From positions 1-64,000 of the forward strand of contig PAPR01000065.1 in the NCBI GenBank assembly GCA_002709085.1: DNA of 64,000 bases. Reading direction: 5' to 3'. Positions within the stretch are counted from its first letter, which is position 1, and every line of letters begins with the position of its first letter. Positions 1-64,000 of the stretch are shown in pieces. Origin of the DNA: Pseudooceanicola sp. (GTDB lineage Bacteria > Pseudomonadota > Alphaproteobacteria > Rhodobacterales > Rhodobacteraceae). The position numbers and the translations under genes are program-made. The notes under the pieces are model-generated. The model searched no databases. It saw nothing but the letters and a program-made list of their open reading frames with translations, and was not told the origin of the DNA.

Positions 1-1
1 C

Positions 2-2422
2 CGCTCCCCGGCTGGTGAACCGCTGCTGACCTTCAAACGTGGGGCCATTGTTCATTTCGCGATGGATCAGGACAACGTGTCGATGACCACGCGCCTGATG
101 AACGGCAAGACGCGGTTCCTGCCGTTCAATCGCGGGCGCGATGGCGGTGCCGGAAACCCCGATGTGCCGGGCGAGAACCGGGTCGCCTATCTCTACAAGG
201 ATCTGCCCGACACCAAGGCGGTCTTCTCGCGCGAGGTGCTGCTCGACCTGATCGGGCGGTTCATTCACCTTGAACGCTCGGGCGGCAAAGAGGTGGTGAT
301 CTTTCCCCGGTTCCAGCAATTCGATGCCGTGCGGAAGGTGTTGGAGGATGCGCGTTCCGAGGGCGCGGGGCAGAACTACCTCATTCAACACAGCGCCGGG
401 TCGGGCAAGTCGAACACCATCGCGTGGACCGCGCACCAGATCATCAACCTGCATGACACGGACGACCAGCCGTTGTTTGATACGGCGATCATCGTGACCG
501 ACCGTTTGGTGCTGGACCGGCAATTGCAGAACACCATCGGTGGGTTCGCCCAGACCGAGGGCGTGGTGAAGAAGATCGACGGCACGTCCCGCGATCTTAA
601 AGATGCCATCCTGAAAGGCGCGCGGATCATCATCACGACGATCCAGAAGTTCGGGACCGAGCATCTGGCGACAATCTCGGGTCAGGGGGGCAGGAACTTC
701 GCTGTGATCATTGACGAGGCACATTCGTCCCAATCCGGCAAGGCGGCGCAAGCGATGAGTGACGCGCTGACCCGCGATGCCACCAGCTCCGACGATATCG
801 AAGACATGGTTCTGTCCTTCCAGAAGGCGCGCGGGCCGCAGAAAAACATCTCGTTCCTCGCCTTCACCGCGACGCCGCGCAACGTCACGCTGGAACGGTT
901 CGGTCGCATCGGGTCAGACGGCAAACCGCACCCTTTCCACCTTTATTCGATGCGTCAGGCCATCGAGGAAGAGTTCATTGTCGATGTTCTGAAAAATTAC
1001 ACGACCTATGGCGCGTACTATCAGCTCGAAAAAACCATCGAAGACGACCCGGCCTTCAAAGGACGCAAAGCGCAGTCGCGCGTCGCGCGTTATGCCTCGC
1101 TGCATCCGACCGCCATTGATCAAAAAGTCGAAGTGATTGTCGAACACTTCCGCCGCCATGTCGCGGGCAAACTGAACGGTCAGGCGAAGGCGATGATCGT
1201 GACCCAAAGTCGCGAACATGCCTTGCGCTACTGGCAACAACTGAACCGTTATATCGAAGACAAGGGATATGCCGATCTGAAAGCGTTGGTCGCGTTCTCG
1301 GGCGATCTGACCGTCGATGGCAATGTCTGGACCGAGGCGACCGCGAACGGCTTTGCCGAAACCGAACTGCCGAAAAGGTTCGACACAGATGAATTCCAGA
1401 TCCTTGTCGTTGCCGAGAAATACCAGACCGGATTCGACCAACCCAAGCTTGTCGCGATGTATGTGGACAAGAAACTCGCCGGGTTGCAGGCGGTGCAAAC
1501 CCTTGCCCGGTTGAACCGCAGTTACGGCAAGGACAAACCCACATTCGTTCTCGACTTTCAGAACACGATGGAAGAGGTCAAAGAGGCGTTCGCGCCCTTC
1601 TTCGAGGCGACCGCGCTGGAAGAACGCACCGATCTGAACCAAATCTATGACCTAGAACAGCGCATCTCGTCCTCGACCTACATTCACAAAGACGAGGTCG
1701 AACGGTTTGCCGATCAGTTTTTCAAAGGTGATCTCACAACGCAGGACCGACTCAAATTGGAAGGCACGGTCCGTCTCGCAGTGGACCGGTATGAGCTGGA
1801 TGAAGACGAGGCACAACAAGAAGAGTTCCGCCAACTCCTGAAAAGTTTCCAGCGCTTCTACGCCTTCGTGGCACAGGTCGTGTCGCTCAACGATGCTTGG
1901 TTGGAGAAGCTCTACGCATACACAGCTTGGTTGTCGCGCCTTCTGCCGTCTCGGGACGTGCCTGCCGATATCACAATCACCGATGATATGCTGACCCTCG
2001 CCGCGTTCAAGTTGCAGAAGGGCGAGGAAGGGAGCGCATCGTTGAATGCGGGTGACACGCGCACGCTCGACCCGATCACCGAATTCGGCGCAAACCCTTA
2101 CACCGAGGAAGAAGAGAGGTCGTTGTCCGAGATCATCGACTCGTTCAACGAACGGCACGGCACCCAGTTCTCGCGTGAAGACTTCCTGCGGTTTGAGCGT
2201 GTAACGCGAGATATCATGGACGAAGACATGACCGAGATGGTCAAAAACAACCCGGCAGACGTGGTCTACAACGCGTTTTCGCAGGCGTTTTTCCAAGGTA
2301 TGGTCAGGGCGTTCCAGCAAGACAACGAGATGCGCAACATCGTCATGACCGACAAAGATGCGCGTGATCAGGCGACACGGCATTTCTTCAAACGGGCGCA
2401 GCGGCAGGCGCGAGAGGCATGA
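2..2422 (+). CDS. hsdR: Type I restriction-modification system endonuclease/translocase subunit HsdR (partial, N-terminus outside the window)
   Basis: Frame stays open upstream of the listed ATG (RSPAGEPLLTFKRGAIVHFAMDQDNVSMTTRL). Walker A HSAGSGKSNTIAW, DEAH box VIIDEAHSSQSGK, FTATP motif and helicase C-terminal motifs typical of HsdR. Confidence 0.9.
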   Translation, partial: RSPAGEPLLTFKRGAIVHFAMDQDNVSMTTRLMNGKTRFLPFNRGRDGGAGNPDVPGENRVAYLYKDLPDTKAVFSREVLLDLIGRFIHLERSGGKEVVIFPRFQQFDAVRKVLEDARSEGAGQNYLIQHSAGSGKSNTIAWTAHQIINLHDTDDQPLFDTAIIVTDRLVLDRQLQNTIGGFAQTEGVVKKIDGTSRDLKDAILKGARIIITTIQKFGTEHLATISGQGGRNFAVIIDEAHSSQSGKAAQAMSDALTRDATSSDDIEDMVLSFQKARGPQKNISFLAFTATPRNVTLERFGRIGSDGKPHPFHLYSMRQAIEEEFIVDVLKNYTTYGAYYQLEKTIEDDPAFKGRKAQSRVARYASLHPTAIDQKVEVIVEHFRRHVAGKLNGQAKAMIVTQSREHALRYWQQLNRYIEDKGYADLKALVAFSGDLTVDGNVWTEATANGFAETELPKRFDTDEFQILVVAEKYQTGFDQPKLVAMYVDKKLAGLQAVQTLARLNRSYGKDKPTFVLDFQNTMEEVKEAFAPFFEATALEERTDLNQIYDLEQRISSSTYIHKDEVERFADQFFKGDLTTQDRLKLEGTVRLAVDRYELDEDEAQQEEFRQLLKSFQRFYAFVAQVVSLNDAWLEKLYAYTAWLSRLLPSRDVPADITITDDMLTLAAFKLQKGEEGSASLNAGDTRTLDPITEFGANPYTEEEERSLSEIIDSFNERHGTQFSREDFLRFERVTRDIMDEDMTEMVKNNPADVVYNAFSQAFFQGMVRAFQQDNEMRNIVMTDKDARDQATRHFFKRAQRQAREA

Positions 2423-2597
2423 CCATCCCCAAGCCTTCTTGCAACGGTATCAAGCCTGCCACCTTGGAGCGCTGTGGCAGCTGGCCGCGTTCGATATGAA
2501 CAACATCAAGAACCGGTTCCGCTCCAATGACAAGAGCTGAACCGGTACGATAAATGTCAGTGATATTGGCAAGGTCGCAATCAACTTCATAAACCCG

Positions 2598-4157
2598 CTA
2601 CAAGGCCAGCTTGCGCGCGTCAGTCGGAAGCCGACTTAGGCCTTGCCGCCCCTCGCAAACTGGCTGGACAGTGGCATCGTTCATCCCGATATCACCAAGC
2701 CAAGCGCGGTAGTATTCATATCCAAGGCCATAGACGAATTGGTGGCCTCTGGGATTGAGCTGGATGTGCTGGCCCGCAATAAGCATTTGTTTTCGCTGAT
2801 TGGCACGTTTGGCAACGACGAAGAACAAGACATAGACCGGCACGAAAAGGTCCGATACTGGGTGCGCAACATTGACCGGAAGCGCTCGTCCTTCTGGCTG
2901 CAACTGCCCCACGGGAAATTCCACCCCGACTTCACCGTAATGCTGACCGATGGCCGCATTCTTGTTGTGGAATACAAGGGGGAGCATCTTTACGAAGGGG
3001 AGGCGCTTAAACGGCAGATTAGTGCCGTGTGGGCTGACGCCAGCAATGGACACTGCCTTTTTTGTATGCCGACGGCGCGAGACTTTGCCCTTATTGACCG
3101 TATGCTTGATTGAATTGACGGCATTGCCCAAAAGCGTGGAAGCGCTCGCCAACAGTTTCTGAATTGCACGCTTGACCCGGATTGGGCGACGCAAGGGCAC
3201 GAGCGCGCCCAAGTCAGTCGTCGCCTCAATCCAAGGCGTCGTGTGCGACGCAGGGTTGGAAAAAGACTTTTCTGTCCTCAACATTTTCTTCCGCTGTGCT
3301 GCATAGAGCGGAAACTTTGGCATTGGATTGTTGAGGGCGTATTCGACCCGCAGCTTGGCAACTTCGAAATACGATTTGTCGCGCTCGATTCCGATGAAAT
3401 TGAGGCCAGCCCAAGCCGCCGCCATTCCGGTCGCGCCTGTTCCCATAAATGCGTCCATCACGGTACCCCCCTCCGGGGTGACGAGCTTCAACAAATGGTA
3501 CATTAGCTGCACGGGCTTGACGCAGGGGCCGTGGTTCTTACGGCTCGTCGTGCCGTGGAGCGAGCGACCACTTTCGTCTCGTTTGTTCACCCGCTTTGCT
3601 TGCAAGTGTTCAACGCCGAGGTTTCGCTCGGTGGGGGATGGCTTTTTGTAGTCAAAGGTTGACTTTGTCATCTTGACGCCGGGAACGGTGTTTTTGACCC
3701 GAAGCCCCGAGTTTCCGTGCTTTTTACGGTGGGCCTTATATGTCTTTTCCAGCAACGGCTTCATAAACAAGCCGATTGGTTCTATTCCGGGTTTCACGCG
3801 GGCGTGGTGTAGGTCATCAATCATTTGGCACGCTGGTGTCCCGTTGTTATAGGTCCAGCCCATCCCAGATATGAGCGTGAAGCCGATATCTTCGAGCTGG
3901 CAGATTGTTCGGTGAAACCTGCGATGGTCTCCAAAGACCACAAGATATCCACCCGGCTTCAAGACCCGAAATGACTCTTCCCATATCGGAAGAAGGTTGA
4001 GGTTTTTGTCCCAGTAGTGGTCCAGTACTTCCTCGTATGGCGGATCGTACACTTGGGCGTCGACCGAGTTCGAATCGATTGATTTTAGTGTATCAAGGCA
4101 GTCAGCATTGATCAGCGCGGACAGTGTTTTAGCGTGGGTATCGAAAAGGTCTTTCAT
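2598..4157 (-). CDS. Site-specific DNA methyltransferase, beta class (motif IV DPPY before motif I FMGTG); C-terminal part probably antisense-derived
   Basis: DAQVYDPPYEE ... DAFMGTGATGMAAAWAGLNFIGIER. ATG at 4157 preceded by GGAG. ORF continues antisense through the 2643-3113 remnant. Confidence 0.8.
   Translation of the reverse strand: MKDLFDTHAKTLSALINADCLDTLKSIDSNSVDAQVYDPPYEEVLDHYWDKNLNLLPIWEESFRVLKPGGYLVVFGDHRRFHRTICQLEDIGFTLISGMGWTYNNGTPACQMIDDLHHARVKPGIEPIGLFMKPLLEKTYKAHRKKHGNSGLRVKNTVPGVKMTKSTFDYKKPSPTERNLGVEHLQAKRVNKRDESGRSLHGTTSRKNHGPCVKPVQLMYHLLKLVTPEGGTVMDAFMGTGATGMAAAWAGLNFIGIERDKSYFEVAKLRVEYALNNPMPKFPLYAAQRKKMLRTEKSFSNPASHTTPWIEATTDLGALVPLRRPIRVKRAIQKLLASASTLLGNAVNSIKHTVNKGKVSRRRHTKKAVSIAGVSPHGTNLPFKRLPFVKMLPLVFHNKNAAIGQHYGEVGVEFPVGQLQPEGRALPVNVAHPVSDLFVPVYVLFFVVAKRANQRKQMLIAGQHIQLNPRGHQFVYGLGYEYYRAWLGDIGMNDATVQPVCEGRQGLSRLPTDARKLAL
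2643..3113 (+). pseudogene. C-terminal remnant of a DEAD/DEAH helicase-type restriction protein (type III Res-like, PD-(D/E)XK nuclease end)
   Basis: VRYWVRNIDRKRSSFWLQLPHGKFHPDFTVMLTDGRILVVEYKG contains PD...ExK; an in-frame TAG lies directly upstream at 2637; no helicase domain is present. Confidence 0.65.
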
Positions 4158-4544
4158 GGCAATCTCCATCAGTTGGTGTTGGTGGAGTGGACATGAACGG
4201 ATACTTCGTTTGGGCAATGCTGGTTTGGGGGTTGAGCAAAAGAAAATCTTCAATCGAACCGCAAGGCATTGAAATAAAATAAAAGAAATGTGTTGACTTT
4301 CAGGTTGTTCGGAAAATTCTGTTTTGATTGCGTCAAGGCTTTGGCGCGATTATCAGGTAATGTGGCGAGAAAGCGAGAAAATTGCGGCGAAGATTTGATT
4401 TGGCATGCTTGTGAATTAGCCATTGCTGCGAGTTGGCGTTTGCCGAAGCAAAGCGCTCCTCTCACCTTCACGCACGCAGGAAACGCAGGCCCTCTCGCGC
4501 GCGCGTGATAAGGGCACCCGCGCGCGTAAGGGCGGTTCCGCGTA

Positions 4545-6668
4545 TCAGCCGTTCGCGCTGTTTACAACTCGCAAGTGTGGGGCAGCCCTGTGGTAGGTTT
4601 TCCCGAACGGGGAGCGAACTCCATAGTGATTGATATCATTGAGGTCCACGTACTCTTTGAGAGCTTCGATGGTTTCGCCCAGCCGGTAATAGTTCTTGTG
4701 GGTCACATCGGTCTGTTCGTGTCCCATCAGACCCTTGCGGACATGATCAGGCACTTTTGCCCGCGCGAGTCTGACGTGAAACTCCGTTCGAAGCGCGTGG
4801 AAGTCCAGACCCGGCTTCTTGATGCCACGGCTTTCGGTGTAATAGCCGAACCGCTTCGACATGATCGCGCTCAACGTTCCCTTGGACTTTGAGCGCTCAA
4901 TATGTGGGAACAGGCGGCTTAGGCCCTGTTGACGACGAAGGGCAACAAGTTCTGGCAGGCCAATGTCAATCAAGGCCCTGTGCAGCGGAACGCTCCGAAA
5001 ACCGTTCTCCGACTTTACTTCCTGCGAGCCAATCTCGTTCTGGACCCGCACTGCCATGATCCCGGCGTCCGAGTAGAAGTCGTTCACCCGCAGTTGCAAA
5101 ATTTCTTCCAGCCGCAAGCCCGCGTACATTGCGATCAGCGGGCACCAGAAAAGCGGCTCGTCCTGTTCCGCCAGCTCGTTCTGGAAGATTTCCGAACCGA
5201 GAAGGGCGTAGATGTCTTCACCCCATCCGACCCGTTCCACGCGCCGTTCGCTGCGCTTGCGCCGTTTGATCTCGGATGTGGTCAGCGTACGCCCTTTGAA
5301 CGGGTTACCGTCAATCGCGCCGCTTTCGTGCGCAAAGGCGAGGATGGCGTGCAATGCTTGCTGATGGCGCTTCATCGTTGTCGCGGACAGCCGTACGACA
5401 CGGGCTGCGGCTGCGGCCTCTTCGATCTCACCGGGCGGCTTGCCCTCGCGTCTAAGATTCTCAATCAGTTCATTGATCCCGATTGTGTCGTGCTCGTCGG
5501 CGTCTTCAATAAACTGGCGCGCGGTGCGCTTGTCCTTGGACGATTTGCCAAAGTTCTTGGGAAGTCTTTGAAGCCAATCGTTGAATTCGATGACTTCCTC
5601 TTTGCCAATATCACACAGCGGAAGATCACCCACGATTTCAACGAACAATCGAACCGACGATTGCCAGTTCCGCAACGAGGTCCGTTCGAAGTTCCGGCCC
5701 GTCGCGGCATCGGCTGTCTCATCTTCGCGCGCGAGCGTGTAGCCTTGGCAGCGAAGGGCCAGGTACTTATCGGCAAAGTCGGCAAACTTCTGGTTGCTGT
5801 TCTTTCGCGGCGCAGTAGCAGGCGATGACTTTGGTTCAGGCGCGGGAACCATTCCGATTTTTTGTGCCGCGTCCATTGCTTCTTTCAACGCGAGCGGGAA
5901 AGCGGCGTTGGCATCGGACGGATCAAGGTTCAGCCGTTCGCAGGCATCCAAATATTCCGACAACGTCGCACGGAACGCGTGTGTGTGTAGGCCGAAATCT
6001 GACACGACATAGTCGGCATAATAGTCGTCGTTGGTTCGTGCGCCCTCACCGATATGGGCAAGGCGCGGGTGTTCCGGCTCATTTTCCGGGTCGAAAAGCT
6101 CACCACATTTTGCCCAGTAGTCATCGCCGCGATCCTCTTCATGGGCGAGGGCATCGCGCTCCGCTTGGCACATAGCTTCCGCTTCTGGGCTTTCTTCGAC
6201 CTGTGGGGTTGGCTGCGCGTCCGCAATGATCACCTTACCTTCGACACCGAGCGCCTTTCGCAAGTCCTGTTCCAAGATGCGGTAGGCGCGCAGCTTGACT
6301 CCATCGGGGAAGCTGGACGCTGGCCCGTGGGCGATCTTCTCGATCAGAGAACGGAAATGCTTGGCCATAGTCATCGCTATGGCGTCCATCATGTCGGTAT
6401 CAAATTCGTGTTCGTTCATCACTGCCTCGATCATCGCCCACGCACGCTCAAAATCCGCAGAGATGAAAGCGCCGAGAATGCGGGCTTCTCTCTTCGAACG
6501 GGTGCGCAAGCTCACGGCCATATGACCCCGCGCTTGCAGGCTGGTACCATTGTCGCAACAAGGCACTGATATTTGGTTATTTTGTGATGAATGGATGACA
6601 ATAACTGGATAGCGGCGGCGATACCACCACACGGCACCACGTTTCGTCAGGTAAGCAATGCGTCCCAT
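4545..6668 (-). CDS. Tyrosine-type site-specific recombinase/integrase
   Basis: N-terminus MGRIAYLTKRGAVWWYRRRYP; catalytic pattern AGLRLEEILQLR ... FHALRTEFHVRLAR ... GHEQTDVTHKNYYRLGE; next to a tRNA. Start set at the internal Met because the longer ORF begins inside the terminator at 6744-6783. Confidence 0.88.
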   Translation of the reverse strand: MGRIAYLTKRGAVWWYRRRYPVIVIHSSQNNQISVPCCDNGTSLQARGHMAVSLRTRSKREARILGAFISADFERAWAMIEAVMNEHEFDTDMMDAIAMTMAKHFRSLIEKIAHGPASSFPDGVKLRAYRILEQDLRKALGVEGKVIIADAQPTPQVEESPEAEAMCQAERDALAHEEDRGDDYWAKCGELFDPENEPEHPRLAHIGEGARTNDDYYADYVVSDFGLHTHAFRATLSEYLDACERLNLDPSDANAAFPLALKEAMDAAQKIGMVPAPEPKSSPATAPRKNSNQKFADFADKYLALRCQGYTLAREDETADAATGRNFERTSLRNWQSSVRLFVEIVGDLPLCDIGKEEVIEFNDWLQRLPKNFGKSSKDKRTARQFIEDADEHDTIGINELIENLRREGKPPGEIEEAAAAARVVRLSATTMKRHQQALHAILAFAHESGAIDGNPFKGRTLTTSEIKRRKRSERRVERVGWGEDIYALLGSEIFQNELAEQDEPLFWCPLIAMYAGLRLEEILQLRVNDFYSDAGIMAVRVQNEIGSQEVKSENGFRSVPLHRALIDIGLPELVALRRQQGLSRLFPHIERSKSKGTLSAIMSKRFGYYTESRGIKKPGLDFHALRTEFHVRLARAKVPDHVRKGLMGHEQTDVTHKNYYRLGETIEALKEYVDLNDINHYGVRSPFGKTYHRAAPHLRVVNSANG

Positions 6669-6743
6669 CTTTGGCTCCGACTCTTTGGGCGCAGTAAAAA
6701 CCGCGCTTTGGGGCACAGAGGGATGAGAATGACCTTGCCAAAC

Positions 6744-6783
6744 AAAAAGCCCAGCCAAGTCACTGACTTTGCTGGGCTTTTTT
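6744..6783. terminator. Rho-independent terminator (bidirectional)
   Basis: AAAAAGCCCAGC-CAAGTCACTGACTTT-GCTGGGCTTTTTT. Confidence 0.8.
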
Positions 6784-6788
6784 GTGAT

Positions 6789-6863
6789 TGGCTCCGGCGG
6801 TAGGGATCGAACCTACGACCAATTGATTAACAGTCAACTGCTCTACCGCTGAGCTACGCCGGA
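6789..6863 (-). tRNA. tRNA-Asn (GTT), CCA encoded
   Basis: Reverse complement TCCGGCGTAGCTCAGCGGTAGAGCAGTTGACTGTTAATCAATTGGTCGTAGGTTCGATCCCTACCGCCGGAGCCA; complete cloverleaf, anticodon GTT. Confidence 0.95.
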
Positions 6864-6953
6864 ACACGAGGGGGCGTATAGCAACCTCGATTCCGCGCGT
6901 CCAGTGGTGAAACGACTCTCAGGCGTACTTTTCCGGTCGGCCCCAGCGTCACG

Positions 6954-7883
6954 CTAGGTCAGGCGGAAAATGCTGGTGGTGCGCAGGGGCCGGTCCGTGG
7001 TGACACGACCACGCTCGGCAAGGTCGATGAGATGCGCGAGGACGTTTCGGGTCGCGGCCGGCAAGAGGTCGGGCGGAGTTTCCGTATAGACCTGGACGGC
7101 GATGCCGGTGGCGTCAGCGGGGCCGGAGCGGAGCGCTTCGAGGATCGAGGCTTCGCGTTGTTCGCGGTGCGCCACCAGCCAGTCGAGACGGGCGCCGGGA
7201 TCGGTGATGGCGGCTCCGTGGCCGGGCAGGTGCACCCGGGCAGGGTGCGCCCGCAGGGATCGGCAGCTCTGCATGAATTGCGTGAGATCCCCGTCGGGTG
7301 GAGAGACGATGGAGCTCGACCAGCCCATGACGTGATCGCCGGTCAGGATCGTGCCGTAGCCTGACCCGGTGTCGACATCAAAGCACAGGTGATTGCACTG
7401 GTGGCCGGGGGTCCAGAGCGCGGTGACGCGCCAGCCATCGCCAGCGACTTCCTGACCATCGGCAAGGGTTTCGTCGGGCATGAAATCGGCGTCGATTCCT
7501 TCGCCGCCGCCCATGCCGCCCTCGGCGCTCAACTCCCGCATGACGGCGGATTGTCCTGCCAGCGCGTCGCCATAGGCGAGGACCGGTGCACCGGTCTGCC
7601 GTGCCAGATCGGCCGCCAGGGGAGTGTGGTCGAGGTGCGCATGGGTGATGAAGATATGCGAGATATGTTCACCCTCTCGCAGCGCGCCCATGATGCCTGC
7701 CAGATGTGCGGTGCTTGGAGGACCGGGATCGACCACCGCGATGCCACCGCCTTCACCAATCAGATAGGTGTTGGTGCCGCGATAGGTGAAGGCCGAGGGG
7801 TTGTCGCACAGGATGCGGCGCAGGCCGGGCATGACCTCCTCGGGGATATGGGGGGTCGGGTTGAACTCATCGGGCTGGCGCAT
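6954..7883 (-). CDS. MBL-fold metallohydrolase
   Basis: THAHLDHTPL (HxHxDH) and later conserved His residues (GHQCNH, TGDHVMGW, LPGHG). Confidence 0.85.
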   Translation of the reverse strand: MRQPDEFNPTPHIPEEVMPGLRRILCDNPSAFTYRGTNTYLIGEGGGIAVVDPGPPSTAHLAGIMGALREGEHISHIFITHAHLDHTPLAADLARQTGAPVLAYGDALAGQSAVMRELSAEGGMGGGEGIDADFMPDETLADGQEVAGDGWRVTALWTPGHQCNHLCFDVDTGSGYGTILTGDHVMGWSSSIVSPPDGDLTQFMQSCRSLRAHPARVHLPGHGAAITDPGARLDWLVAHREQREASILEALRSGPADATGIAVQVYTETPPDLLPAATRNVLAHLIDLAERGRVTTDRPLRTTSIFRLT

Positions 7884-7935
7884 ATGGGCGTCCTGTGCTT
7901 GTGTCTCGAAATGGCGGAACAGGTGCACCCTATAG

Positions 7936-9225
7936 ATGACCTTTGACTGGCTCAAACGATATGTGCCGCGTGGGATATACGGACGCGCCGCGCTGATCCT
8001 GATCCTGCCGGTGGTGGTGGTGCAACTGGTCGTCTCGGTGGTGTTTATCCAGCGCCATTTTGAGGGTGTCACGACGCAGATGACAAGAACCATCAGTGAC
8101 GAGCTGGTCCTGGTGGCGCGCGCCGATGGTGCAGAGCGCGCTGTGATCGCGCAGGCGCTGGGCTTTGACGTGGTCAAGATATTACAGCGCGACATTCCCC
8201 AGGCGGACCGGAGACGCTGGTACGATCTGTCTGGCGTATCGGTGATATCGACGATGCGCCGGCTGGTGCCGCAGTTGCGCGCGGTGGACCTGCCCGACGA
8301 TAATGTTGTGCGTGTCTACCTGGTGGCGGATACCCCCTTGGAGGTCAGCTTCAACCGCGCGAGGGTTTCGGCGACGAATCCGCACCAACTCTTTGTCAAC
8401 ATGGTGTTTTTCGGTGCACTTATGACCCTGGTGGCCTATATCTACCTGCGAAACCAACTGCGTCCGATTACTCGGCTCGCCACGGCTGCCGAGGCCTTTG
8501 GCAAGGGACAGACGGTTCCCTATCGCCCCGGCGGCGCGACCGAGGTGCGCGCCGCGGGTCAGGCGTTTCTTGCCATGCGAAACCGGATTGAGCGACAGAT
8601 CGAACAGCGCACGCTGATGCTTTCCGGGGTCAGTCACGACCTGCGCACGCCTCTGACCCGGCTCAAGCTGGGACTGTCGCTGCTCGACGACGAGGATCGC
8701 GAACCGATGGAGCGCGACGTCGAAGAGATGCAGCGGATGATCGAGGAGTTTCTTGCCTTTGCCCGCGGCGCTGCCGCTGAATCGGTTGAGGATGTCGATC
8801 CGCTGACGTTCGTGAGTGCGATTGTCGCGGATGCGGCGCGAGGGGGGGAGTCCGTAAGCCTCTTTGCAGCAGATGGCGAAGGGACCTTGCGTCTGCGCCC
8901 CGGTGCCATGCGCCGTGCAGTCGAGAACCTGATCGGTAACGCGGTGCGCTATGGAACGAGGGCCGATGTATCCGTGCTGCTGAGCGAAAGAGCCTTGCGA
9001 ATCCGCGTAGAGGACGATGGTCCCGGCATCCCCGCGGATCAACGCGAGACCGCGATCCGCCCGTTTTCAAGGCTGGAGCCGGCGCGGAACCAAAATCGCG
9101 GCTCCGGCGTCGGTCTGGGTCTGGCGATCGCGACGGATATCGCGCGAACGCACGGCGGCTCACTCAGGCTGAGCACCTCGGACCGCCTGGGCGGATTGCA
9201 GGCGGACATCGTGATTGCGCGGTAG
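7936..9225 (+). CDS. Sensor histidine kinase, EnvZ-like, with HAMP domain
   Basis: TM segments, H-box GVSHDLRTPLTRLKLGL, N-box ENLIGNAVRYG, G-boxes DDGPGIP and GSGVGLGLAI. Confidence 0.9.
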   Translation: MTFDWLKRYVPRGIYGRAALILILPVVVVQLVVSVVFIQRHFEGVTTQMTRTISDELVLVARADGAERAVIAQALGFDVVKILQRDIPQADRRRWYDLSGVSVISTMRRLVPQLRAVDLPDDNVVRVYLVADTPLEVSFNRARVSATNPHQLFVNMVFFGALMTLVAYIYLRNQLRPITRLATAAEAFGKGQTVPYRPGGATEVRAAGQAFLAMRNRIERQIEQRTLMLSGVSHDLRTPLTRLKLGLSLLDDEDREPMERDVEEMQRMIEEFLAFARGAAAESVEDVDPLTFVSAIVADAARGGESVSLFAADGEGTLRLRPGAMRRAVENLIGNAVRYGTRADVSVLLSERALRIRVEDDGPGIPADQRETAIRPFSRLEPARNQNRGSGVGLGLAIATDIARTHGGSLRLSTSDRLGGLQADIVIAR

Positions 9226-9383
9226 CGCCTGTGGAGGGTTCGTGCCGGTTTTGGATATTTGTGAAACCAAAGTGGGGAAAAGGTTGCACTAATGTGCCGG
9301 ATTTGTTCGATTTGTTTGCCGTGTCAGGCGAGTCCGGACGGGGGTGTGCCAAGGTCTGAGGGTCGAGGAGATGCGGGAAGGGG

Positions 9384-9459
9384 TGGTAGGCCCGGCAGGA
9401 TTTGAACCCGCAACCAAAGCGTTATGAGCGCTCTGCTCTAACCGTTGAGCTACAGGCCC
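9384..9459 (-). tRNA. tRNA-Ile2 (CAT anticodon, lysidine type), CCA encoded
   Basis: Reverse complement GGGCCTGTAGCTCAACGGTTAGAGCAGAGCGCTCATAACGCTTTGGTTGCGGGTTCAAATCCTGCCGGGCCTACCA; resembles bacterial ileX tRNA rather than tRNA-Met. Confidence 0.9.
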
Positions 9460-9591
9460 GCACAGCCGTGACTTAGGCAAAGTGGCTCGGGTGGTCAAGC
9501 ACTGGGTCGTGGAGGAGGGGTCCGGTTTGCAGCAGCCGTAGACACTCTGCCTGGGTTGGTCTATCGCAGGCGCAAGCTTTCGGAGGGCCAG

Positions 9592-10638
9592 ATGAGCGAC
9601 AAGACAAACGGGATGACCTACGCCGATGCGGGGGTCGATATCGACGCTGGGAACCAGTTGGTGGATCGCATCAAACCAGCCGCCAAACGCACGGCACGCA
9701 GTGGCTCCATGGCCGGTCTGGGCGGGTTCGGTGCCTTGTTCGATCTGAAAGGCGCAGGCTACAACGATCCGATCCTCGTCGCGGCGACGGATGGTGTGGG
9801 GACCAAGCTGCGCATCGCGATCGATACCGGTCATGTCGACACCATCGGGGTGGACCTCGTGGCGATGTGCGTCAACGATCTGGTGTGTCAGGGCGCGGAG
9901 CCCTTGTTCTTTCTCGATTATTTCGCCACCGGCAAATTGAAGCTGGACGAGGCGACCCGCATCATCGAGGGTATTGCGCTGGGCTGCGAACGCTCCGGCT
10001 GCGCGCTGATCGGGGGGGAGACCGCCGAGATGCCCGGCATGTATCACGATGGCGATTTTGATCTGGCGGGGTTCGCCGTCGGCGCGATGGAGCGTGGCGC
10101 GGACCTGCCTGCCGGTGTCGCTGAGGGCGATGTGCTCTTGGGCCTCGCCTCGGATGGCGTGCATTCCAACGGGTATTCGCTGGTGCGTCGCATCGTCGAG
10201 GCCTCCGGCCTCGGCTGGTCGGATGCCTGTCCCTGGGGCGAGGGTACGCTGGGCGAGGCGCTGCTGGCGCCGACGCGGCTCTACGTCAAATCGGCGCTCG
10301 ACGCAGTTCGTGCCGGGGGCGTGCACGGGCTGGCCCATATCACCGGCGGCGGTCTGACGGAGAATCTGCCACGCGTGCTGCCCGAAAGGTTGGGCGCCGA
10401 GGTCGATTTGGGCGCGTGGACGCTGCCACCCGTGTTCCAATGGCTCGCGGAGCAGGGCGGTATGGCGCAAGCTGAACTTCTCAAGACCTTCAACGCGGGG
10501 ATCGGCATGGTTCTGGTGGTCGCCCCGGATCGGTCGGAGGCGCTGCGCGAGACGCTCACTGCGGCAGGTGAGGGCGTCACGGTTCTGGGTCGTGTCACAG
10601 CCGGGCAGGGGGTCAGCTACCAGGGGTCGCTTCTTTGA
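9592..10638 (+). CDS. purM: Phosphoribosylformylglycinamidine cyclo-ligase
   Basis: [53 protein letters not shown]. Confidence 0.96.
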
Positions 10639-11234
10639 GCAAACGGGTCGCGATCCTTATTTCGGGCGGCGGGTCCAACATGGTGAAGCTGGTCGAGAGC
10701 ATGACCGGCGATCACCCCGCACGCCCTGTTCTGGTGGTGGCCAACAGCGCCGCCGCAGGGGGGCTGGCCAGGGCGGCGGATTTGGGCGTGTCGACAGCGG
10801 TGGTCGATCACCGGCCCTACAAGGGGGATCGCGCGGCGTTCGAGGCAGAAATGATCCGGGTCCTTGATGCCGCGAGACCCGACATCCTGTGCTTGGCCGG
10901 CTTCATGCGGATTCTGACACCTCAGTTTATCGACCATTACGCCGGTCGGATGTTGAACATCCACCCCTCGCTCCTGCCGAAGTATCGCGGGCTGAGCACC
11001 CATGCCCGCGCGATCGAGGCGGGCGACAATCAGGCGGGATGCTCCGTTCATGAGGTGACTGCCGAACTCGACGGGGGGCCGGTTCTGGGGCAGGCGAGGG
11101 TCGCGATCGACCCCGGCGATGATGCCGAAACCCTTGCGGCAAGGGTTCTGCTGCAGGAACATCGCCTTTATCCCGAGGCGTTGCGCCGCTTCGCGCTTGG
11201 CGACCGGCGTGTCTTTGAATTGGGGGCGGAATAA
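10635..11234 (+). CDS. purN: Phosphoribosylglycinamide formyltransferase
   Basis: [45 protein letters not shown]; overlaps the purM stop. Confidence 0.96.
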
Positions 11235-11354
11235 TCGCCTGTCCGCTCAGCGCCCGGTCCTGCGCGGCCTTGCCTTCCCAACCCGGTTGGAATGGCCTAT
11301 ACGGGCAGAGCGTCGGTGCTATCCGACCTTAATTCACGACGTCAAAAGGGTCAC

Positions 11355-12518
11355 ATGCGAACGATAACCACGACCGAGGAACTGGCAGACTTCTGCATGA
11401 CAGCGGCCCGCCATGATTATGTGACCGTCGATACCGAGTTTCTTCGCGAACGTACCTATTATTCCCAGCTCTGCCTGATCCAGCTTGCCATGCCTGGCGA
11501 GGACGATAGCACCGCCGTCTTGGTGGACCCGCTGGCCCAGGGCATTGACCTTGCCCCGCTTTACGAGCTTTTCCGCGACACCTCGGTGGTCAAGGTGTTC
11601 CATGCCGCGCGTCAGGATCTGGAGATCTTCTTTGTCGACGCCGGGGTGATCCCCGAGCCGCTGTTTGACACGCAGATCGCCGCGATGGTCTGCGGCTTTG
11701 GCGAACAGGTCGGCTATGAGACGCTGGTCAAACGGATCGCCAAGGAGCAGATCGACAAATCCTCGCGCTTTACCGACTGGTCGCGCCGCCCCCTGACCGA
11801 TGCGCAAAAGAAATATGCGCTGGCCGATGTGACTCATCTGCGCAAGGTCTATGAATTCCTTGCCGACAAGTTGAAACGCCAGAACCGCGAACCCTGGGTG
11901 GCCGAAGAGCTGAAGATCCTGACCTCTCCGGAGACGTATATCGCCCGTCCCGAAGAGGCTTGGCAGCGTATCCGGACACGCACCACCTCTCCGCGATTCC
12001 TCGGTATCGTCAAGGCCTTGGCGGAGTTCCGCGAGAGCTACGCCCAGACCAATAACGTACCGCGCAGTCGGGTCTACAAGGACGACGCGCTGGTAGAGCT
12101 GGCCTCGACCAAGCCGACGGATATGAAGGACCTCTCGCGCTCGCGGCTCCTGATGCGCGAAGGCCGCAAGGGCGAGATTGCCGAAGGTATCCTCGCCGCC
12201 GTGCAGACCGGACTGGCCATGCCGAACGATGAATTGCCCCGCCCCGATCGGTCGAACGAAAAGCTTCAGGTGGATCCCGCCTTGGCCGATCTGCTGCGCG
12301 TGCTCTTGAAGGCCAAAGCGGACGGCGCGGGCGTTGCGCCGCGCCTGATCGCGGCCACGTCGGAGCTGGATGCAATCTCGGCCGGCAAGCGCGACGTGCC
12401 GGCGCTATCGGGTTGGCGGCTGGATGTGTTTGGTTCCGATGCTTTGCGCCTGTGCGAAGGCAAAGTAGGTCTGGCCGCGCGCAATGGCCGGGTAGATATC
12501 TTTGAGATTGCCGGCTGA
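11355..12518 (+). CDS. rnd: Ribonuclease D
   Basis: YVTVDTEFLRERTYYSQLCLIQ DEDD exonuclease motif; HRDC-like C-terminus. Confidence 0.93.
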   Translation: MRTITTTEELADFCMTAARHDYVTVDTEFLRERTYYSQLCLIQLAMPGEDDSTAVLVDPLAQGIDLAPLYELFRDTSVVKVFHAARQDLEIFFVDAGVIPEPLFDTQIAAMVCGFGEQVGYETLVKRIAKEQIDKSSRFTDWSRRPLTDAQKKYALADVTHLRKVYEFLADKLKRQNREPWVAEELKILTSPETYIARPEEAWQRIRTRTTSPRFLGIVKALAEFRESYAQTNNVPRSRVYKDDALVELASTKPTDMKDLSRSRLLMREGRKGEIAEGILAAVQTGLAMPNDELPRPDRSNEKLQVDPALADLLRVLLKAKADGAGVAPRLIAATSELDAISAGKRDVPALSGWRLDVFGSDALRLCEGKVGLAARNGRVDIFEIAG

Positions 12519-12590
12519 GCCGATCGGCCCGGCAGGCGGTGCCAGGGCCAGTGCGCGACGGCGATTGTTGCGAGGCTGCCCCGCAGCCGT

Positions 12591-13088
12591 TTAGCGGCGC
12601 GAGGTCAGAATGTTGCTGGCGCTAAGCACTTCGATCCGCTTGATCGTAGCCAAATCCTGGTCCGATACCCTCACCGCCGCTACGACCTGGCGCGAGGCGG
12701 CAGTGCCGACGGGCCGAACAGGCTGGTCCGCCACCAAGACATAGCGCAGCACGTCGTCAGGCCCTTCCGGTCCGTCCACGGCTTTCAGCCCAACGTTATA
12801 GGCCCCTTGACGGGAGGGCACGCCGGTGACGCGCACGATGGCCCCGCCCGGCAGACGATCCACCGTCATTTCGGTGATCTGCGCGACGGGTGTACGCTCA
12901 TCAGGACGATCAGGGCGCAGCGAGATCGCAGAGCGGCGCGGAATCAGCGGGTTGGTCTCAGAAGGGGTAACCTCCCGCGCCTCGGCGCGCCCGAACCAGT
13001 TCAGCGGGTTGATCCGGCTGTCCCGGACGCGTCCGCAGCTTGTCAGAACCAGGGCGGCGATCAGAAGAAGGGGGATCGTCTTGCGCAT
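12591..13088 (-). CDS. Putative lipoprotein of unknown function
   Basis: MRKTIPLLLIAALVLTSCGRVRDS lipobox; upstream part of the listed ORF overlaps sufE and is probably not translated. Confidence 0.65.
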   Translation of the reverse strand: MRKTIPLLLIAALVLTSCGRVRDSRINPLNWFGRAEAREVTPSETNPLIPRRSAISLRPDRPDERTPVAQITEMTVDRLPGGAIVRVTGVPSRQGAYNVGLKAVDGPEGPDDVLRYVLVADQPVRPVGTAASRQVVAAVRVSDQDLATIKRIEVLSASNILTSRR

Positions 13089-13209
13089 CTCGGGACCTTT
13101 CATCACTAAAGGTTGGGTAACGCATTGGAGAGCGGTTGAAAAGCCGTTCCAGCGGGTGGACAGGCGGCTTTCGGGCGCATACCTCCACTTCAAAGCGAAG
13201 GAGTGGTCG

Positions 13210-13611
13210 ATGGCACAACCTGCATTCGAGGCAATCGTCGAGGATTTCGAGTTCCTGGAGGACTGGGAGGACCGGTACCGCCACGTGATCGAACTGGGCA
13301 AGACGATGGACCCGCTGGACGACGCGCTGAAGGTGCCGGCGAACAAGGTCGATGGCTGTGCCAGTCAGGTCTGGCTTTATCCCACGGTCGAAAACGGTGC
13401 TTTCCGGTTTGATGGCGACAGCGACGCCATGATCGTGCGGGGGCTGGTCGCGGTGTTGCGTACTCTCTACAACGGCTTGCCGGTGGCAGAGGTGGGCAAG
13501 GTCGATGCAGGTGGAGAGCTGGCGCGCCTCGGGTTGCAGGACCACCTTTCGGCGCAACGCTCCAACGGCGTGCGGTCGATGATCGCGCGAATCCGGGCGA
13601 CTGTGGCCTGA
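13210..13611 (+). CDS. sufE: SufE family Fe-S assembly protein
   Basis: LEDWEDRYRHVIELGKTM...NKVDGCASQVWL. Confidence 0.93.
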   Translation: MAQPAFEAIVEDFEFLEDWEDRYRHVIELGKTMDPLDDALKVPANKVDGCASQVWLYPTVENGAFRFDGDSDAMIVRGLVAVLRTLYNGLPVAEVGKVDAGGELARLGLQDHLSAQRSNGVRSMIARIRATVA

Positions 13612-13625
13612 GCCGCGAACCCCGA

Positions 13626-14135
13626 TCAGCCCGTGACGTAGGATCGCAGGCCGGAGACAAAGGTGTCGATCTCGCTCTGCAAGGCGGAGCCGGGAAAATC
13701 CGCAACCTCCTGTCGGTCTATCTCTCCGGGCATCAGCCGCGACATCAGCGCCTCGCACCGCGCTGCATCTACCTCGCTAAGCTTCAGATTTTTCGCAGCC
13801 GTGAGAATGGTGAGCCTTTCCTGCATCGCGCGCATGCCCCGAAACGCTTGCATCATCGGCGCAACCAACGCGGGATCATCGCGCCAGGACCACCCGGCGA
13901 ACAGTTCTTGTACCACGCGCTGACCGGCGCCGGTGCAAGAGTATCGCACACAGCCGGAAAACCCTTCCTGATGCAGGCGGTCGTGGATCGAACATCCGTG
14001 CCCGACCGGCGACAGGTTGGGGCAGGGGACGCCCGCCGGTTTGTCGATGGCAAAGCTCTCACCGCGATCAAAGGCCAGCGCGAGACAACAAAGCGCCGCG
14101 CAACTCGCGCAATCTTCGGTAAGCGAGACGGTCAT
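13626..14135 (-). CDS. Cys-rich conserved hypothetical protein
   Basis: MTVSLTEDCASCAALCCLALAFDRGESFAIDKPAGVPCPNL...GCSIHDRL; 4-nt overlap with upstream DUF1638-like gene. Confidence 0.75.
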   Translation of the reverse strand: MTVSLTEDCASCAALCCLALAFDRGESFAIDKPAGVPCPNLSPVGHGCSIHDRLHQEGFSGCVRYSCTGAGQRVVQELFAGWSWRDDPALVAPMMQAFRGMRAMQERLTILTAAKNLKLSEVDAARCEALMSRLMPGEIDRQEVADFPGSALQSEIDTFVSGLRSYVTG

Positions 14136-14803
14136 GCCTGCGCCACCGCTGCCTCCAGCGCGCCGGCCAGATCACCATAGCCGGTAAAGCGACGTTCAAA
14201 GGACAGTCCCAACTTGTCCGCCGCCGCTTGGGCCTGCCGGGTCAGATCGGAATCTTCGGTCTGGGCCAAATAGACCAGGGTCTGATAGTGTCCGAATATC
14301 ATCTCACGCAATTCCGGATGACGGTCCAATTTCAGACCCCGCCAGATCAGGGTGTCGAATTGGCGGGTCAAGAAGTCGGTGAGGAAAAAAGAAAAGACCT
14401 CCTCACGCGCGACAAAGGCATCGACGCCGTCGAAGAAGGCATAACAATGCGGTCCCCGGATCATCGCCACGCCCATTTCGTCGCAAACCCGAGCGAGATC
14501 GCCGCCGGTGCCACAGTCGGCGTAGGCGACAAAGATTTTGCCGTACCGGGCTCCGCGCGCCTGGATCGCGTCACGCACCGCCCCGGCGATCTTTTGTGGG
14601 TGGTTGTGCAGAATGGCGGGCAGGCAATGCAGATCGACGTGGGTCCAGCCGTTTACCCGGATCAGGGCGAGGATTTCGCGCGCCAAGGCACCGCAAGCAA
14701 GGACCAGAACCGTCCCGTCACCCCTGGCTGACAGCCCGTCGCGGGTAAGCGCGCCGTCGCTCACGCGAAGCGCGCCTGGTTTGGTTGCTGTCCCAGCTTG
14801 CAT
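14132..14803 (-). CDS. DUF1638-like protein
   Basis: LVLACGALAREILAL...HCLPAILHNHPQKI...VAYADCGTGGDL. Confidence 0.8.
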   Translation of the reverse strand: MQAGTATKPGALRVSDGALTRDGLSARGDGTVLVLACGALAREILALIRVNGWTHVDLHCLPAILHNHPQKIAGAVRDAIQARGARYGKIFVAYADCGTGGDLARVCDEMGVAMIRGPHCYAFFDGVDAFVAREEVFSFFLTDFLTRQFDTLIWRGLKLDRHPELREMIFGHYQTLVYLAQTEDSDLTRQAQAAADKLGLSFERRFTGYGDLAGALEAAVAQA

Positions 14804-14832
14804 GCCAAACCCCCTTTCAAGGGCGACAGGCG

Positions 14833-15537
14833 TCAGCCTGTGGCGCTTTGATTGTGTCTGCGGGCCACCATGGTTTTCGCAGTCTCCACCGCGACGGCGG
14901 CATCCCGGCAATAGGCATCCGCCCCGATGGCGCGCCCGAACTCTTCGTTCAACGGGGCGCCGCCGACCAAAACGATGTAGTCGTCGCGCTGGCCCTTTTC
15001 CTTGAGGGTGTCGATCACGACCTTCATGTAAGGCATCGTGGTGGTCAACAGGGCGGACATGCCCAGAATATCGGCCTCTTCGGCCACCAGCGCATCAAGG
15101 TATGCATCAACCGCGTTGTTGATACCCAGATCGACCACCTCAAATCCGGCGCCCTCCATCATCATCGCCACAAGGTTCTTGCCGATGTCGTGGATGTCGC
15201 CCTTCACGGTGCCGATCACCATCTTGCCGACACGAGGTGCGCCAGTTTCGATGAGCAGCGGTTTCAGGATGGCCATGCCCCCCTTCATCGCGTTCGCCGC
15301 CAAGAGAACCTCGGGGACAAAGAGAATGCCGTCGCGAAAGTCGTTGCCCACGATGGTCATCCCGCTGACCAGAGCCTTGGTCAGGATGTCGTAGGGCTGC
15401 CATCCGCGTTCCAGCAGGATGTTGACGCTCTCTTCGATCTCTTCCTTCATCCCATCGTAAAGGTCATCGCACATCTGTTCGACCAATTCGTCGTCATTCA
15501 GATCCGCCAGGATGATTTCGTTGTCTTCGTCCGACAT
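14833..15537 (-). CDS. Corrinoid (B12-binding) methyltransferase protein
   Basis: GTVKGDIHDIGKNLVAMMMEGAGFEVVDLGIN (DxHxxG cobalamin motif) and N-terminal cap helices. Confidence 0.9.
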   Translation of the reverse strand: MSDEDNEIILADLNDDELVEQMCDDLYDGMKEEIEESVNILLERGWQPYDILTKALVSGMTIVGNDFRDGILFVPEVLLAANAMKGGMAILKPLLIETGAPRVGKMVIGTVKGDIHDIGKNLVAMMMEGAGFEVVDLGINNAVDAYLDALVAEEADILGMSALLTTTMPYMKVVIDTLKEKGQRDDYIVLVGGAPLNEEFGRAIGADAYCRDAAVAVETAKTMVARRHNQSATG

Positions 15538-15759
15538 ATGCCTAACCTCGATGCGCGGTGGGAACGTCCTGCTGCGCCAAGGCATGACGGCTTTGACGTG
15601 ATAGAACGCGGTCGATTGCGACACCGCATTGCGTTGGACCGACCTTAGGTCGCAATCGCCGTGGGGAGAATGCGAAAAATCTTCATCTAGATCATGGATG
15701 TGGCTTGGATAAGGCGCTGCCCTCTTGTGAATGTTCGCGCTATGTTCCACATTTCGGAC

Positions 15760-16863
15760 ATGTATACGCCCATTCGCCCCCATCTGCCCGATCAAACCCT
15801 TGATGCTGAACGCCGCCGCGGGCGCGGCGCGGCGACGAATCGTCCGGGCCGGTTCGAAACCTATGATCGCCTCGTGATCGACGATGGCTGGGACATCGCC
15901 GACGAGGTCACCCAGATCCGCACCGAAGTACGCTTGGAAACCGCGCGCTCCATCATCACCTACAACAAATCGCCCGATCTGCCCTTTGATCGCTCGATCA
16001 ATCCATATCGGGGTTGTGAGCATGGCTGCGTCTATTGTTTCGCGCGGCCCAGTCACGCCTATCTTGGACTGTCACCGGGCCTTGATTTCGAAACCCGATT
16101 GACCGCGCGCCCGAACGCCGCCGAGGTGCTGGAGCGTGAGTTGCGCAATCCCAAATATAGCGTTGCGCCGATAGCCATCGGGACCAACACGGACCCTTAC
16201 CAGCCGATTGAACACCAGCACAGGATCACGCGCGCCTGTCTTGAGGTTCTGCGCGACTATAACCACCCCGTCGCCATCGTGACCAAAGGCACCGGAATCT
16301 TGCAGGACCTCGACATTATCGCCGATTTGGCGGCCAGGAACCTCGCACTTGTCGGCATCTCAGTGACGACCCTGTCGCCCGAGATCGCGCGCAAGATGGA
16401 GCCTCGCGTGCCCGGCCCGGCCAAGCGATTGCAGGTGATACGCGCATTGTCAGAGGCCGGGGTGCCGACCCGGATCATGGTCTCGCCAGTCGTACCCGGC
16501 CTCACGGACCATGAAGTCGAAGCGATCCTCGAGGCCGGTCGCGCTGCCGGCGCGCGCGCGGCGAGCTGGATCATGTTGCGCCTGCCGCAAGAGGTGGCGC
16601 CGCTGGTCGAGGACTGGCTGCGCGAACATTTCCCCGACCGCGCCGAAAAGGTGTTGCGCCGGTTGCGCGAGATGCACGGAGGGAAGCTTTACGATGCGCA
16701 ATGGGGCAAGCGGATGCGTGGCGAGGGCGTCTATGCCAGCATGATCGCCACCAGGTTCGAAGCTGCAGTCAAACGGCTCGGATTCGCGACCGGGTCCTTG
16801 GCGCTGCGCAGGGACCTCTTTGCCATGCCACCTCGCAAGGGCGACCAACTGAGCCTGTTTTGA
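15760..16863 (+). CDS. PA0069-type radical SAM protein
   Basis: INPYRGCEHGCVYCFARPSH (CxxxCxxC) and IGTNTDPYQPIE. Confidence 0.9.
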   Translation: MYTPIRPHLPDQTLDAERRRGRGAATNRPGRFETYDRLVIDDGWDIADEVTQIRTEVRLETARSIITYNKSPDLPFDRSINPYRGCEHGCVYCFARPSHAYLGLSPGLDFETRLTARPNAAEVLERELRNPKYSVAPIAIGTNTDPYQPIEHQHRITRACLEVLRDYNHPVAIVTKGTGILQDLDIIADLAARNLALVGISVTTLSPEIARKMEPRVPGPAKRLQVIRALSEAGVPTRIMVSPVVPGLTDHEVEAILEAGRAAGARAASWIMLRLPQEVAPLVEDWLREHFPDRAEKVLRRLREMHGGKLYDAQWGKRMRGEGVYASMIATRFEAAVKRLGFATGSLALRRDLFAMPPRKGDQLSLF

Positions 16864-16868
16864 CCCCG

Positions 16869-16901
16869 CTTCATCTCGTCAAAAATACTCCCGCCGGAGG
16901 C
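16869..16901 (+). repeat. Dispersed 33-nt repeat, copy 1
   Basis: cttcatctcgtcaaaaatactcccgccggaggc, 6 nt after the stop of the radical SAM gene; matches copy 2 with one mismatch. Confidence 0.85.
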
Positions 16902-17463
16902 ATACGTCAGATATCACATGCCGCAGCGCGATTTCAGACGTGAACCACCACACCAATCCTCAAAATTCCCGTTCTCTCCGGTTAACGCGAAGAATCGCGC
17001 ACTCTTTTCACGCACGCATTCGAGTTTTGAAGTGTGTTCCAAAATCAAACAGCGGTTACGACGCTCAATAACATCATGAAGCGATTATAGTTAAACTAAT
17101 TGGATTTTTTAACGGAAATCTATGCGCGAGGCAGTCGTTTCCTGCCGTATCCGGTTGCCCCTGTGGCGGCCTTGAATACCCTCATTCCCGATCTGCACCA
17201 CTTTTGCGACGGGCGCCGCCAAGCCTTTTCGTTTATAATTGAATGTTATTCGGTGGCGGATGGTTGTGTTAATTTTTACTCACCTATTCAAGGCCTTGAG
17301 GGTTTCCAAGCTGCATCATCTGCGTTGTGCTGCGGGGATTCAGCGGAACTTCGCTGCGACTGGACGGTTTTGTCCCCAAGGTTCTCCGACGATCAAAGAA
17401 CCGTGACCACTAGGACGACGACTGAGACGAACGATAAATTTTGGGAGCGACGAAAGACCGACC

Positions 17464-18267
17464 ATGCAACAGATCCCCCGCACACCCTTTCGGACCGACA
17501 GCCGCAGTGAGGCGACCCCGCCCAGTTGTTTCGCCTGCCGATTGGGCCGCTACGCCGATCTGTCCGACGATGAGAAGACCTTTATCGCCCGGATGGAAGA
17601 GGATGAGCGCAAGGTAAAGCGGGACAGCGTTATCATGCGGTCCGGCACCCCGGCGAGTGAGCTGTTCATCCTCAAGGAAGGCTGGGCAGTGGCCTCCACG
17701 ACGCTTAGCAAAGGGCGTCGGCAATCGTTGCGGATTTATCTGCCGGGTGAGGTGATCGGCCTTCCGGGATTGGGCGTGCGGGACGCGGCCCACGATGTGA
17801 CCATGGTAACATCCGGCGCCGTCTGCCCCTTTCCGAAGGACCACGTCACCGCGCTCTACACACGCGCCCCGCGGGTCGCCGCCTTGCTGACCGCCATCGC
17901 CAGTCTGGACCAGATCGCGCTGAAGGACCGGTTAGCCATGATGGGGGCGGGCACCGCACGCGAGCGAATGGCCCACTTCCTGCTCGACGTGCATGAGCGG
18001 CTGCTGTTGGCCAATCCCGATCTGGGCAAGCGGTTCCGCCTGCCGATGCGCCAGGTCGACATGGCTGAGGTGCTGGGCCTGACCAAGGTTTACGTCAACC
18101 GCCTGTTGCGCGCCTTCACCGAAGAAAAGCTGATCGAGATTCAGCGCCCCTACGTCCGGATCCTGCAACCGGCCGAGCTGCGTCGGATCGCGCAATACGA
18201 AAACCGCTACGACGAGATCGATTGTAGTTGGTTCCCGAGCGACCGGTCATTGGAAGTCAGTCACTGA
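17464..18267 (+). CDS. Crp/Fnr family transcriptional regulator
   Basis: cNMP-binding-like fold and HTH LPMRQVDMAEVLGLTKVYVNRLLRAFTEEKLI. Confidence 0.9.
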   Translation: MQQIPRTPFRTDSRSEATPPSCFACRLGRYADLSDDEKTFIARMEEDERKVKRDSVIMRSGTPASELFILKEGWAVASTTLSKGRRQSLRIYLPGEVIGLPGLGVRDAAHDVTMVTSGAVCPFPKDHVTALYTRAPRVAALLTAIASLDQIALKDRLAMMGAGTARERMAHFLLDVHERLLLANPDLGKRFRLPMRQVDMAEVLGLTKVYVNRLLRAFTEEKLIEIQRPYVRILQPAELRRIAQYENRYDEIDCSWFPSDRSLEVSH

Positions 18268-18460
18268 ATGAGCGGAGTGTGCCGGCACCCTCTTGGCTGA
18301 CAGTAGCGCTTCGCCACCTTATCAGTAAAAGATCGGGACGGGCGCGCGTGGATTTCGGTAGCGCCTGACTTCCCGCGAACAGCTCTATTTTGCGGACTAT
18401 TAAAATCCCCAAAACACCACTGGTCTTGACCAACTGGCGCGAATGCGGGACAGGAAAGCC

Positions 18461-19510
18461 ATGATTTCCTCCGAACGGCTCTCTCAGATCACACAACGGT
18501 TCGAATACCTCGAGGCGCGCATGGCCGAAGGGGGCGGGGGTTTTGCCGCCCTTTCACGCGAGTATTCCGACCTGCGCCCAGTGGTCGAGGCGATCAATCA
18601 TTGGCAGTCGGGTCAAATCGCGCTGGATGAGGCAGAGGCGATGCGTTCTGACCCCGAGATGCGTGACCTCGCAAATGAAGAGGTCGAGAGATTGTCGGCG
18701 CAGCTACCGCAGCTGGAGCGCGATCTGCAACTGGCCCTGCTACCGCGCGACGCGGCCGATGGGCGCCCCGCGATGATCGAAATTCGCCCCGGTACCGGTG
18801 GCGACGAGGCCGCGCTTTTCGCAGGGAGCCTTCTGCGGATGTACCAGCGCTACGCCGAAGCACGCGGCTGGCGATTTAACATCGTCGACATGACGGAGAC
18901 CGAACTGGGCGGCATCAAGGAGGTCGTCGGCAACATCCAGGGCGTCAACGTCTTTGCCCGGCTCAAGTTCGAAAGTGGTGTGCACAGAGTCCAGCGCGTG
19001 CCGGAAACCGAAAGCGGCGGGCGGATCCATACGTCTGCCGCGACGGTCGCTGTTCTACCCGAAGCCGAAGACGTCGATATTCACATAGATCCCAATGATT
19101 TGCGTATCGACACCATGCGCGCCTCCGGCGCCGGTGGCCAGCACGTCAACACGACGGATTCCGCCGTGCGCATCACCCATATCCCATCGGGTATCGTGGT
19201 CACGAGCGCCGAGAAATCGCAGCATCAGAACCGGGCAATCGCCATGCAGGTCCTGCGCAATCGTCTGTTTAACATGGAACGCCAACGCGCGGCGGATGAA
19301 CGCGCGGCGGATCGTAAGTCGCAGGTCGGCAGCGGTGATCGCAGCGAACGCATTCGCACCTACAACTTCCCGCAGGGCAGGGTGACGGACCACCGGATCA
19401 ACCTGACGCTCTATCGTCTGGATCAGGTGATGCAGGGCGATCTCGATGAGATCATCGACGCGCTGACCGCCGATCACCAGGCGACCCTTATGGCTGAGAT
19501 GGCCGGGTGA
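18461..19510 (+). CDS. prfA: Peptide chain release factor 1
   Basis: [27 protein letters not shown] (GGQ motif). Confidence 0.97.
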
Positions 19511-20325
19511 ACCTGCGTCCTGCGATCAACGCATTGCAGGCGGCCGGCGTGGCCGACCCTGCGGGCGATGCGCGCCGGCTGTTCGACTGGGCCTACGCAC
19601 TGGGGCAGCGTGGTGAGCCGCAGGATCGCGACGCCCCCAACGCCACGACCCGAGCGACCTTTGATCGCGCAGTGGCCGCCCGCCAGCAGCGTCAGCCGGT
19701 CAGCCATATCATCGGTCGGCGCGCGTTCTGGAAGCACGAATTTATCGTGACCCCCGATGTGCTCGATCCGCGCCCCGAGACTGAAACGCTGGTCGAACAC
19801 GCACTGTCACTGCCCTTTTCGAAGGTGCTGGACCTTGGCACCGGGTCGGGCGCGATCCTCTTCTCTCTCCTCGCGGATCGTCCCGAAGCGCAGGGTGTCG
19901 GCAGCGATATGTCACCGGAGGCGTTGGACGTCGCCCGGCGGAATGCAGACGCCCTACAGGTCGTGGACCGGGTCCAGCTTGTCACATCGGATTGGTTCGA
20001 CAATATCGAGGGTCAATTCGATCTGATCGTGTCAAACCCGCCCTACATCTCCGCCGTCGAAATGCCGGATCTTTCGCCGGAGGTCCGCGATTGGGAACCC
20101 CATCTCGCGCTCAGCGACGGGGCGGACGGGCTGACAGCCTATCGCGCGATCACCGCGCAGGCGCGGACACACCTCAAGTCCCACGGGCATCTGGCAGTAG
20201 AGATCGGACCGACGCAGGGTGCAGCCGTCCGGGGCATGTTCACGGCTGTCGGGCTGATTGATGTCGCGATCCTGCCAGATCTCGATCAACGCGACCGGGT
20301 CGTCACCGGACAGCGACCTGGCTAG
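19507..20325 (+). CDS. prmC: Peptide chain release factor N5-glutamine methyltransferase
   Basis: [15 protein letters not shown] and SNPPYI; overlaps prfA stop. Confidence 0.95.
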
Positions 20326-20554
20326 GGTGGATCGAGGGGACGCGCGACTCTTCGCCCCGTTTCTCGCGCATCGGGGCATTTGCGCTTGTAATCCAATCCA
20401 TGACGTGTTTATTCGGTACTCAGTCAAGGCTGGGAAGCCTGCTCGCGTCCCCCTTGACCTCAGTAAGCCCAAAACGTCGACCGCAACCAACGCGCGAAAC
20501 TCGCGCAGGCCGGTGGCAAACGACAGCCATTTCAGCAAGGCTCACCCAAGACTC

Positions 20555-21181
20555 ATGAGATCATCTAAATCACGTTCGCGCAATAAGTCGAACCGCAACC
20601 GGTCCGTCGGCAATATCGTAAACCGGGTGTTTGACTCCTCCGGCCCCGAGGGAAAAGTGCGCGGTACGCCCCAGCAAATCATCGACAAATACAACCAGTT
20701 GGCACGTGATGCCCAGCTGTCCGGTGATCGTGTGGCGACCGAGAATTTTCAGCAGCACGCCGAACATTACCTTCGGATGTTGAGTGTCGCGCAGAAAGAG
20801 CAGGACCAGCAGCGAGAGCAGCAGGAAAAGCAGCGCGAACAGCAAGATCAGGAAAACCGCAAGCGTCAGGCAGACCGTGATCGCGAGCGGGCCCGCCAAG
20901 AAGCCGAAGCAGCTGAGACCGTGCCTCAGTCCACACCGCAGGACCCCGGCGCCGGCGATCAACCCGACGTCATTGCGCCGGCCTCGAACGAGGCGGGTGG
21001 CAACCTTGTGGAGACGCCGGAAAGCCAGAGCGAACCCCAGCCCGCCGACGACACGAAGCCCGAGCCCAAGTCCAAGCCAAAGCGCAGCTACAATCGCAAG
21101 CCGCGTGCAAAAAAGGACCCCGAGGGCGGCAATGGCGGAAGCAGCGGCAGCGGCGAAGGAAATGCCGCTGCGGCCGAGTAA
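20555..21181 (+). CDS. DUF4167-like protein
   Basis: RSRNKSNRNRSVGNIVNRVFDSSGPEGKVRGTPQQIIDKYNQLARDAQLSGDRVATENFQQHAEHY; charged low-complexity C-terminus. Confidence 0.85.
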   Translation: MRSSKSRSRNKSNRNRSVGNIVNRVFDSSGPEGKVRGTPQQIIDKYNQLARDAQLSGDRVATENFQQHAEHYLRMLSVAQKEQDQQREQQEKQREQQDQENRKRQADRDRERARQEAEAAETVPQSTPQDPGAGDQPDVIAPASNEAGGNLVETPESQSEPQPADDTKPEPKSKPKRSYNRKPRAKKDPEGGNGGSSGSGEGNAAAAE

Positions 21182-21184
21182 TTT

Positions 21185-21400
21185 TCAACGCCGGTAGTGC
21201 TTTAGCACGTAGACGCGGATCGCGGAGGCCAGGCCGGTCTCCGTTCCGCGCGCCTCGTCGATCTCCACGGCCAAGGCATTCACCGCCTTTTGCTGCGATG
21301 CGGCAATATCGCGAAACGCCTGCCAAAATTCCGGCTCCAACGATACGCTTGTGCGGTGGCCCCTAAGTGTCAGGGAGTGTTTTTCCGGACGCCCTCCCAT
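21185..21400 (-). CDS. Ribbon-helix-helix domain protein
   Basis: MGGRPEKHSLTLRGHRTSVSLEPEFWQAFRDIAASQ. Confidence 0.8.
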   Translation of the reverse strand: MGGRPEKHSLTLRGHRTSVSLEPEFWQAFRDIAASQQKAVNALAVEIDEARGTETGLASAIRVYVLKHYRR

Positions 21401-21401
21401 C

Positions 21402-21662
21402 TCAAACCTCGTCGTCCCGCATATCGCCAGGCGCCTTTGGGCCCTGCGCGATGACCTGATCCGGGGTGTCGGGGGGAACATGTGCACGCGCCGTCAGCAC
21501 TTTGCCGTCAAGATCGCGGTCCGCCTTCGCATTCTGCGTTGTCATCTTGGTTTTCTCAGCCTTGGTTCGCCCGAACGCCACCGCATTGGCGTCGGCTTTC
21601 GCTCGCTTCTCGCTGCGGGCACGTGATTTTCGGGCGTGGTTCAGGTTCACGATTTTTGACAT
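21402..21662 (-). CDS. DUF4169-like small basic protein
   Basis: MSKIVNLNHARKSRARSEKRAKADANAVAFGRTKAEK. Confidence 0.8.
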   Translation of the reverse strand: MSKIVNLNHARKSRARSEKRAKADANAVAFGRTKAEKTKMTTQNAKADRDLDGKVLTARAHVPPDTPDQVIAQGPKAPGDMRDDEV

Positions 21663-21738
21663 AGCGGAAATGTAGAGCCGACAGTGTAAGAGACCAATGT
21701 CATTTGCGAAAATCTGATGAATGGATGCGAAAACAGAC

Positions 21739-21770
21739 AAAGGGCGGCCTCGTCGGACCGCCCTTTTTTA
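21739..21770. terminator. Intrinsic terminator downstream of fumC
   Basis: AAAGGGCGG-CCTCGTCGGA-CCGCCCTTTTTT. Confidence 0.7.
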
Positions 21771-21794
21771 CTTTGATCTGTCCGGCTCGAAGGT

Positions 21795-23189
21795 TCAGGA
21801 CTTCGGTCCGACCATGTCCTCGGGGCGCACCACCCGGTCAAAAGTCTCCGCGTCGACAAAACCAAGGGCGATCGCCTCTTCCTTGAGGGTCGTGCCGTTC
21901 TTGTGCGCGGTCTTGGCAACCTTGGTGGCATTGTCATAACCGATGGTGGGGGCCAGCGCCGTCACAAGCATCAGAGATTCCGTCATCAGCTTTTCGATGC
22001 GCGGCTCATTCGCTTCGATGCCGTTCAGCATCCGCTCGGTAAAGCTGTCGGCGACGTCGCCCAAAAGCTGCATGGATTGCAACAAGTTATAAGACATCAT
22101 CGGATTGTAGACGTTCAGTTCAAAATGACCCTGCGAACCGGCGAATTTCATCGCCGCATCATTGCCCATGACGTGCGCAGCAACCTGCGTCATCGCTTCG
22201 GCCTGAGTCGGGTTAACCTTGCCAGGCATGATGGAGGAGCCCGGTTCATTTTCCGGCAGGATCAATTCACCCAGCCCCGAGCGGGGGCCGGAGCCGAGAA
22301 AGCGGATATCATTCGCGATCTTGTACATCGCCCCTGCCACGGTCGCCAAGGCGCCGGACATGAAGACCATGGCGTCATGGGCCGCAAGCGCTTCGAACTT
22401 GTTGGGTGCGGTCACAAATGGCAGGTCGGTGATCTCGGCCATATGTGCGGCGACGGTTTCGCCCCAGCCCTCTTTCGTGTTGAGGCCGGTGCCGACCGCG
22501 GTGCCTCCCTGTGCCAGTTCGTAGATGTCCGGCAGCGCCAGTTCGATCCTCTTGATCCCCTGGCGGATCTGATGCGCGTAGCCCGAAAACTCCTGCCCCA
22601 AAGTCAGCGGTGTTGCGTCCTGCGTGTGGGTCCGGCCGATCTTGATGATGTCCTTGAATTGATCAGCCTTGGCGTCCAACCCCTTAAGAAGTTTATTCAA
22701 CCCCGGTAGCAGAACGTCTCGTACGGTCATCGCGGCGGCGATATGCATCGCCGTCGGGAAGGTGTCGTTGGAGGATTGACCCATGTTGCAGTGATCGTTT
22801 GGATGGACAGGATCCTTGGAGCCGATCTGACCGCCGAGGATCTCGATGGCGCGGTTCGCGATCACTTCGTTCGCGTTCATGTTGGATTGCGTACCAGAGC
22901 CCGTCTGCCAGACCACCAGCGGGAAGTTGTCGTCGAACTTGCCCTCAATGACTTCGCCCGCCGCCTGAATGATCGCATCGGCCAGTTTCGCGTCCAGGTC
23001 GCCGCTCGCCTTGTTCGCTTGCGCGCAGGCCTGTTTGATGACCCCAAGTGCGCGCACGATGGCGACCGGCTGCTTTTCCCAGCCAATCGGGAAATTCATG
23101 ATCGACCGCTGCGTCTGCGCGCCCCAGTATTTGTCCTCGGGCACTTCGAGGGGGCCGAAGCTGTCGCTTTCCGTGCGGGTATTGGTCAT
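21795..23189 (-). CDS. fumC: Class II fumarate hydratase
   Basis: [13 protein letters not shown] signature; [24 protein letters not shown]. Confidence 0.97.
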
Positions 23190-23302
23190 GGTCTTTCGAA
23201 CTCCGATGGCTGACGTCGCGCCTGCTATACGCGCTCACCCGCAGCCGCGCAATCGTGAGAAAAAGAACGCATCTGTTCATAAGCTCTCTTGTGTCAGAAT
23301 AG

Positions 23303-23914
23303 ATGTTCCGACATACTTCAAAGATGCCACGTAAACCCTCCCATACGCCTGAAAGTCTTGCCGATAGCGCCCTCGCGCAGTTCTGGCACGGCGGATACGA
23401 AGCCACATCAATGGATGTGCTGGTCAAGAAAACCGGTGTCAGCCGTCATGGCATCTATTCCGATTACGGTGGGAAGAAAGCGCTCTATCTTGCCTGTTTC
23501 TCGCGCTACCACGACCATGTCATCGCACCAGTGTTGAACCCCGTCACGGGGTCGGGCGACGGTATCGCCGCCATCGTCGGGTATTTCGGCCGCTTGGTGG
23601 AGATGGCGGAAGGGATCGGTCTACCGGGACCGGGCTGCTTTGTCGTCAATGCCTCGACAGAAACAGCGCCGCACGACCCGGACGTGGCTGCCAAGGTGGC
23701 GGATCACAACGCCCGGCTGGAAACGGCCTTTGCCACGGCGCTGGAGCGAGAAAACTCCACCCGGCTGCCTGTTGCGCACCGGCGCGCGCTAGCGCGGACG
23801 GTGGTGATTTTTTCCAACGGGTTGTGGACCGCGTCCCGCAGCGTTGAAAAACCCGACATCCTACGCGAACACGCCGCCGTTTTTCTCGATCTGCTGGAAT
23901 ACCGTCTGAAATAA
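23303..23914 (+). CDS. TetR/AcrR family regulator
   Basis: N-terminal HTH GYEATSMDVLVKKTGVSRHGIYSDYGGKKALYLACF. Confidence 0.88.
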   Translation: MFRHTSKMPRKPSHTPESLADSALAQFWHGGYEATSMDVLVKKTGVSRHGIYSDYGGKKALYLACFSRYHDHVIAPVLNPVTGSGDGIAAIVGYFGRLVEMAEGIGLPGPGCFVVNASTETAPHDPDVAAKVADHNARLETAFATALERENSTRLPVAHRRALARTVVIFSNGLWTASRSVEKPDILREHAAVFLDLLEYRLK

Positions 23915-24027
23915 TCTGATCGGTTTTACATTCATCTTTCCAGCCAATACGCTGAACGACATCATGAAAAGCGCGACATGAGGCCGTGCGGAACGATCGT
24001 TTTGCCGCTCAACAGCCTGCCATTAGC

Positions 24028-24513
24028 CTATTTGCGAAACTTATCCAATTGTACGATGTCGGCGTCCGGCGCGCTCTGATCCTTGGCACTGTCATTGCCG
24101 GAGTCGTCCTTGCTGTCGCGCTGCGAATGCGACGGTTCGGGATCGTCGTCGGATGTCTCGTCCTGCGTTTCGAACCGCAACCCGAATTCTACCGAAGGGT
24201 CCACGAAGGTCAAAATCGCGTCATAGGGGATATAAAGCCGTTCCGGCGAATCTCCGAAATTTAGTGTGATACCAAAGCCTTCGTCGGTCACGATAAGGTT
24301 GTCATACCAATGCTGCAGCACCACGGTCATCTCGCTCGGATAGCGATCCGTCAGCCAGTCGGCGATCTCGGTCGCGCTATGCGTGGTGTCGAAGGTGATA
24401 AAGAAATGATGGCTGCCCGGCAGTCCGTTGTCGGCCACGTCCTCCAGCACTTCCTGAATAAGCCCGCGCATGGCGCGATGCATCAAGTTACCGTAATCAA
24501 TCGAACGCGACAT
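24028..24513 (-). CDS. sspB: SspB family ClpXP adaptor
   Basis: MSRSIDYGNLMHRAMRGLIQEVLEDVADNGLPGSHHFFITFDTTHSATEIADWLTDRYPSEMTVVLQHWYDNL. Confidence 0.9.
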   Translation of the reverse strand: MSRSIDYGNLMHRAMRGLIQEVLEDVADNGLPGSHHFFITFDTTHSATEIADWLTDRYPSEMTVVLQHWYDNLIVTDEGFGITLNFGDSPERLYIPYDAILTFVDPSVEFGLRFETQDETSDDDPEPSHSQRDSKDDSGNDSAKDQSAPDADIVQLDKFRK

Positions 24514-24730
24514 AGAGACTTCCAGAGATTTCGCTTTGAGCATAGGGGATTCGCGCCAAAACGGAAGGGCTGTATGGCTGGATTCCCGCCCCGTGACCAG
24601 TCTCCGGGGACAGAGATGCCATTCCAGCGGGCCGCGCCCTATGTCGCTGGGTCAAACATGCCGGGTAAGGAAGGCCACCAAAGTCCAAATAGGGCCGAAA
24701 CCCGTAACTGGGACTGCGAAATAGTCTGGT

Positions 24731-25070
24731 AAAACAGGGGGTTAGTGCAGGCTTCTGTTGCCAGGTGCCTGCGAACCCCGCCTTACGTCGCTAAACGCAA
24801 GGGCTTAGAGTTTCGATTACTCGAACTGCTTACGCAGCGAGAGCAACCGGAGCACGATTGTCATTTGCAATTGTACTTGTCGGGCCGATACGGTGGCACC
24901 CCGCCGAAACAAAGCAAACCCCTTTAGACGTTCGTCGATCCTATTTCGACCCCATGACCCCCAAATGAAGGGTGTTTGGTGGAGTCGCCGGGTACCGCCC
25001 CCGGGTCCGATCCGCTTATTACGAGCGCGTTTATGTTCATAGTCTGTTGCCAGACAGTTGAGATATAGGG
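24731..25070 (-). ncRNA. ssrA: tmRNA, circularly permuted two-piece form; outer ends approximate
   Basis: Minus strand 24868-24830 reads GCAAATGACAATCGTGCTCCGGTTGCTCTCGCTGCGTAA = ANDNRAPVALAA*. Acceptor end GGACCCGGGGGCGGTACCCGGCGACTCCACCA ends at 24977, upstream of the coding-piece start GGGGTCATGGGGTCGAAATAGGATCGACG (~24961). GGGGTC pairs with GACTCC. 3' hairpin GGGGTTCGCAGGC...GCCTGCACTAACCCC followed by TTTT near 24731. Confidence 0.92.
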
Positions 25071-25160
25071 GTGATCCTGCGCGATTTCAAATGCGATCTT
25101 ACAGAAAAAGCGCTGATTTCGCGGGAGGGGCGGCCGTGACGGTCGCCCCTCAATGCAGCG

Positions 25161-26414
25161 TCAATCAGCGAGCCTGACAAGTGCATGACGCTTTTTACCT
25201 GCCGACAGTTTGATCGGGGTGGAAAGCGCCTCGGCGTGGATCATCAGACCCGCATCGCTCAGTGGTGCGTCATTCATGCGTGCGCCGTTCTCTGCAATCA
25301 GGCGCTTGGCCTCCTTGCCGGTCTTGGCGAGGCCCGTGCGCACGAAGAGCTGCGCGACGGAAACGCCGTTATCCGCCTCTTCCGCCGTCAGCTCCAGTGT
25401 CGGCAGATCGGCCCCGACGCCGCCCTTCTCAAAGACTTCGCGCGCCGTGGCTTCGGCGGCCTGGGCCGCGTCCTCACCGTGGCAGAGGGCAGTGACGGCA
25501 TTGGCCAGCGTGATTTTCGCGTCATTGATCTCGGACCCGCCGAGCGCGCCGAGGCGCTCGCATTCATCAACCGGAATCTCGGTATAGAGCTTGAGGAAAC
25601 GTCCCACATCCGCATCCGTGGTGTTGCGCCAGAACTGCCAGAACTCGTAGGGGCTGAGCATATCGGCGTTGAGCCAGATCGCACCGCCCTGGCTTTTGCC
25701 CATCTTGCGCCCGTCCGAGGTCGTCAGCAGAGGGGAGGTGAGGCCATAGATCTCGTGATCGAGCACCCGGCGCGTCAGATCGATCCCGTTGACGATATTG
25801 CCCCATTGATCCGACCCGCCCATTTGCAACAGGCAGCCATAACGACGGTTCAGTTCAAGGAAATCATAGGCTTGCAGGATCATGTAGTTGAATTCGAGGA
25901 ACGACAGCGACTGCTCACGATCGAGCCGCGACTTGACGCTTTCGAAACTCAGCATCCGGTTGACCGAAAAATGCCGCCCGATGTCGCGCAGGAAATCGAG
26001 GTAGTTCAGCTGGTCCAGCCACTCGGCGTTGTTGAGCATCAGCGCGTCCGTCGCGCCGTCGCCGTAGCTGAGGTACTTGGCAAAGACCTGTTGCATCCCG
26101 GCGATATTGTCGGTGATCTGTGCCGGGGTCAGCAGCGGGCGTTCGTCCGCGCGAAAGGACGGATCACCCACCTTGGTCGTGCCACCACCCATCAGGGTGA
26201 TCGGCTTGTGCCCGGTCTTTTGCAGCCAGCGCAGCATCATGATGTTGAGCAGATGACCGACATGCAGCGACTGTGCCGTCGCATCATAGCCGATATAGGT
26301 CGGAACCACCCCTTTGATCAGCGCGTCGTCAAGGCTTTGATAATCGGTGCAATCGGCGAGAAAGCCGCGCTCCATCATCACACTCATGAAGTCGGACTTG
26401 GGATGGTAGGTCAT
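25161..26414 (-). CDS. tyrS: Tyrosyl-tRNA synthetase
   Basis: [26 protein letters not shown] (HIGH-type) and [14 protein letters not shown] (KMSKS-type); S4-like C-terminus. Confidence 0.97.
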
Positions 26415-26508
26415 GTCTCTTGTCCCGGGTTGCTGTGCAGGGCACTCTATAGGTCCAGGGTTGGCAAAGGAAAAGACCGTGTCGAGGGCAGGTGACAAGA
26501 AAGGGCCA

Positions 26509-27585
26509 ATGCGCGCCCTAGGGGCGATGTCGGGAACATCGCTGGATGGCGTGGACGCGGCGGTCGTGGTGACGGACGGGGTCGACTTGCTGGGGTTTGG
26601 CGAAAGCGATTATCGTCCCTATTCGGACGCGGAACGTGCAGTGCTGCGCGCCGCTTTGGGACTATGGCCCGACGATGACATTGCGGCAGCCAGTGAGGTG
26701 GTGATGCGCAGCCACGAGGCGCTGCTGACGACCTTTCGTGATATCGATCTCGTTGGGTTTCACGGTCAGACGCTCGCGCATGAACCGCAGGGGCGCGGCA
26801 CGCATCAGATCGGTGACGGTGACGCGCTGGCAATGGCGCTTGGCCGTCCGGTGGTCTGGGATTTCCGCTCGGCTGACATGGAACTGGGCGGTGAGGGCGC
26901 GCCGCTCGCCTCCTTCTATCACCATGCCTGCGCGCGCTGGATGGGGGCGGATGCGCCGGTCGCCTTTCTCAACATGGGGGGCGTCGGCAACCTGACATGG
27001 GTGGATCCGCGCCTGCAACGCCCCGAAGAGCCGGGGGCGCTGCTGGCTTTTGACACTGGCCCCGCGAATGCGCCGGTAAACGATTTGATGCAGGCGCGGC
27101 TCGGCGTATCGTTTGACGAAGATGGCAAGCTTGCCCTGCAGGGACAGGTCGAATCCGGCGCGCTGGAGCTGTTTCTCGGCGATCCCTATTTCTCTCGAAT
27201 GCCACCGAAGTCACTGGACCGAAACGCTTTTCCGGAGATGATGTCGCTGGTTCGGGAGTTGGAAGACGCCGATGCCGCCGCGACCCTGATGGGCATGGCG
27301 GCGGCCTCTGTTCTACGCGGGATGGAGCATTGCCCCGAGCCGCCGCAACAGCTTTTCGTGACGGGTGGCGGGCGCAAGAACCCGGTGTTGATGGAGATGC
27401 TGAGCGTCTCGCTCGATTGCGAGGTTCTGCCGGTTGAGGAGGTCGGACTGGACGGTGACATGCTCGAAGCGCAGGCCTTTGGCTATCTTGCGGTGCGGGT
27501 CTCGCGCGGGCTGCCGACCTCTTGCCCATCAACGACGGGGGTGCGTATGGCAGTTGGCGGCGGGCAGGTGTCGCGCGCAAGCTAG
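26509..27585 (+). CDS. anmK: Anhydro-N-acetylmuramic acid kinase
   Basis: [50 protein letters not shown]. Confidence 0.94.
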
Positions 27586-27752
27586 GTTGCAAAGGGAATG
27601 GTAGGGGACATTTGCGGGCCGGAGGCACGACCTTCGGCGGTACCTTCGGCGGGGCGTTGCCGACCGTAGATCCGCGGGAACTTCGCGATAGCGGATCGGT
27701 TGGTCATGGAGCCGGGCAAATGCCCGAAACTGACTTAACCAAGGAGGCCGAA

Positions 27753-28313
27753 ATGCCAGAGATTACAAAATCCCGCATCGCGATCCTGTCCACCAATGGA
27801 TTCGAGCAGAGCGAATTGGAAGTGCCGCGCGACAAACTGAAAGAGGCCGGCGCCGAGGTTCATGTGATTTCCCCCGATGGCGAGACCATCACCGGCTGGT
27901 CCGGCAAGAATTGGGGCAATGATGTCACGGTCGATAAGGGGCTGAAGGACATCAGCGCCTCTGACTATGACGCGCTGGTTTTGCCGGGCGGTCAGATCAA
28001 CCCCGATATCCTGCGCACGAAACCCGAGGCTGTCGAGTTCGTCAAGGCGATGTACAACGCTGGCAAAGTGGTCGCTGCGATTTGCCACGGTCCCTGGATG
28101 CTGATCGAAGCCGGGATCGCGAAGGGGCGCAAGATGACGTCCTATCCCTCGATCCGCACCGATGTGGAAAACGCCGGAGCGACGTGGCACGACGAACCCG
28201 TGATCGCAGATCAGGGACTAGTGACTTCGCGCAACCCTGACGATCTGGACGCCTTCAGCGCCAAGATCATTGAGGAGATCGAAGAGGGGCGCCACGACCG
28301 CGCCGCCGCTTGA
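27753..28313 (+). CDS. DJ-1/PfpI family protein
   Basis: ILSTNGFEQSELEVPRDKL...VVAAICHGPWML nucleophile elbow; AAGGAGG upstream of ATG. Confidence 0.92.
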   Translation: MPEITKSRIAILSTNGFEQSELEVPRDKLKEAGAEVHVISPDGETITGWSGKNWGNDVTVDKGLKDISASDYDALVLPGGQINPDILRTKPEAVEFVKAMYNAGKVVAAICHGPWMLIEAGIAKGRKMTSYPSIRTDVENAGATWHDEPVIADQGLVTSRNPDDLDAFSAKIIEEIEEGRHDRAAA

Positions 28314-28331
28314 TCCTTACTTAGCAGAACG

Positions 28332-28367
28332 AATTGCAGCCGGTTGATCCGGCTGCAATTTTCTTTT
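28332..28367 (+). terminator. Intrinsic terminator
   Basis: AATTGCAGCCGG-TTGAT-CCGGCTGCAATTTTCTTTT. Confidence 0.85.
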
Positions 28368-28405
28368 CAGAATGATCTGTCAGTTATTCGGCCGAACCCG
28401 CTATA

Positions 28406-29617
28406 CTACGCCAGCGCCGCTTGCAGGTTTTCGTCAATCTTCTCAAGAAACCCCATCGTCGTCAGCCAGCCTTGATCCGGACCAACGAGCAAGGCCAGAT
28501 CCTTGGTCATATGTCCGTCTTCGACCGTCGCGACGATCACCTTTTCCAGCGTGTCGGCAAAGCCCATCAGTTTTGCGTTGTCATCCAGCTTGGCCCGATG
28601 CTTCAGTCCGCCGGTCCAGGCAAAGATAGAGGCGATGGAATTCGTGGATGTCGCCTCTCCGGCCTGATGTTGGCGGTAATGGCGGGTGACGGTGCCATGG
28701 GCCGCTTCGGATTCAACAATCAGGCCGTCCGGCGTCATCAATTGAGAACTCATCATACCGAGAGACCCAAAGCCCTGCGCGACCGTATCCGATTGCACGT
28801 CGCCGTCGTAATTCTTGCACGCCCAGACGAAACCGCCGTTCCATTTCATGCAACAGGCGACCATGTCGTCGATCAGGCGGTGTTCGTACCAGATCTCGGC
28901 CTTCTCGAAGGCCTCTTTGAATTCCGCTTCATAAACCTCCTCGAAGATTTGCAGGAACTGGCCGTCGTATTGCTTGAGGATGGTGTTCTTGGTCGAAAGG
29001 TAAACTGGCCAACCGAGTTGCAGCCCATAGTTCAGGGAGGCCCGCGCAAAGTCGCGGATGGAATCATCGAGGTTGTACATGCCCATGTAAACGCCCGAGG
29101 ACGGCGCCTGATAGACCTCCCGTTCGATCACCGTGCCATCGTCCCCGGTGAAGGTCATGGTCAGCTTGCCGGGGCCGGGGAACTTCATGTCCGAGGCCTT
29201 GTATTGATCGCCAAAAGCGTGGCGGCCAATCACGATCGGCTTGGTCCAGCCGGGGACCAGACGGGGCACGTTGCGGCAGATGATGGGCTGGCGAAAGACC
29301 ACCCCGCCAAGGATGTTGCGGATCGTGCCATTGGGCGATTTCCACATCTCCTTCAGGCCGAATTCCTCGACCCGTGCCTCATCCGGGGTGATCGTGGCAC
29401 ATTTGACGGCAACGCCGACCTCCTTGGTCTTTTCGGCGGCGTCGATGGTGATCTGGTCGCTGGTACGGTCGCGCTCTTCGATGCCGAGGTCATAATAGAG
29501 AAGATCGACGTCGAGATAGGGCAGGATCAGCTTGTCCTTGATGAACTGCCAGATAATCCGGGTCATCTCGTCGCCGTCCATCTCTACGATCGGGTTGTCT
29601 ACCTTGATCTTGCTCAT
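28406..29617 (-). CDS. icd: Isocitrate dehydrogenase (NADP+)
   Basis: [52 protein letters not shown]. Confidence 0.97.
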
Positions 29618-29732
29618 CAGAACTCCTTTCGGGCTGCGTTCCCGCGATAGATAGCCTGATCGCCTCCTTCGGGAAAGAAGGGACGCCTTTGCACGGAGTT
29701 ATTTCGCGGCTCGCGCCCGATTTGCGCAAAAT

Positions 29733-30950
29733 TTATCGCTGGCTCGTCTCTGCGGGACGATCCAACCGGCGCATACGGATCAGCGAAGGCACGGCGAGGG
29801 TAAGAGCGATCAGCGAACCGACAATCTGGGGGAGGGTCGTCTGGTTAAACAGCTGCGCGATCAAGGTAGCGAGAATGCCGGCACTGATCGTCGAGATTGC
29901 GCCCATAACGCTGGCGGCCAACCCCGCAATATGGCCTAACGGCTCCATCGCGAGGGCGTTCAGGTTTCCGATTGTCAGACCCATCTGATAAAAAATCACG
30001 CCCTGCCAGACCACGTAGACCCAGAAATACACCTTTGCATTCAGTCCAATGAGGCTCAGCACCAGCATGATCGCGGTCAGGCCCAGCGTGATCGCGATGG
30101 CGAGAGAGATGATCGCCCGCATGCCGTAGCGCATGACGAATATCGCATTTACCAACGACGAGCTCGCACAGAAGGCCCCGACGGCAAAGAAAAAGATCGC
30201 AAATTGATCGCCACGCTCAAAGATCAGGTCGAACGTCGGCTGGATCAGCGATATCGCGCTGAACAACAGCGTAAAGACAAGCGTTTGCACAAAGATCGAG
30301 TGCCGCACCATTGGCAGCGTCATCATGTGGCGGGTCGCCGCCCATAGCGCGGCCAGGCGAAAGGGGCGACGCTGATCGATCGGCAAAGGCTCTGCCAGCC
30401 GAAAGTTGAGCCAGCCTGTCGCGATGGTCGCGAAAAGGATGAAGGACAGGAATATGCTGCGCCAGCCGCCGATCGCGATCACGCCCGACCCGAGCAATGG
30501 CGCGAGGGCCGGGACAATCGCGAAGACGATCATGATGAACGACACGATCCGCGCCATCTCGCGTCCCGCATAGAGATCACGCACGATGGCGATGGAGACG
30601 ACGCGCGGACCCGCCGCGCCGATGCCCTGCATGACGCGCGCCGCGACCATCAGTTCAATCGACGGCGCCGCCCAGGCCAGCGTCGCGCCCAGCACATAAA
30701 GCGCAGCCCCGAGGTTGATCACCGTCTTGCGCCCAAAGGTGTCAGACAATGGGCCCGTGAACAGCGTGCCGACCCCCATTCCGACGATGAACGCCGAGAG
30801 GACCAATTGCGCGTAGTTCGGGGCCTGCGGGCTCAGCTCTGCGGCGATAACCGGCATCGCGGGCAGCATGGAGTCGATGGAAAAGGCGACGGTGGCCACC
30901 ATCATAGCCATCATCGCGACAAATTCGGATTGCGAGACCCTGCTTTTCAT
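29733..30950 (-). CDS. MFS transporter, Bcr/CflA-like
   Basis: Multiple TM helices; GPLSDTFGRKTVI motif A. Confidence 0.88.
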   Translation of the reverse strand: MKSRVSQSEFVAMMAMMVATVAFSIDSMLPAMPVIAAELSPQAPNYAQLVLSAFIVGMGVGTLFTGPLSDTFGRKTVINLGAALYVLGATLAWAAPSIELMVAARVMQGIGAAGPRVVSIAIVRDLYAGREMARIVSFIMIVFAIVPALAPLLGSGVIAIGGWRSIFLSFILFATIATGWLNFRLAEPLPIDQRRPFRLAALWAATRHMMTLPMVRHSIFVQTLVFTLLFSAISLIQPTFDLIFERGDQFAIFFFAVGAFCASSSLVNAIFVMRYGMRAIISLAIAITLGLTAIMLVLSLIGLNAKVYFWVYVVWQGVIFYQMGLTIGNLNALAMEPLGHIAGLAASVMGAISTISAGILATLIAQLFNQTTLPQIVGSLIALTLAVPSLIRMRRLDRPAETSQR

Positions 30951-31010
30951 CTGACCCTCCGCGTCTTGCCGTCCGGTCCGCGTGTTCTTGCCCTGAGGCG
31001 CTGTGATCGC

Positions 31011-31661
31011 TCAGGCCAGATCGGCGGAAATCTCGTCGATGACCTTCAGCCATAATTCGGGGGGCTGTGCGCCCGGCACGGCATGCTGGCTGCCTACCAC
31101 AAAGGTCGGTACGGCATTGACGCCCATCTCGCGCGAGTTCTTGTCGCGATCGCGGATCGCCGCCTCGTCCGCGTCGGAGTTCAAGAGCCGCAGAACAACG
31201 GCCGCATCCATGCCGGCGCTATCCGCGACATCGGCCAGGACATCACGGTCCCCGATATCGCGACCATCGACGAAATTCGCCTTGAACAGTGCGTCGACCA
31301 CCGCGCTTTGGTGCCCGTCGATACCCGCCCAATGGATCAGGCGATGGGCGTCGAGGGTGTTTGGCGTGCGGCTGATCGCGTCGAGGTTCGCCTCCACGCC
31401 GATCTCGCGAAAATGCTCCGCGATCTTGCCGTAGACCTGTTGGGCGCTGTCGGGATTGCCGAACTTGGCCGAGAGATAACCCTTACGGGACATGCCTTCG
31501 CGCGGCATGTCGGGGTTGAGCTGAAAGGGATGCCATTCAACCACAAAGGGATGATCGGGCCGCTCGGCCAGGGCGCGTTCCAGTTGGACCTTGCCGATGT
31601 AACACCAAGGGCAGATCGGATCGGACAGGATGTCGAGCTTTACGACCTTTTTCTCTTCCAT
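31011..31661 (-). CDS. DsbA family oxidoreductase, FrnE-like
   Basis: DILSDPICPWCYIGKVQLERAL (CPWC) ... GVNAVPTFVVG. Confidence 0.9.
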   Translation of the reverse strand: MEEKKVVKLDILSDPICPWCYIGKVQLERALAERPDHPFVVEWHPFQLNPDMPREGMSRKGYLSAKFGNPDSAQQVYGKIAEHFREIGVEANLDAISRTPNTLDAHRLIHWAGIDGHQSAVVDALFKANFVDGRDIGDRDVLADVADSAGMDAAVVLRLLNSDADEAAIRDRDKNSREMGVNAVPTFVVGSQHAVPGAQPPELWLKVIDEISADLA

Positions 31662-31804
31662 TTCGGGGCCTTTCTTCATCATCTGCAGGGCGCAAACGCG
31701 CCGTCATGAATGGTTCGCCTCTCATGGTTCGCTTTTGCGCCGATGACTGGCCGAGGTCCAGCCACAATGACGCGGCTTAATGTGCGCAAGCGAGCATCGT
31801 GGCG

Positions 31805-33328
31805 TCAGGAGGGGTCGGGGCGGGCGATCCAGGCGTCGCGCAGCGCACTGCGTTTCAGCTTTCCGTTGGGATTGCGCGGGAGGTCGGGCAGGTGGACATA
31901 GGCGCGCGGCTGCTTGTATCGGGCCAACCGCCGCGCTGCCACGGCCTTCATTGCGGACTCGTTTTGCGGGGTCCCGGTGTAAAAGGCGATGATGAGACGG
32001 ACATCCGCCTTAATCTCGCAATCGGTCACGCCGATTTCGCTGACGCCGGGAAGGTCACTGAGGGCGGCCTCGACTTCCAGCGGAGAAACGCGGTATCCGC
32101 CCGCGTTCATCATATCATCGGCGCGCGCGAGGTAGGTGATCTGTCCGTCCTCATCCATGCTTCCGTGATCGCCGGTGAGAAACCAATCGTTCTGAAACCT
32201 TTCCGCGGTTTCTTCCGGGGCGCCGTAATAGCCCAGCATCAGACCCGGATCGCGCCGATGAATGGCGATGACGCCTTCGGAGCCTAGCTCGACTGGCCCC
32301 TCGGGCCCGACAATTGCGACGCGCCGCCCACGTTGAGGCCGGCCCAACGTGCCGGGTTTTGCCGGGGAGTCTGGTGAGGCAGAGATGAATGTTGAACACT
32401 CCGACATGCCGAACGCCTCGTAAAGCTCTCTCCCAGCTGCGTTTTTCCAGTTTTGACGTAGAGAGTCCGACAGCTTTTCGCCGGCGCTCAAGCCATGGCG
32501 CAGATTCGGCAGAACGATCGATTTGTGGTGGTTTAGGATTTTGCGGTAAACACCTGGTGTGGCGGCAAAAATGCTCGATTCATGTCGCTTGAGGAGAGAG
32601 GGGATATCGCCCGGTGTCACGTCCGTCTTGGGGATCAGAGCCGTCGCACCCACTGACCACGGATCCATCAAGCCGGTGCCAAGCGTATAGGTCCAGTTGA
32701 AGGCCCCGGCGTGCATCAGGCGGTCCTGTTCAGTCAGCCTGTGCCAGTCCTTGTGCATCATCCGGCGCGCCCAGATGGCGCGATGCGCATGCATTACGGC
32801 GCGGGATTTCCCTGAGGTCCCAGAGGTATAGGCGATATATGCAAGGCGTTCTGGATCGCCCATCGCATAGTCTGCCGGGGGTAGGTCCTGCATCATCCGT
32901 AGCGCCATTGTCTCGATCACAGGGCATGCGACTGTCGGACAGGCAATAGCGGGATCACGCAAAATACCGGCCGGCTGCAGCTCATCCACGATACCCTGGA
33001 CCTCGCGCGTGGTCAGTTGCGCGGACGTCGGAACCGGAACCATGCCGACCGCAATCGCGCCGAGGTACGCGATTGGGAAATCAACTGAATTTCCGATCCG
33101 CATCAACAGGATATCGCCAGTTTTGAACCCTGCGTTCAGCAAACCTGTCCCGGTCCCGCGTACCGCGGCAGCCAGTCGCGCATAAGCCCAATGCTGCGCC
33201 CCCGACAGTCCGACTTCAACCAAGGCAACCTTGTCTGAGAGACGATCGGCATGGGCCAGAACATGCGCGGCCATGTTGAAGGACGTCGGGCAAGGCGCGA
33301 AAGGCCCGTGATCGAAGACGGAGAGCAT
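31805..33328 (-). CDS. AMP-binding acyl-CoA synthetase/ligase
   Basis: YIAYTSGTSGKSRAVMHAHR; AFGMSECSTFISASP; LTGDHGSMDEDGQITYLARADDMMNAGGYRVSPLEVE. Confidence 0.92.
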   Translation of the reverse strand: MLSVFDHGPFAPCPTSFNMAAHVLAHADRLSDKVALVEVGLSGAQHWAYARLAAAVRGTGTGLLNAGFKTGDILLMRIGNSVDFPIAYLGAIAVGMVPVPTSAQLTTREVQGIVDELQPAGILRDPAIACPTVACPVIETMALRMMQDLPPADYAMGDPERLAYIAYTSGTSGKSRAVMHAHRAIWARRMMHKDWHRLTEQDRLMHAGAFNWTYTLGTGLMDPWSVGATALIPKTDVTPGDIPSLLKRHESSIFAATPGVYRKILNHHKSIVLPNLRHGLSAGEKLSDSLRQNWKNAAGRELYEAFGMSECSTFISASPDSPAKPGTLGRPQRGRRVAIVGPEGPVELGSEGVIAIHRRDPGLMLGYYGAPEETAERFQNDWFLTGDHGSMDEDGQITYLARADDMMNAGGYRVSPLEVEAALSDLPGVSEIGVTDCEIKADVRLIIAFYTGTPQNESAMKAVAARRLARYKQPRAYVHLPDLPRNPNGKLKRSALRDAWIARPDPS

Positions 33329-33471
33329 GAGCCCAGAATTAGGCGTGCACCCCTTCTTGCGCAAGGGCGGAGTCCTGGCCGTAAGGTCCGAGTTGCCAAG
33401 GTTCCCTTAGGTAAGCGGCAAAAGGGCCATACGGATAGAGACCCGCCCGCCCGCCTAAGATGCGCAAATAC

Positions 33472-33816
33472 TCAACGACGACCTACAGGTGAGGCGACCT
33501 TTTCATCGTCGCCAAAGAGGTCGTCGCGGTCCGAGACATCTTCACCCGGACCGAGGTTTCGACCGCTTTGCGAGATATTTTCGTTGTCGCGAAATTCATC
33601 CATCGCGATGTCGGCGGGAAAGCTCCCCATGCGCCAGTCTTCAATCTGGGCCAAGGTGTCGCGAGATTGCTCGCCCGTCACCTTGGAGAGATAGAGCGCC
33701 AGCGCCGTTTCCGAGCCGTCCAGGGCCAGAACGTCTTCCTCTTCGGCTTCGGGCCACCGGTCAAGGATCGCGGGGGCAAAGGCTTTCCAGTTCTCGCTGA
33801 TCTGATTCCAACGCAT
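33472..33816 (-). CDS. Small hypothetical protein with CsbD-like N-terminus
   Basis: MRWNQISENWKAFAPAILDRWPEAEEEDVLALDG; acidic C-terminus. Confidence 0.65.
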   Translation of the reverse strand: MRWNQISENWKAFAPAILDRWPEAEEEDVLALDGSETALALYLSKVTGEQSRDTLAQIEDWRMGSFPADIAMDEFRDNENISQSGRNLGPGEDVSDRDDLFGDDEKVASPVGRR

Positions 33817-33883
33817 TGCGGGATCCTCCGTTTGTCTATGCTTGAAAGGCCAACGGCGCGGCGGAGCGGTCAGTTCCGGGGTA

Positions 33884-34537
33884 TCACGCCTTCGGGAACA
33901 GACGGGGCAGGATAAGCGCGATCATGCCGGTTGCGAGTAACTGCATCAAAATAAACATGGGCGCGTGTCCCGGATAAATCCCTGCAAAGGTGTCGGAAAA
34001 GCTGCGCGCGATGGTCACCGCAGGATTGGCAAAACTGGTGGAGGAGGTGAACCAATAGGCCCCGGTGATATAGAGCGCCACGAGGATCGGTACCTGATCC
34101 TCGCGCGAGGCGAAGCCACCAAAGATCACAAACATCAAACCCGCCGTCGCCAGTATTTCCGACGACCACGGGCCGATCCCACTACGGTGCATCGTACCCG
34201 ACGTCTGCAGGATCGGCAGGTCAAACATCAGATGCGTCAGCCAAACCCCGATCAGCCCGCCAGCGATCTGACAAGCCACGTAGATCAGCGCGGCGGTGGG
34301 TGTGATTTCACCCCGCAGGGCAAAGGCCAGTGTCACAGCAGGATTGAAATGCGCGCCGGACACCGGGCCGAGCGTGGTGATAATGACGTAGAGCATTGCG
34401 CCCGTGGCAATAGCATTCGCCAAGAGGGCGATGGCGGCATTGCCGTCCGCCAGGGATTCGCCCATGATGCCAGAGCCGACGACCCCGATCAGCAGCATCG
34501 CGGTGCCGACCGTCTCTGCGACATATTTCCGGTTCAT
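33884..34537 (-). CDS. MIP family aquaglyceroporin (AqpS-like context)
   Basis: GAHFNPAVTLAFAL and second NPA box SFANPAVTIARSF; overlaps arsC stop. Confidence 0.93.
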   Translation of the reverse strand: MNRKYVAETVGTAMLLIGVVGSGIMGESLADGNAAIALLANAIATGAMLYVIITTLGPVSGAHFNPAVTLAFALRGEITPTAALIYVACQIAGGLIGVWLTHLMFDLPILQTSGTMHRSGIGPWSSEILATAGLMFVIFGGFASREDQVPILVALYITGAYWFTSSTSFANPAVTIARSFSDTFAGIYPGHAPMFILMQLLATGMIALILPRLFPKA

Positions 34538-35007
34538 GTTCTGCCGATGCGGTCGAGAGTGGCTTTCAATTCGCCCGGTTCCATGGTCTCGATCGGGTGT
34601 TTCAGCAACGCCTCGGCCTTTTTGTCGAGCAGATCGTAGGCGGTGCGGAAGGCTTCTTCCCATTGGTCCTCAGGGGCGGCAGCCGGATCATCGACGCCCC
34701 AATGGGCGCGAAGCGGCGCGCCGGGCCAGAAGGGACAGGTCTCCCCGGCGGCAGAGGCGCAGACGGTGATCACCATGTCCATTTCCGGAGCGTCGGAGGT
34801 GGCGAATTCATCCCAGCTTTTCGACCGCGCGTGCGAGGTGTCGTAGTCCAGCTCCTCCAGCAGCTTGTAGGATTGCGGATGGACCGCGCCCGCCGGGCTG
34901 GAGCCAGCGGAATAGGCCCTTACGCGGCCTGCGCCACGGGCGTTCAAGATGGTTTCCAAAAGGATCGAGCGGGCCGAGTTGCCGGTGCAGAGAACGAGTA
35001 TATTCAT
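34534..35007 (-). CDS. arsC: Arsenate reductase (low-molecular-weight phosphatase family)
   Basis: MNILVLCTGNSARSILLETILN (CX5R loop); MDMVITVCASAAGETCPFWPGAP. Confidence 0.9.
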   Translation of the reverse strand: MNILVLCTGNSARSILLETILNARGAGRVRAYSAGSSPAGAVHPQSYKLLEELDYDTSHARSKSWDEFATSDAPEMDMVITVCASAAGETCPFWPGAPLRAHWGVDDPAAAPEDQWEEAFRTAYDLLDKKAEALLKHPIETMEPGELKATLDRIGRT

Positions 35008-35049
35008 GTCACTGCAGGTACCTTTCGAATGTAACATCTCTATGACGGA

Positions 35050-36870
35050 TCATTCAGGCGTCATCCACCAGACCTCGGGCAGGAAATAGACCGAGTCGCC
35101 ATAAAGCGGCACGTTCTCGGCGTCGTAGGTCATTTCCTTCACATGCGCGATGCGCCCGACGTCAAAGCTGTGGATCGGGATGACATAACGCCCGGCGGTC
35201 AGCAGACGATCCAGCGCGCGCGTGGCAGCGTAGAAATCCTTGGAACTGACCGAGGCGAGCATGGCGTCGATCATCGCGTCAATCGCCGGGCTTTCCACCC
35301 CCATGAGGTTACGTGATCCCGGCGTATTAGCCACCTCACCGCCCCAGTAAAGCCGCTGATCGTTGCCGGGGGAGAGCGAGAACTGGCGGCGAATGTCTGT
35401 CATCTGGAAATCGAAATCGGTAATGCGCAGCTGATATTGGGCGTTGTCGACAACCTCTATGTCCATCTGAATGCCGAGCCGTTCCAACGCTTTGACATAG
35501 ATATCGGCGATGGTGGCAAATTCTCCTGCGCCCTGACGCAGCAGCAGGGTAAAGCGGAAGGGCTGACCCTGTTCGTTGACCAGACGGCCATTGTCGATGG
35601 TCCAACCCGCGTCTTCCAGCAGGGCGATGGCCTTGCGGATGTTGGCGCGGTTCCGGGGAGAGCCGTCCGAGACGGGCAGGTTGTACCCCTCCAGCGCACC
35701 GGCGGGAATTTGGTCGGCAAAGGGGCTGAGCAGCTCCTTCGTGCGGCCCTCGGCGGGGCCATGGGTCATCCCGAGGACAGAGCCCGAGAAATATGAGGAG
35801 ATGCGCGGCTGACGCCCGCCGGTGAGGGTTTCGTTAATGTATTCAAAGTTAAAGGCATGGATCATCGCGTCACGCACCCGGATGTCGTTAAACGGCGCAT
35901 TGCGTGTGTTCATCACGAAACCGGTGATGCCCGAGGGACGACCCGAGGGCACTTCGGACAGCACGATGTCACCGGAGCGCACCGCCGGGAAATCGTAATC
36001 GCGGGCCCATTTTTCGGCGTTGAACTCTCGGATATAGCTGATCTCCTGCCCCTTGAAGCCTTCGAAGAGGACCGCGGAATCACCGTAGAATTCGATCCGG
36101 ATCTCATCGAAATTGTTCGTGCCGCGCCGGATGGGCAGGTCCTTGCCCCAGTAATCCGGATTGCGCGTCAGTGTGACGGAGCGTGCTGGCTCAAAGGCCG
36201 TCACGGAATAGGGCGCGGTGCCGATCGGCGCTTCTTCGAGGCTGAGGCCGGTGAAACTGCGATCGGCGAATTGCGCTTTCTTCAGGATCGGTTGCAACCC
36301 GGTCAGCAGGGGCAGTTCGCGGTCGATCGCCTTGAAGGTAAAGCGCACTTTGCGCGGGCCGACCTCTTCGATCTTGTCGATCTGGGACCACAACCCACGA
36401 TAGCGCGCGTTCCCTTGGGTGCCGAGGGTCTCATAGCTCCAGATCACATCCTCGACCGTCACGGGCGAGCCATCCGAGAACTGCGCCTCCGCGCGCAGGG
36501 TGAATTCGACCCAGGACCGGTCTTCCGGGGTTTCGACCGATTCGGCGAGCAGGCCGTAGACCGTGAAAGGTTCGTCCTGGGAACGGTACATCAGCCCCTC
36601 GGAGATCAGGAAGCGCAGCTGCCACGGCGGGTTCCCCGTGATGACATAGGGATTGAGGCTGTCAAAGCCGCCCTCGTTGCCGCTGACCAGCCGGCCGCCT
36701 TTAGGCGCTTCGGGGTTGACGTAAGGCAGGGACACAAAATCAGGTGGGAGGGCAGGGTCGCCATACATAGCTATGCCATGGCGCGGCTCTGCCATCGCCG
36801 CGCCGCCAAAAATCAGCAGGGCACAGGCGCCGGTCGTCATCATTCGTTTTGCGAAATTCACCAGCCTCAT
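35050..36870 (-). CDS. ABC transporter extracellular solute-binding protein, family 5 (YejA-like)
   Basis: Signal peptide; HGIAMYGDPALPPDFVSLPYVNPEAPKGGRLV...FDSLNPYVITG. Confidence 0.93.
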   Translation of the reverse strand: MRLVNFAKRMMTTGACALLIFGGAAMAEPRHGIAMYGDPALPPDFVSLPYVNPEAPKGGRLVSGNEGGFDSLNPYVITGNPPWQLRFLISEGLMYRSQDEPFTVYGLLAESVETPEDRSWVEFTLRAEAQFSDGSPVTVEDVIWSYETLGTQGNARYRGLWSQIDKIEEVGPRKVRFTFKAIDRELPLLTGLQPILKKAQFADRSFTGLSLEEAPIGTAPYSVTAFEPARSVTLTRNPDYWGKDLPIRRGTNNFDEIRIEFYGDSAVLFEGFKGQEISYIREFNAEKWARDYDFPAVRSGDIVLSEVPSGRPSGITGFVMNTRNAPFNDIRVRDAMIHAFNFEYINETLTGGRQPRISSYFSGSVLGMTHGPAEGRTKELLSPFADQIPAGALEGYNLPVSDGSPRNRANIRKAIALLEDAGWTIDNGRLVNEQGQPFRFTLLLRQGAGEFATIADIYVKALERLGIQMDIEVVDNAQYQLRITDFDFQMTDIRRQFSLSPGNDQRLYWGGEVANTPGSRNLMGVESPAIDAMIDAMLASVSSKDFYAATRALDRLLTAGRYVIPIHSFDVGRIAHVKEMTYDAENVPLYGDSVYFLPEVWWMTPE

Positions 36871-36949
36871 ATTGGCAACAATCCCTGTTCAGCCTTGGTC
36901 CGTTGATCCGGACGGTATCTAGGCTTTCGCTTGTTATCAAACTTTTAGC

Positions 36950-36978
36950 TTGGAAGTGGGCGAAGGAAGGCTTATAAA
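36950..36978 (+). promoter_or_regulatory. Candidate sigma70-type promoter for the sRNA candidate
   Basis: TTGGAA - 17 nt - TATAAA. Confidence 0.45.
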
Positions 36979-36984
36979 GAGGGC

Positions 36985-37060
36985 ACTGCTCGATAGGTTT
37001 CTTGCCTGTATGAAACCTGCCTCAATAACTTAACGCCGGCTTCGTGCCGGCGTTTTTTTT
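36985..37060 (+). ncRNA. Candidate small RNA ending in an intrinsic terminator
   Basis: Hairpin AGGTTTC-TTGCCTGTAT-GAAACCT (36995-37018), then AACGCCGGC-TTCGT-GCCGGCGTT plus T-run (37032-37060); no credible ORF on this strand upstream of the terminator. Confidence 0.5.
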
Positions 37061-37378
37061 GTGCCATAGCCAAGCCTACATGCCCAGGACGGCTTTGTGC
37101 CAAATGGCCCCCCGGGTCGCTGCCGCGCGAATCGGGAGCGGGAATCGGGGGGTGGTTCACGTGGCGTAGCCCGTGAGAGGCGCGACGTCGCTGAGGACCG
37201 CATGAAGGGTCATTCTGGCTGGGTGCCCATTCCGACCGGCAGCATCATCGCGTGGCCATTCAGCCACGACGTTCACCACAGAGACGTCAGCGACCTGACA
37301 CCGAAGGACCGGCTGTGCCATGATGCGAGGACTACATTCCCAACAGGCCAGGTTTTCCCCGTGTTTCCAATCGTCCAG

Positions 37379-38173
37379 ATGCGCTATTCCTTCTTTGGTC
37401 AATCCGGCTGGCGCTCGGACGCGAGCCAGCAGAAAGAGATCCTCTTTGCCTCGGATCGGCTGGAGCATCGGTTCCGGTTCTTGCAGCAATTTGCCATGCA
37501 GTCGCTGCTGGATCAGGAAGACCAGGACTTTGGCCTCGTTATCCTCACTTCTCAGGATCTGCCGCGTCCGCATCTCATGAAGCTGAAGGAATACGTGGGC
37601 GATATGTTGGGCGACCGGGCTGAGGTGATCCCACGCAAGCCCTCATCGGCGCACCGGCAGTTCGTCCGCTACAATTGGGCGAACCTGCCGGAAGAGGCGC
37701 GCGTCATCCAGATCGTGCTGGACGACGACGATGCACTGTCCACGGATTACATGGGCCGGATCAAGTCCGAGGCCCGCGCCATACGCGAACGGATGCCCGA
37801 GAGCGTGGAGCATTTCTTTATCTCCATGTCACGCGGGGTCAGCGCCGTCTATCGGACCGGTGACACGCATCCGCGCATGTACCGCCGCGAGGTGCCCTAT
37901 ACCAACCTCGGCCTGGCGCTGGTGTCGCCGGCCTGGACACGCACCAGCGCCTTCGGCATCGCGCATAAGAAGGTGGCGCGTACGCATGCGAGCTTTGTCT
38001 ATAATGACCTGAGACCTTACTACATTCGCTGCGTGCATGGGGCGAACGACAGCCGCGCGATGGTGGACGAGAAATCGCCGGTTCCGGATGAAGAGATGGG
38101 TATGTTGGTGCAACGCTTCCCGCTCTTGCGGCAGGTGCTGGGGCCGGATCAGTTGCAGATCGCGGCGCAGTAA
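37379..38173 (+). CDS. Putative rhamnosyl/glycosyltransferase-like protein
   Basis: MRYSFFGQSGWRSDASQQKEILFASDRLEHRFRFLQQFAMQSLLDQEDQDFGLVILTSQDLP; IQIVLDDDDALSTDY. Confidence 0.75.
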   Translation: MRYSFFGQSGWRSDASQQKEILFASDRLEHRFRFLQQFAMQSLLDQEDQDFGLVILTSQDLPRPHLMKLKEYVGDMLGDRAEVIPRKPSSAHRQFVRYNWANLPEEARVIQIVLDDDDALSTDYMGRIKSEARAIRERMPESVEHFFISMSRGVSAVYRTGDTHPRMYRREVPYTNLGLALVSPAWTRTSAFGIAHKKVARTHASFVYNDLRPYYIRCVHGANDSRAMVDEKSPVPDEEMGMLVQRFPLLRQVLGPDQLQIAAQ

Positions 38174-38200
38174 CGGGGCGCGCATTCGCCGGAGCAAACC

Positions 38201-38236
38201 AAAAACGCCGCGCAGGATTTCCTGCCGCGGCGTTTT
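38201..38236. terminator. Bidirectional intrinsic terminator between convergent genes
   Basis: AAAACGCCGCG-CAGGATTTCCTGC-CGCGGCGTTTT. Confidence 0.8.
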
Positions 38237-38262
38237 CCATGTCTGTGACTGCGAGACGAGAA

Positions 38263-38892
38263 TTACTGGTTTTCGTCTTCGTCGTCGTCCGAAGCGGCGT
38301 CCTGCGACGGCTGATCGTCGTCGTCATCGTCGGAGGCTGCGGAGCCCAGATCGTCGAAGAGTTCGGAGATCTCGAAATCAGCGGCGGCTTCTTCCTCTGC
38401 GGCGAGGTCCTGGATAGACTTGCCGGAGGCCTGAAGCTCTGCTTCTTCCGGAGAGCGTGCGACGTTCAGGGTGATCTGAACCTCGACCTCGGGGTGCAGG
38501 GTGACGTTCACCGTGTGCAGACCCAACTCCTTGATCGGCATCGGGATGATGACCTGCTTACGCTCGACCGTGTAACCGGCTTCGTTGGCGGTCTGGGACA
38601 CGTCACGCGGGGTGACGGAGCCGTAGAGGTTGCCGCCGTCGGAGGCCGAGCGAATCACCACGAAGGTCTCGCCGTCGAGACGCGACGCGAGGGCTTCGGC
38701 CTCTTTCTTGGTCTCAAGGTTGTTCGCTTCGAGCTGGGCCTTGCGACCCTCGAAGGAGGCGATGTTTTCCTTGGACGCGGTCAGCGCCTTGCCTTGCAGC
38801 AGCAGGTAGTTGCGCGCGTAGCCCGCCTTGACGGTGACGACGTCACCCATCTGGCCAAGCTTGGCGACGCGTTCGAGTAGAATGACATCCAT
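38263..38892 (-). CDS. rplI: 50S ribosomal protein L9 with acidic C-terminal extension
   Basis: [36 protein letters not shown]. Confidence 0.97.
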
Positions 38893-38904
38893 CGGTCTCT
38901 CTCC

Positions 38905-39132
38905 TTACTTCACGGCGTAGGGCAACAGGGCGAGGAAGCGGGCGCGCTTGATGGCGCGGGCGAGTTCACGCTGCTTCTTCGCCGAGACGGCGGTGATACG
39001 GCTGGGCACGATCTTGCCACGCTCGGAGATGTAGCGCTGCAGCAGACGGGTGTCCTTGTAGTCAATCTTGGGCGCGTTGTCGCCGGAGAAGGGGCAGACT
39101 TTGCGACGACGGAAAAATGGTTTGGTGGCCAT
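38905..39132 (-). CDS. rpsR: 30S ribosomal protein S18
   Basis: [64 protein letters not shown]. Confidence 0.98.
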
Positions 39133-39161
39133 GGGTTAGTGTCCTTTCCTCAGGCGTTCGA

Positions 39162-39518
39162 TCAACGGCGTTCGCGGCGACGGTCGTCGCGCTCTTCGCG
39201 CTTTTGCATCTGGATCGACGGGCCTTCGGCATGTTCGTCAACCTTGATGGTCAGCACGCGCATCACGTCATCATGCAGACGCATCAGACGCTCCATCTCC
39301 TGCACGGCGGGGGCCGGTGCGTCGGAGCGCAGAAAGGCATAGTGGCCCTTGCGGTTCTTGTTGATCTTGTAGGCCATCGTCTTGACGCCCCAGTACTCGT
39401 GTTCCACGAGTTTCCCGCCGTTGTCGGACAGGACGGCGCCGAAGTGTTCGATGAGGCCTTCGGCCTGCGCGTTGGAAAGATCCTGGCGCGCAATAAAGAC
39501 ATGCTCATATAGCGGCAT
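39162..39518 (-). CDS. rpsF: 30S ribosomal protein S6
   Basis: MPLYEHVFIARQDLSNAQAEGLIEHFGAVL...GVKTMAYKINKNRKGHYAFL. Confidence 0.97.
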   Translation of the reverse strand: MPLYEHVFIARQDLSNAQAEGLIEHFGAVLSDNGGKLVEHEYWGVKTMAYKINKNRKGHYAFLRSDAPAPAVQEMERLMRLHDDVMRVLTIKVDEHAEGPSIQMQKREERDDRRRERR

Positions 39519-39874
39519 GTGTGCTCCATTTCTATCAGGGCGCGTTTCATAGGAGGGCATGATCTTGCCGCGGCCCATCCACGAGAGTCCGCGCGGTTCA
39601 TACGTCTTGCGGCAAGAGGCGTTCCTTTAGCGCGGATCGGTGGTGGCGACAAGACGGGTTGGCGGGCCGGTGGCGCTATGACCAGTCGTCGTGGTTCCGG
39701 TCTGCGGCGAGGGCCCGGATCGGCGGAATTCCGCGGCTGGCGTGGCGGTGGCGTGACGGGCAGCGATTTCGTCACATTCCCGCCGCAATTGCTCTGTTAT
39801 GAGAAACGATATCAGGCCCGGCCGAGAGTGATTCATCAGAAGTCACAGCGCCAAAAAAAAGAGACGAGCAGAGA

Positions 39875-40261
39875 ATGGCATTCATAAGCAACCCGCCCGC
39901 GACGGCGCGGCAAACGCGGCGTGGCACCTGCGCTGGATTTATCCGGCACGACATGCAGCGTCAGCGGTTCGGACGCACCGACACGCCCGAGCCACCCACA
40001 GCGCTCGGCTTGAGGACAAAGATCACAAGCGCGCGGTGGCGGCGCAGGGACAGCGTCACTCTCGGTGGGCTGGCCATTACGCTCGGTCTGGTAATGGCGG
40101 TGTTGCTGCCGGGCGTGCTGGCGCTGATCATCGGGCTTGTCGCGACCTTTGCTGCGGCGCGGATCGCGCTGCGCAGCGGGCGGGGCCGTGGGCGCCGCAG
40201 GGGGCAGGCAGGCAAGCGGCGCAGGGGTCCTGCGGGCCGCGCTCTGTCCGATTTTCACTGA
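39875..40261 (+). CDS. Hypothetical small membrane protein with Arg-rich tail
   Basis: Hydrophobic VTLGGLAITLGLVMAVLLPGVLALIIGLVATFAAARIAL followed by basic tail; start uncertain. Confidence 0.4.
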   Translation: MAFISNPPATARQTRRGTCAGFIRHDMQRQRFGRTDTPEPPTALGLRTKITSARWRRRDSVTLGGLAITLGLVMAVLLPGVLALIIGLVATFAAARIALRSGRGRGRRRGQAGKRRRGPAGRALSDFH

Positions 40262-40401
40262 CATCGTCATGCTTTAAGATGGTGGCGCACAGAACTAGAG
40301 GCGCGCGCCGCCCATCTCATGGCGGCTTAAACTCAGGCTGCCTGATTGCCACGGCGCGTCGCAAAGGCTATCCCGGCCCGTAGATTTTCAGGGAGAAGAC
40401 C

Positions 40402-41343
40402 ATGAGCCGCGCATTCGTGTTTCCAGGGCAGGGTGCCCAGACCATCGGAATGGGCAAGGCCCTTGCCGAGGCCTATCCCGCCGCCAAAGCCGTCTTTGAT
40501 GAGGTGGACGACGCACTTGGTGAAAAGCTCTCTACCCTGATCTGGGAGGGCGAACAGGACGCGCTGACCCTGACACAGAACGCCCAGCCCGCGTTGATGG
40601 CGACCTCTCTGGCCGCATTCCGTGCGCTGGAGGCCGAGGGCGTCGGGATCGATGCGGCGAGCTACGTTGCCGGTCACTCGCTCGGGGAATATTCCGCGCT
40701 GGCTGCGGCGGGTGCGTTCAGCGTCAGCGATGCGGCACGTCTGCTGCGCACGCGTGGTCTGGCCATGCAACAGGCGGTGCCCGTGGGCGAGGGCGCGATG
40801 GCGGCCCTTCTGGGACTCGACTTTGAAACAGCACAGTCGGTGGCCGAAGAGGCCGCCGAGGGCGATGTCTGTCAGGCGGCCAACGATAACGATCCATCTC
40901 AGGTCGTCGTTTCAGGGCACCGCGCGGCGGTTGAGCGGGCGGTAGAGATCGCCAAGGGACACGGGGCCAAGCGGGCCATGTTGTTGCCCGTCTCCGCCCC
41001 GTTTCATTGCGCCTTGATGGAGCCCGCCGCCCGGGTGATGGCCGAGGCGCTGGACGATGTCGATCTGAACCGGCCCGCCGTGCCGCTCGTCAGCAATGTG
41101 CGCGCCTCCGCGATCAGTGACCCGACCTCCATCCGGTCGCTACTGGTCGAACAGGTCACCGGGGCCGTGCGTTGGCGGGAAAGCGTGCTCTGTATGGCCG
41201 CGAACGGGGTGAGCGAAGTTTGGGAGATCGGCGCTGGCAAGGCGCTCTGCGGTATGATCCGGCGCATCGACAAGTCGCTGACCTGTCAGGCGGTCGGCAC
41301 GCCCGAAACTGTGGCGAGCGCCGTAGCTTCTCTGCAGGGTTGA
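40402..41343 (+). CDS. fabD: Malonyl-CoA:ACP transacylase
   Basis: AFVFPGQGAQTIGMGKAL; VAGHSLGEYSALAAAGAF. Confidence 0.97.
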   Translation: MSRAFVFPGQGAQTIGMGKALAEAYPAAKAVFDEVDDALGEKLSTLIWEGEQDALTLTQNAQPALMATSLAAFRALEAEGVGIDAASYVAGHSLGEYSALAAAGAFSVSDAARLLRTRGLAMQQAVPVGEGAMAALLGLDFETAQSVAEEAAEGDVCQAANDNDPSQVVVSGHRAAVERAVEIAKGHGAKRAMLLPVSAPFHCALMEPAARVMAEALDDVDLNRPAVPLVSNVRASAISDPTSIRSLLVEQVTGAVRWRESVLCMAANGVSEVWEIGAGKALCGMIRRIDKSLTCQAVGTPETVASAVASLQG

Positions 41344-41466
41344 GCGTTCCGCGCCATGGACCGGCCGGGTGTGCGACATCCGCCGGTCGTGAAATAGTCA
41401 AGACGACGAAACCGGTCACGCGGGACGAGGACCAACCGTCGCGCCGGATGAACGAAAGGGTGAGAT

Positions 41467-42204
41467 ATGTTTGATCTGACGGGTAAGGCGGCCTTGGTCA
41501 CCGGGGCCTCTGGCGGAATAGGCGGCGCGATTGCCAAGGCGCTGCATGGCGCGGGCGCGACGGTCGGCCTGTCTGGCACGCGCCTCGAACCGCTTGAGGC
41601 TTTGGCGGCGGAGCTGGGAGAGCGCGCCCATGTGCTGCCCTGCAACCTCGGCGACAGCGAGGCGGTGGAGGCCCTGCCCAAGCAGGCCGTCGCAGCCATG
41701 GGCAGCCTCGACATCCTGATCAACAACGCCGGGATCACCAAGGATCAGATCTTCATGCGGATGTCGGACGAGGATTGGGCCAACGTGCTCGACGTGAACC
41801 TGACCTCGACCATGCGGCTTTGCCGGGGTGTCATGCGCCCGATGATGAAGGCGAGATGGGGTCGGATCATCAACATCTCTTCCATCGTCGGGGCGACCGG
41901 CAACCCCGGTCAGGCGAATTACGCGGCCTCCAAGGCTGGTGTCGTCGGCATGACAAAATCCATCGCCTATGAGGTGGCGAGCCGTGGCATCACCGCCAAT
42001 TGCGTCGCGCCGGGGTTCATCGCCACCGCGATGACCGACAAGCTGACGGATGAGCAGAAAGACAAGATCAACACGCAGATCCCCGCCGCCCGCATGGGGA
42101 CAGGGGATGAGATCGCGGCAGCCGTGCTCTACCTCGCCTCGCCGGAGGCCGGCTATGTGACGGGCGCGACGCTGCATGTAAACGGCGGCATGGCGATGCT
42201 CTAA
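41467..42204 (+). CDS. fabG: 3-oxoacyl-ACP reductase
   Basis: ALVTGASGGIGGAIAK; NNAGITKD; YAASKAGVVGMTKSIAYEVASRGITANCVAPGFI. Confidence 0.96.
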   Translation: MFDLTGKAALVTGASGGIGGAIAKALHGAGATVGLSGTRLEPLEALAAELGERAHVLPCNLGDSEAVEALPKQAVAAMGSLDILINNAGITKDQIFMRMSDEDWANVLDVNLTSTMRLCRGVMRPMMKARWGRIINISSIVGATGNPGQANYAASKAGVVGMTKSIAYEVASRGITANCVAPGFIATAMTDKLTDEQKDKINTQIPAARMGTGDEIAAAVLYLASPEAGYVTGATLHVNGGMAML

Positions 42205-42563
42205 TGCGCGCCGGTAGTCTGTGCGGTTGCCGGGCGAGGTGTCGTTTATCGCCGCCCGTCCTCGGAGGATCGCGCTGATGATCGCAACAAGACGCATGGG
42301 GCAGGCGGCTTTGTGTATAAGTGCCCCTCAGCCGCCGAAGGTGAGAATTGACATCGTCTTGCAAGGCGTCCTGGGGGCTTTCTGAACGATAGAGTTCAGA
42401 TTAACATTTTCGCAATGTTGCAAGGTCAGAGAAAACGTCCCCGACGGCTGTCGCAGCCGGTTTTGTCCGCGCGTGCCACGAGAGGTGCAAAGGATGCGCT
42501 TGCTGCCCTTGGCAGGGTCGGGGTGACAGGTTAAGACAGGCCGACAAAGATCGGGAGTTAGCC

Positions 42564-43250
42564 TTGAGCCAGTCGGATTCATTCATCGAAGAAGTGAGCG
42601 ACGAAGTCCGCCGCGACAAGTTGTTCGCGACCTTCCGCCGGTATGGCTGGATCGCCGCGATCCTCGTGGTGCTGATCGTCGGCGGGGCGGCCTGGTATGA
42701 ATACCGCCGCGCCCAGGACACCGCCACAGCCGAAGCCTACGGGGATGCGTTGCTGACGGCGCTGGAGCAGGGCGAACCGGCCGAGCGCGCTACGGCGCTG
42801 GATGCGATCGCAGTGGATAGCGCTGACGCAGGCGCGCTGCGCGACCTCATGCGCGCTGGCGAATTGGCCGAGGCGGACGACACCGACGCGGCGGCTGATG
42901 TGCTGAACGGCGTGGCAAATGAGGCGGGCGTGCCGGTGATCTACCGCTCGATCGCGAAATTCCGCGCGCTGGCCCTGCAGGCCGGCACCATGCCGCCCGA
43001 AGAGCGTCGCGCCGGATACGAGGAATTGTCGGGCGTCGGAAATCCGCTGCGCCTCATGGCGATGGAACAGATCGCCATGACCTATGTCGAGGAAGGCAAT
43101 TCCGAAGAGGCGCTGAACCGTCTGAAGGCTATTCAGGACGAGGCCGGGGTGACGCCGGACTTGCTTCGCCGGGTTTCTCAGTTGATTGTGGCGCTTGGCG
43201 GGGATCCGGATCCGGCGGCAGAAACCGACGCGGCGACATCCGAAGGGTGA
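42564..43250 (+). CDS. YfgM-like tetratricopeptide/ancillary envelope protein
   Basis: EEVSDEVRRDKLFATFRRYGWIAAILVVLIVGGAAWYEYRRAQ; located before bamB-der. Confidence 0.82.
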   Translation: MSQSDSFIEEVSDEVRRDKLFATFRRYGWIAAILVVLIVGGAAWYEYRRAQDTATAEAYGDALLTALEQGEPAERATALDAIAVDSADAGALRDLMRAGELAEADDTDAAADVLNGVANEAGVPVIYRSIAKFRALALQAGTMPPEERRAGYEELSGVGNPLRLMAMEQIAMTYVEEGNSEEALNRLKAIQDEAGVTPDLLRRVSQLIVALGGDPDPAAETDAATSEG

Positions 43251-43293
43251 TCGTGACCGGTGAACGTGACGGCGGATATGACGGGCGTATAAA

Positions 43294-44679
43294 ATGAGAC
43301 AAGTGGGGATGCGGGCGATGGCGACGAGACAGGACGCGACGAGACAGAACCCGTTGGCGTGGATGACCCGGCTGACGATGATCCTCGGGGTCGCGACCCT
43401 CGGCGCCTGCGCCGAACCGGACGAGATTTTGCCCGGCAAGCGGGAACAGGTGACGGCGATCCTGTCAGATCAGCCGGACGGCGCGGATGACACGCAAACG
43501 GTAAACCGCACAGCTCCGGTCGCCATTCCGCGTGCCACCAACAATGCAAACTGGGTACAGCGCCCCGGCACCCCGGCAACTCGGGTCGACAACGCCGCAC
43601 TCTCCGGCGCGCCGCGCCTGATCTGGGCCAGCAACATCGGCTCGGGCGATGACCGCAAGGCGCGAGTCACGGGCGATCCCGTCGTCGCGGATGGCCGGGT
43701 CTTTGCACTGGACAGCGAGGCGCGTGTCACCGCGCTCAGCACCGGTGGTGCGACCGCCTGGACCCGCGATCTGACCCCGCCGGGTGATGGCAGTGGACAG
43801 GCGACGGGCGGTGGGCTGGCCTATGGCGGAGGCAAGCTGTTCGTCTCGACTGGCTACGGCATCCTCTCCGCGCTCGACCCGGTGAGCGGCGCGATCCTGT
43901 GGGAACAGGACCTCGACGCCTCGGGAACAGGCACGCCGACGGTGGCGGGCGATATCGTTTATGTCGTTTCGGGCGATGCGACGGCCTGGGCGATCAACAC
44001 CGCCAACGGGCGCGTGTTGTGGCAGGTGACGGCGACGCCGGATCGCAATTCGCTTTTGGGCGGACCGGCCCCGGCGGTAACAAATGACCTCGTGATCTTT
44101 GCCCATGCCTCGGGCGAGGTTCAGGCGGTGACACGCGCAGGCGGGCTGCAGACATGGGGGGCCTTGGTCTCGGGTCGGCGTCGCGGCTATGCGAAATCCG
44201 AAATCGGAGACATCTCGGGTGATCCCGTGGTCTCCGGCGGGACGGTCTATACGGGCGTGCAATCCGGCTCCATGGTCGCGCTGAATGCCGAGTCCGGCGA
44301 ACGACTCTGGACGGCCAAAGAGGGGCCGATGTCCCCCGTCTGGGCGGTCGGCGATGCGGTGTTCCTGGTGTCGGATTTGAATGAGCTGGTGCGCATCGAT
44401 GCCGCGACCGGTGAGCGGGTCTGGGGTGAAAAGCTGCCACTCTTCACCACCGAACGTCCCCGCCGCCAGCGCGAGGTCTATGCCCATTACGGACCGATCA
44501 TGGCCGGTGGCCGGTTGATCGTCGCTTCGGGCGACGGCGCGCTTCGCAGCTTTGATCCGGCGAGCGGTGCCTTGTTGGGCCAGGCGGAGATCCCCGGCGG
44601 CGCCTCCTCGAACCCGGTGGTTGCGGGCGGCACGCTTTACGTTGTGTCGCGGCGCGGTCAACTGCTGGCTTTCCGTTGA
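43294..44679 (+). CDS. bamB: BamB-like PQQ repeat outer-membrane assembly lipoprotein
   Basis: Lipoprotein signal TLGACAEPDE; repeated beta-propeller GRVLWQ/GERLWT/GERVWG motifs; adjacent to der. Confidence 0.88.
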   Translation: MRQVGMRAMATRQDATRQNPLAWMTRLTMILGVATLGACAEPDEILPGKREQVTAILSDQPDGADDTQTVNRTAPVAIPRATNNANWVQRPGTPATRVDNAALSGAPRLIWASNIGSGDDRKARVTGDPVVADGRVFALDSEARVTALSTGGATAWTRDLTPPGDGSGQATGGGLAYGGGKLFVSTGYGILSALDPVSGAILWEQDLDASGTGTPTVAGDIVYVVSGDATAWAINTANGRVLWQVTATPDRNSLLGGPAPAVTNDLVIFAHASGEVQAVTRAGGLQTWGALVSGRRRGYAKSEIGDISGDPVVSGGTVYTGVQSGSMVALNAESGERLWTAKEGPMSPVWAVGDAVFLVSDLNELVRIDAATGERVWGEKLPLFTTERPRRQREVYAHYGPIMAGGRLIVASGDGALRSFDPASGALLGQAEIPGGASSNPVVAGGTLYVVSRRGQLLAFR

Positions 44680-44736
44680 CGCAGGAATAGGGTATCGGGG
44701 CGACTTTCACCCCTTTTCCAAGGGATCGAGGTCCGG

Positions 44737-46221
44737 ATGTCCTTTACTCTCGCCATTGTCGGGCGGCCCAATGTGGGCAAGTCGACGCTGTTCAATCGCC
44801 TCGTCGGGCGACGGCTTGCGCTGGTCGATAACCAGCCGGGTGTGACCCGCGATCTGCGCGAGGGCGAAGCGCGCCTCGGCCATTTGCGCTTTACCGTGAT
44901 CGACACCGCCGGGCTGGAAGAGGCGACGGATGAGAGCCTGCAAGGCCGGATGCGCAAGCTGACCGAACGCGCGGTCGATATGGCGGACGTCTGCCTTTTC
45001 GTGATCGATGCGCGCGCGGGCGTGACCTATGCGGATCAGTTCTTTGCCGAAATTCTGCGCAAACGCTCGGCCCATGTGATCCTTGCCGCCAACAAGGCGG
45101 AAGGGCGCGCTGGCGAGGCCGGCCTGATGGAAGCCTATGAGTTGGGCCTTGGCGAGCCTGTGCGCTTGTCGGCCGAGCATGGCGAAGGGATGAGCGATCT
45201 GGCCTCGGTCCTCGACCCGATCGCGGACCAGTTCGCCGCACGCGAGGAGGAAGCCGCGCGCCGGATGGAGGCCGAAGGGCTGACCCCCGACACCGACATG
45301 GACGTCGACGAAGAACCCGAGGACGACGAAAGCTGGCGTCCGAGCGAGGATCGCCCCTTGCAAGTTGCGGTGGTCGGGCGACCCAATGCGGGCAAATCCA
45401 CGCTGATCAACCGCATCCTCGGCGATGATCGTCTGTTGACGGGCCCCGAGGCGGGGATCACGCGGGATTCGATCTCACTGCGGATGGACTGGGGCGGCCT
45501 GCCGGTTCGGATCTTTGATACCGCCGGGATGCGCAAAAAGGCCAAGGTTCAGGAAAAGCTCGAAAAACTCTCGGTCTCCGACGGTTTGCGCGCGGTGAAG
45601 TTCGCTGAGGTCGTCGTGGTGCTGCTGGACGCGGCCATTCCGTTCGAACAGCAGGATCTGCGGATTGCGGACCTCGCCGAGCGTGAGGGGCGCGCGGTGG
45701 TGATCGCGGTCAACAAATGGGACATGGAAGAGGACAAGCAGGGCAAGCTGCGTGATCTGCGCGAAGCGTTCGAGCGTCTCCTGCCCCAGTTGCGCGGCGC
45801 GCCGCTGGTCACGGTGTCGGCCAAGACCGGGCGGGGTCTGGACCGGTTGCAAGCCGCCGTCGCGCAGGCGCATGAAGTCTGGAACCGCCGTATTTCTACC
45901 GCAAAGCTCAACCGCTGGCTCATCGGCATGCTGGAGATGCATCCGCCCCCCGCTCCGGGCGGGCGACGGATCCGCATGCGCTATGTCACGCAGGCCAAGA
46001 CGCGGCCCCCCGCATTCGTCGTCATGTGTTCTCACCCTGATGCAGTCCCGGCGAGCTATTCGCGCTATCTGGTGAACGGTCTGCGCAATGATTTTGACAT
46101 GCCGGGGACGCCGATCAGGATGTATCTGCGATCTCAGGCCGAGAAGAACCCCTATAAGGGGCGCAAGAAATCTACGCCCTCGCGGTTGCGAAAGCATTTG
46201 GGCAAGGGTGGGTACTCCTGA
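44737..46221 (+). CDS. der: Ribosome biogenesis GTPase Der
   Basis: Two G domains: [14 protein letters not shown] and [17 protein letters not shown]-like C-terminus. Confidence 0.98.
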
Positions 46222-46251
46222 TTGCAGGGTCTGGTGTGGGTGTCTACCTGC

Positions 46252-46284
46252 GCCTCCGGCGGGAGTATTTTGGACGAGATGAAG
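46252..46284 (-). repeat. Dispersed 33-nt repeat, copy 2
   Basis: Reverse complement cttcatctcgtccaaaatactcccgccggaggc; one mismatch to copy 1; 8 nt after the stop of the minus-strand gene at 46292. Confidence 0.85.
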
Positions 46285-46291
46285 CCGGGCG

Positions 46292-46993
46292 TCAGCGACG
46301 GATTCGGCGCAGGAGCGGCCAGATCAAGAGCGCGGCGCCGATCACTGCGAGCACGATCATCACCGGGCGCAACGGGTCGAGGTTGGCGATCGTGATGCCG
46401 AAGAGCGCCCAGACGACGGCGGCCGCGTAGGCCGGTTCGGGGATTCGCCGAAGGATGAGGACGCCGAGCACGAGCGCCAGCAGCAAGAGCGCGGCGTGGA
46501 TCGGCATGACTGGTGTGCCGCCGTATCCGGTGATGAGCACCGCGGTCGCGACGCAGGAGGCCGCCGTCAGCCACCCGGCATAAAGCCCGATGGGCGCGCG
46601 CAGCCACCAGAGGTCTGCTCGCGGACTGCGGATCAGCGCCAGCGCGGCGCCGGCCCACATGATCCAGATCAGAACGGTCGACCATATGGGTGAGGCATTC
46701 GCGACCGGGATCCAGGCGGTGCCGACGATAAGTGAGACCAGGAGCGGCGGGCGCACCCTTTGCCACGCCGGATCCTCCGCGCGGTTGAACAGGCCATAGG
46801 TCGCGGAGATCACCAGCCACGCATAAATCGGCAACCAGATCGAAAACGCCCAGCCCGCCGGTTGGATCGGCGGATCGTATTGCGGCACCGGAAAGCGATC
46901 CGGCGGGAAGCCGTTGAACCCGCTGCTTAACACGGGAGAGAGGGCAAAGGCGATGGCGGCGAGCAGGGTCGCGAGGGGGATCAGGCGGGTCAT
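46292..46993 (-). CDS. TspO/MBR-like tryptophan-rich membrane protein
   Basis: Polytopic membrane protein; PPIQPAGWAFSIWLPIYAWLVISATYGLFNR. Confidence 0.6.
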   Translation of the reverse strand: MTRLIPLATLLAAIAFALSPVLSSGFNGFPPDRFPVPQYDPPIQPAGWAFSIWLPIYAWLVISATYGLFNRAEDPAWQRVRPPLLVSLIVGTAWIPVANASPIWSTVLIWIMWAGAALALIRSPRADLWWLRAPIGLYAGWLTAASCVATAVLITGYGGTPVMPIHAALLLLALVLGVLILRRIPEPAYAAAVVWALFGITIANLDPLRPVMIVLAVIGAALLIWPLLRRIRR

Positions 46994-47082
46994 GCGAGGT
47001 CTACGCGTGACCGCCCGGATCGGTTCACTTTTTTCACCTTGGGTGCTGCGCCGGGGGGGGCGTGTCACCCGGGCGCGCCCCG

Positions 47083-48372
47083 TCAGACCAATGTACCGTC
47101 GGCCGCGAGCGTCGTCTTGCCGCCGAGCCATGGGTGCAGCGCCTCGGGCAGAGTGACAGAGCCATCCGCCTGCTGCCCGTTCTCCAGCACCGCGATCAGG
47201 CAGCGCCCGACGGCGAGGCCGGAGCCGTTCAGCGTGTGCACGAATTCGGGCTTGCCGTCCTTGGGGCGGTAGCGCGCGTTCATTCGGCGGGCCTGGTAGT
47301 CGCCGCAGACTGAGACCGAAGAGATCTCGCGGTAGGCGTTCTGACCCGGCAGCCAGACCTCGATATCATGGGTGCGGCGCGCGCCTGCGCCCATGTCGCC
47401 GGTGCAAAGGACAACGGTGCGGAAAGCGAGGCCGAGTTTCCTTAGGATCCCTTCGGCACAATCGGTCATCCGGTCGAGTTCCGCCCGGCTGTGATCGGGG
47501 TGAGTGATCGAAACCATCTCGACCTTTTCGAACTGGTGCTGGCGCAGCATCCCGGCGGTGTCGCGCCCCGCCGATCCGGCCTCGGAACGGAAGCATTGGG
47601 TGTGGGCGACGTAGCGGCGCGGCAGGTAGGATTCCTCAATCGTGGTGTCGTTGACGATGTTGGTCAGGGTGACTTCGGCGGTCGGGATCAGCCACCAGCC
47701 TTCGCGGGTCTTGTAGCTGTCTTCGCCGAATTTCGGCAATTGACCGGTGCCGAGCATCATCTCCTCGCGCACCAGAACCGGGGTCCAGGTCTCGGTCAGC
47801 CCGTTCTCGCTGATGTGCGTGTCGAGCATGAATTGCGCGAGCGCCCGGTGGATGCGCGCGACGCCGGAGGAAAGAACGACAAAGCGCGCGCCTGACAGTT
47901 TCGCGGCCGTCTCGAAATCCATGCCGGGTTTGACCGAGGGCAGGTCGTAGTGTTCGAGCGGCGTGAAGTCGAACTCGGACGGCGTGCCATGGGTGCGCAG
48001 CTCGACGTTGTCGGATTCGTCCGTCCCCTCGGGGGTGTCCTCATAGGGCAGGTTCGGGATCCGCAGAAGCAGGTCGGTCAATTCGCTGTCCAGCGCCTTG
48101 GCCTCGGTCTGCATACGGGCGATTTCGTCTTTCTTGGCGGCGACGAGGGCGCGCAGGCGTTCGAATTCAGCCTCGTCCCCGCTGGCCTTGGCGCGGCCGA
48201 TCAGCTTGGAACTGGCGTTCTGCTCGGCCTGAGCGGTTTCGGCGGCATGAATGCAGGCGCGGCGCTTTTCGTCCAGTGCAAGGATCTCGGCGGAGACAGG
48301 CGAGACCCCGCGACGCGCCAGAGCGGCGTCAAAAGCGGCGGGATTTTCACGGATGGCGCGGATGTCGTGCAT
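47083..48372 (-). CDS. serS: Seryl-tRNA synthetase
   Basis: [67 protein letters not shown]. Confidence 0.98.
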
Positions 48373-48446
48373 GTCTGAGTTCCGGAATCATTTGCGTACC
48401 CCGCCGCTTATGGCGGATTTTTCAGGGCAGCAAAACCGGTTCAGCC

Positions 48447-49256
48447 TCAGGGCAGGCGCCAGCCGTCGGGACCATGACAGAACCGCGTGATGTCCATTGG
48501 ACCAAAGCTGTCGTTCTCATCCGCGATCCAGCGGGTCACGGTCAGCTCCCCTTGTTCGGCGGCACCGTCAAAGTCGATGACGGCAAAGTCGTTCGGCTCT
48601 CCTCTCTGGCGCGTCGAAAGGCCGGTGCCACAATGAACCTGGAGGATCGCAGGCGCCTCGGGGTCGGGCGGGGAGACGACGTTCCAGCGGTGCAGATGCC
48701 CTGAAAGAACGACATCCGCGCCCGCCTCGACCAGTGTCCTCAGGCCCCACTCCGCGTTGATCATCGGGGATTTCGTGCTGTCCGAGGGCAGCTCAAACGG
48801 ATGATGCGCGACGATGACATTCAGTCGATCCGGGGGGCTGGCGGCGCAGAGGCGCGCGGCGCGACGGATGCCCCGGCGCGAGGCCCATCCGGTCTGCCAT
48901 CGCCAGGGGGACATGGTGTTGATCCCGATGACGGCCATCTCACCGGCCTGTCGGCTCGGGGCGAGGTCAGTCGCTATGTGCTTGCGATAATTGGAAAACG
49001 GGGTGAAAAAGCGTCGGAACGGGCGATGCACGGGCAGGTCGTGATTACCCGGCACGCAGAGTACGGGCGCGGTGAGGTGATCGATGAAGGCACGCGCCGC
49101 CCGAAACTGGCTCGCGCGCGCACGCTGCGTCAGATCGCCGGAGATTGCGACGATATCGGCGTTCAGCTCGTTCACCGCGCCGATCAGTGGGCGCATCAGC
49201 TCGGGTCGATCCCGCCCGAAGTGTAAATCGGAAAGGTGGACCAGTCGTGTCCTCAT
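48447..49256 (-). CDS. Metallophosphoesterase
   Basis: LVHLSDLHFGRD; VAISGDLTQR; VPGNHDLP; VLSGHLHRW. Confidence 0.93.
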   Translation of the reverse strand: MRTRLVHLSDLHFGRDRPELMRPLIGAVNELNADIVAISGDLTQRARASQFRAARAFIDHLTAPVLCVPGNHDLPVHRPFRRFFTPFSNYRKHIATDLAPSRQAGEMAVIGINTMSPWRWQTGWASRRGIRRAARLCAASPPDRLNVIVAHHPFELPSDSTKSPMINAEWGLRTLVEAGADVVLSGHLHRWNVVSPPDPEAPAILQVHCGTGLSTRQRGEPNDFAVIDFDGAAEQGELTVTRWIADENDSFGPMDITRFCHGPDGWRLP

Positions 49257-50290
49257 GCAGATCCTTCAGGTGCGGGTTGGGGGTCTGAGGCGGGCGGCGC
49301 GACAACCTGCAAGACATCCGGATGCAGGCGGAAACGGAAGGGGCTGGTCATTGTCTCTTTCTCACCGTCACGCGCCATGAGACGGTGTTTCTGACGGGTG
49401 GTTATGGTGACATCGCGACCGTAGATCATCTCCATATCACGGCCAAGACGGGCGGTGCGCCCGGCGAGGCGGATGGCGCGCAGAATGAGGCCGAACCGCC
49501 CGGCATCTGGTGCCACGAATAGCGCGAATTGATCCTTTCGCACCTCATCTGCGCCGGGCAGGTCGAATTCGTCGATCTGGTAGGCGGACTTTGCCACGAA
49601 GGCCAGGGACGAGGTCTTGCGGATGCGGGACCCGTCCACCTCTATGCCCATCGAAAGCGGTGTGCCGAGGGTGGAAAGGGCGCGGATCACCGACCAATAG
49701 GCCGCCATACGGGACCGGCCCCACCGTTTGTAAATCCCTTCGCGCTGATCGAGAATCGCGGGATAGGCCCCGAGCGAGGCGTTGTTGAGAAAGACGCGCC
49801 CGTTGACCTCGCCAATGGAAAAGGCGCGAGGCGGTGAAGTCAGTAGCACCCTGGCAGCGGCGGCCGGATCATCGAGGGGAATGTTGAGAGAACGGGCGAC
49901 GTAGTTGAACGTGCCCAAGGGAATGATTCCCAAATGGGGCAGAGGCTTTGCGCCTTTGCGCGCGTCGAAAATAGCCGAGGCAACCGCCCCGATGGTGCCA
50001 TCCCCGCCAGCCGCCGCGACAACGTCGAAACCGTCATCAACCGCCTGGCGGGCAAGCTTGTCGAGCGCCATACCCTTTTCGACTGCGCGTACCTCACAGG
50101 AGGGGAGTCCGGTGGAGGATGCGTCGCCGCAGAGAGTATCTTCGATCTGCTGGAACAGGCTGGGATCGCGTCGCCCCGAGCCGGGGTTGGCGATAACACA
50201 GACGCGACGGGACGAGGTCTGCGAATCAGTCTGGACGTCAGCGGTACGCTCGGCCGGTTCAGCGGGCCCCTGGGGTGAGGAGAGTTGCAT
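49253..50290 (-). CDS. Diacylglycerol/lipid kinase family protein
   Basis: VIANPGSGRRDPS; VVAAAGGDGTIGAVASAIF; IIPLGTFNYVAR. Confidence 0.9.
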   Translation of the reverse strand: MQLSSPQGPAEPAERTADVQTDSQTSSRRVCVIANPGSGRRDPSLFQQIEDTLCGDASSTGLPSCEVRAVEKGMALDKLARQAVDDGFDVVAAAGGDGTIGAVASAIFDARKGAKPLPHLGIIPLGTFNYVARSLNIPLDDPAAAARVLLTSPPRAFSIGEVNGRVFLNNASLGAYPAILDQREGIYKRWGRSRMAAYWSVIRALSTLGTPLSMGIEVDGSRIRKTSSLAFVAKSAYQIDEFDLPGADEVRKDQFALFVAPDAGRFGLILRAIRLAGRTARLGRDMEMIYGRDVTITTRQKHRLMARDGEKETMTSPFRFRLHPDVLQVVAPPASDPQPAPEGSA

Positions 50291-50383
50291 TCCGTTTGGC
50301 CGACCTTCGTATTCTTCTGTGGGGGTAACGTCGCGAACCCGACACAGGTTCCATGAAACTTACGCGTCGGAAAATGCGCAAGA

Positions 50384-50408
50384 AAAAGGGGCCGCAAAGG
50401 CGGCCCCT
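50384..50408 (-). terminator. Intrinsic terminator of the PRC-barrel gene
   Basis: Minus strand GGGGCCGCCTTTGCGGCCCCTTTTT. Confidence 0.75.
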
Positions 50409-50427
50409 GATCCGTCAATAACCGAAG

Positions 50428-51438
50428 TTATTTCTTTTCGAACTCAGGCATGGCTTCCAGATCGGCCTCTGCCATCGCGGTGTAGATGCGAACATCGTCA
50501 CCACCGTCCTGACGCAGGATCTGAAGGTCGGTCAGCTTCATAGCGACCGGCTTTTCACCAATCCCGAGGAAACCGCCGATGTCGACGATCGCGTCGGTGA
50601 TCTTGCCGTCTTCCGAAACGATGAGCTCGGAGATTTCACCGACCCATTCGTCGTTGGCATCGTAGACACGGGCACCGTCAAGGTTCTCTGCGGTCAGATA
50701 GGTTTCTTCGACCGGAGTGCCGGCAAAGTTGCTGGGTGCTGCATCGGCGCTGTCAGTCTGAACGGTCGGGTTGGCGTTGGTGTCGACCTCAGCAGTGTCG
50801 GTGTCCGTCAGCTCGCCTTCTTCGGCAGCCATATCGGTCTCTTCAGTGCGTTCGACATCTGCGTTACCGGTCACGCCCTCACGGTTGGCGGTGGCGTTGG
50901 CGGTCGCCTGAACACCGTTCATGGCGTCTTTGGCCTCGGATTCGACTTCCTGCCCGGCGTTTTCGGCTGTGCGCTCAACGTCAGCAGCAGCACGCTCAGC
51001 GGTGCGCTCCATCTTGAATTCGGGCGCTTCTTCCAGCGTGGCCGGGTCAGCGTTCAGCACCAGGTAGAAATCCTCGGGCTGCTCGGTCGCGTTGTCGGAC
51101 ACGAACTGGATCTGGTCGAGGTTTACAGCAACCTGACGCTCGCCCATTCCAAGGAAGCCGCCAATGTCGACCAGCACGTTCTGGACCTGGCCGTCACGGG
51201 ACATGATGACGTCGTTGATTTCACCGATGTCTTCCCAGTTGTCGCCGACGCCTTCGACTTCGGTCACCTCGCCGCTTTCAGCAGCAGCATAGACGCGCAT
51301 GCCGATGAAATCGGAGGCATGAACTTGGCCTTCTTTCATTTCAGTCGCGAAGGGGGATTCGGACATATGGGCTTCGGCGGTTGCAGAGCCGGCTGCGCCA
51401 GCGGCGATCAATGCGGTTGTGAGCAAAAGATGTTTCAT
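50428..51438 (-). CDS. Secreted protein with two PRC-barrel-like domains
   Basis: Signal peptide; duplicated VLVDIGGFLGMGERQVAVNLDQIQ and AIVDIGGFLGIGEKPVAMKLTDLQI. Confidence 0.88.
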   Translation of the reverse strand: MKHLLLTTALIAAGAAGSATAEAHMSESPFATEMKEGQVHASDFIGMRVYAAAESGEVTEVEGVGDNWEDIGEINDVIMSRDGQVQNVLVDIGGFLGMGERQVAVNLDQIQFVSDNATEQPEDFYLVLNADPATLEEAPEFKMERTAERAAADVERTAENAGQEVESEAKDAMNGVQATANATANREGVTGNADVERTEETDMAAEEGELTDTDTAEVDTNANPTVQTDSADAAPSNFAGTPVEETYLTAENLDGARVYDANDEWVGEISELIVSEDGKITDAIVDIGGFLGIGEKPVAMKLTDLQILRQDGGDDVRIYTAMAEADLEAMPEFEKK

Positions 51439-51612
51439 GGTCTCTCTCTCTTTTGTTAGTCATGGTGGTGCGGCTGGGCCGCTTCATGGTGGCACAACAC
51501 GAAACCGTGCGGCGAAGTTCCCGATGGGAGTAAAACAAATTAAATTAGCGTAAGGCCGTCTAAACCCTTGTCACGGGGGCCGGCCGACCTAGCGATGAGG
51601 TAGCATGCCACC

Positions 51613-52623
51613 ATGAAAAACAGCACGTCTCACCCCCCATTGGCCGTCACGATAGGCGACACCGCCGGGATCGGACCCGAGGTGGCACTGCGCGCCCTGT
51701 CGCAGCCCGACATGCCCCGCTGCGTACTGATCGGACCGCCTGCCGCAGCGGTGCGCGCGCGCGATCTTGTGGCACCGGGGGTCGAGATCACGGTGGTCGA
51801 AGCCCCGGAAGAGGCGCTTAACCTGCGCAGCGGCGTGGCGATGATCCCCAGCAGCCGGAGCCAGCCTCACCCCTACGGTGAAGTTTCTCGCCAGGCGGGT
51901 CAGATGGCCTATGACGCGATCATGATGGCGATTTCGCTGGCCAAGGCAGGGCGGGTCGCGGGCATTGTCACCGGCCCGATCCACAAGGCCGCTCTGGCCG
52001 CCGCCAATATCCCGTTTCCCGGTCACACGGAAATGCTGGAACAGCATAGTGGCGTGCGTGATGCCGGGGGACGGGTCGCCATGATGCTGGCGAATGACGT
52101 GTTGCGCACCGTTCTTGTCACCATCCACGTCTCGCTGCGCGAGGCGATCGAGCAGGCGGATCACGCGGCGCAGATGCGCACGATCCGGCTGGCGCACAAG
52201 GCCTGTGTCGCCTTTGGCATCGGCAACCCGCGGATCGCAGTCGCAGGCCTGAACCCGCATGCCGGGGAGGACGGCCTCTTTGGACGCGAAGAGATCGAGA
52301 TCATCGCCCCCGCCATTGCCGAGGCGCGCGCCGAAGGCATGGACGTCAGCGGTCCGCATCCTGGCGATACGGTATTCATGCAGGCGCGGACGGGGAAATT
52401 CGATATCGTCGTCGCGCAATACCACGATCAGGGGCTGATCCCGATCAAGTACATGGGTCTCGACAAGGGGGTCAACGTCACGCTCGGCCTGCCATTCGTG
52501 CGCACCTCTCCCGATCATGGCACAGCATTCGACATCGCGGGGCAGGGGATTGCGAACCCGGAGTCGATGGTTCAGGCGATCAGGATGGCCGACCGGATGT
52601 CGCGCTCAAAGTTACGGGCATAA
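51613..52623 (+). CDS. pdxA: 4-hydroxythreonine-4-phosphate dehydrogenase
   Basis: AVTIGDTAGIGPEVALRAL; GPIHKAAL; GLNPHAGEDGLFGREE; YHDQGLIPIK. Confidence 0.96.
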   Translation: MKNSTSHPPLAVTIGDTAGIGPEVALRALSQPDMPRCVLIGPPAAAVRARDLVAPGVEITVVEAPEEALNLRSGVAMIPSSRSQPHPYGEVSRQAGQMAYDAIMMAISLAKAGRVAGIVTGPIHKAALAAANIPFPGHTEMLEQHSGVRDAGGRVAMMLANDVLRTVLVTIHVSLREAIEQADHAAQMRTIRLAHKACVAFGIGNPRIAVAGLNPHAGEDGLFGREEIEIIAPAIAEARAEGMDVSGPHPGDTVFMQARTGKFDIVVAQYHDQGLIPIKYMGLDKGVNVTLGLPFVRTSPDHGTAFDIAGQGIANPESMVQAIRMADRMSRSKLRA

Positions 52624-52678
52624 ACGCTACGGGCTTAATCGGCGGTTCGGGCTGCGCGGCGAAACGAAGCGGCGTGGC

Positions 52679-53887
52679 TCAGACCCCGCGAAGGGCGAGC
52701 ACCGCGTTCAGCCCGCCAAAGGCAAAGGCGTTGGACAGCACCACATCGACCTTGGCCTGTCGCGCCTCGTTCGGTACGACGTCCAGCGTGCACTCGGGGT
52801 CGGGTTCCTCGTAACCGATGGTCGGGGCGATCACCCCGTCGCGCACTGCCATGATGCAGGCCAGCAGCTCCACCGCGCCGGTGCCCCCGATCACATGCCC
52901 GTGCATCGACTTGGTGGAGGAGATCATCACCTTGTCCGCATGCGGGCCGAGGGCGTCGGCCACTGCGGCGCATTCGGTTTTGTCGTTGGCCGCCGTTCCG
53001 GTGCCGTGGGCGTTGATATAGCTCACCTGCTCGGGGTTTACGCCGGCATCCTTCATCGCGCCGGAAATCGCGCGCGCCGCGCCCTGCTTGGACGGCATCA
53101 CGATGTCCGAGGCGTCCGAGGACATGGCAAAGCCAATCAATTCGGCCAGTATCTCCGCGCCGCGCGCCTTGGCGTGTTCATATTCCTCAAAGACGAAAAT
53201 GCCCGCGCCTTCGCCCTGCACCATGCCGTTGCGGTTGGCGCTGAAGGGGCGGCAGGCGTCCTTGGACATAACGCGCAAGCCCTCCCAGGCCTTCACCCCA
53301 CCAAAGCACAGCATCGATTCCGAGCCGCCCGTGACCATCGCCGGCGCCATGCCGCTGCGCACCATCTGAAAGGCCTGCGCCATGGCGTGGTTCGACGAGG
53401 CGCAGGCGGTCGAGACGGTGAAGGACGGCCCCTTGAGGTTGTATTCCATGCTGACGTGGCTGGCGGCGGCGTTGTTCATCAGCTTGGGCACGACGAAAGG
53501 ATGCACCCGGTTCTTGCCGTCCTCATAGACCGAGCGGTAATTGTCGTCCCAGGTCGAGACGCCACCGCCGGCAGTGCCGAGAACGACGCCGGACTTGGAG
53601 GCCAGTTCACCGATGAATTCCAGCCCCGATTGCTCGATCGCCTGTTTGGCGGCAAAGAGGGTGAACTGGGTGAACCGATCATAAAGCGCCATTTGCTGGC
53701 GATTGAATTGCGCGTCGGCCTCAAAACCCTTGACCTGTCCGCCGATGGTGATCGCAAGTCGTTCGACGTCGCGAAACTCCAGCTCGCCAATGCCGCAGAG
53801 TCCCTCCTGCATCGCCTGCATGGTCTCGGGCACCGAATGGCCGAGCGAATTGATCGTTCCAGCGCCGGTAATGACGACGCGCTTCAC
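52679..53887 (-). CDS. Beta-ketoacyl-ACP synthase (FabF/FabB-like)
   Basis: TVSTACASSNHAMAQAF catalytic Cys; INAHGTGTAANDKTE; SSTKSMHGHVIGGTGAVE. Confidence 0.94.
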   Translation of the reverse strand: MKRVVITGAGTINSLGHSVPETMQAMQEGLCGIGELEFRDVERLAITIGGQVKGFEADAQFNRQQMALYDRFTQFTLFAAKQAIEQSGLEFIGELASKSGVVLGTAGGGVSTWDDNYRSVYEDGKNRVHPFVVPKLMNNAAASHVSMEYNLKGPSFTVSTACASSNHAMAQAFQMVRSGMAPAMVTGGSESMLCFGGVKAWEGLRVMSKDACRPFSANRNGMVQGEGAGIFVFEEYEHAKARGAEILAELIGFAMSSDASDIVMPSKQGAARAISGAMKDAGVNPEQVSYINAHGTGTAANDKTECAAVADALGPHADKVMISSTKSMHGHVIGGTGAVELLACIMAVRDGVIAPTIGYEEPDPECTLDVVPNEARQAKVDVVLSNAFAFGGLNAVLALRGV

Positions 53888-54144
53888 GATTTCTGATCCG
53901 CCACCAGCTTTTCGATATTCCTGACGATGGATCCGACAGAGGAGATATCGAAATCGCTTTCTGTCGGCTCGTTGGCGTTGAAAGGCACCTGGATGTCAAA
54001 AGCCTCCTCGATTGCGAAGATGCTTTCGACAAGCCCGAGGCTATCTATCCCGAGGTCTTCGAGCGACGACTCCATCGTCACATCGGCAGGGTCAATCATG
54101 GCCTGATCGGCGATGATTTCGATGACCTTATGCTTGATATCCAT
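53884..54144 (-). CDS. Acyl carrier protein
   Basis: SSLEDLGIDSLGLVESIFAIEEAFDIQVP (DSL phosphopantetheine site); overlaps the KAS start. Confidence 0.94.
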   Translation of the reverse strand: MDIKHKVIEIIADQAMIDPADVTMESSLEDLGIDSLGLVESIFAIEEAFDIQVPFNANEPTESDFDISSVGSIVRNIEKLVADQKS

Positions 54145-54179
54145 GGTGCCGGCCCCCCAAAGGCTGATTTAGCCGGGAT

Positions 54180-55271
54180 CTAATCATTCTGGTCCGACTT
54201 GAAAACCGCTTTTTGCAGCTTTGCCACCTCTGTGAACAGGCGGGGAAGGCGGCGCAGGGCCTTGTAGGTCTCAAGATGCGTGTCCATCTTCATCGCCGGA
54301 TAGCCCAGAACGACGCGGCCCGCGGGCACCTTGGACAGGATCTTGGTGCCGCCACCCGCGACGACGTTGTCGCCCACTGTCGTGTTGTCAGTGACGCCGA
54401 CCTGACCGCCGAGGATCACGTTGTTGCCGATGACCGTGGAACCGGCAACACCGACCAGCGCGGCGAACAGACAATCATGGCCAACGCGGACGTTGTGCGC
54501 GACATGGCAGAGGTTGTCGATCTTGCAGCCGTTGCCGACCTCGGTCGGGCGGATGGTGCCGCTATCGACGCAGCTATTCGCGCCCAGTTCGACGTCATCC
54601 CCGATCACCACGCTGCCAAGGGAATGGATGCGCAGCCAGCTTTGACCCTGGGCCGTGACAGCGTCGCCGAGGGACGCGCGCGCCTGTTCCACGGTCGATT
54701 CCTCGGGTGTGACAAAGCTGAGCCCGTCCGCCCCGACCACCGCACCGGGTTGTGCGACGAACCGCTCGCCGATCCGCACGCGCGCCATGATGCGCACGCC
54801 CGGATGCAGGATGGCAGAGCAACCGATGCGGGTTGCCTCGCCGATATAGCACTGCGGCCCGATCACGCTGCCCGCCCCGATCTGCACATTCGCGCCGATA
54901 TAGGCCATCGGTCCAACCGAGACGTTTTCACCCAATCGCGCCGTTGCCTCGATGATCGCGGTTGGATGAATGCCCGTGCCGTATCCCTGTCCGGGGTCCA
55001 GCATCGCAGTCAGTCCGGCCATGGCGACGCGTGGACGCTGCACCAGCACCGCCGCCTTGAGGCCGAGTGCCTTCCAATCCGCATCGGCCCAGAGGATCGC
55101 GACCTCTGCATGTCCTTCGCCGAGGCGCTCCGCATAGGCGGGTTTCATCGCCAGTGCGATGTCGCCGGGGGTCGCGGTCGCAGGCTCGGCCGCGCCGGAA
55201 ACAGTCAGGTCGACCGCCCCCTCGACGCGGGCCCCGATGGCATCGGCAATCTGTTGAACGGTAAAGGTCAT
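54180..55271 (-). CDS. lpxD: UDP-3-O-acylglucosamine N-acyltransferase
   Basis: Left-handed beta-helix hexapeptide repeats; MTFTVQQIADAIGARVEG; HVAHNVRVGHDCLFAALVGVAGSTVIGNNVILGGQVGV. Confidence 0.95.
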   Translation of the reverse strand: MTFTVQQIADAIGARVEGAVDLTVSGAAEPATATPGDIALAMKPAYAERLGEGHAEVAILWADADWKALGLKAAVLVQRPRVAMAGLTAMLDPGQGYGTGIHPTAIIEATARLGENVSVGPMAYIGANVQIGAGSVIGPQCYIGEATRIGCSAILHPGVRIMARVRIGERFVAQPGAVVGADGLSFVTPEESTVEQARASLGDAVTAQGQSWLRIHSLGSVVIGDDVELGANSCVDSGTIRPTEVGNGCKIDNLCHVAHNVRVGHDCLFAALVGVAGSTVIGNNVILGGQVGVTDNTTVGDNVVAGGGTKILSKVPAGRVVLGYPAMKMDTHLETYKALRRLPRLFTEVAKLQKAVFKSDQND

Positions 55272-55304
55272 CGTGGTCTCCCGGACGGGGTGTCCGGGTT
55301 GCAG

Positions 55305-56933
55305 TTAGCCCCGAACGCCGCGCAATTCCACCCCTTCACGCGCCAGCGCGTTCCAGATTTTGCCGTCCCGCTCATAGACGTCGCGGCGATAGGTCATGCG
55401 ACCCTTGGCCTGACTGACCGCGGTGCGATAGATCAGATGGACCGGCAGCGGCTCGGCCAGATTCACACGGGTTTCCATTCCGGTCCGCAGTTTCGACTGG
55501 AACAGCCCCTTGGGGTCGTCGGTCTGCCAGGCGAGCAACGCATAGGCGAAATCAAAGGGGTCGTTCAGACGGATGCAGCCGTGGCTGAAGGCGCGGGAAT
55601 CCCGCGAAAACAGGCTTTTGGCCGGTGTGTCGTGCAGGTAGATGTTGTGCACGTTCGGGAACATGAACTTAACGAGGCCCAGCGCGTTGCGTGACGACGG
55701 CGGCTGTTTGATGTCGAACGGAAAATTGCGCTTGCTATAGGCGGCAAAGTTGACCGAGCCGCGATTGACCACCTGACCACGCGCGTTCACCAGATTGAGG
55801 TGACCGTTCGAATAGGGGTTCCGCTTGAACGCCGGCAGGTATTCGTTGACGGCGATGGAGCGCGGCACGTTCCACGTCGGGTTGATCACCATATGCTCCA
55901 TCACATCGGAAAATTCCGGAGTACGATGCGTTGAGAGGTTCTTGCCGATCACGGATTTGGTCTCGAAATAGACCTCGTCGTTCTCGATGATCCGCGATTT
56001 GAAATCGGCGAGATTGACCAGCACATGGCGTTGTCCGAGGTCCTGGTTGATCCAGCGTTCCCGCTCCATCGCGACGATGACCGATTTCAGACGGTCCTCG
56101 GCGGGGATATTGACCTGCTGCATGGTGGTGCTGCCCGCGACGCCGTCCTGGGGGAGGCCGTGGTCAACCTGAAATTCGAGGATAGCTCGCTCCATCGCGG
56201 CATCATAGGTCGTTGCCACTGTGCGCGGCAGGTAGCCCATGACCATCAGCCGGTTGCGCAGGGCGATCACGTCATTGCCGCTTGCGCCGGGCTTCACGCT
56301 GGTGTCGCGCACCGCTGGACCAAAGCCGCCCTGGGCGATCAAGGTCTCCAGCCGCAGTTTTTCGCGCATCAGCCGGTTATATTCGGCGCGCTGTGGCGGC
56401 AGCGACGCGAGGAAGCCTGCGGGATCGTCAGAGGTGATCCCCTGCAGATAAACGGAGGCCTCGCGCAACGGGATCTCACGCACGATTCCGGGGTCGATCC
56501 GTTTGGGCGTCAGGAGGCCGGTCTGAATATCCGCAGCATAGGCGAGGTAGAGGCGCGAAAGTTTGACGTCGAGCCGCGCGCGCGTCACGTCGTCGTGGGC
56601 CGCGCGCATCGCCTGCATCACGCCGGGCACGTCGTAGGCGACCGTAGGTAAGCCGTGATCACTGACCGAATTGAGGGCGGTCAGAAGGGCGCGGCGCCGG
56701 GTGATGAACGGCTCCCCTGCGCCTGTCCAGATGGGCCGGAAATCGTTTGCGCGATAATAGCTGGCAAGCTCGCGATCCTCCGACGCAGCTTGCGCCACTG
56801 TCTGCTGGAAGGCAGTGACCTGGACCGTGAAGGCCTCGGCTGTCGTCTGGCTTTGAGCAAGGCCGGGGCCAGCCGTCACGGCAATGGCAATGAGAGCGGA
56901 GGCAGAGATCCGGCGGGCGCGCGTCGCGAACAT
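55305..56933 (-). CDS. L,D-transpeptidase (YcbB/LdtD-like) with peptidoglycan-binding domain
   Basis: PG-binding repeat YDAAMERAILEFQVDHGLPQDGVAG and SHGCIRLNDPFDFA catalytic motif. Confidence 0.93.
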   Translation of the reverse strand: MFATRARRISASALIAIAVTAGPGLAQSQTTAEAFTVQVTAFQQTVAQAASEDRELASYYRANDFRPIWTGAGEPFITRRRALLTALNSVSDHGLPTVAYDVPGVMQAMRAAHDDVTRARLDVKLSRLYLAYAADIQTGLLTPKRIDPGIVREIPLREASVYLQGITSDDPAGFLASLPPQRAEYNRLMREKLRLETLIAQGGFGPAVRDTSVKPGASGNDVIALRNRLMVMGYLPRTVATTYDAAMERAILEFQVDHGLPQDGVAGSTTMQQVNIPAEDRLKSVIVAMERERWINQDLGQRHVLVNLADFKSRIIENDEVYFETKSVIGKNLSTHRTPEFSDVMEHMVINPTWNVPRSIAVNEYLPAFKRNPYSNGHLNLVNARGQVVNRGSVNFAAYSKRNFPFDIKQPPSSRNALGLVKFMFPNVHNIYLHDTPAKSLFSRDSRAFSHGCIRLNDPFDFAYALLAWQTDDPKGLFQSKLRTGMETRVNLAEPLPVHLIYRTAVSQAKGRMTYRRDVYERDGKIWNALAREGVELRGVRG

Positions 56934-57257
56934 TATGTCTTCATCCTTCTTAACAGGCTCTTAACTTATACAGTGGCGACTTCTTGCCCAGAGTGTCCAC
57001 TCACAATAATATTTCTACATTAACATCTTTCCGTTTGATGCAAGACCGCTACGCGCGGCGCGCGAACACGGCTCACCGTCCCGGTTCCGCCTGTTTTGGC
57101 AGATTCTCGCCGAAACGGAGAGAGTCACTAAAATGGTTGTCAATTGCGCCTTGGTCCAACCGCCCACCTATGCGATAAAAATGATGCATCTGGGGATGAG
57201 ATGTAGAAATCGCCGCGTAACATCGCGGCACAGGTAGCGACGGGACAGGCGCGAAAC

Positions 57258-57827
57258 ATGGCAATCGAAAGCTCGGCGGGACTCTCGCGGCGTGCGCTCT
57301 TGGGCGCATTCGCGGCAACAGCAGTGGTAGCCGCCCCCACATTCTCCAAAGCAGCAGGTATCTTGCGCAACGCAGGCGATATTCGCCGCATCCGCATGTA
57401 CTCGGCCCGAACCGGTGAACGGCTGGACATGATCTATTGGGTCGAGGGTCACTACATCAAGGACGCGGTGAAGGAAGTGAACCACTTTATGCGTGACTGG
57501 CGCAATGATGGTGTCAGGATGATCGACCTGCGGACCATCGACATCATGGCTGCCTCTCACAACCTGATGGATGTCAGCGAACCCTACATGCTGTTGTCGG
57601 GTTACAGAACACCCCAGACAAACGCGATGCTGCGGTCGAAATCCCGTAACGTTGCGCGCAATTCCCTACATATGAAGGGGCAGGCGGCTGATCTGCGGTT
57701 GTCCTCACGCTCCGTCAACCAAATGGCAAAGGCGGCCTCAGCCTGCCGTGCAGGTGGTGTCGGGCGCTACAGCGGGTCGAACTTTGTGCATATGGATTGC
57801 GGACCTGTGCGGGCCTGGGGCGCGTAA
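57258..57827 (+). CDS. YcbK/DUF882-type M15-like peptidase with Tat-like signal
   Basis: LSRRALLGAFAATAVVAAP; SGYRTPQTNAML; SLHMKGQAADLRL; FVHMDCGPVRAW. Confidence 0.92.
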   Translation: MAIESSAGLSRRALLGAFAATAVVAAPTFSKAAGILRNAGDIRRIRMYSARTGERLDMIYWVEGHYIKDAVKEVNHFMRDWRNDGVRMIDLRTIDIMAASHNLMDVSEPYMLLSGYRTPQTNAMLRSKSRNVARNSLHMKGQAADLRLSSRSVNQMAKAASACRAGGVGRYSGSNFVHMDCGPVRAWGA

Positions 57828-58075
57828 GGCGCAGGTCAGGCTTCGGGCGTATAGCGCCCCGCAGCCTCGGATCTGATCTCCGTCCCGATCGACACAACGG
57901 ACCAATCCTGAGGGGAACGTGATTGCGCGCTCTGTCTTGGCGACGCGGTTCTCACGAGGTAGTTGATAGCGGCAGGGTATCCGGGCCGGTGCCGCTTTTT
58001 TGGCGCCGGATCCTTTGGACCCGGCCCTTCCCCCCCCCACACGCTTTCTGGGACGCCTGACTGGTCAGTCCAACG

Positions 58076-58103
58076 AAAAACGCCCGCCGAAATGGCGAGC
58101 GTT
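58076..58103 (-). terminator. Intrinsic terminator downstream of IalB-family gene
   Basis: Minus strand AAACGCTCGCC-ATTT-CGGCGGGCGTTTTT. Confidence 0.7.
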
Positions 58104-58141
58104 TCACACGTGTTTCGCATCCCGCAGGGCGGGAAGCGCGG

Positions 58142-58849
58142 TTATTGCTGCGGCGGGGCAATCACACCGGTGGATTCGTAACTAGCGGTAAAGCCGGTGA
58201 GAGAGAGCGAAAGCTCAACCGGCTTGTCCTGAGCCTCGAAGGGAAAAATCGTGACCGTGGCGACATTGCCCTTCTTGAAGGCGGCGACATCCGCCGGAAG
58301 CAAGCCGATACGGGCATAACACCCACCCTGATCGCAGAAGGCATACCGGTAGACCTTGCCTTGTGAGCTGTCGACCGCAACGCGCAGGTCCTTCGATAGC
58401 GCGGTCCCATGGGGGACGGCGATTGTGGCACCCGCGGCCACCTGACCGCCTGGCGGCAGTTTTTCGATGATCACCTCGGCGACGGGATTATTTTCGTCAC
58501 CGCGTAACAATTGGTACATTTGGCAAGGTTCCTGCGTCGGATCTTCCATTTTCACGCATTGGATTTGCCAGTCGCCGGTCTGCTCGCGCACATAAGCGTC
58601 GCCGAGCCCCGGAGCTTCGGCCTGACCGGTGTCCAGAGTCGGATCGGTGGGCGTCGTCTCTGCGGTCGCGGCCCCCGTCGTCGCGTCTTCGTTTGCCGCG
58701 CTGTCGGTCGCCGGGGCGGAGGTGTCCGGTGTCGCGCTCTGGGCTGAATCCTCGGGCTTTGGGGCGGCGGCGTCATTGGATTGCGCCAGTGCCGCGCCGG
58801 AAAAGGCAGCGAGGGCCAGAACGGAGAGCAATGTCTTTTTCTTTAACAT
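58142..58849 (-). CDS. Invasion-associated locus B (IalB) family protein
   Basis: Signal peptide; acidic Ala/Thr-rich linker; GDWQIQCVKMEDPTQEPCQMYQLL...GGCYARIGLLP. Confidence 0.9.
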   Translation of the reverse strand: MLKKKTLLSVLALAAFSGAALAQSNDAAAPKPEDSAQSATPDTSAPATDSAANEDATTGAATAETTPTDPTLDTGQAEAPGLGDAYVREQTGDWQIQCVKMEDPTQEPCQMYQLLRGDENNPVAEVIIEKLPPGGQVAAGATIAVPHGTALSKDLRVAVDSSQGKVYRYAFCDQGGCYARIGLLPADVAAFKKGNVATVTIFPFEAQDKPVELSLSLTGFTASYESTGVIAPPQQ

Positions 58850-59006
58850 TTTGATCCCGTTTCAAGATTGATATCGCAGCGGGACTATCATCTTGGCCAC
58901 GGCTTGTCAGGGGAAAATCGGTCCCCTGTGCTTGGGCAGAGCGACACAGCGACATTCTGCCGGGTCTGCTCAGGGTCGCGGAAAATCTGCTGGCGACCAC
59001 AACGCG

Positions 59007-59031
59007 AAAAGGGACCCGTAGGTCCCTTTTC
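59007..59031. terminator. Orphan terminator-like hairpin
   Basis: AAAAGGGACC-CGTA-GGTCCCTTTTC; no annotated gene ends into it. Confidence 0.5.
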
Positions 59032-59238
59032 TCTTCTCCCTGTCGGACTGGCCGACTTATATTTTATGAGACGCTAGGAGGTTTGCCCTGAACCGTCAAC
59101 ATGGAATCTCTCGAAAAAAAGCATGCGCTCGTCATGTTTGCAAGGCGTTTCAACGCAATAAATTCGTCCGGGCAAGAAATGCACGGCCAATTGCTCTTCG
59201 CGGGCCGCAAGACGAATTCCGGGAAATAGGCTAAGCCG

Positions 59239-59325
59239 AAAAAAAAAGCCGTGCCACGAGGGCACGGCCAGTCAACAGGGAGGAAGTATGTGCCCGCCAG
59301 AGGACATTCGGCGGCCACGAATTCA
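59239..59325 (-). ncRNA. Candidate trans-encoded sRNA with anti-SD motif and intrinsic terminator
   Basis: Minus strand: hairpin GTGGCCGCC-GAATGTCCTCT-GGCGGGCAC (59318-59290), linker with CTTCCTCCC (59286-59278), then GCCGTGCC-CTCGT-GGCACGGC plus T9 (59268-59239). Confidence 0.55.
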
Positions 59326-59389
59326 CTCTGGCAGACAGAAGTTAAGATAGTATGTTCGACCAACAGGAAGATACGCAGCGAGGGCGATC

Positions 59390-60931
59390 ATGGACGGGCA
59401 TGTATTCATCGGCGGCGGGGGCGAGGACTACGCCGTCAAGCAGGGGCTCGCCCTCAAGTACGCCAACCGGCATGGGCTGGTGGCCGGCGCGACCGGCACC
59501 GGCAAGACCGTCACGCTGCAGATCATGGCCGAGGGGTTCGCCGCGGCCGGGGTTCCAGTTTTCCTGTCCGATGTGAAGGGCGATCTCTCGGGCTTGGCCG
59601 AGGCCGGGTCGGAAAGTTTCAAACTGCACGACGCCTTCATGGAGCGGGTGCGCACCATGGGTTACGACGATTTCGCCTACCAAAGCTTTCCAGTGCTGTT
59701 CTGGGACCTCTTCGGTGAGCAGGGCCATCCGATCCGCACCACGGTCACGGAAATGGGGCCGCTGCTGCTGTCGCGCCTGATGGAGTTGACCGAGGCGCAG
59801 GAGGGCGTTCTTAACATCGCGTTCCGCGTCGCGGATGAAGAGGGGATGGCGCTGCTTGACCTCAAGGACCTGCAGGCGTTGCTGGTCTGGGTGGGGGAAA
59901 GCCGATCCGAGCTGGGCCTACGCTACGGCAATATCTCGGCTGCCTCTATTGGCGCGATCCAGCGCCGTCTGCTGGTGCTGGAAAATCAGGGCGCGGCCAA
60001 GCTTTTTGGCGAACCGGCCCTAGAGCTTGCGGACATGATGCGCACCGACACGGAGGGGCGGGGCGTGATCTCGATCCTCGCGGCGGACAAGCTGATGGGG
60101 GCGCCCCGGCTCTACGCGACGTTCTTGTTGTGGCTACTGTCGGAGTTGTTCGAGGAGCTGCCCGAGGTCGGCGATCCGGACAAACCCAAGCTGGTTTTTT
60201 TCTTCGACGAGGCGCATCTTTTGTTCGACGGCGCGCCGAAAGCCCTCGTGGATAAGGTGGAGCAGGTCGCGCGGCTGATCCGCTCCAAAGGGGTCGGCGT
60301 CTATTTCGTCACGCAGAACCCGGCAGACGTGCCGGAGGATATTCTGGGTCAGCTCGGCAATCGCGTGCAACATGCCCTGCGCGCGTTCACCGCCAAGGAC
60401 CGCAAGGAATTGCGGCTGGCCGCGCAGACCTATCGCGACAACCCGCGATTTGAGACCGAGGATGCAATCCGCGAGGTCGGCGTGGGCGAGGCGGTCACGT
60501 CCTTCCTGCAACCCAAGGGCGTGCCGGGCATAGTGGAGCGGACCCTTGTGCGGCCTCCCTCATCGCGCCTCGGCCCGATCACCACCGCGCTGCGCCGGGA
60601 GGTGATCGACACCTCACCGATCGCCGGGAAGTATGAAACGATCAAGGACCGCGACAGCGCCTACGAGATCCTCACCCGCCGCGCGGCAGAGGCTGCGCGT
60701 GAGGCCGAAGAGGCTGAGAAGAAAGAGGAAGACCTCAAGGCCGTCGAGCGGGAATACCAGGCGGGCCGGCGCTACAGCGGCACGCGGGTTGCGCGGTCGT
60801 CCTCACGCTCCACCCGTTCGCCGGACACGATCGGGTCGGCCTTTGGCAAGGCGGTGATCAAGGAGCTGGGCGGCACAACCGGCAGGCGCATTGTTCGCGG
60901 CATCCTCGGCGGCTTGTTCAAGTCGCGCTGA
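59390..60931 (+). CDS. DUF853/YjgR-like HerA-type ATPase
   Basis: [23 protein letters not shown] Walker [14 protein letters not shown] Walker B. Confidence 0.93.
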
Positions 60932-60982
60932 GGGGACGCGCCCCGATCTCCGCCGCCTCCAGCAGGCCGACTTTTCAGCCGC

Positions 60983-61489
60983 TCAATCAGAGCCGCGATA
61001 GGGCTTCACGTATTGCATCGCCATGTCCCAGGGGAAGAAGATCCAGGTATCCTGCGAGACCTCGGTGATAAAGGTGTCCACCTGCGGGCGTCCCTTGGGC
61101 TTGGCATAGACCGTGGCGAAATGCGCATTGGGATAGAGCTCGCGGACCATCTCCAGCGTCTTGCCGCTATCGACCAGATCGTCGACGACCAGCACCCCGG
61201 TGCCGTCGCCCATCATCGCCGCATCCGGAGCCTTTAGCACACTGGCGGTGCCCTGATCCTGATGATGGTAGCTTTTGACCGCGATGGTATCGACTGTTCG
61301 AATGTCGAGCTCGCGCGCCACGATCATCGCCGGGGCCATGCCGCCACGGGTGATCGCGACGACCGCCTTCCAGGCGCCGTCGTCCGGGCCATAGCCATCC
61401 AGCCGCCACGCCAGCGCACGGCTGTCGCGATGGATCTGATCCCAACTGACGTGAAAGCCTTTCTCATGCGGCAAAAGCGGGTCGGTCAT
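60983..61489 (-). CDS. gpt: Xanthine-guanine phosphoribosyltransferase
   Basis: [42 protein letters not shown]. Confidence 0.93.
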
Positions 61490-61500
61490 AGCAAAGTCCT

Positions 61501-62115
61501 TTATCCCATGGCGATCTTGAGCCCGAAGAGGGCCAACAGGGTTCCGAACGCGCGGTCGATCCACGCCTTGGCGCGCAGGTAAAGCGCGCGCGGATGCGAC
61601 ATGGAAAACAGCCGCGCCACCACGATATACCATAGCGTTTCATTCGCGAAGATGGCGGCGATCAGCGCCACCAGGACGGGCAGGGAGGTGCCTGCCGGCA
61701 CCAATCCGACGAAGACCGCGCCGAAAAACACCGCGGGTTTGGGATTGGCCGCAAAGGTGAGGAAGCCGAACCGTATGGCGCGGGCGAACGACAAGGTGTT
61801 CAGGCTCTGCGCCTTCATATCCAACGGTTCGGGCGCGTGGCGCCACATCTGATAGGCGATCCACAACAGGAAGGCGCCACCGATGATCTTGAGCGCGGTA
61901 AAGAGCGAAGGGATCAGTTCGAACAACAACGCCAACCCGGCCAGCGCGGCGCTGGCCCAAAGAACCGCGCCGAGCCCAAACCCGATAGAGAGACCCACCG
62001 CCGTGCGGAACCCATGAGTGGCGGCAGTGCGGATACAGACCACAAAGGAGGGGCCCGGCGACATCGCGGCGAGCAAATGGATCACCACCACCGTCAGAAA
62101 CGCAGAGAGCGTCAC
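61501..62115 (-). CDS. LysE/RhtB family exporter
   Basis: [37 protein letters not shown]; several TM helices. Confidence 0.93.
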
Positions 62116-62125
62116 CGACGACCCG

Positions 62126-62932
62126 TCAGCTCTTGTCGATATCGGGGGCGTCCACCGCCTTCATCCCGACGATATGATAGCCGCTATCGACATGCAGGTT
62201 CTCGCCCGTCACGCCGCTGCCGAGATCGGACAGCAGGTAGAGCGCGGATTTGCCCACGTCGTCGATGGTCACGTTACGCCGGAGGGGGGAGTTCAGCTCG
62301 TTCCACTTGAGGATATAGCGGAAATCGCCGATTCCGCTGGCGGCCAGCGTCTTGATCGGCCCGGCGGAGATGGCGTTGACGCGGATGCCGTCCTTGCCCA
62401 GATCCTCGGCCATGTATTTGACCGAGGCCTCCAGTGCGGCCTTGGCGATCCCCATCACGTTATAATGCGGCATGACCTGCTCCGCCCCGAAATAGGTCAG
62501 CGTCAACATGGAGCCGCCGCTTTTCATCAGCTTTTCCGCGCGTTGCGCAACCGCTGTGAAGGAATAGACCGAGACGTCCATCGTCATGGCAAAGTTGGTG
62601 CGCGAGGTGTCGATGTAGCGCCCGCGCAATTCACTCTTGTCCGAAAATCCGATGGCGTGAACGATGAAGTCGAGGTTGCCCCAGGTGCTCTCGATTTCGC
62701 CAAAGGCGGCGTCGATGGACGATTCGTCCGACACGTCGCAATCTATCAGCGTCTTGACGCCTAATTGATCGGCCAGTGGCACGACGCGTTTCTTGAACTG
62801 ATCCCCCATGTAGGAGAACGCCAGTTCTGCCCCCGCATCTGCGCAGGCCCTTGCAATGCCCCATGCGATGGATTTGTCATTGGCAAGGCCCATGATGAGC
62901 CCGCGCTTGCCTGCAAGCAGTTGATTTGACAT
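62126..62932 (-). CDS. fabI: Enoyl-ACP reductase (NADH)
   Basis: GKRGLIMGLANDKSIAWGIARACADAGAELAFSYMGD; YNVMGIAKAALEASVKYMAEDLGKDGIRVNAISAGPIKTLAASGI. Confidence 0.96.
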   Translation of the reverse strand: MSNQLLAGKRGLIMGLANDKSIAWGIARACADAGAELAFSYMGDQFKKRVVPLADQLGVKTLIDCDVSDESSIDAAFGEIESTWGNLDFIVHAIGFSDKSELRGRYIDTSRTNFAMTMDVSVYSFTAVAQRAEKLMKSGGSMLTLTYFGAEQVMPHYNVMGIAKAALEASVKYMAEDLGKDGIRVNAISAGPIKTLAASGIGDFRYILKWNELNSPLRRNVTIDDVGKSALYLLSDLGSGVTGENLHVDSGYHIVGMKAVDAPDIDKS

Positions 62933-63037
62933 GGTGCCAATCCCGCCCTTTGGTTTCCTCTTGTTCCTTTAGGCGATTGGAAAAGCGGCATCAAGTCCGA
63001 CGCCCAGGCGGAGCGTTGATGTATAGGAGTATGTGAC

Positions 63038-63646
63038 ATGTCTGACCGCACCGGAATATTTGGGGGCGACAACCCTTTTCAGATCGTGCGCGACTGGCTG
63101 AGCGAGGCCCGAGAGAGCGAGATCAATGATCCCAACGCTATGGCGCTGGCCACCGTGGATGCCCAAGGCATGCCCAATGCCCGGACGGTTCTGTTAAAGG
63201 ATATCGAAGAGGGCGCCTTTGTCTTTTACACAAATTACGAAAGCGCCAAGGCCAATGAGATTGCCGCCACCGGCACCGCCGCCTTCGTGATTCACTGGAA
63301 ATCTTTGCGCCGCCAGATCAGGGCGCGTGGCCATGTCACGCGCGAGGATGGGCCGCAGGCGGACAGGTATTACGCCTCACGACCCCTGCAGGCCCGGATC
63401 GGTGCCTGGGCCTCGCAGCAGTCCCGACCCCTGGAGTCGCGCGCAGGTCTGGCGGCCGAGGTCGACCGGTTCACCCAAGAGAAGGGGGCCGATCCTGCGC
63501 GACCGCCGTACTGGGGCGGCTTTCGGATCACGCCGGTGGAGCTGGAGTTCTGGGCCGATGGCCCCAACCGCCTGCATGACCGGTTTCGCTGGACACGGGA
63601 TGCCCCGACGGATGAGAATTGGACCGTTACACGTCTAAACCCGTGA
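63038..63646 (+). CDS. pdxH: Pyridoxamine 5'-phosphate oxidase
   Basis: [57 protein letters not shown]. Confidence 0.95.
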
Positions 63647-63766
63647 ACAAGGCACGAGGTTGTGTTGCAAGTCTTTGGAAATGCTGTCAATTCTATCCTT
63701 AAGGATGGGGTGCCTTGGCGGTGACCTGCCGGTAACCTGGATTAATGAAACCATGCGGGGAAAGAC

Positions 63767-64000
63767 ATGGAGACCAACGAAAATGAAGCCCGCAGGATTG
63801 AAGGCGTTGTGAAATGGTTCGATCCGGGGCGCGGCTTTGGATTTGTTGTGTCCGAGGGTGGTGGTCCTGATATTCTGTTACATGCGAATGTGTTGCGAAA
63901 CTTTGGTCAAAGCTCCGTCGCGGATGGTGCAAAGCTGACCATCCTCGCGCAGGCCACGCAACGCGGCGTGCAGGCGATCGAGGTATTGTCTATCGAATCA
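63767..64000 (+). CDS. Cold-shock domain protein (partial, runs off the right edge)
   Basis: METNENEARRIEGVVKWFDPGRGFGFVVSEGGGPDILLHANVLRNFG; absent from the ORF track because no stop is reached. Confidence 0.9.
   Translation, partial: METNENEARRIEGVVKWFDPGRGFGFVVSEGGGPDILLHANVLRNFGQSSVADGAKLTILAQATQRGVQAIEVLSIES

Follow-up and report, generated by a model that had tools for sequence, protein, structure and literature searches.

A review (PMC3985003) describes the two-piece, circularly permuted tmRNA found in alphaproteobacteria and covers its function in Caulobacter, and the permuted form of the tmRNA gene is represented by 11,946 unique sequences (PMC11915505). The adaptor SspB attaches to the tmRNA tag and increases the affinity of the tag for ClpX; for alphaproteobacteria, the review cites Lessner et al., 2007, on this point. 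The gene described here was found in a window of 64,000 nt of contig PAPR01000065.1 (Pseudooceanicola sp., assembly GCA_002709085.1), in which positions were counted on the forward strand. It resembles the alphaproteobacterial two-piece tmRNA (RF01849; Caulobacter crescentus ssrA) in its permutation, in its two pieces, in the G.U at the third acceptor pair, in a tag that starts with ANDN and ends with AA and in a match to the full length of the model. No substantial difference from that system was noted, the tag ANDNRAPVALAA and an intervening segment of 23 nt both being the usual form in the family. With the permuted tmRNAs of betaproteobacteria and cyanobacteria (RF01850 and RF01851; merged model RF04321), the gene shares the permutation and the tRNA-like domain, and it matches RF04321 (tmRNA_permuted) at 25038-24830 (138.8 bits). 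The fit to the alphaproteobacterial model is far closer (306.8 bits) and extends to sequence beyond the tRNA-like domain.

Layout of the ssrA locus

A first-pass annotation of the window had proposed a circularly permuted, two-piece alphaproteobacterial tmRNA gene at 24731-25070 and had suggested a covariance-model search with RF01849 (alpha_tmRNA) as a check. This search, performed with cmscan, gave an end-to-end match on the minus strand from 25094 to 24744 (model positions 1-355 of 355, 306.8 bits against a gathering score of 50 bits, E 1.3e-88). Independently, ARAGORN called a permuted tmRNA (tmRNA*) at 24739-25069 with the tag ANDNRAPVALAA. The proposed gene limits were about right, and the identification itself was borne out by the full-length RF01849 match, by the ARAGORN call and by the covariation between the two pieces described below. 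Since RF01849, RF04321 and ARAGORN all match, the level of chance resemblance is far exceeded. The parts of the gene and its neighbors are as follows.

24744-25094, minus strand: ssrA, the whole permuted tmRNA gene (bounds of the RF01849 match; ARAGORN tmRNA*, 24739-25069)
24977-25055, minus strand: acceptor piece with its CCA end at 24977, which also holds the 5' strand of helix 2 and the 3' strand of the acceptor stem (RF01849 structure mapped onto the sequence; the 5' limit is that of the mapped structure, and the mature 5' end may lie elsewhere)
25055-25042, minus strand: upstream hairpin of the acceptor piece (RF01849 structure)
25004-24988, minus strand: T arm of the acceptor piece (RF01849 structure)
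24954-24976, minus strand: intervening segment of 23 nt (distance from CCA to G1 of the coding piece)
24744-24953, minus strand: coding piece, with the acceptor 5' strand GGGGUCG, a D-like region, the 3' strand of helix 2, the tag reading frame and a 3' hairpin
24830-24868, minus strand: tag reading frame ANDNRAPVALAA with its stop TAA (39 bases)
24028-24543, minus strand: sspB, directly downstream, ClpXP adaptor for tmRNA-tagged proteins (PF04386, E 3.5e-44; PDB 2nys, E 3e-29, 2qas and 2qaz)
25161-26498, minus strand: tyrS, tyrosyl-tRNA synthetase, upstream neighbor (TIGR00234, 340.5 bits)

The order of the parts is the permuted one, in that the acceptor piece with its CCA end (24977) precedes both the coding piece (from 24953) and the tag reading frame (24868-24830). 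The acceptor segment CTCCACCA was located on the minus strand at 24984-24977, exactly where the first-pass annotation had placed its end, and the tag frame that it had read, GCA AAT GAC AAT CGT GCT CCG GTT GCT CTC GCT GCG TAA, was confirmed at 24868-24830 on the same strand. Its estimate of approximately 15 nt for the intervening sequence did not hold, as the CCA, which ends at 24977, is separated by 23 nt from the G at 24953 that opens the coding piece. The 3' end of ssrA probably lies near 24744, judging from conservation, since the bases past CACT are not conserved in relatives. An additional outer helix, in which GGGGTT would pair with an AACCCC just past the modeled 3' end of the coding piece, was considered and rejected, the AACCCC being not conserved in relatives. 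The sole match in a promoter scan was weak and inside the gene, and means little. Translation of sspB may instead begin at an internal ATG (24513).

Pairing between the two pieces

The acceptor stem that joins the two pieces consists of G24953-C24981, G24952-C24982, G24951.U24983, G24950-C24984, U24949-A24985, C24948-G24986 and G24947-C24987, followed by a discriminator A and CCA. The determinant of alanine charging is the G.U at the third pair of this stem, and this pair (24951.24983) was invariant in all 35 aligned sequences. The inter-piece pair 24985-24949 was G-C in 21, A-U in 6, C-G in 4 and U-A in 4 of the 35 relatives, so that compensatory changes have produced each of the four Watson-Crick types. 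Over the whole structure alignment of these 35 relatives, 96.4% of cells were paired and 14 pairs had changed on both sides, whereas none of 500 shuffles reached either the observed paired percentage or the observed covariation score, and pairing fell to 32-48% in a control in which the 3' partners were slid by 1-3 columns. The acceptor stem and helix 2 between the two pieces are thus supported by covariation across 35 relatives. The hairpin at the 3' end of the coding piece (GCAGGC...GCCUGC) covaried as well, C-G having changed to G-C in 7 sequences and to U-A in 11. One pair of the model, 25012-24931, was non-standard in 34 of 35 sequences and does not count as a true pair in this gene. The single-strand fold was more stable than those of shuffles (z -3.8), although the fold of lowest energy is not necessarily the one that functions.

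The sequence, the structure and the copy number, which is one tmRNA in the assembly, are shown by the present analysis. A decayed, non-functional remnant of a tmRNA gene, left for example by an integrated element, is brought to mind by the partial second tmRNA-like matches that occur in a few relatives (e.g., G013 and G097), but the match here is full-length with a score near the best in the family, the conserved helices and the tag reading frame are intact and the gene is the only tmRNA copy present, all of which make such a pseudogene very improbable. Short open reading frames of 60 and 49 aa do span the interval on the plus strand, as might be expected of a protein-coding region on the opposite strand that resembles tmRNA by chance, yet this reading is already refuted by the covariance-model match (E 1e-88) and is further opposed by the covariation and by conservation at the RNA level in nearly all relatives, so that its probability is negligible. 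It is close to certain that the interval 24744-25094 is a normal ssrA gene, present in single copy, of the kind that alphaproteobacteria carry. This ssrA gene is an ordinary, routine and already described feature.

Tag, distribution and the SmpB partner

The tag reading frame has a resume codon for alanine, the stop TAA and a hydrophobic end in Ala-Ala (ANDNRAPVALAA). The first-pass annotation had described the tag as short at 12 codons; the length is correct, but it is not unusual, since tags of this length were the most frequent in the relatives examined. The commonest tag among the loci examined was the 12-codon ANDNRAPVALAA, which was identical in several relatives, the tag length was 12 codons in most loci examined and the intervening segment measured 22-24 nt in most family members examined. 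Of 199 genomes in the family, 190 carried the tmRNA gene, as did 107 of 115 in the class, and the two-part tmRNA is present in nearly all alphaproteobacteria. Given the common tag, its usual length, the usual segment and this wide distribution, nothing about the tag or the permutation stands out in this group.

Several departures from the common form were noted among relatives. Tags of five loci from the same genus (L065, L067, L068, L070 and L073) and of L020 were ANNNRAPVALAA or ANNNRAPMALAA instead of beginning with ANDN. The altered position is one that normally stays constant in the tag, and the change might influence how SspB binds. The intervening segment of one congener (G193; L009 / L076 1526-1881) was 47 nt, approximately 24 nt longer, and contained an extra ACCACC-like sequence. 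No match to RF01849 was obtained in five genomes of the family that are rated 96-100% complete (G064, G110, G112, G132 and G165); sub-threshold matches to RF04321 were seen in two of the five and smpB was present in four, and the missing RF01849 matches are probably assembly gaps. Second, weaker or partial tmRNA matches of 41, 38 and 73 bits were noted in L074 (G013), L075 (G097) and G315 and could be remnants of integration events. In G013, the second match lies approximately 7 kb from the full gene, and no integrase was recognized by eye among open reading frames of at least 180 aa between the two copies.

No match to smpB was obtained in the present assembly, which is 77% complete. The gene was present in all 22 congeners tested and in all relatives that are at least 90% complete with low contamination. 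The genes that come after smpB in the congener G193 code for an SseA-like protein and an aminotransferase, and these two of the three genes flanking smpB were likewise not found in the 77% complete assembly, while the third, on the other side, gave only weak paralogue matches (26-34% identity). True loss of smpB with retention of tmRNA was considered but is a poorer reading than an assembly gap, as the assembly is incomplete and the flanking genes are also missing. With smpB carried by all 22 congeners, an assembly gap is the simplest reading.

Proposed function and the sspB neighborhood

From what is known of the family, we infer processing, charging and tagging to proceed as follows. The gene would be transcribed from the minus strand as one precursor with the acceptor piece ahead of the coding piece, and tRNA-type processing, as in Caulobacter and other characterized two-piece tmRNAs, presumably removes the 23-nt intervening segment and the flanks. 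By the same analogy, the two resulting RNAs would stay joined through the acceptor stem and helix 2. The alanine-charged tmRNA with SmpB would then free stalled ribosomes and append A+ANDNRAPVALAA, so that tagged proteins would end in a C-terminal AANDNRAPVALAA and would pass to ClpXP, with delivery probably by the SspB of the adjoining gene.

The product of this adjoining gene scored 151 bits with PF04386 (gathering score 27) and matched the solved alphaproteobacterial SspB structures 2nys, 2qas and 2qaz, which we take to be Agrobacterium and Caulobacter proteins; 2qaz carries the name SspB in the match table. An SspB gene was present inside the 1.5 kb flank of 21 of 27 oriented tmRNA loci outside the family and of 9 of 41 tmRNA loci in the family sample. 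The ssrA-sspB order is seen repeatedly in different alphaproteobacterial families, often with fumC next. Longer flanks were re-read for 19 family loci that had shown no full-length SspB match close by, and in 13 of these sspB lay 1.4-3.6 kb downstream in the same orientation, with fumC after it. Since sspB is close to the tmRNA gene outside the family and lies at this greater distance before fumC in 13 of the 19 family loci, the order ssrA-(inserts)-sspB-fumC looks ancestral, with the insertions later. The broader proposal, that ssrA-sspB (often then fumC) is an ancestral alphaproteobacterial neighborhood, possibly with shared transcription, and that tagging RNA and adaptor are co-inherited or co-expressed, is offered tentatively and is rather doubtful. 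The titles and abstracts searched contained nothing on ssrA-sspB adjacency, and because the original papers on SspB and on Caulobacter tmRNA fell outside this search, no claim of novelty is made for it.

The gene itself is of value for annotation only, in that ssrA occupies the stretch from tyrS to sspB and has been missed wherever an annotation leaves this stretch blank. The one mildly interesting part is the recurring ssrA-sspB order, which is a small lead on co-expression or co-evolution of tag and adaptor.
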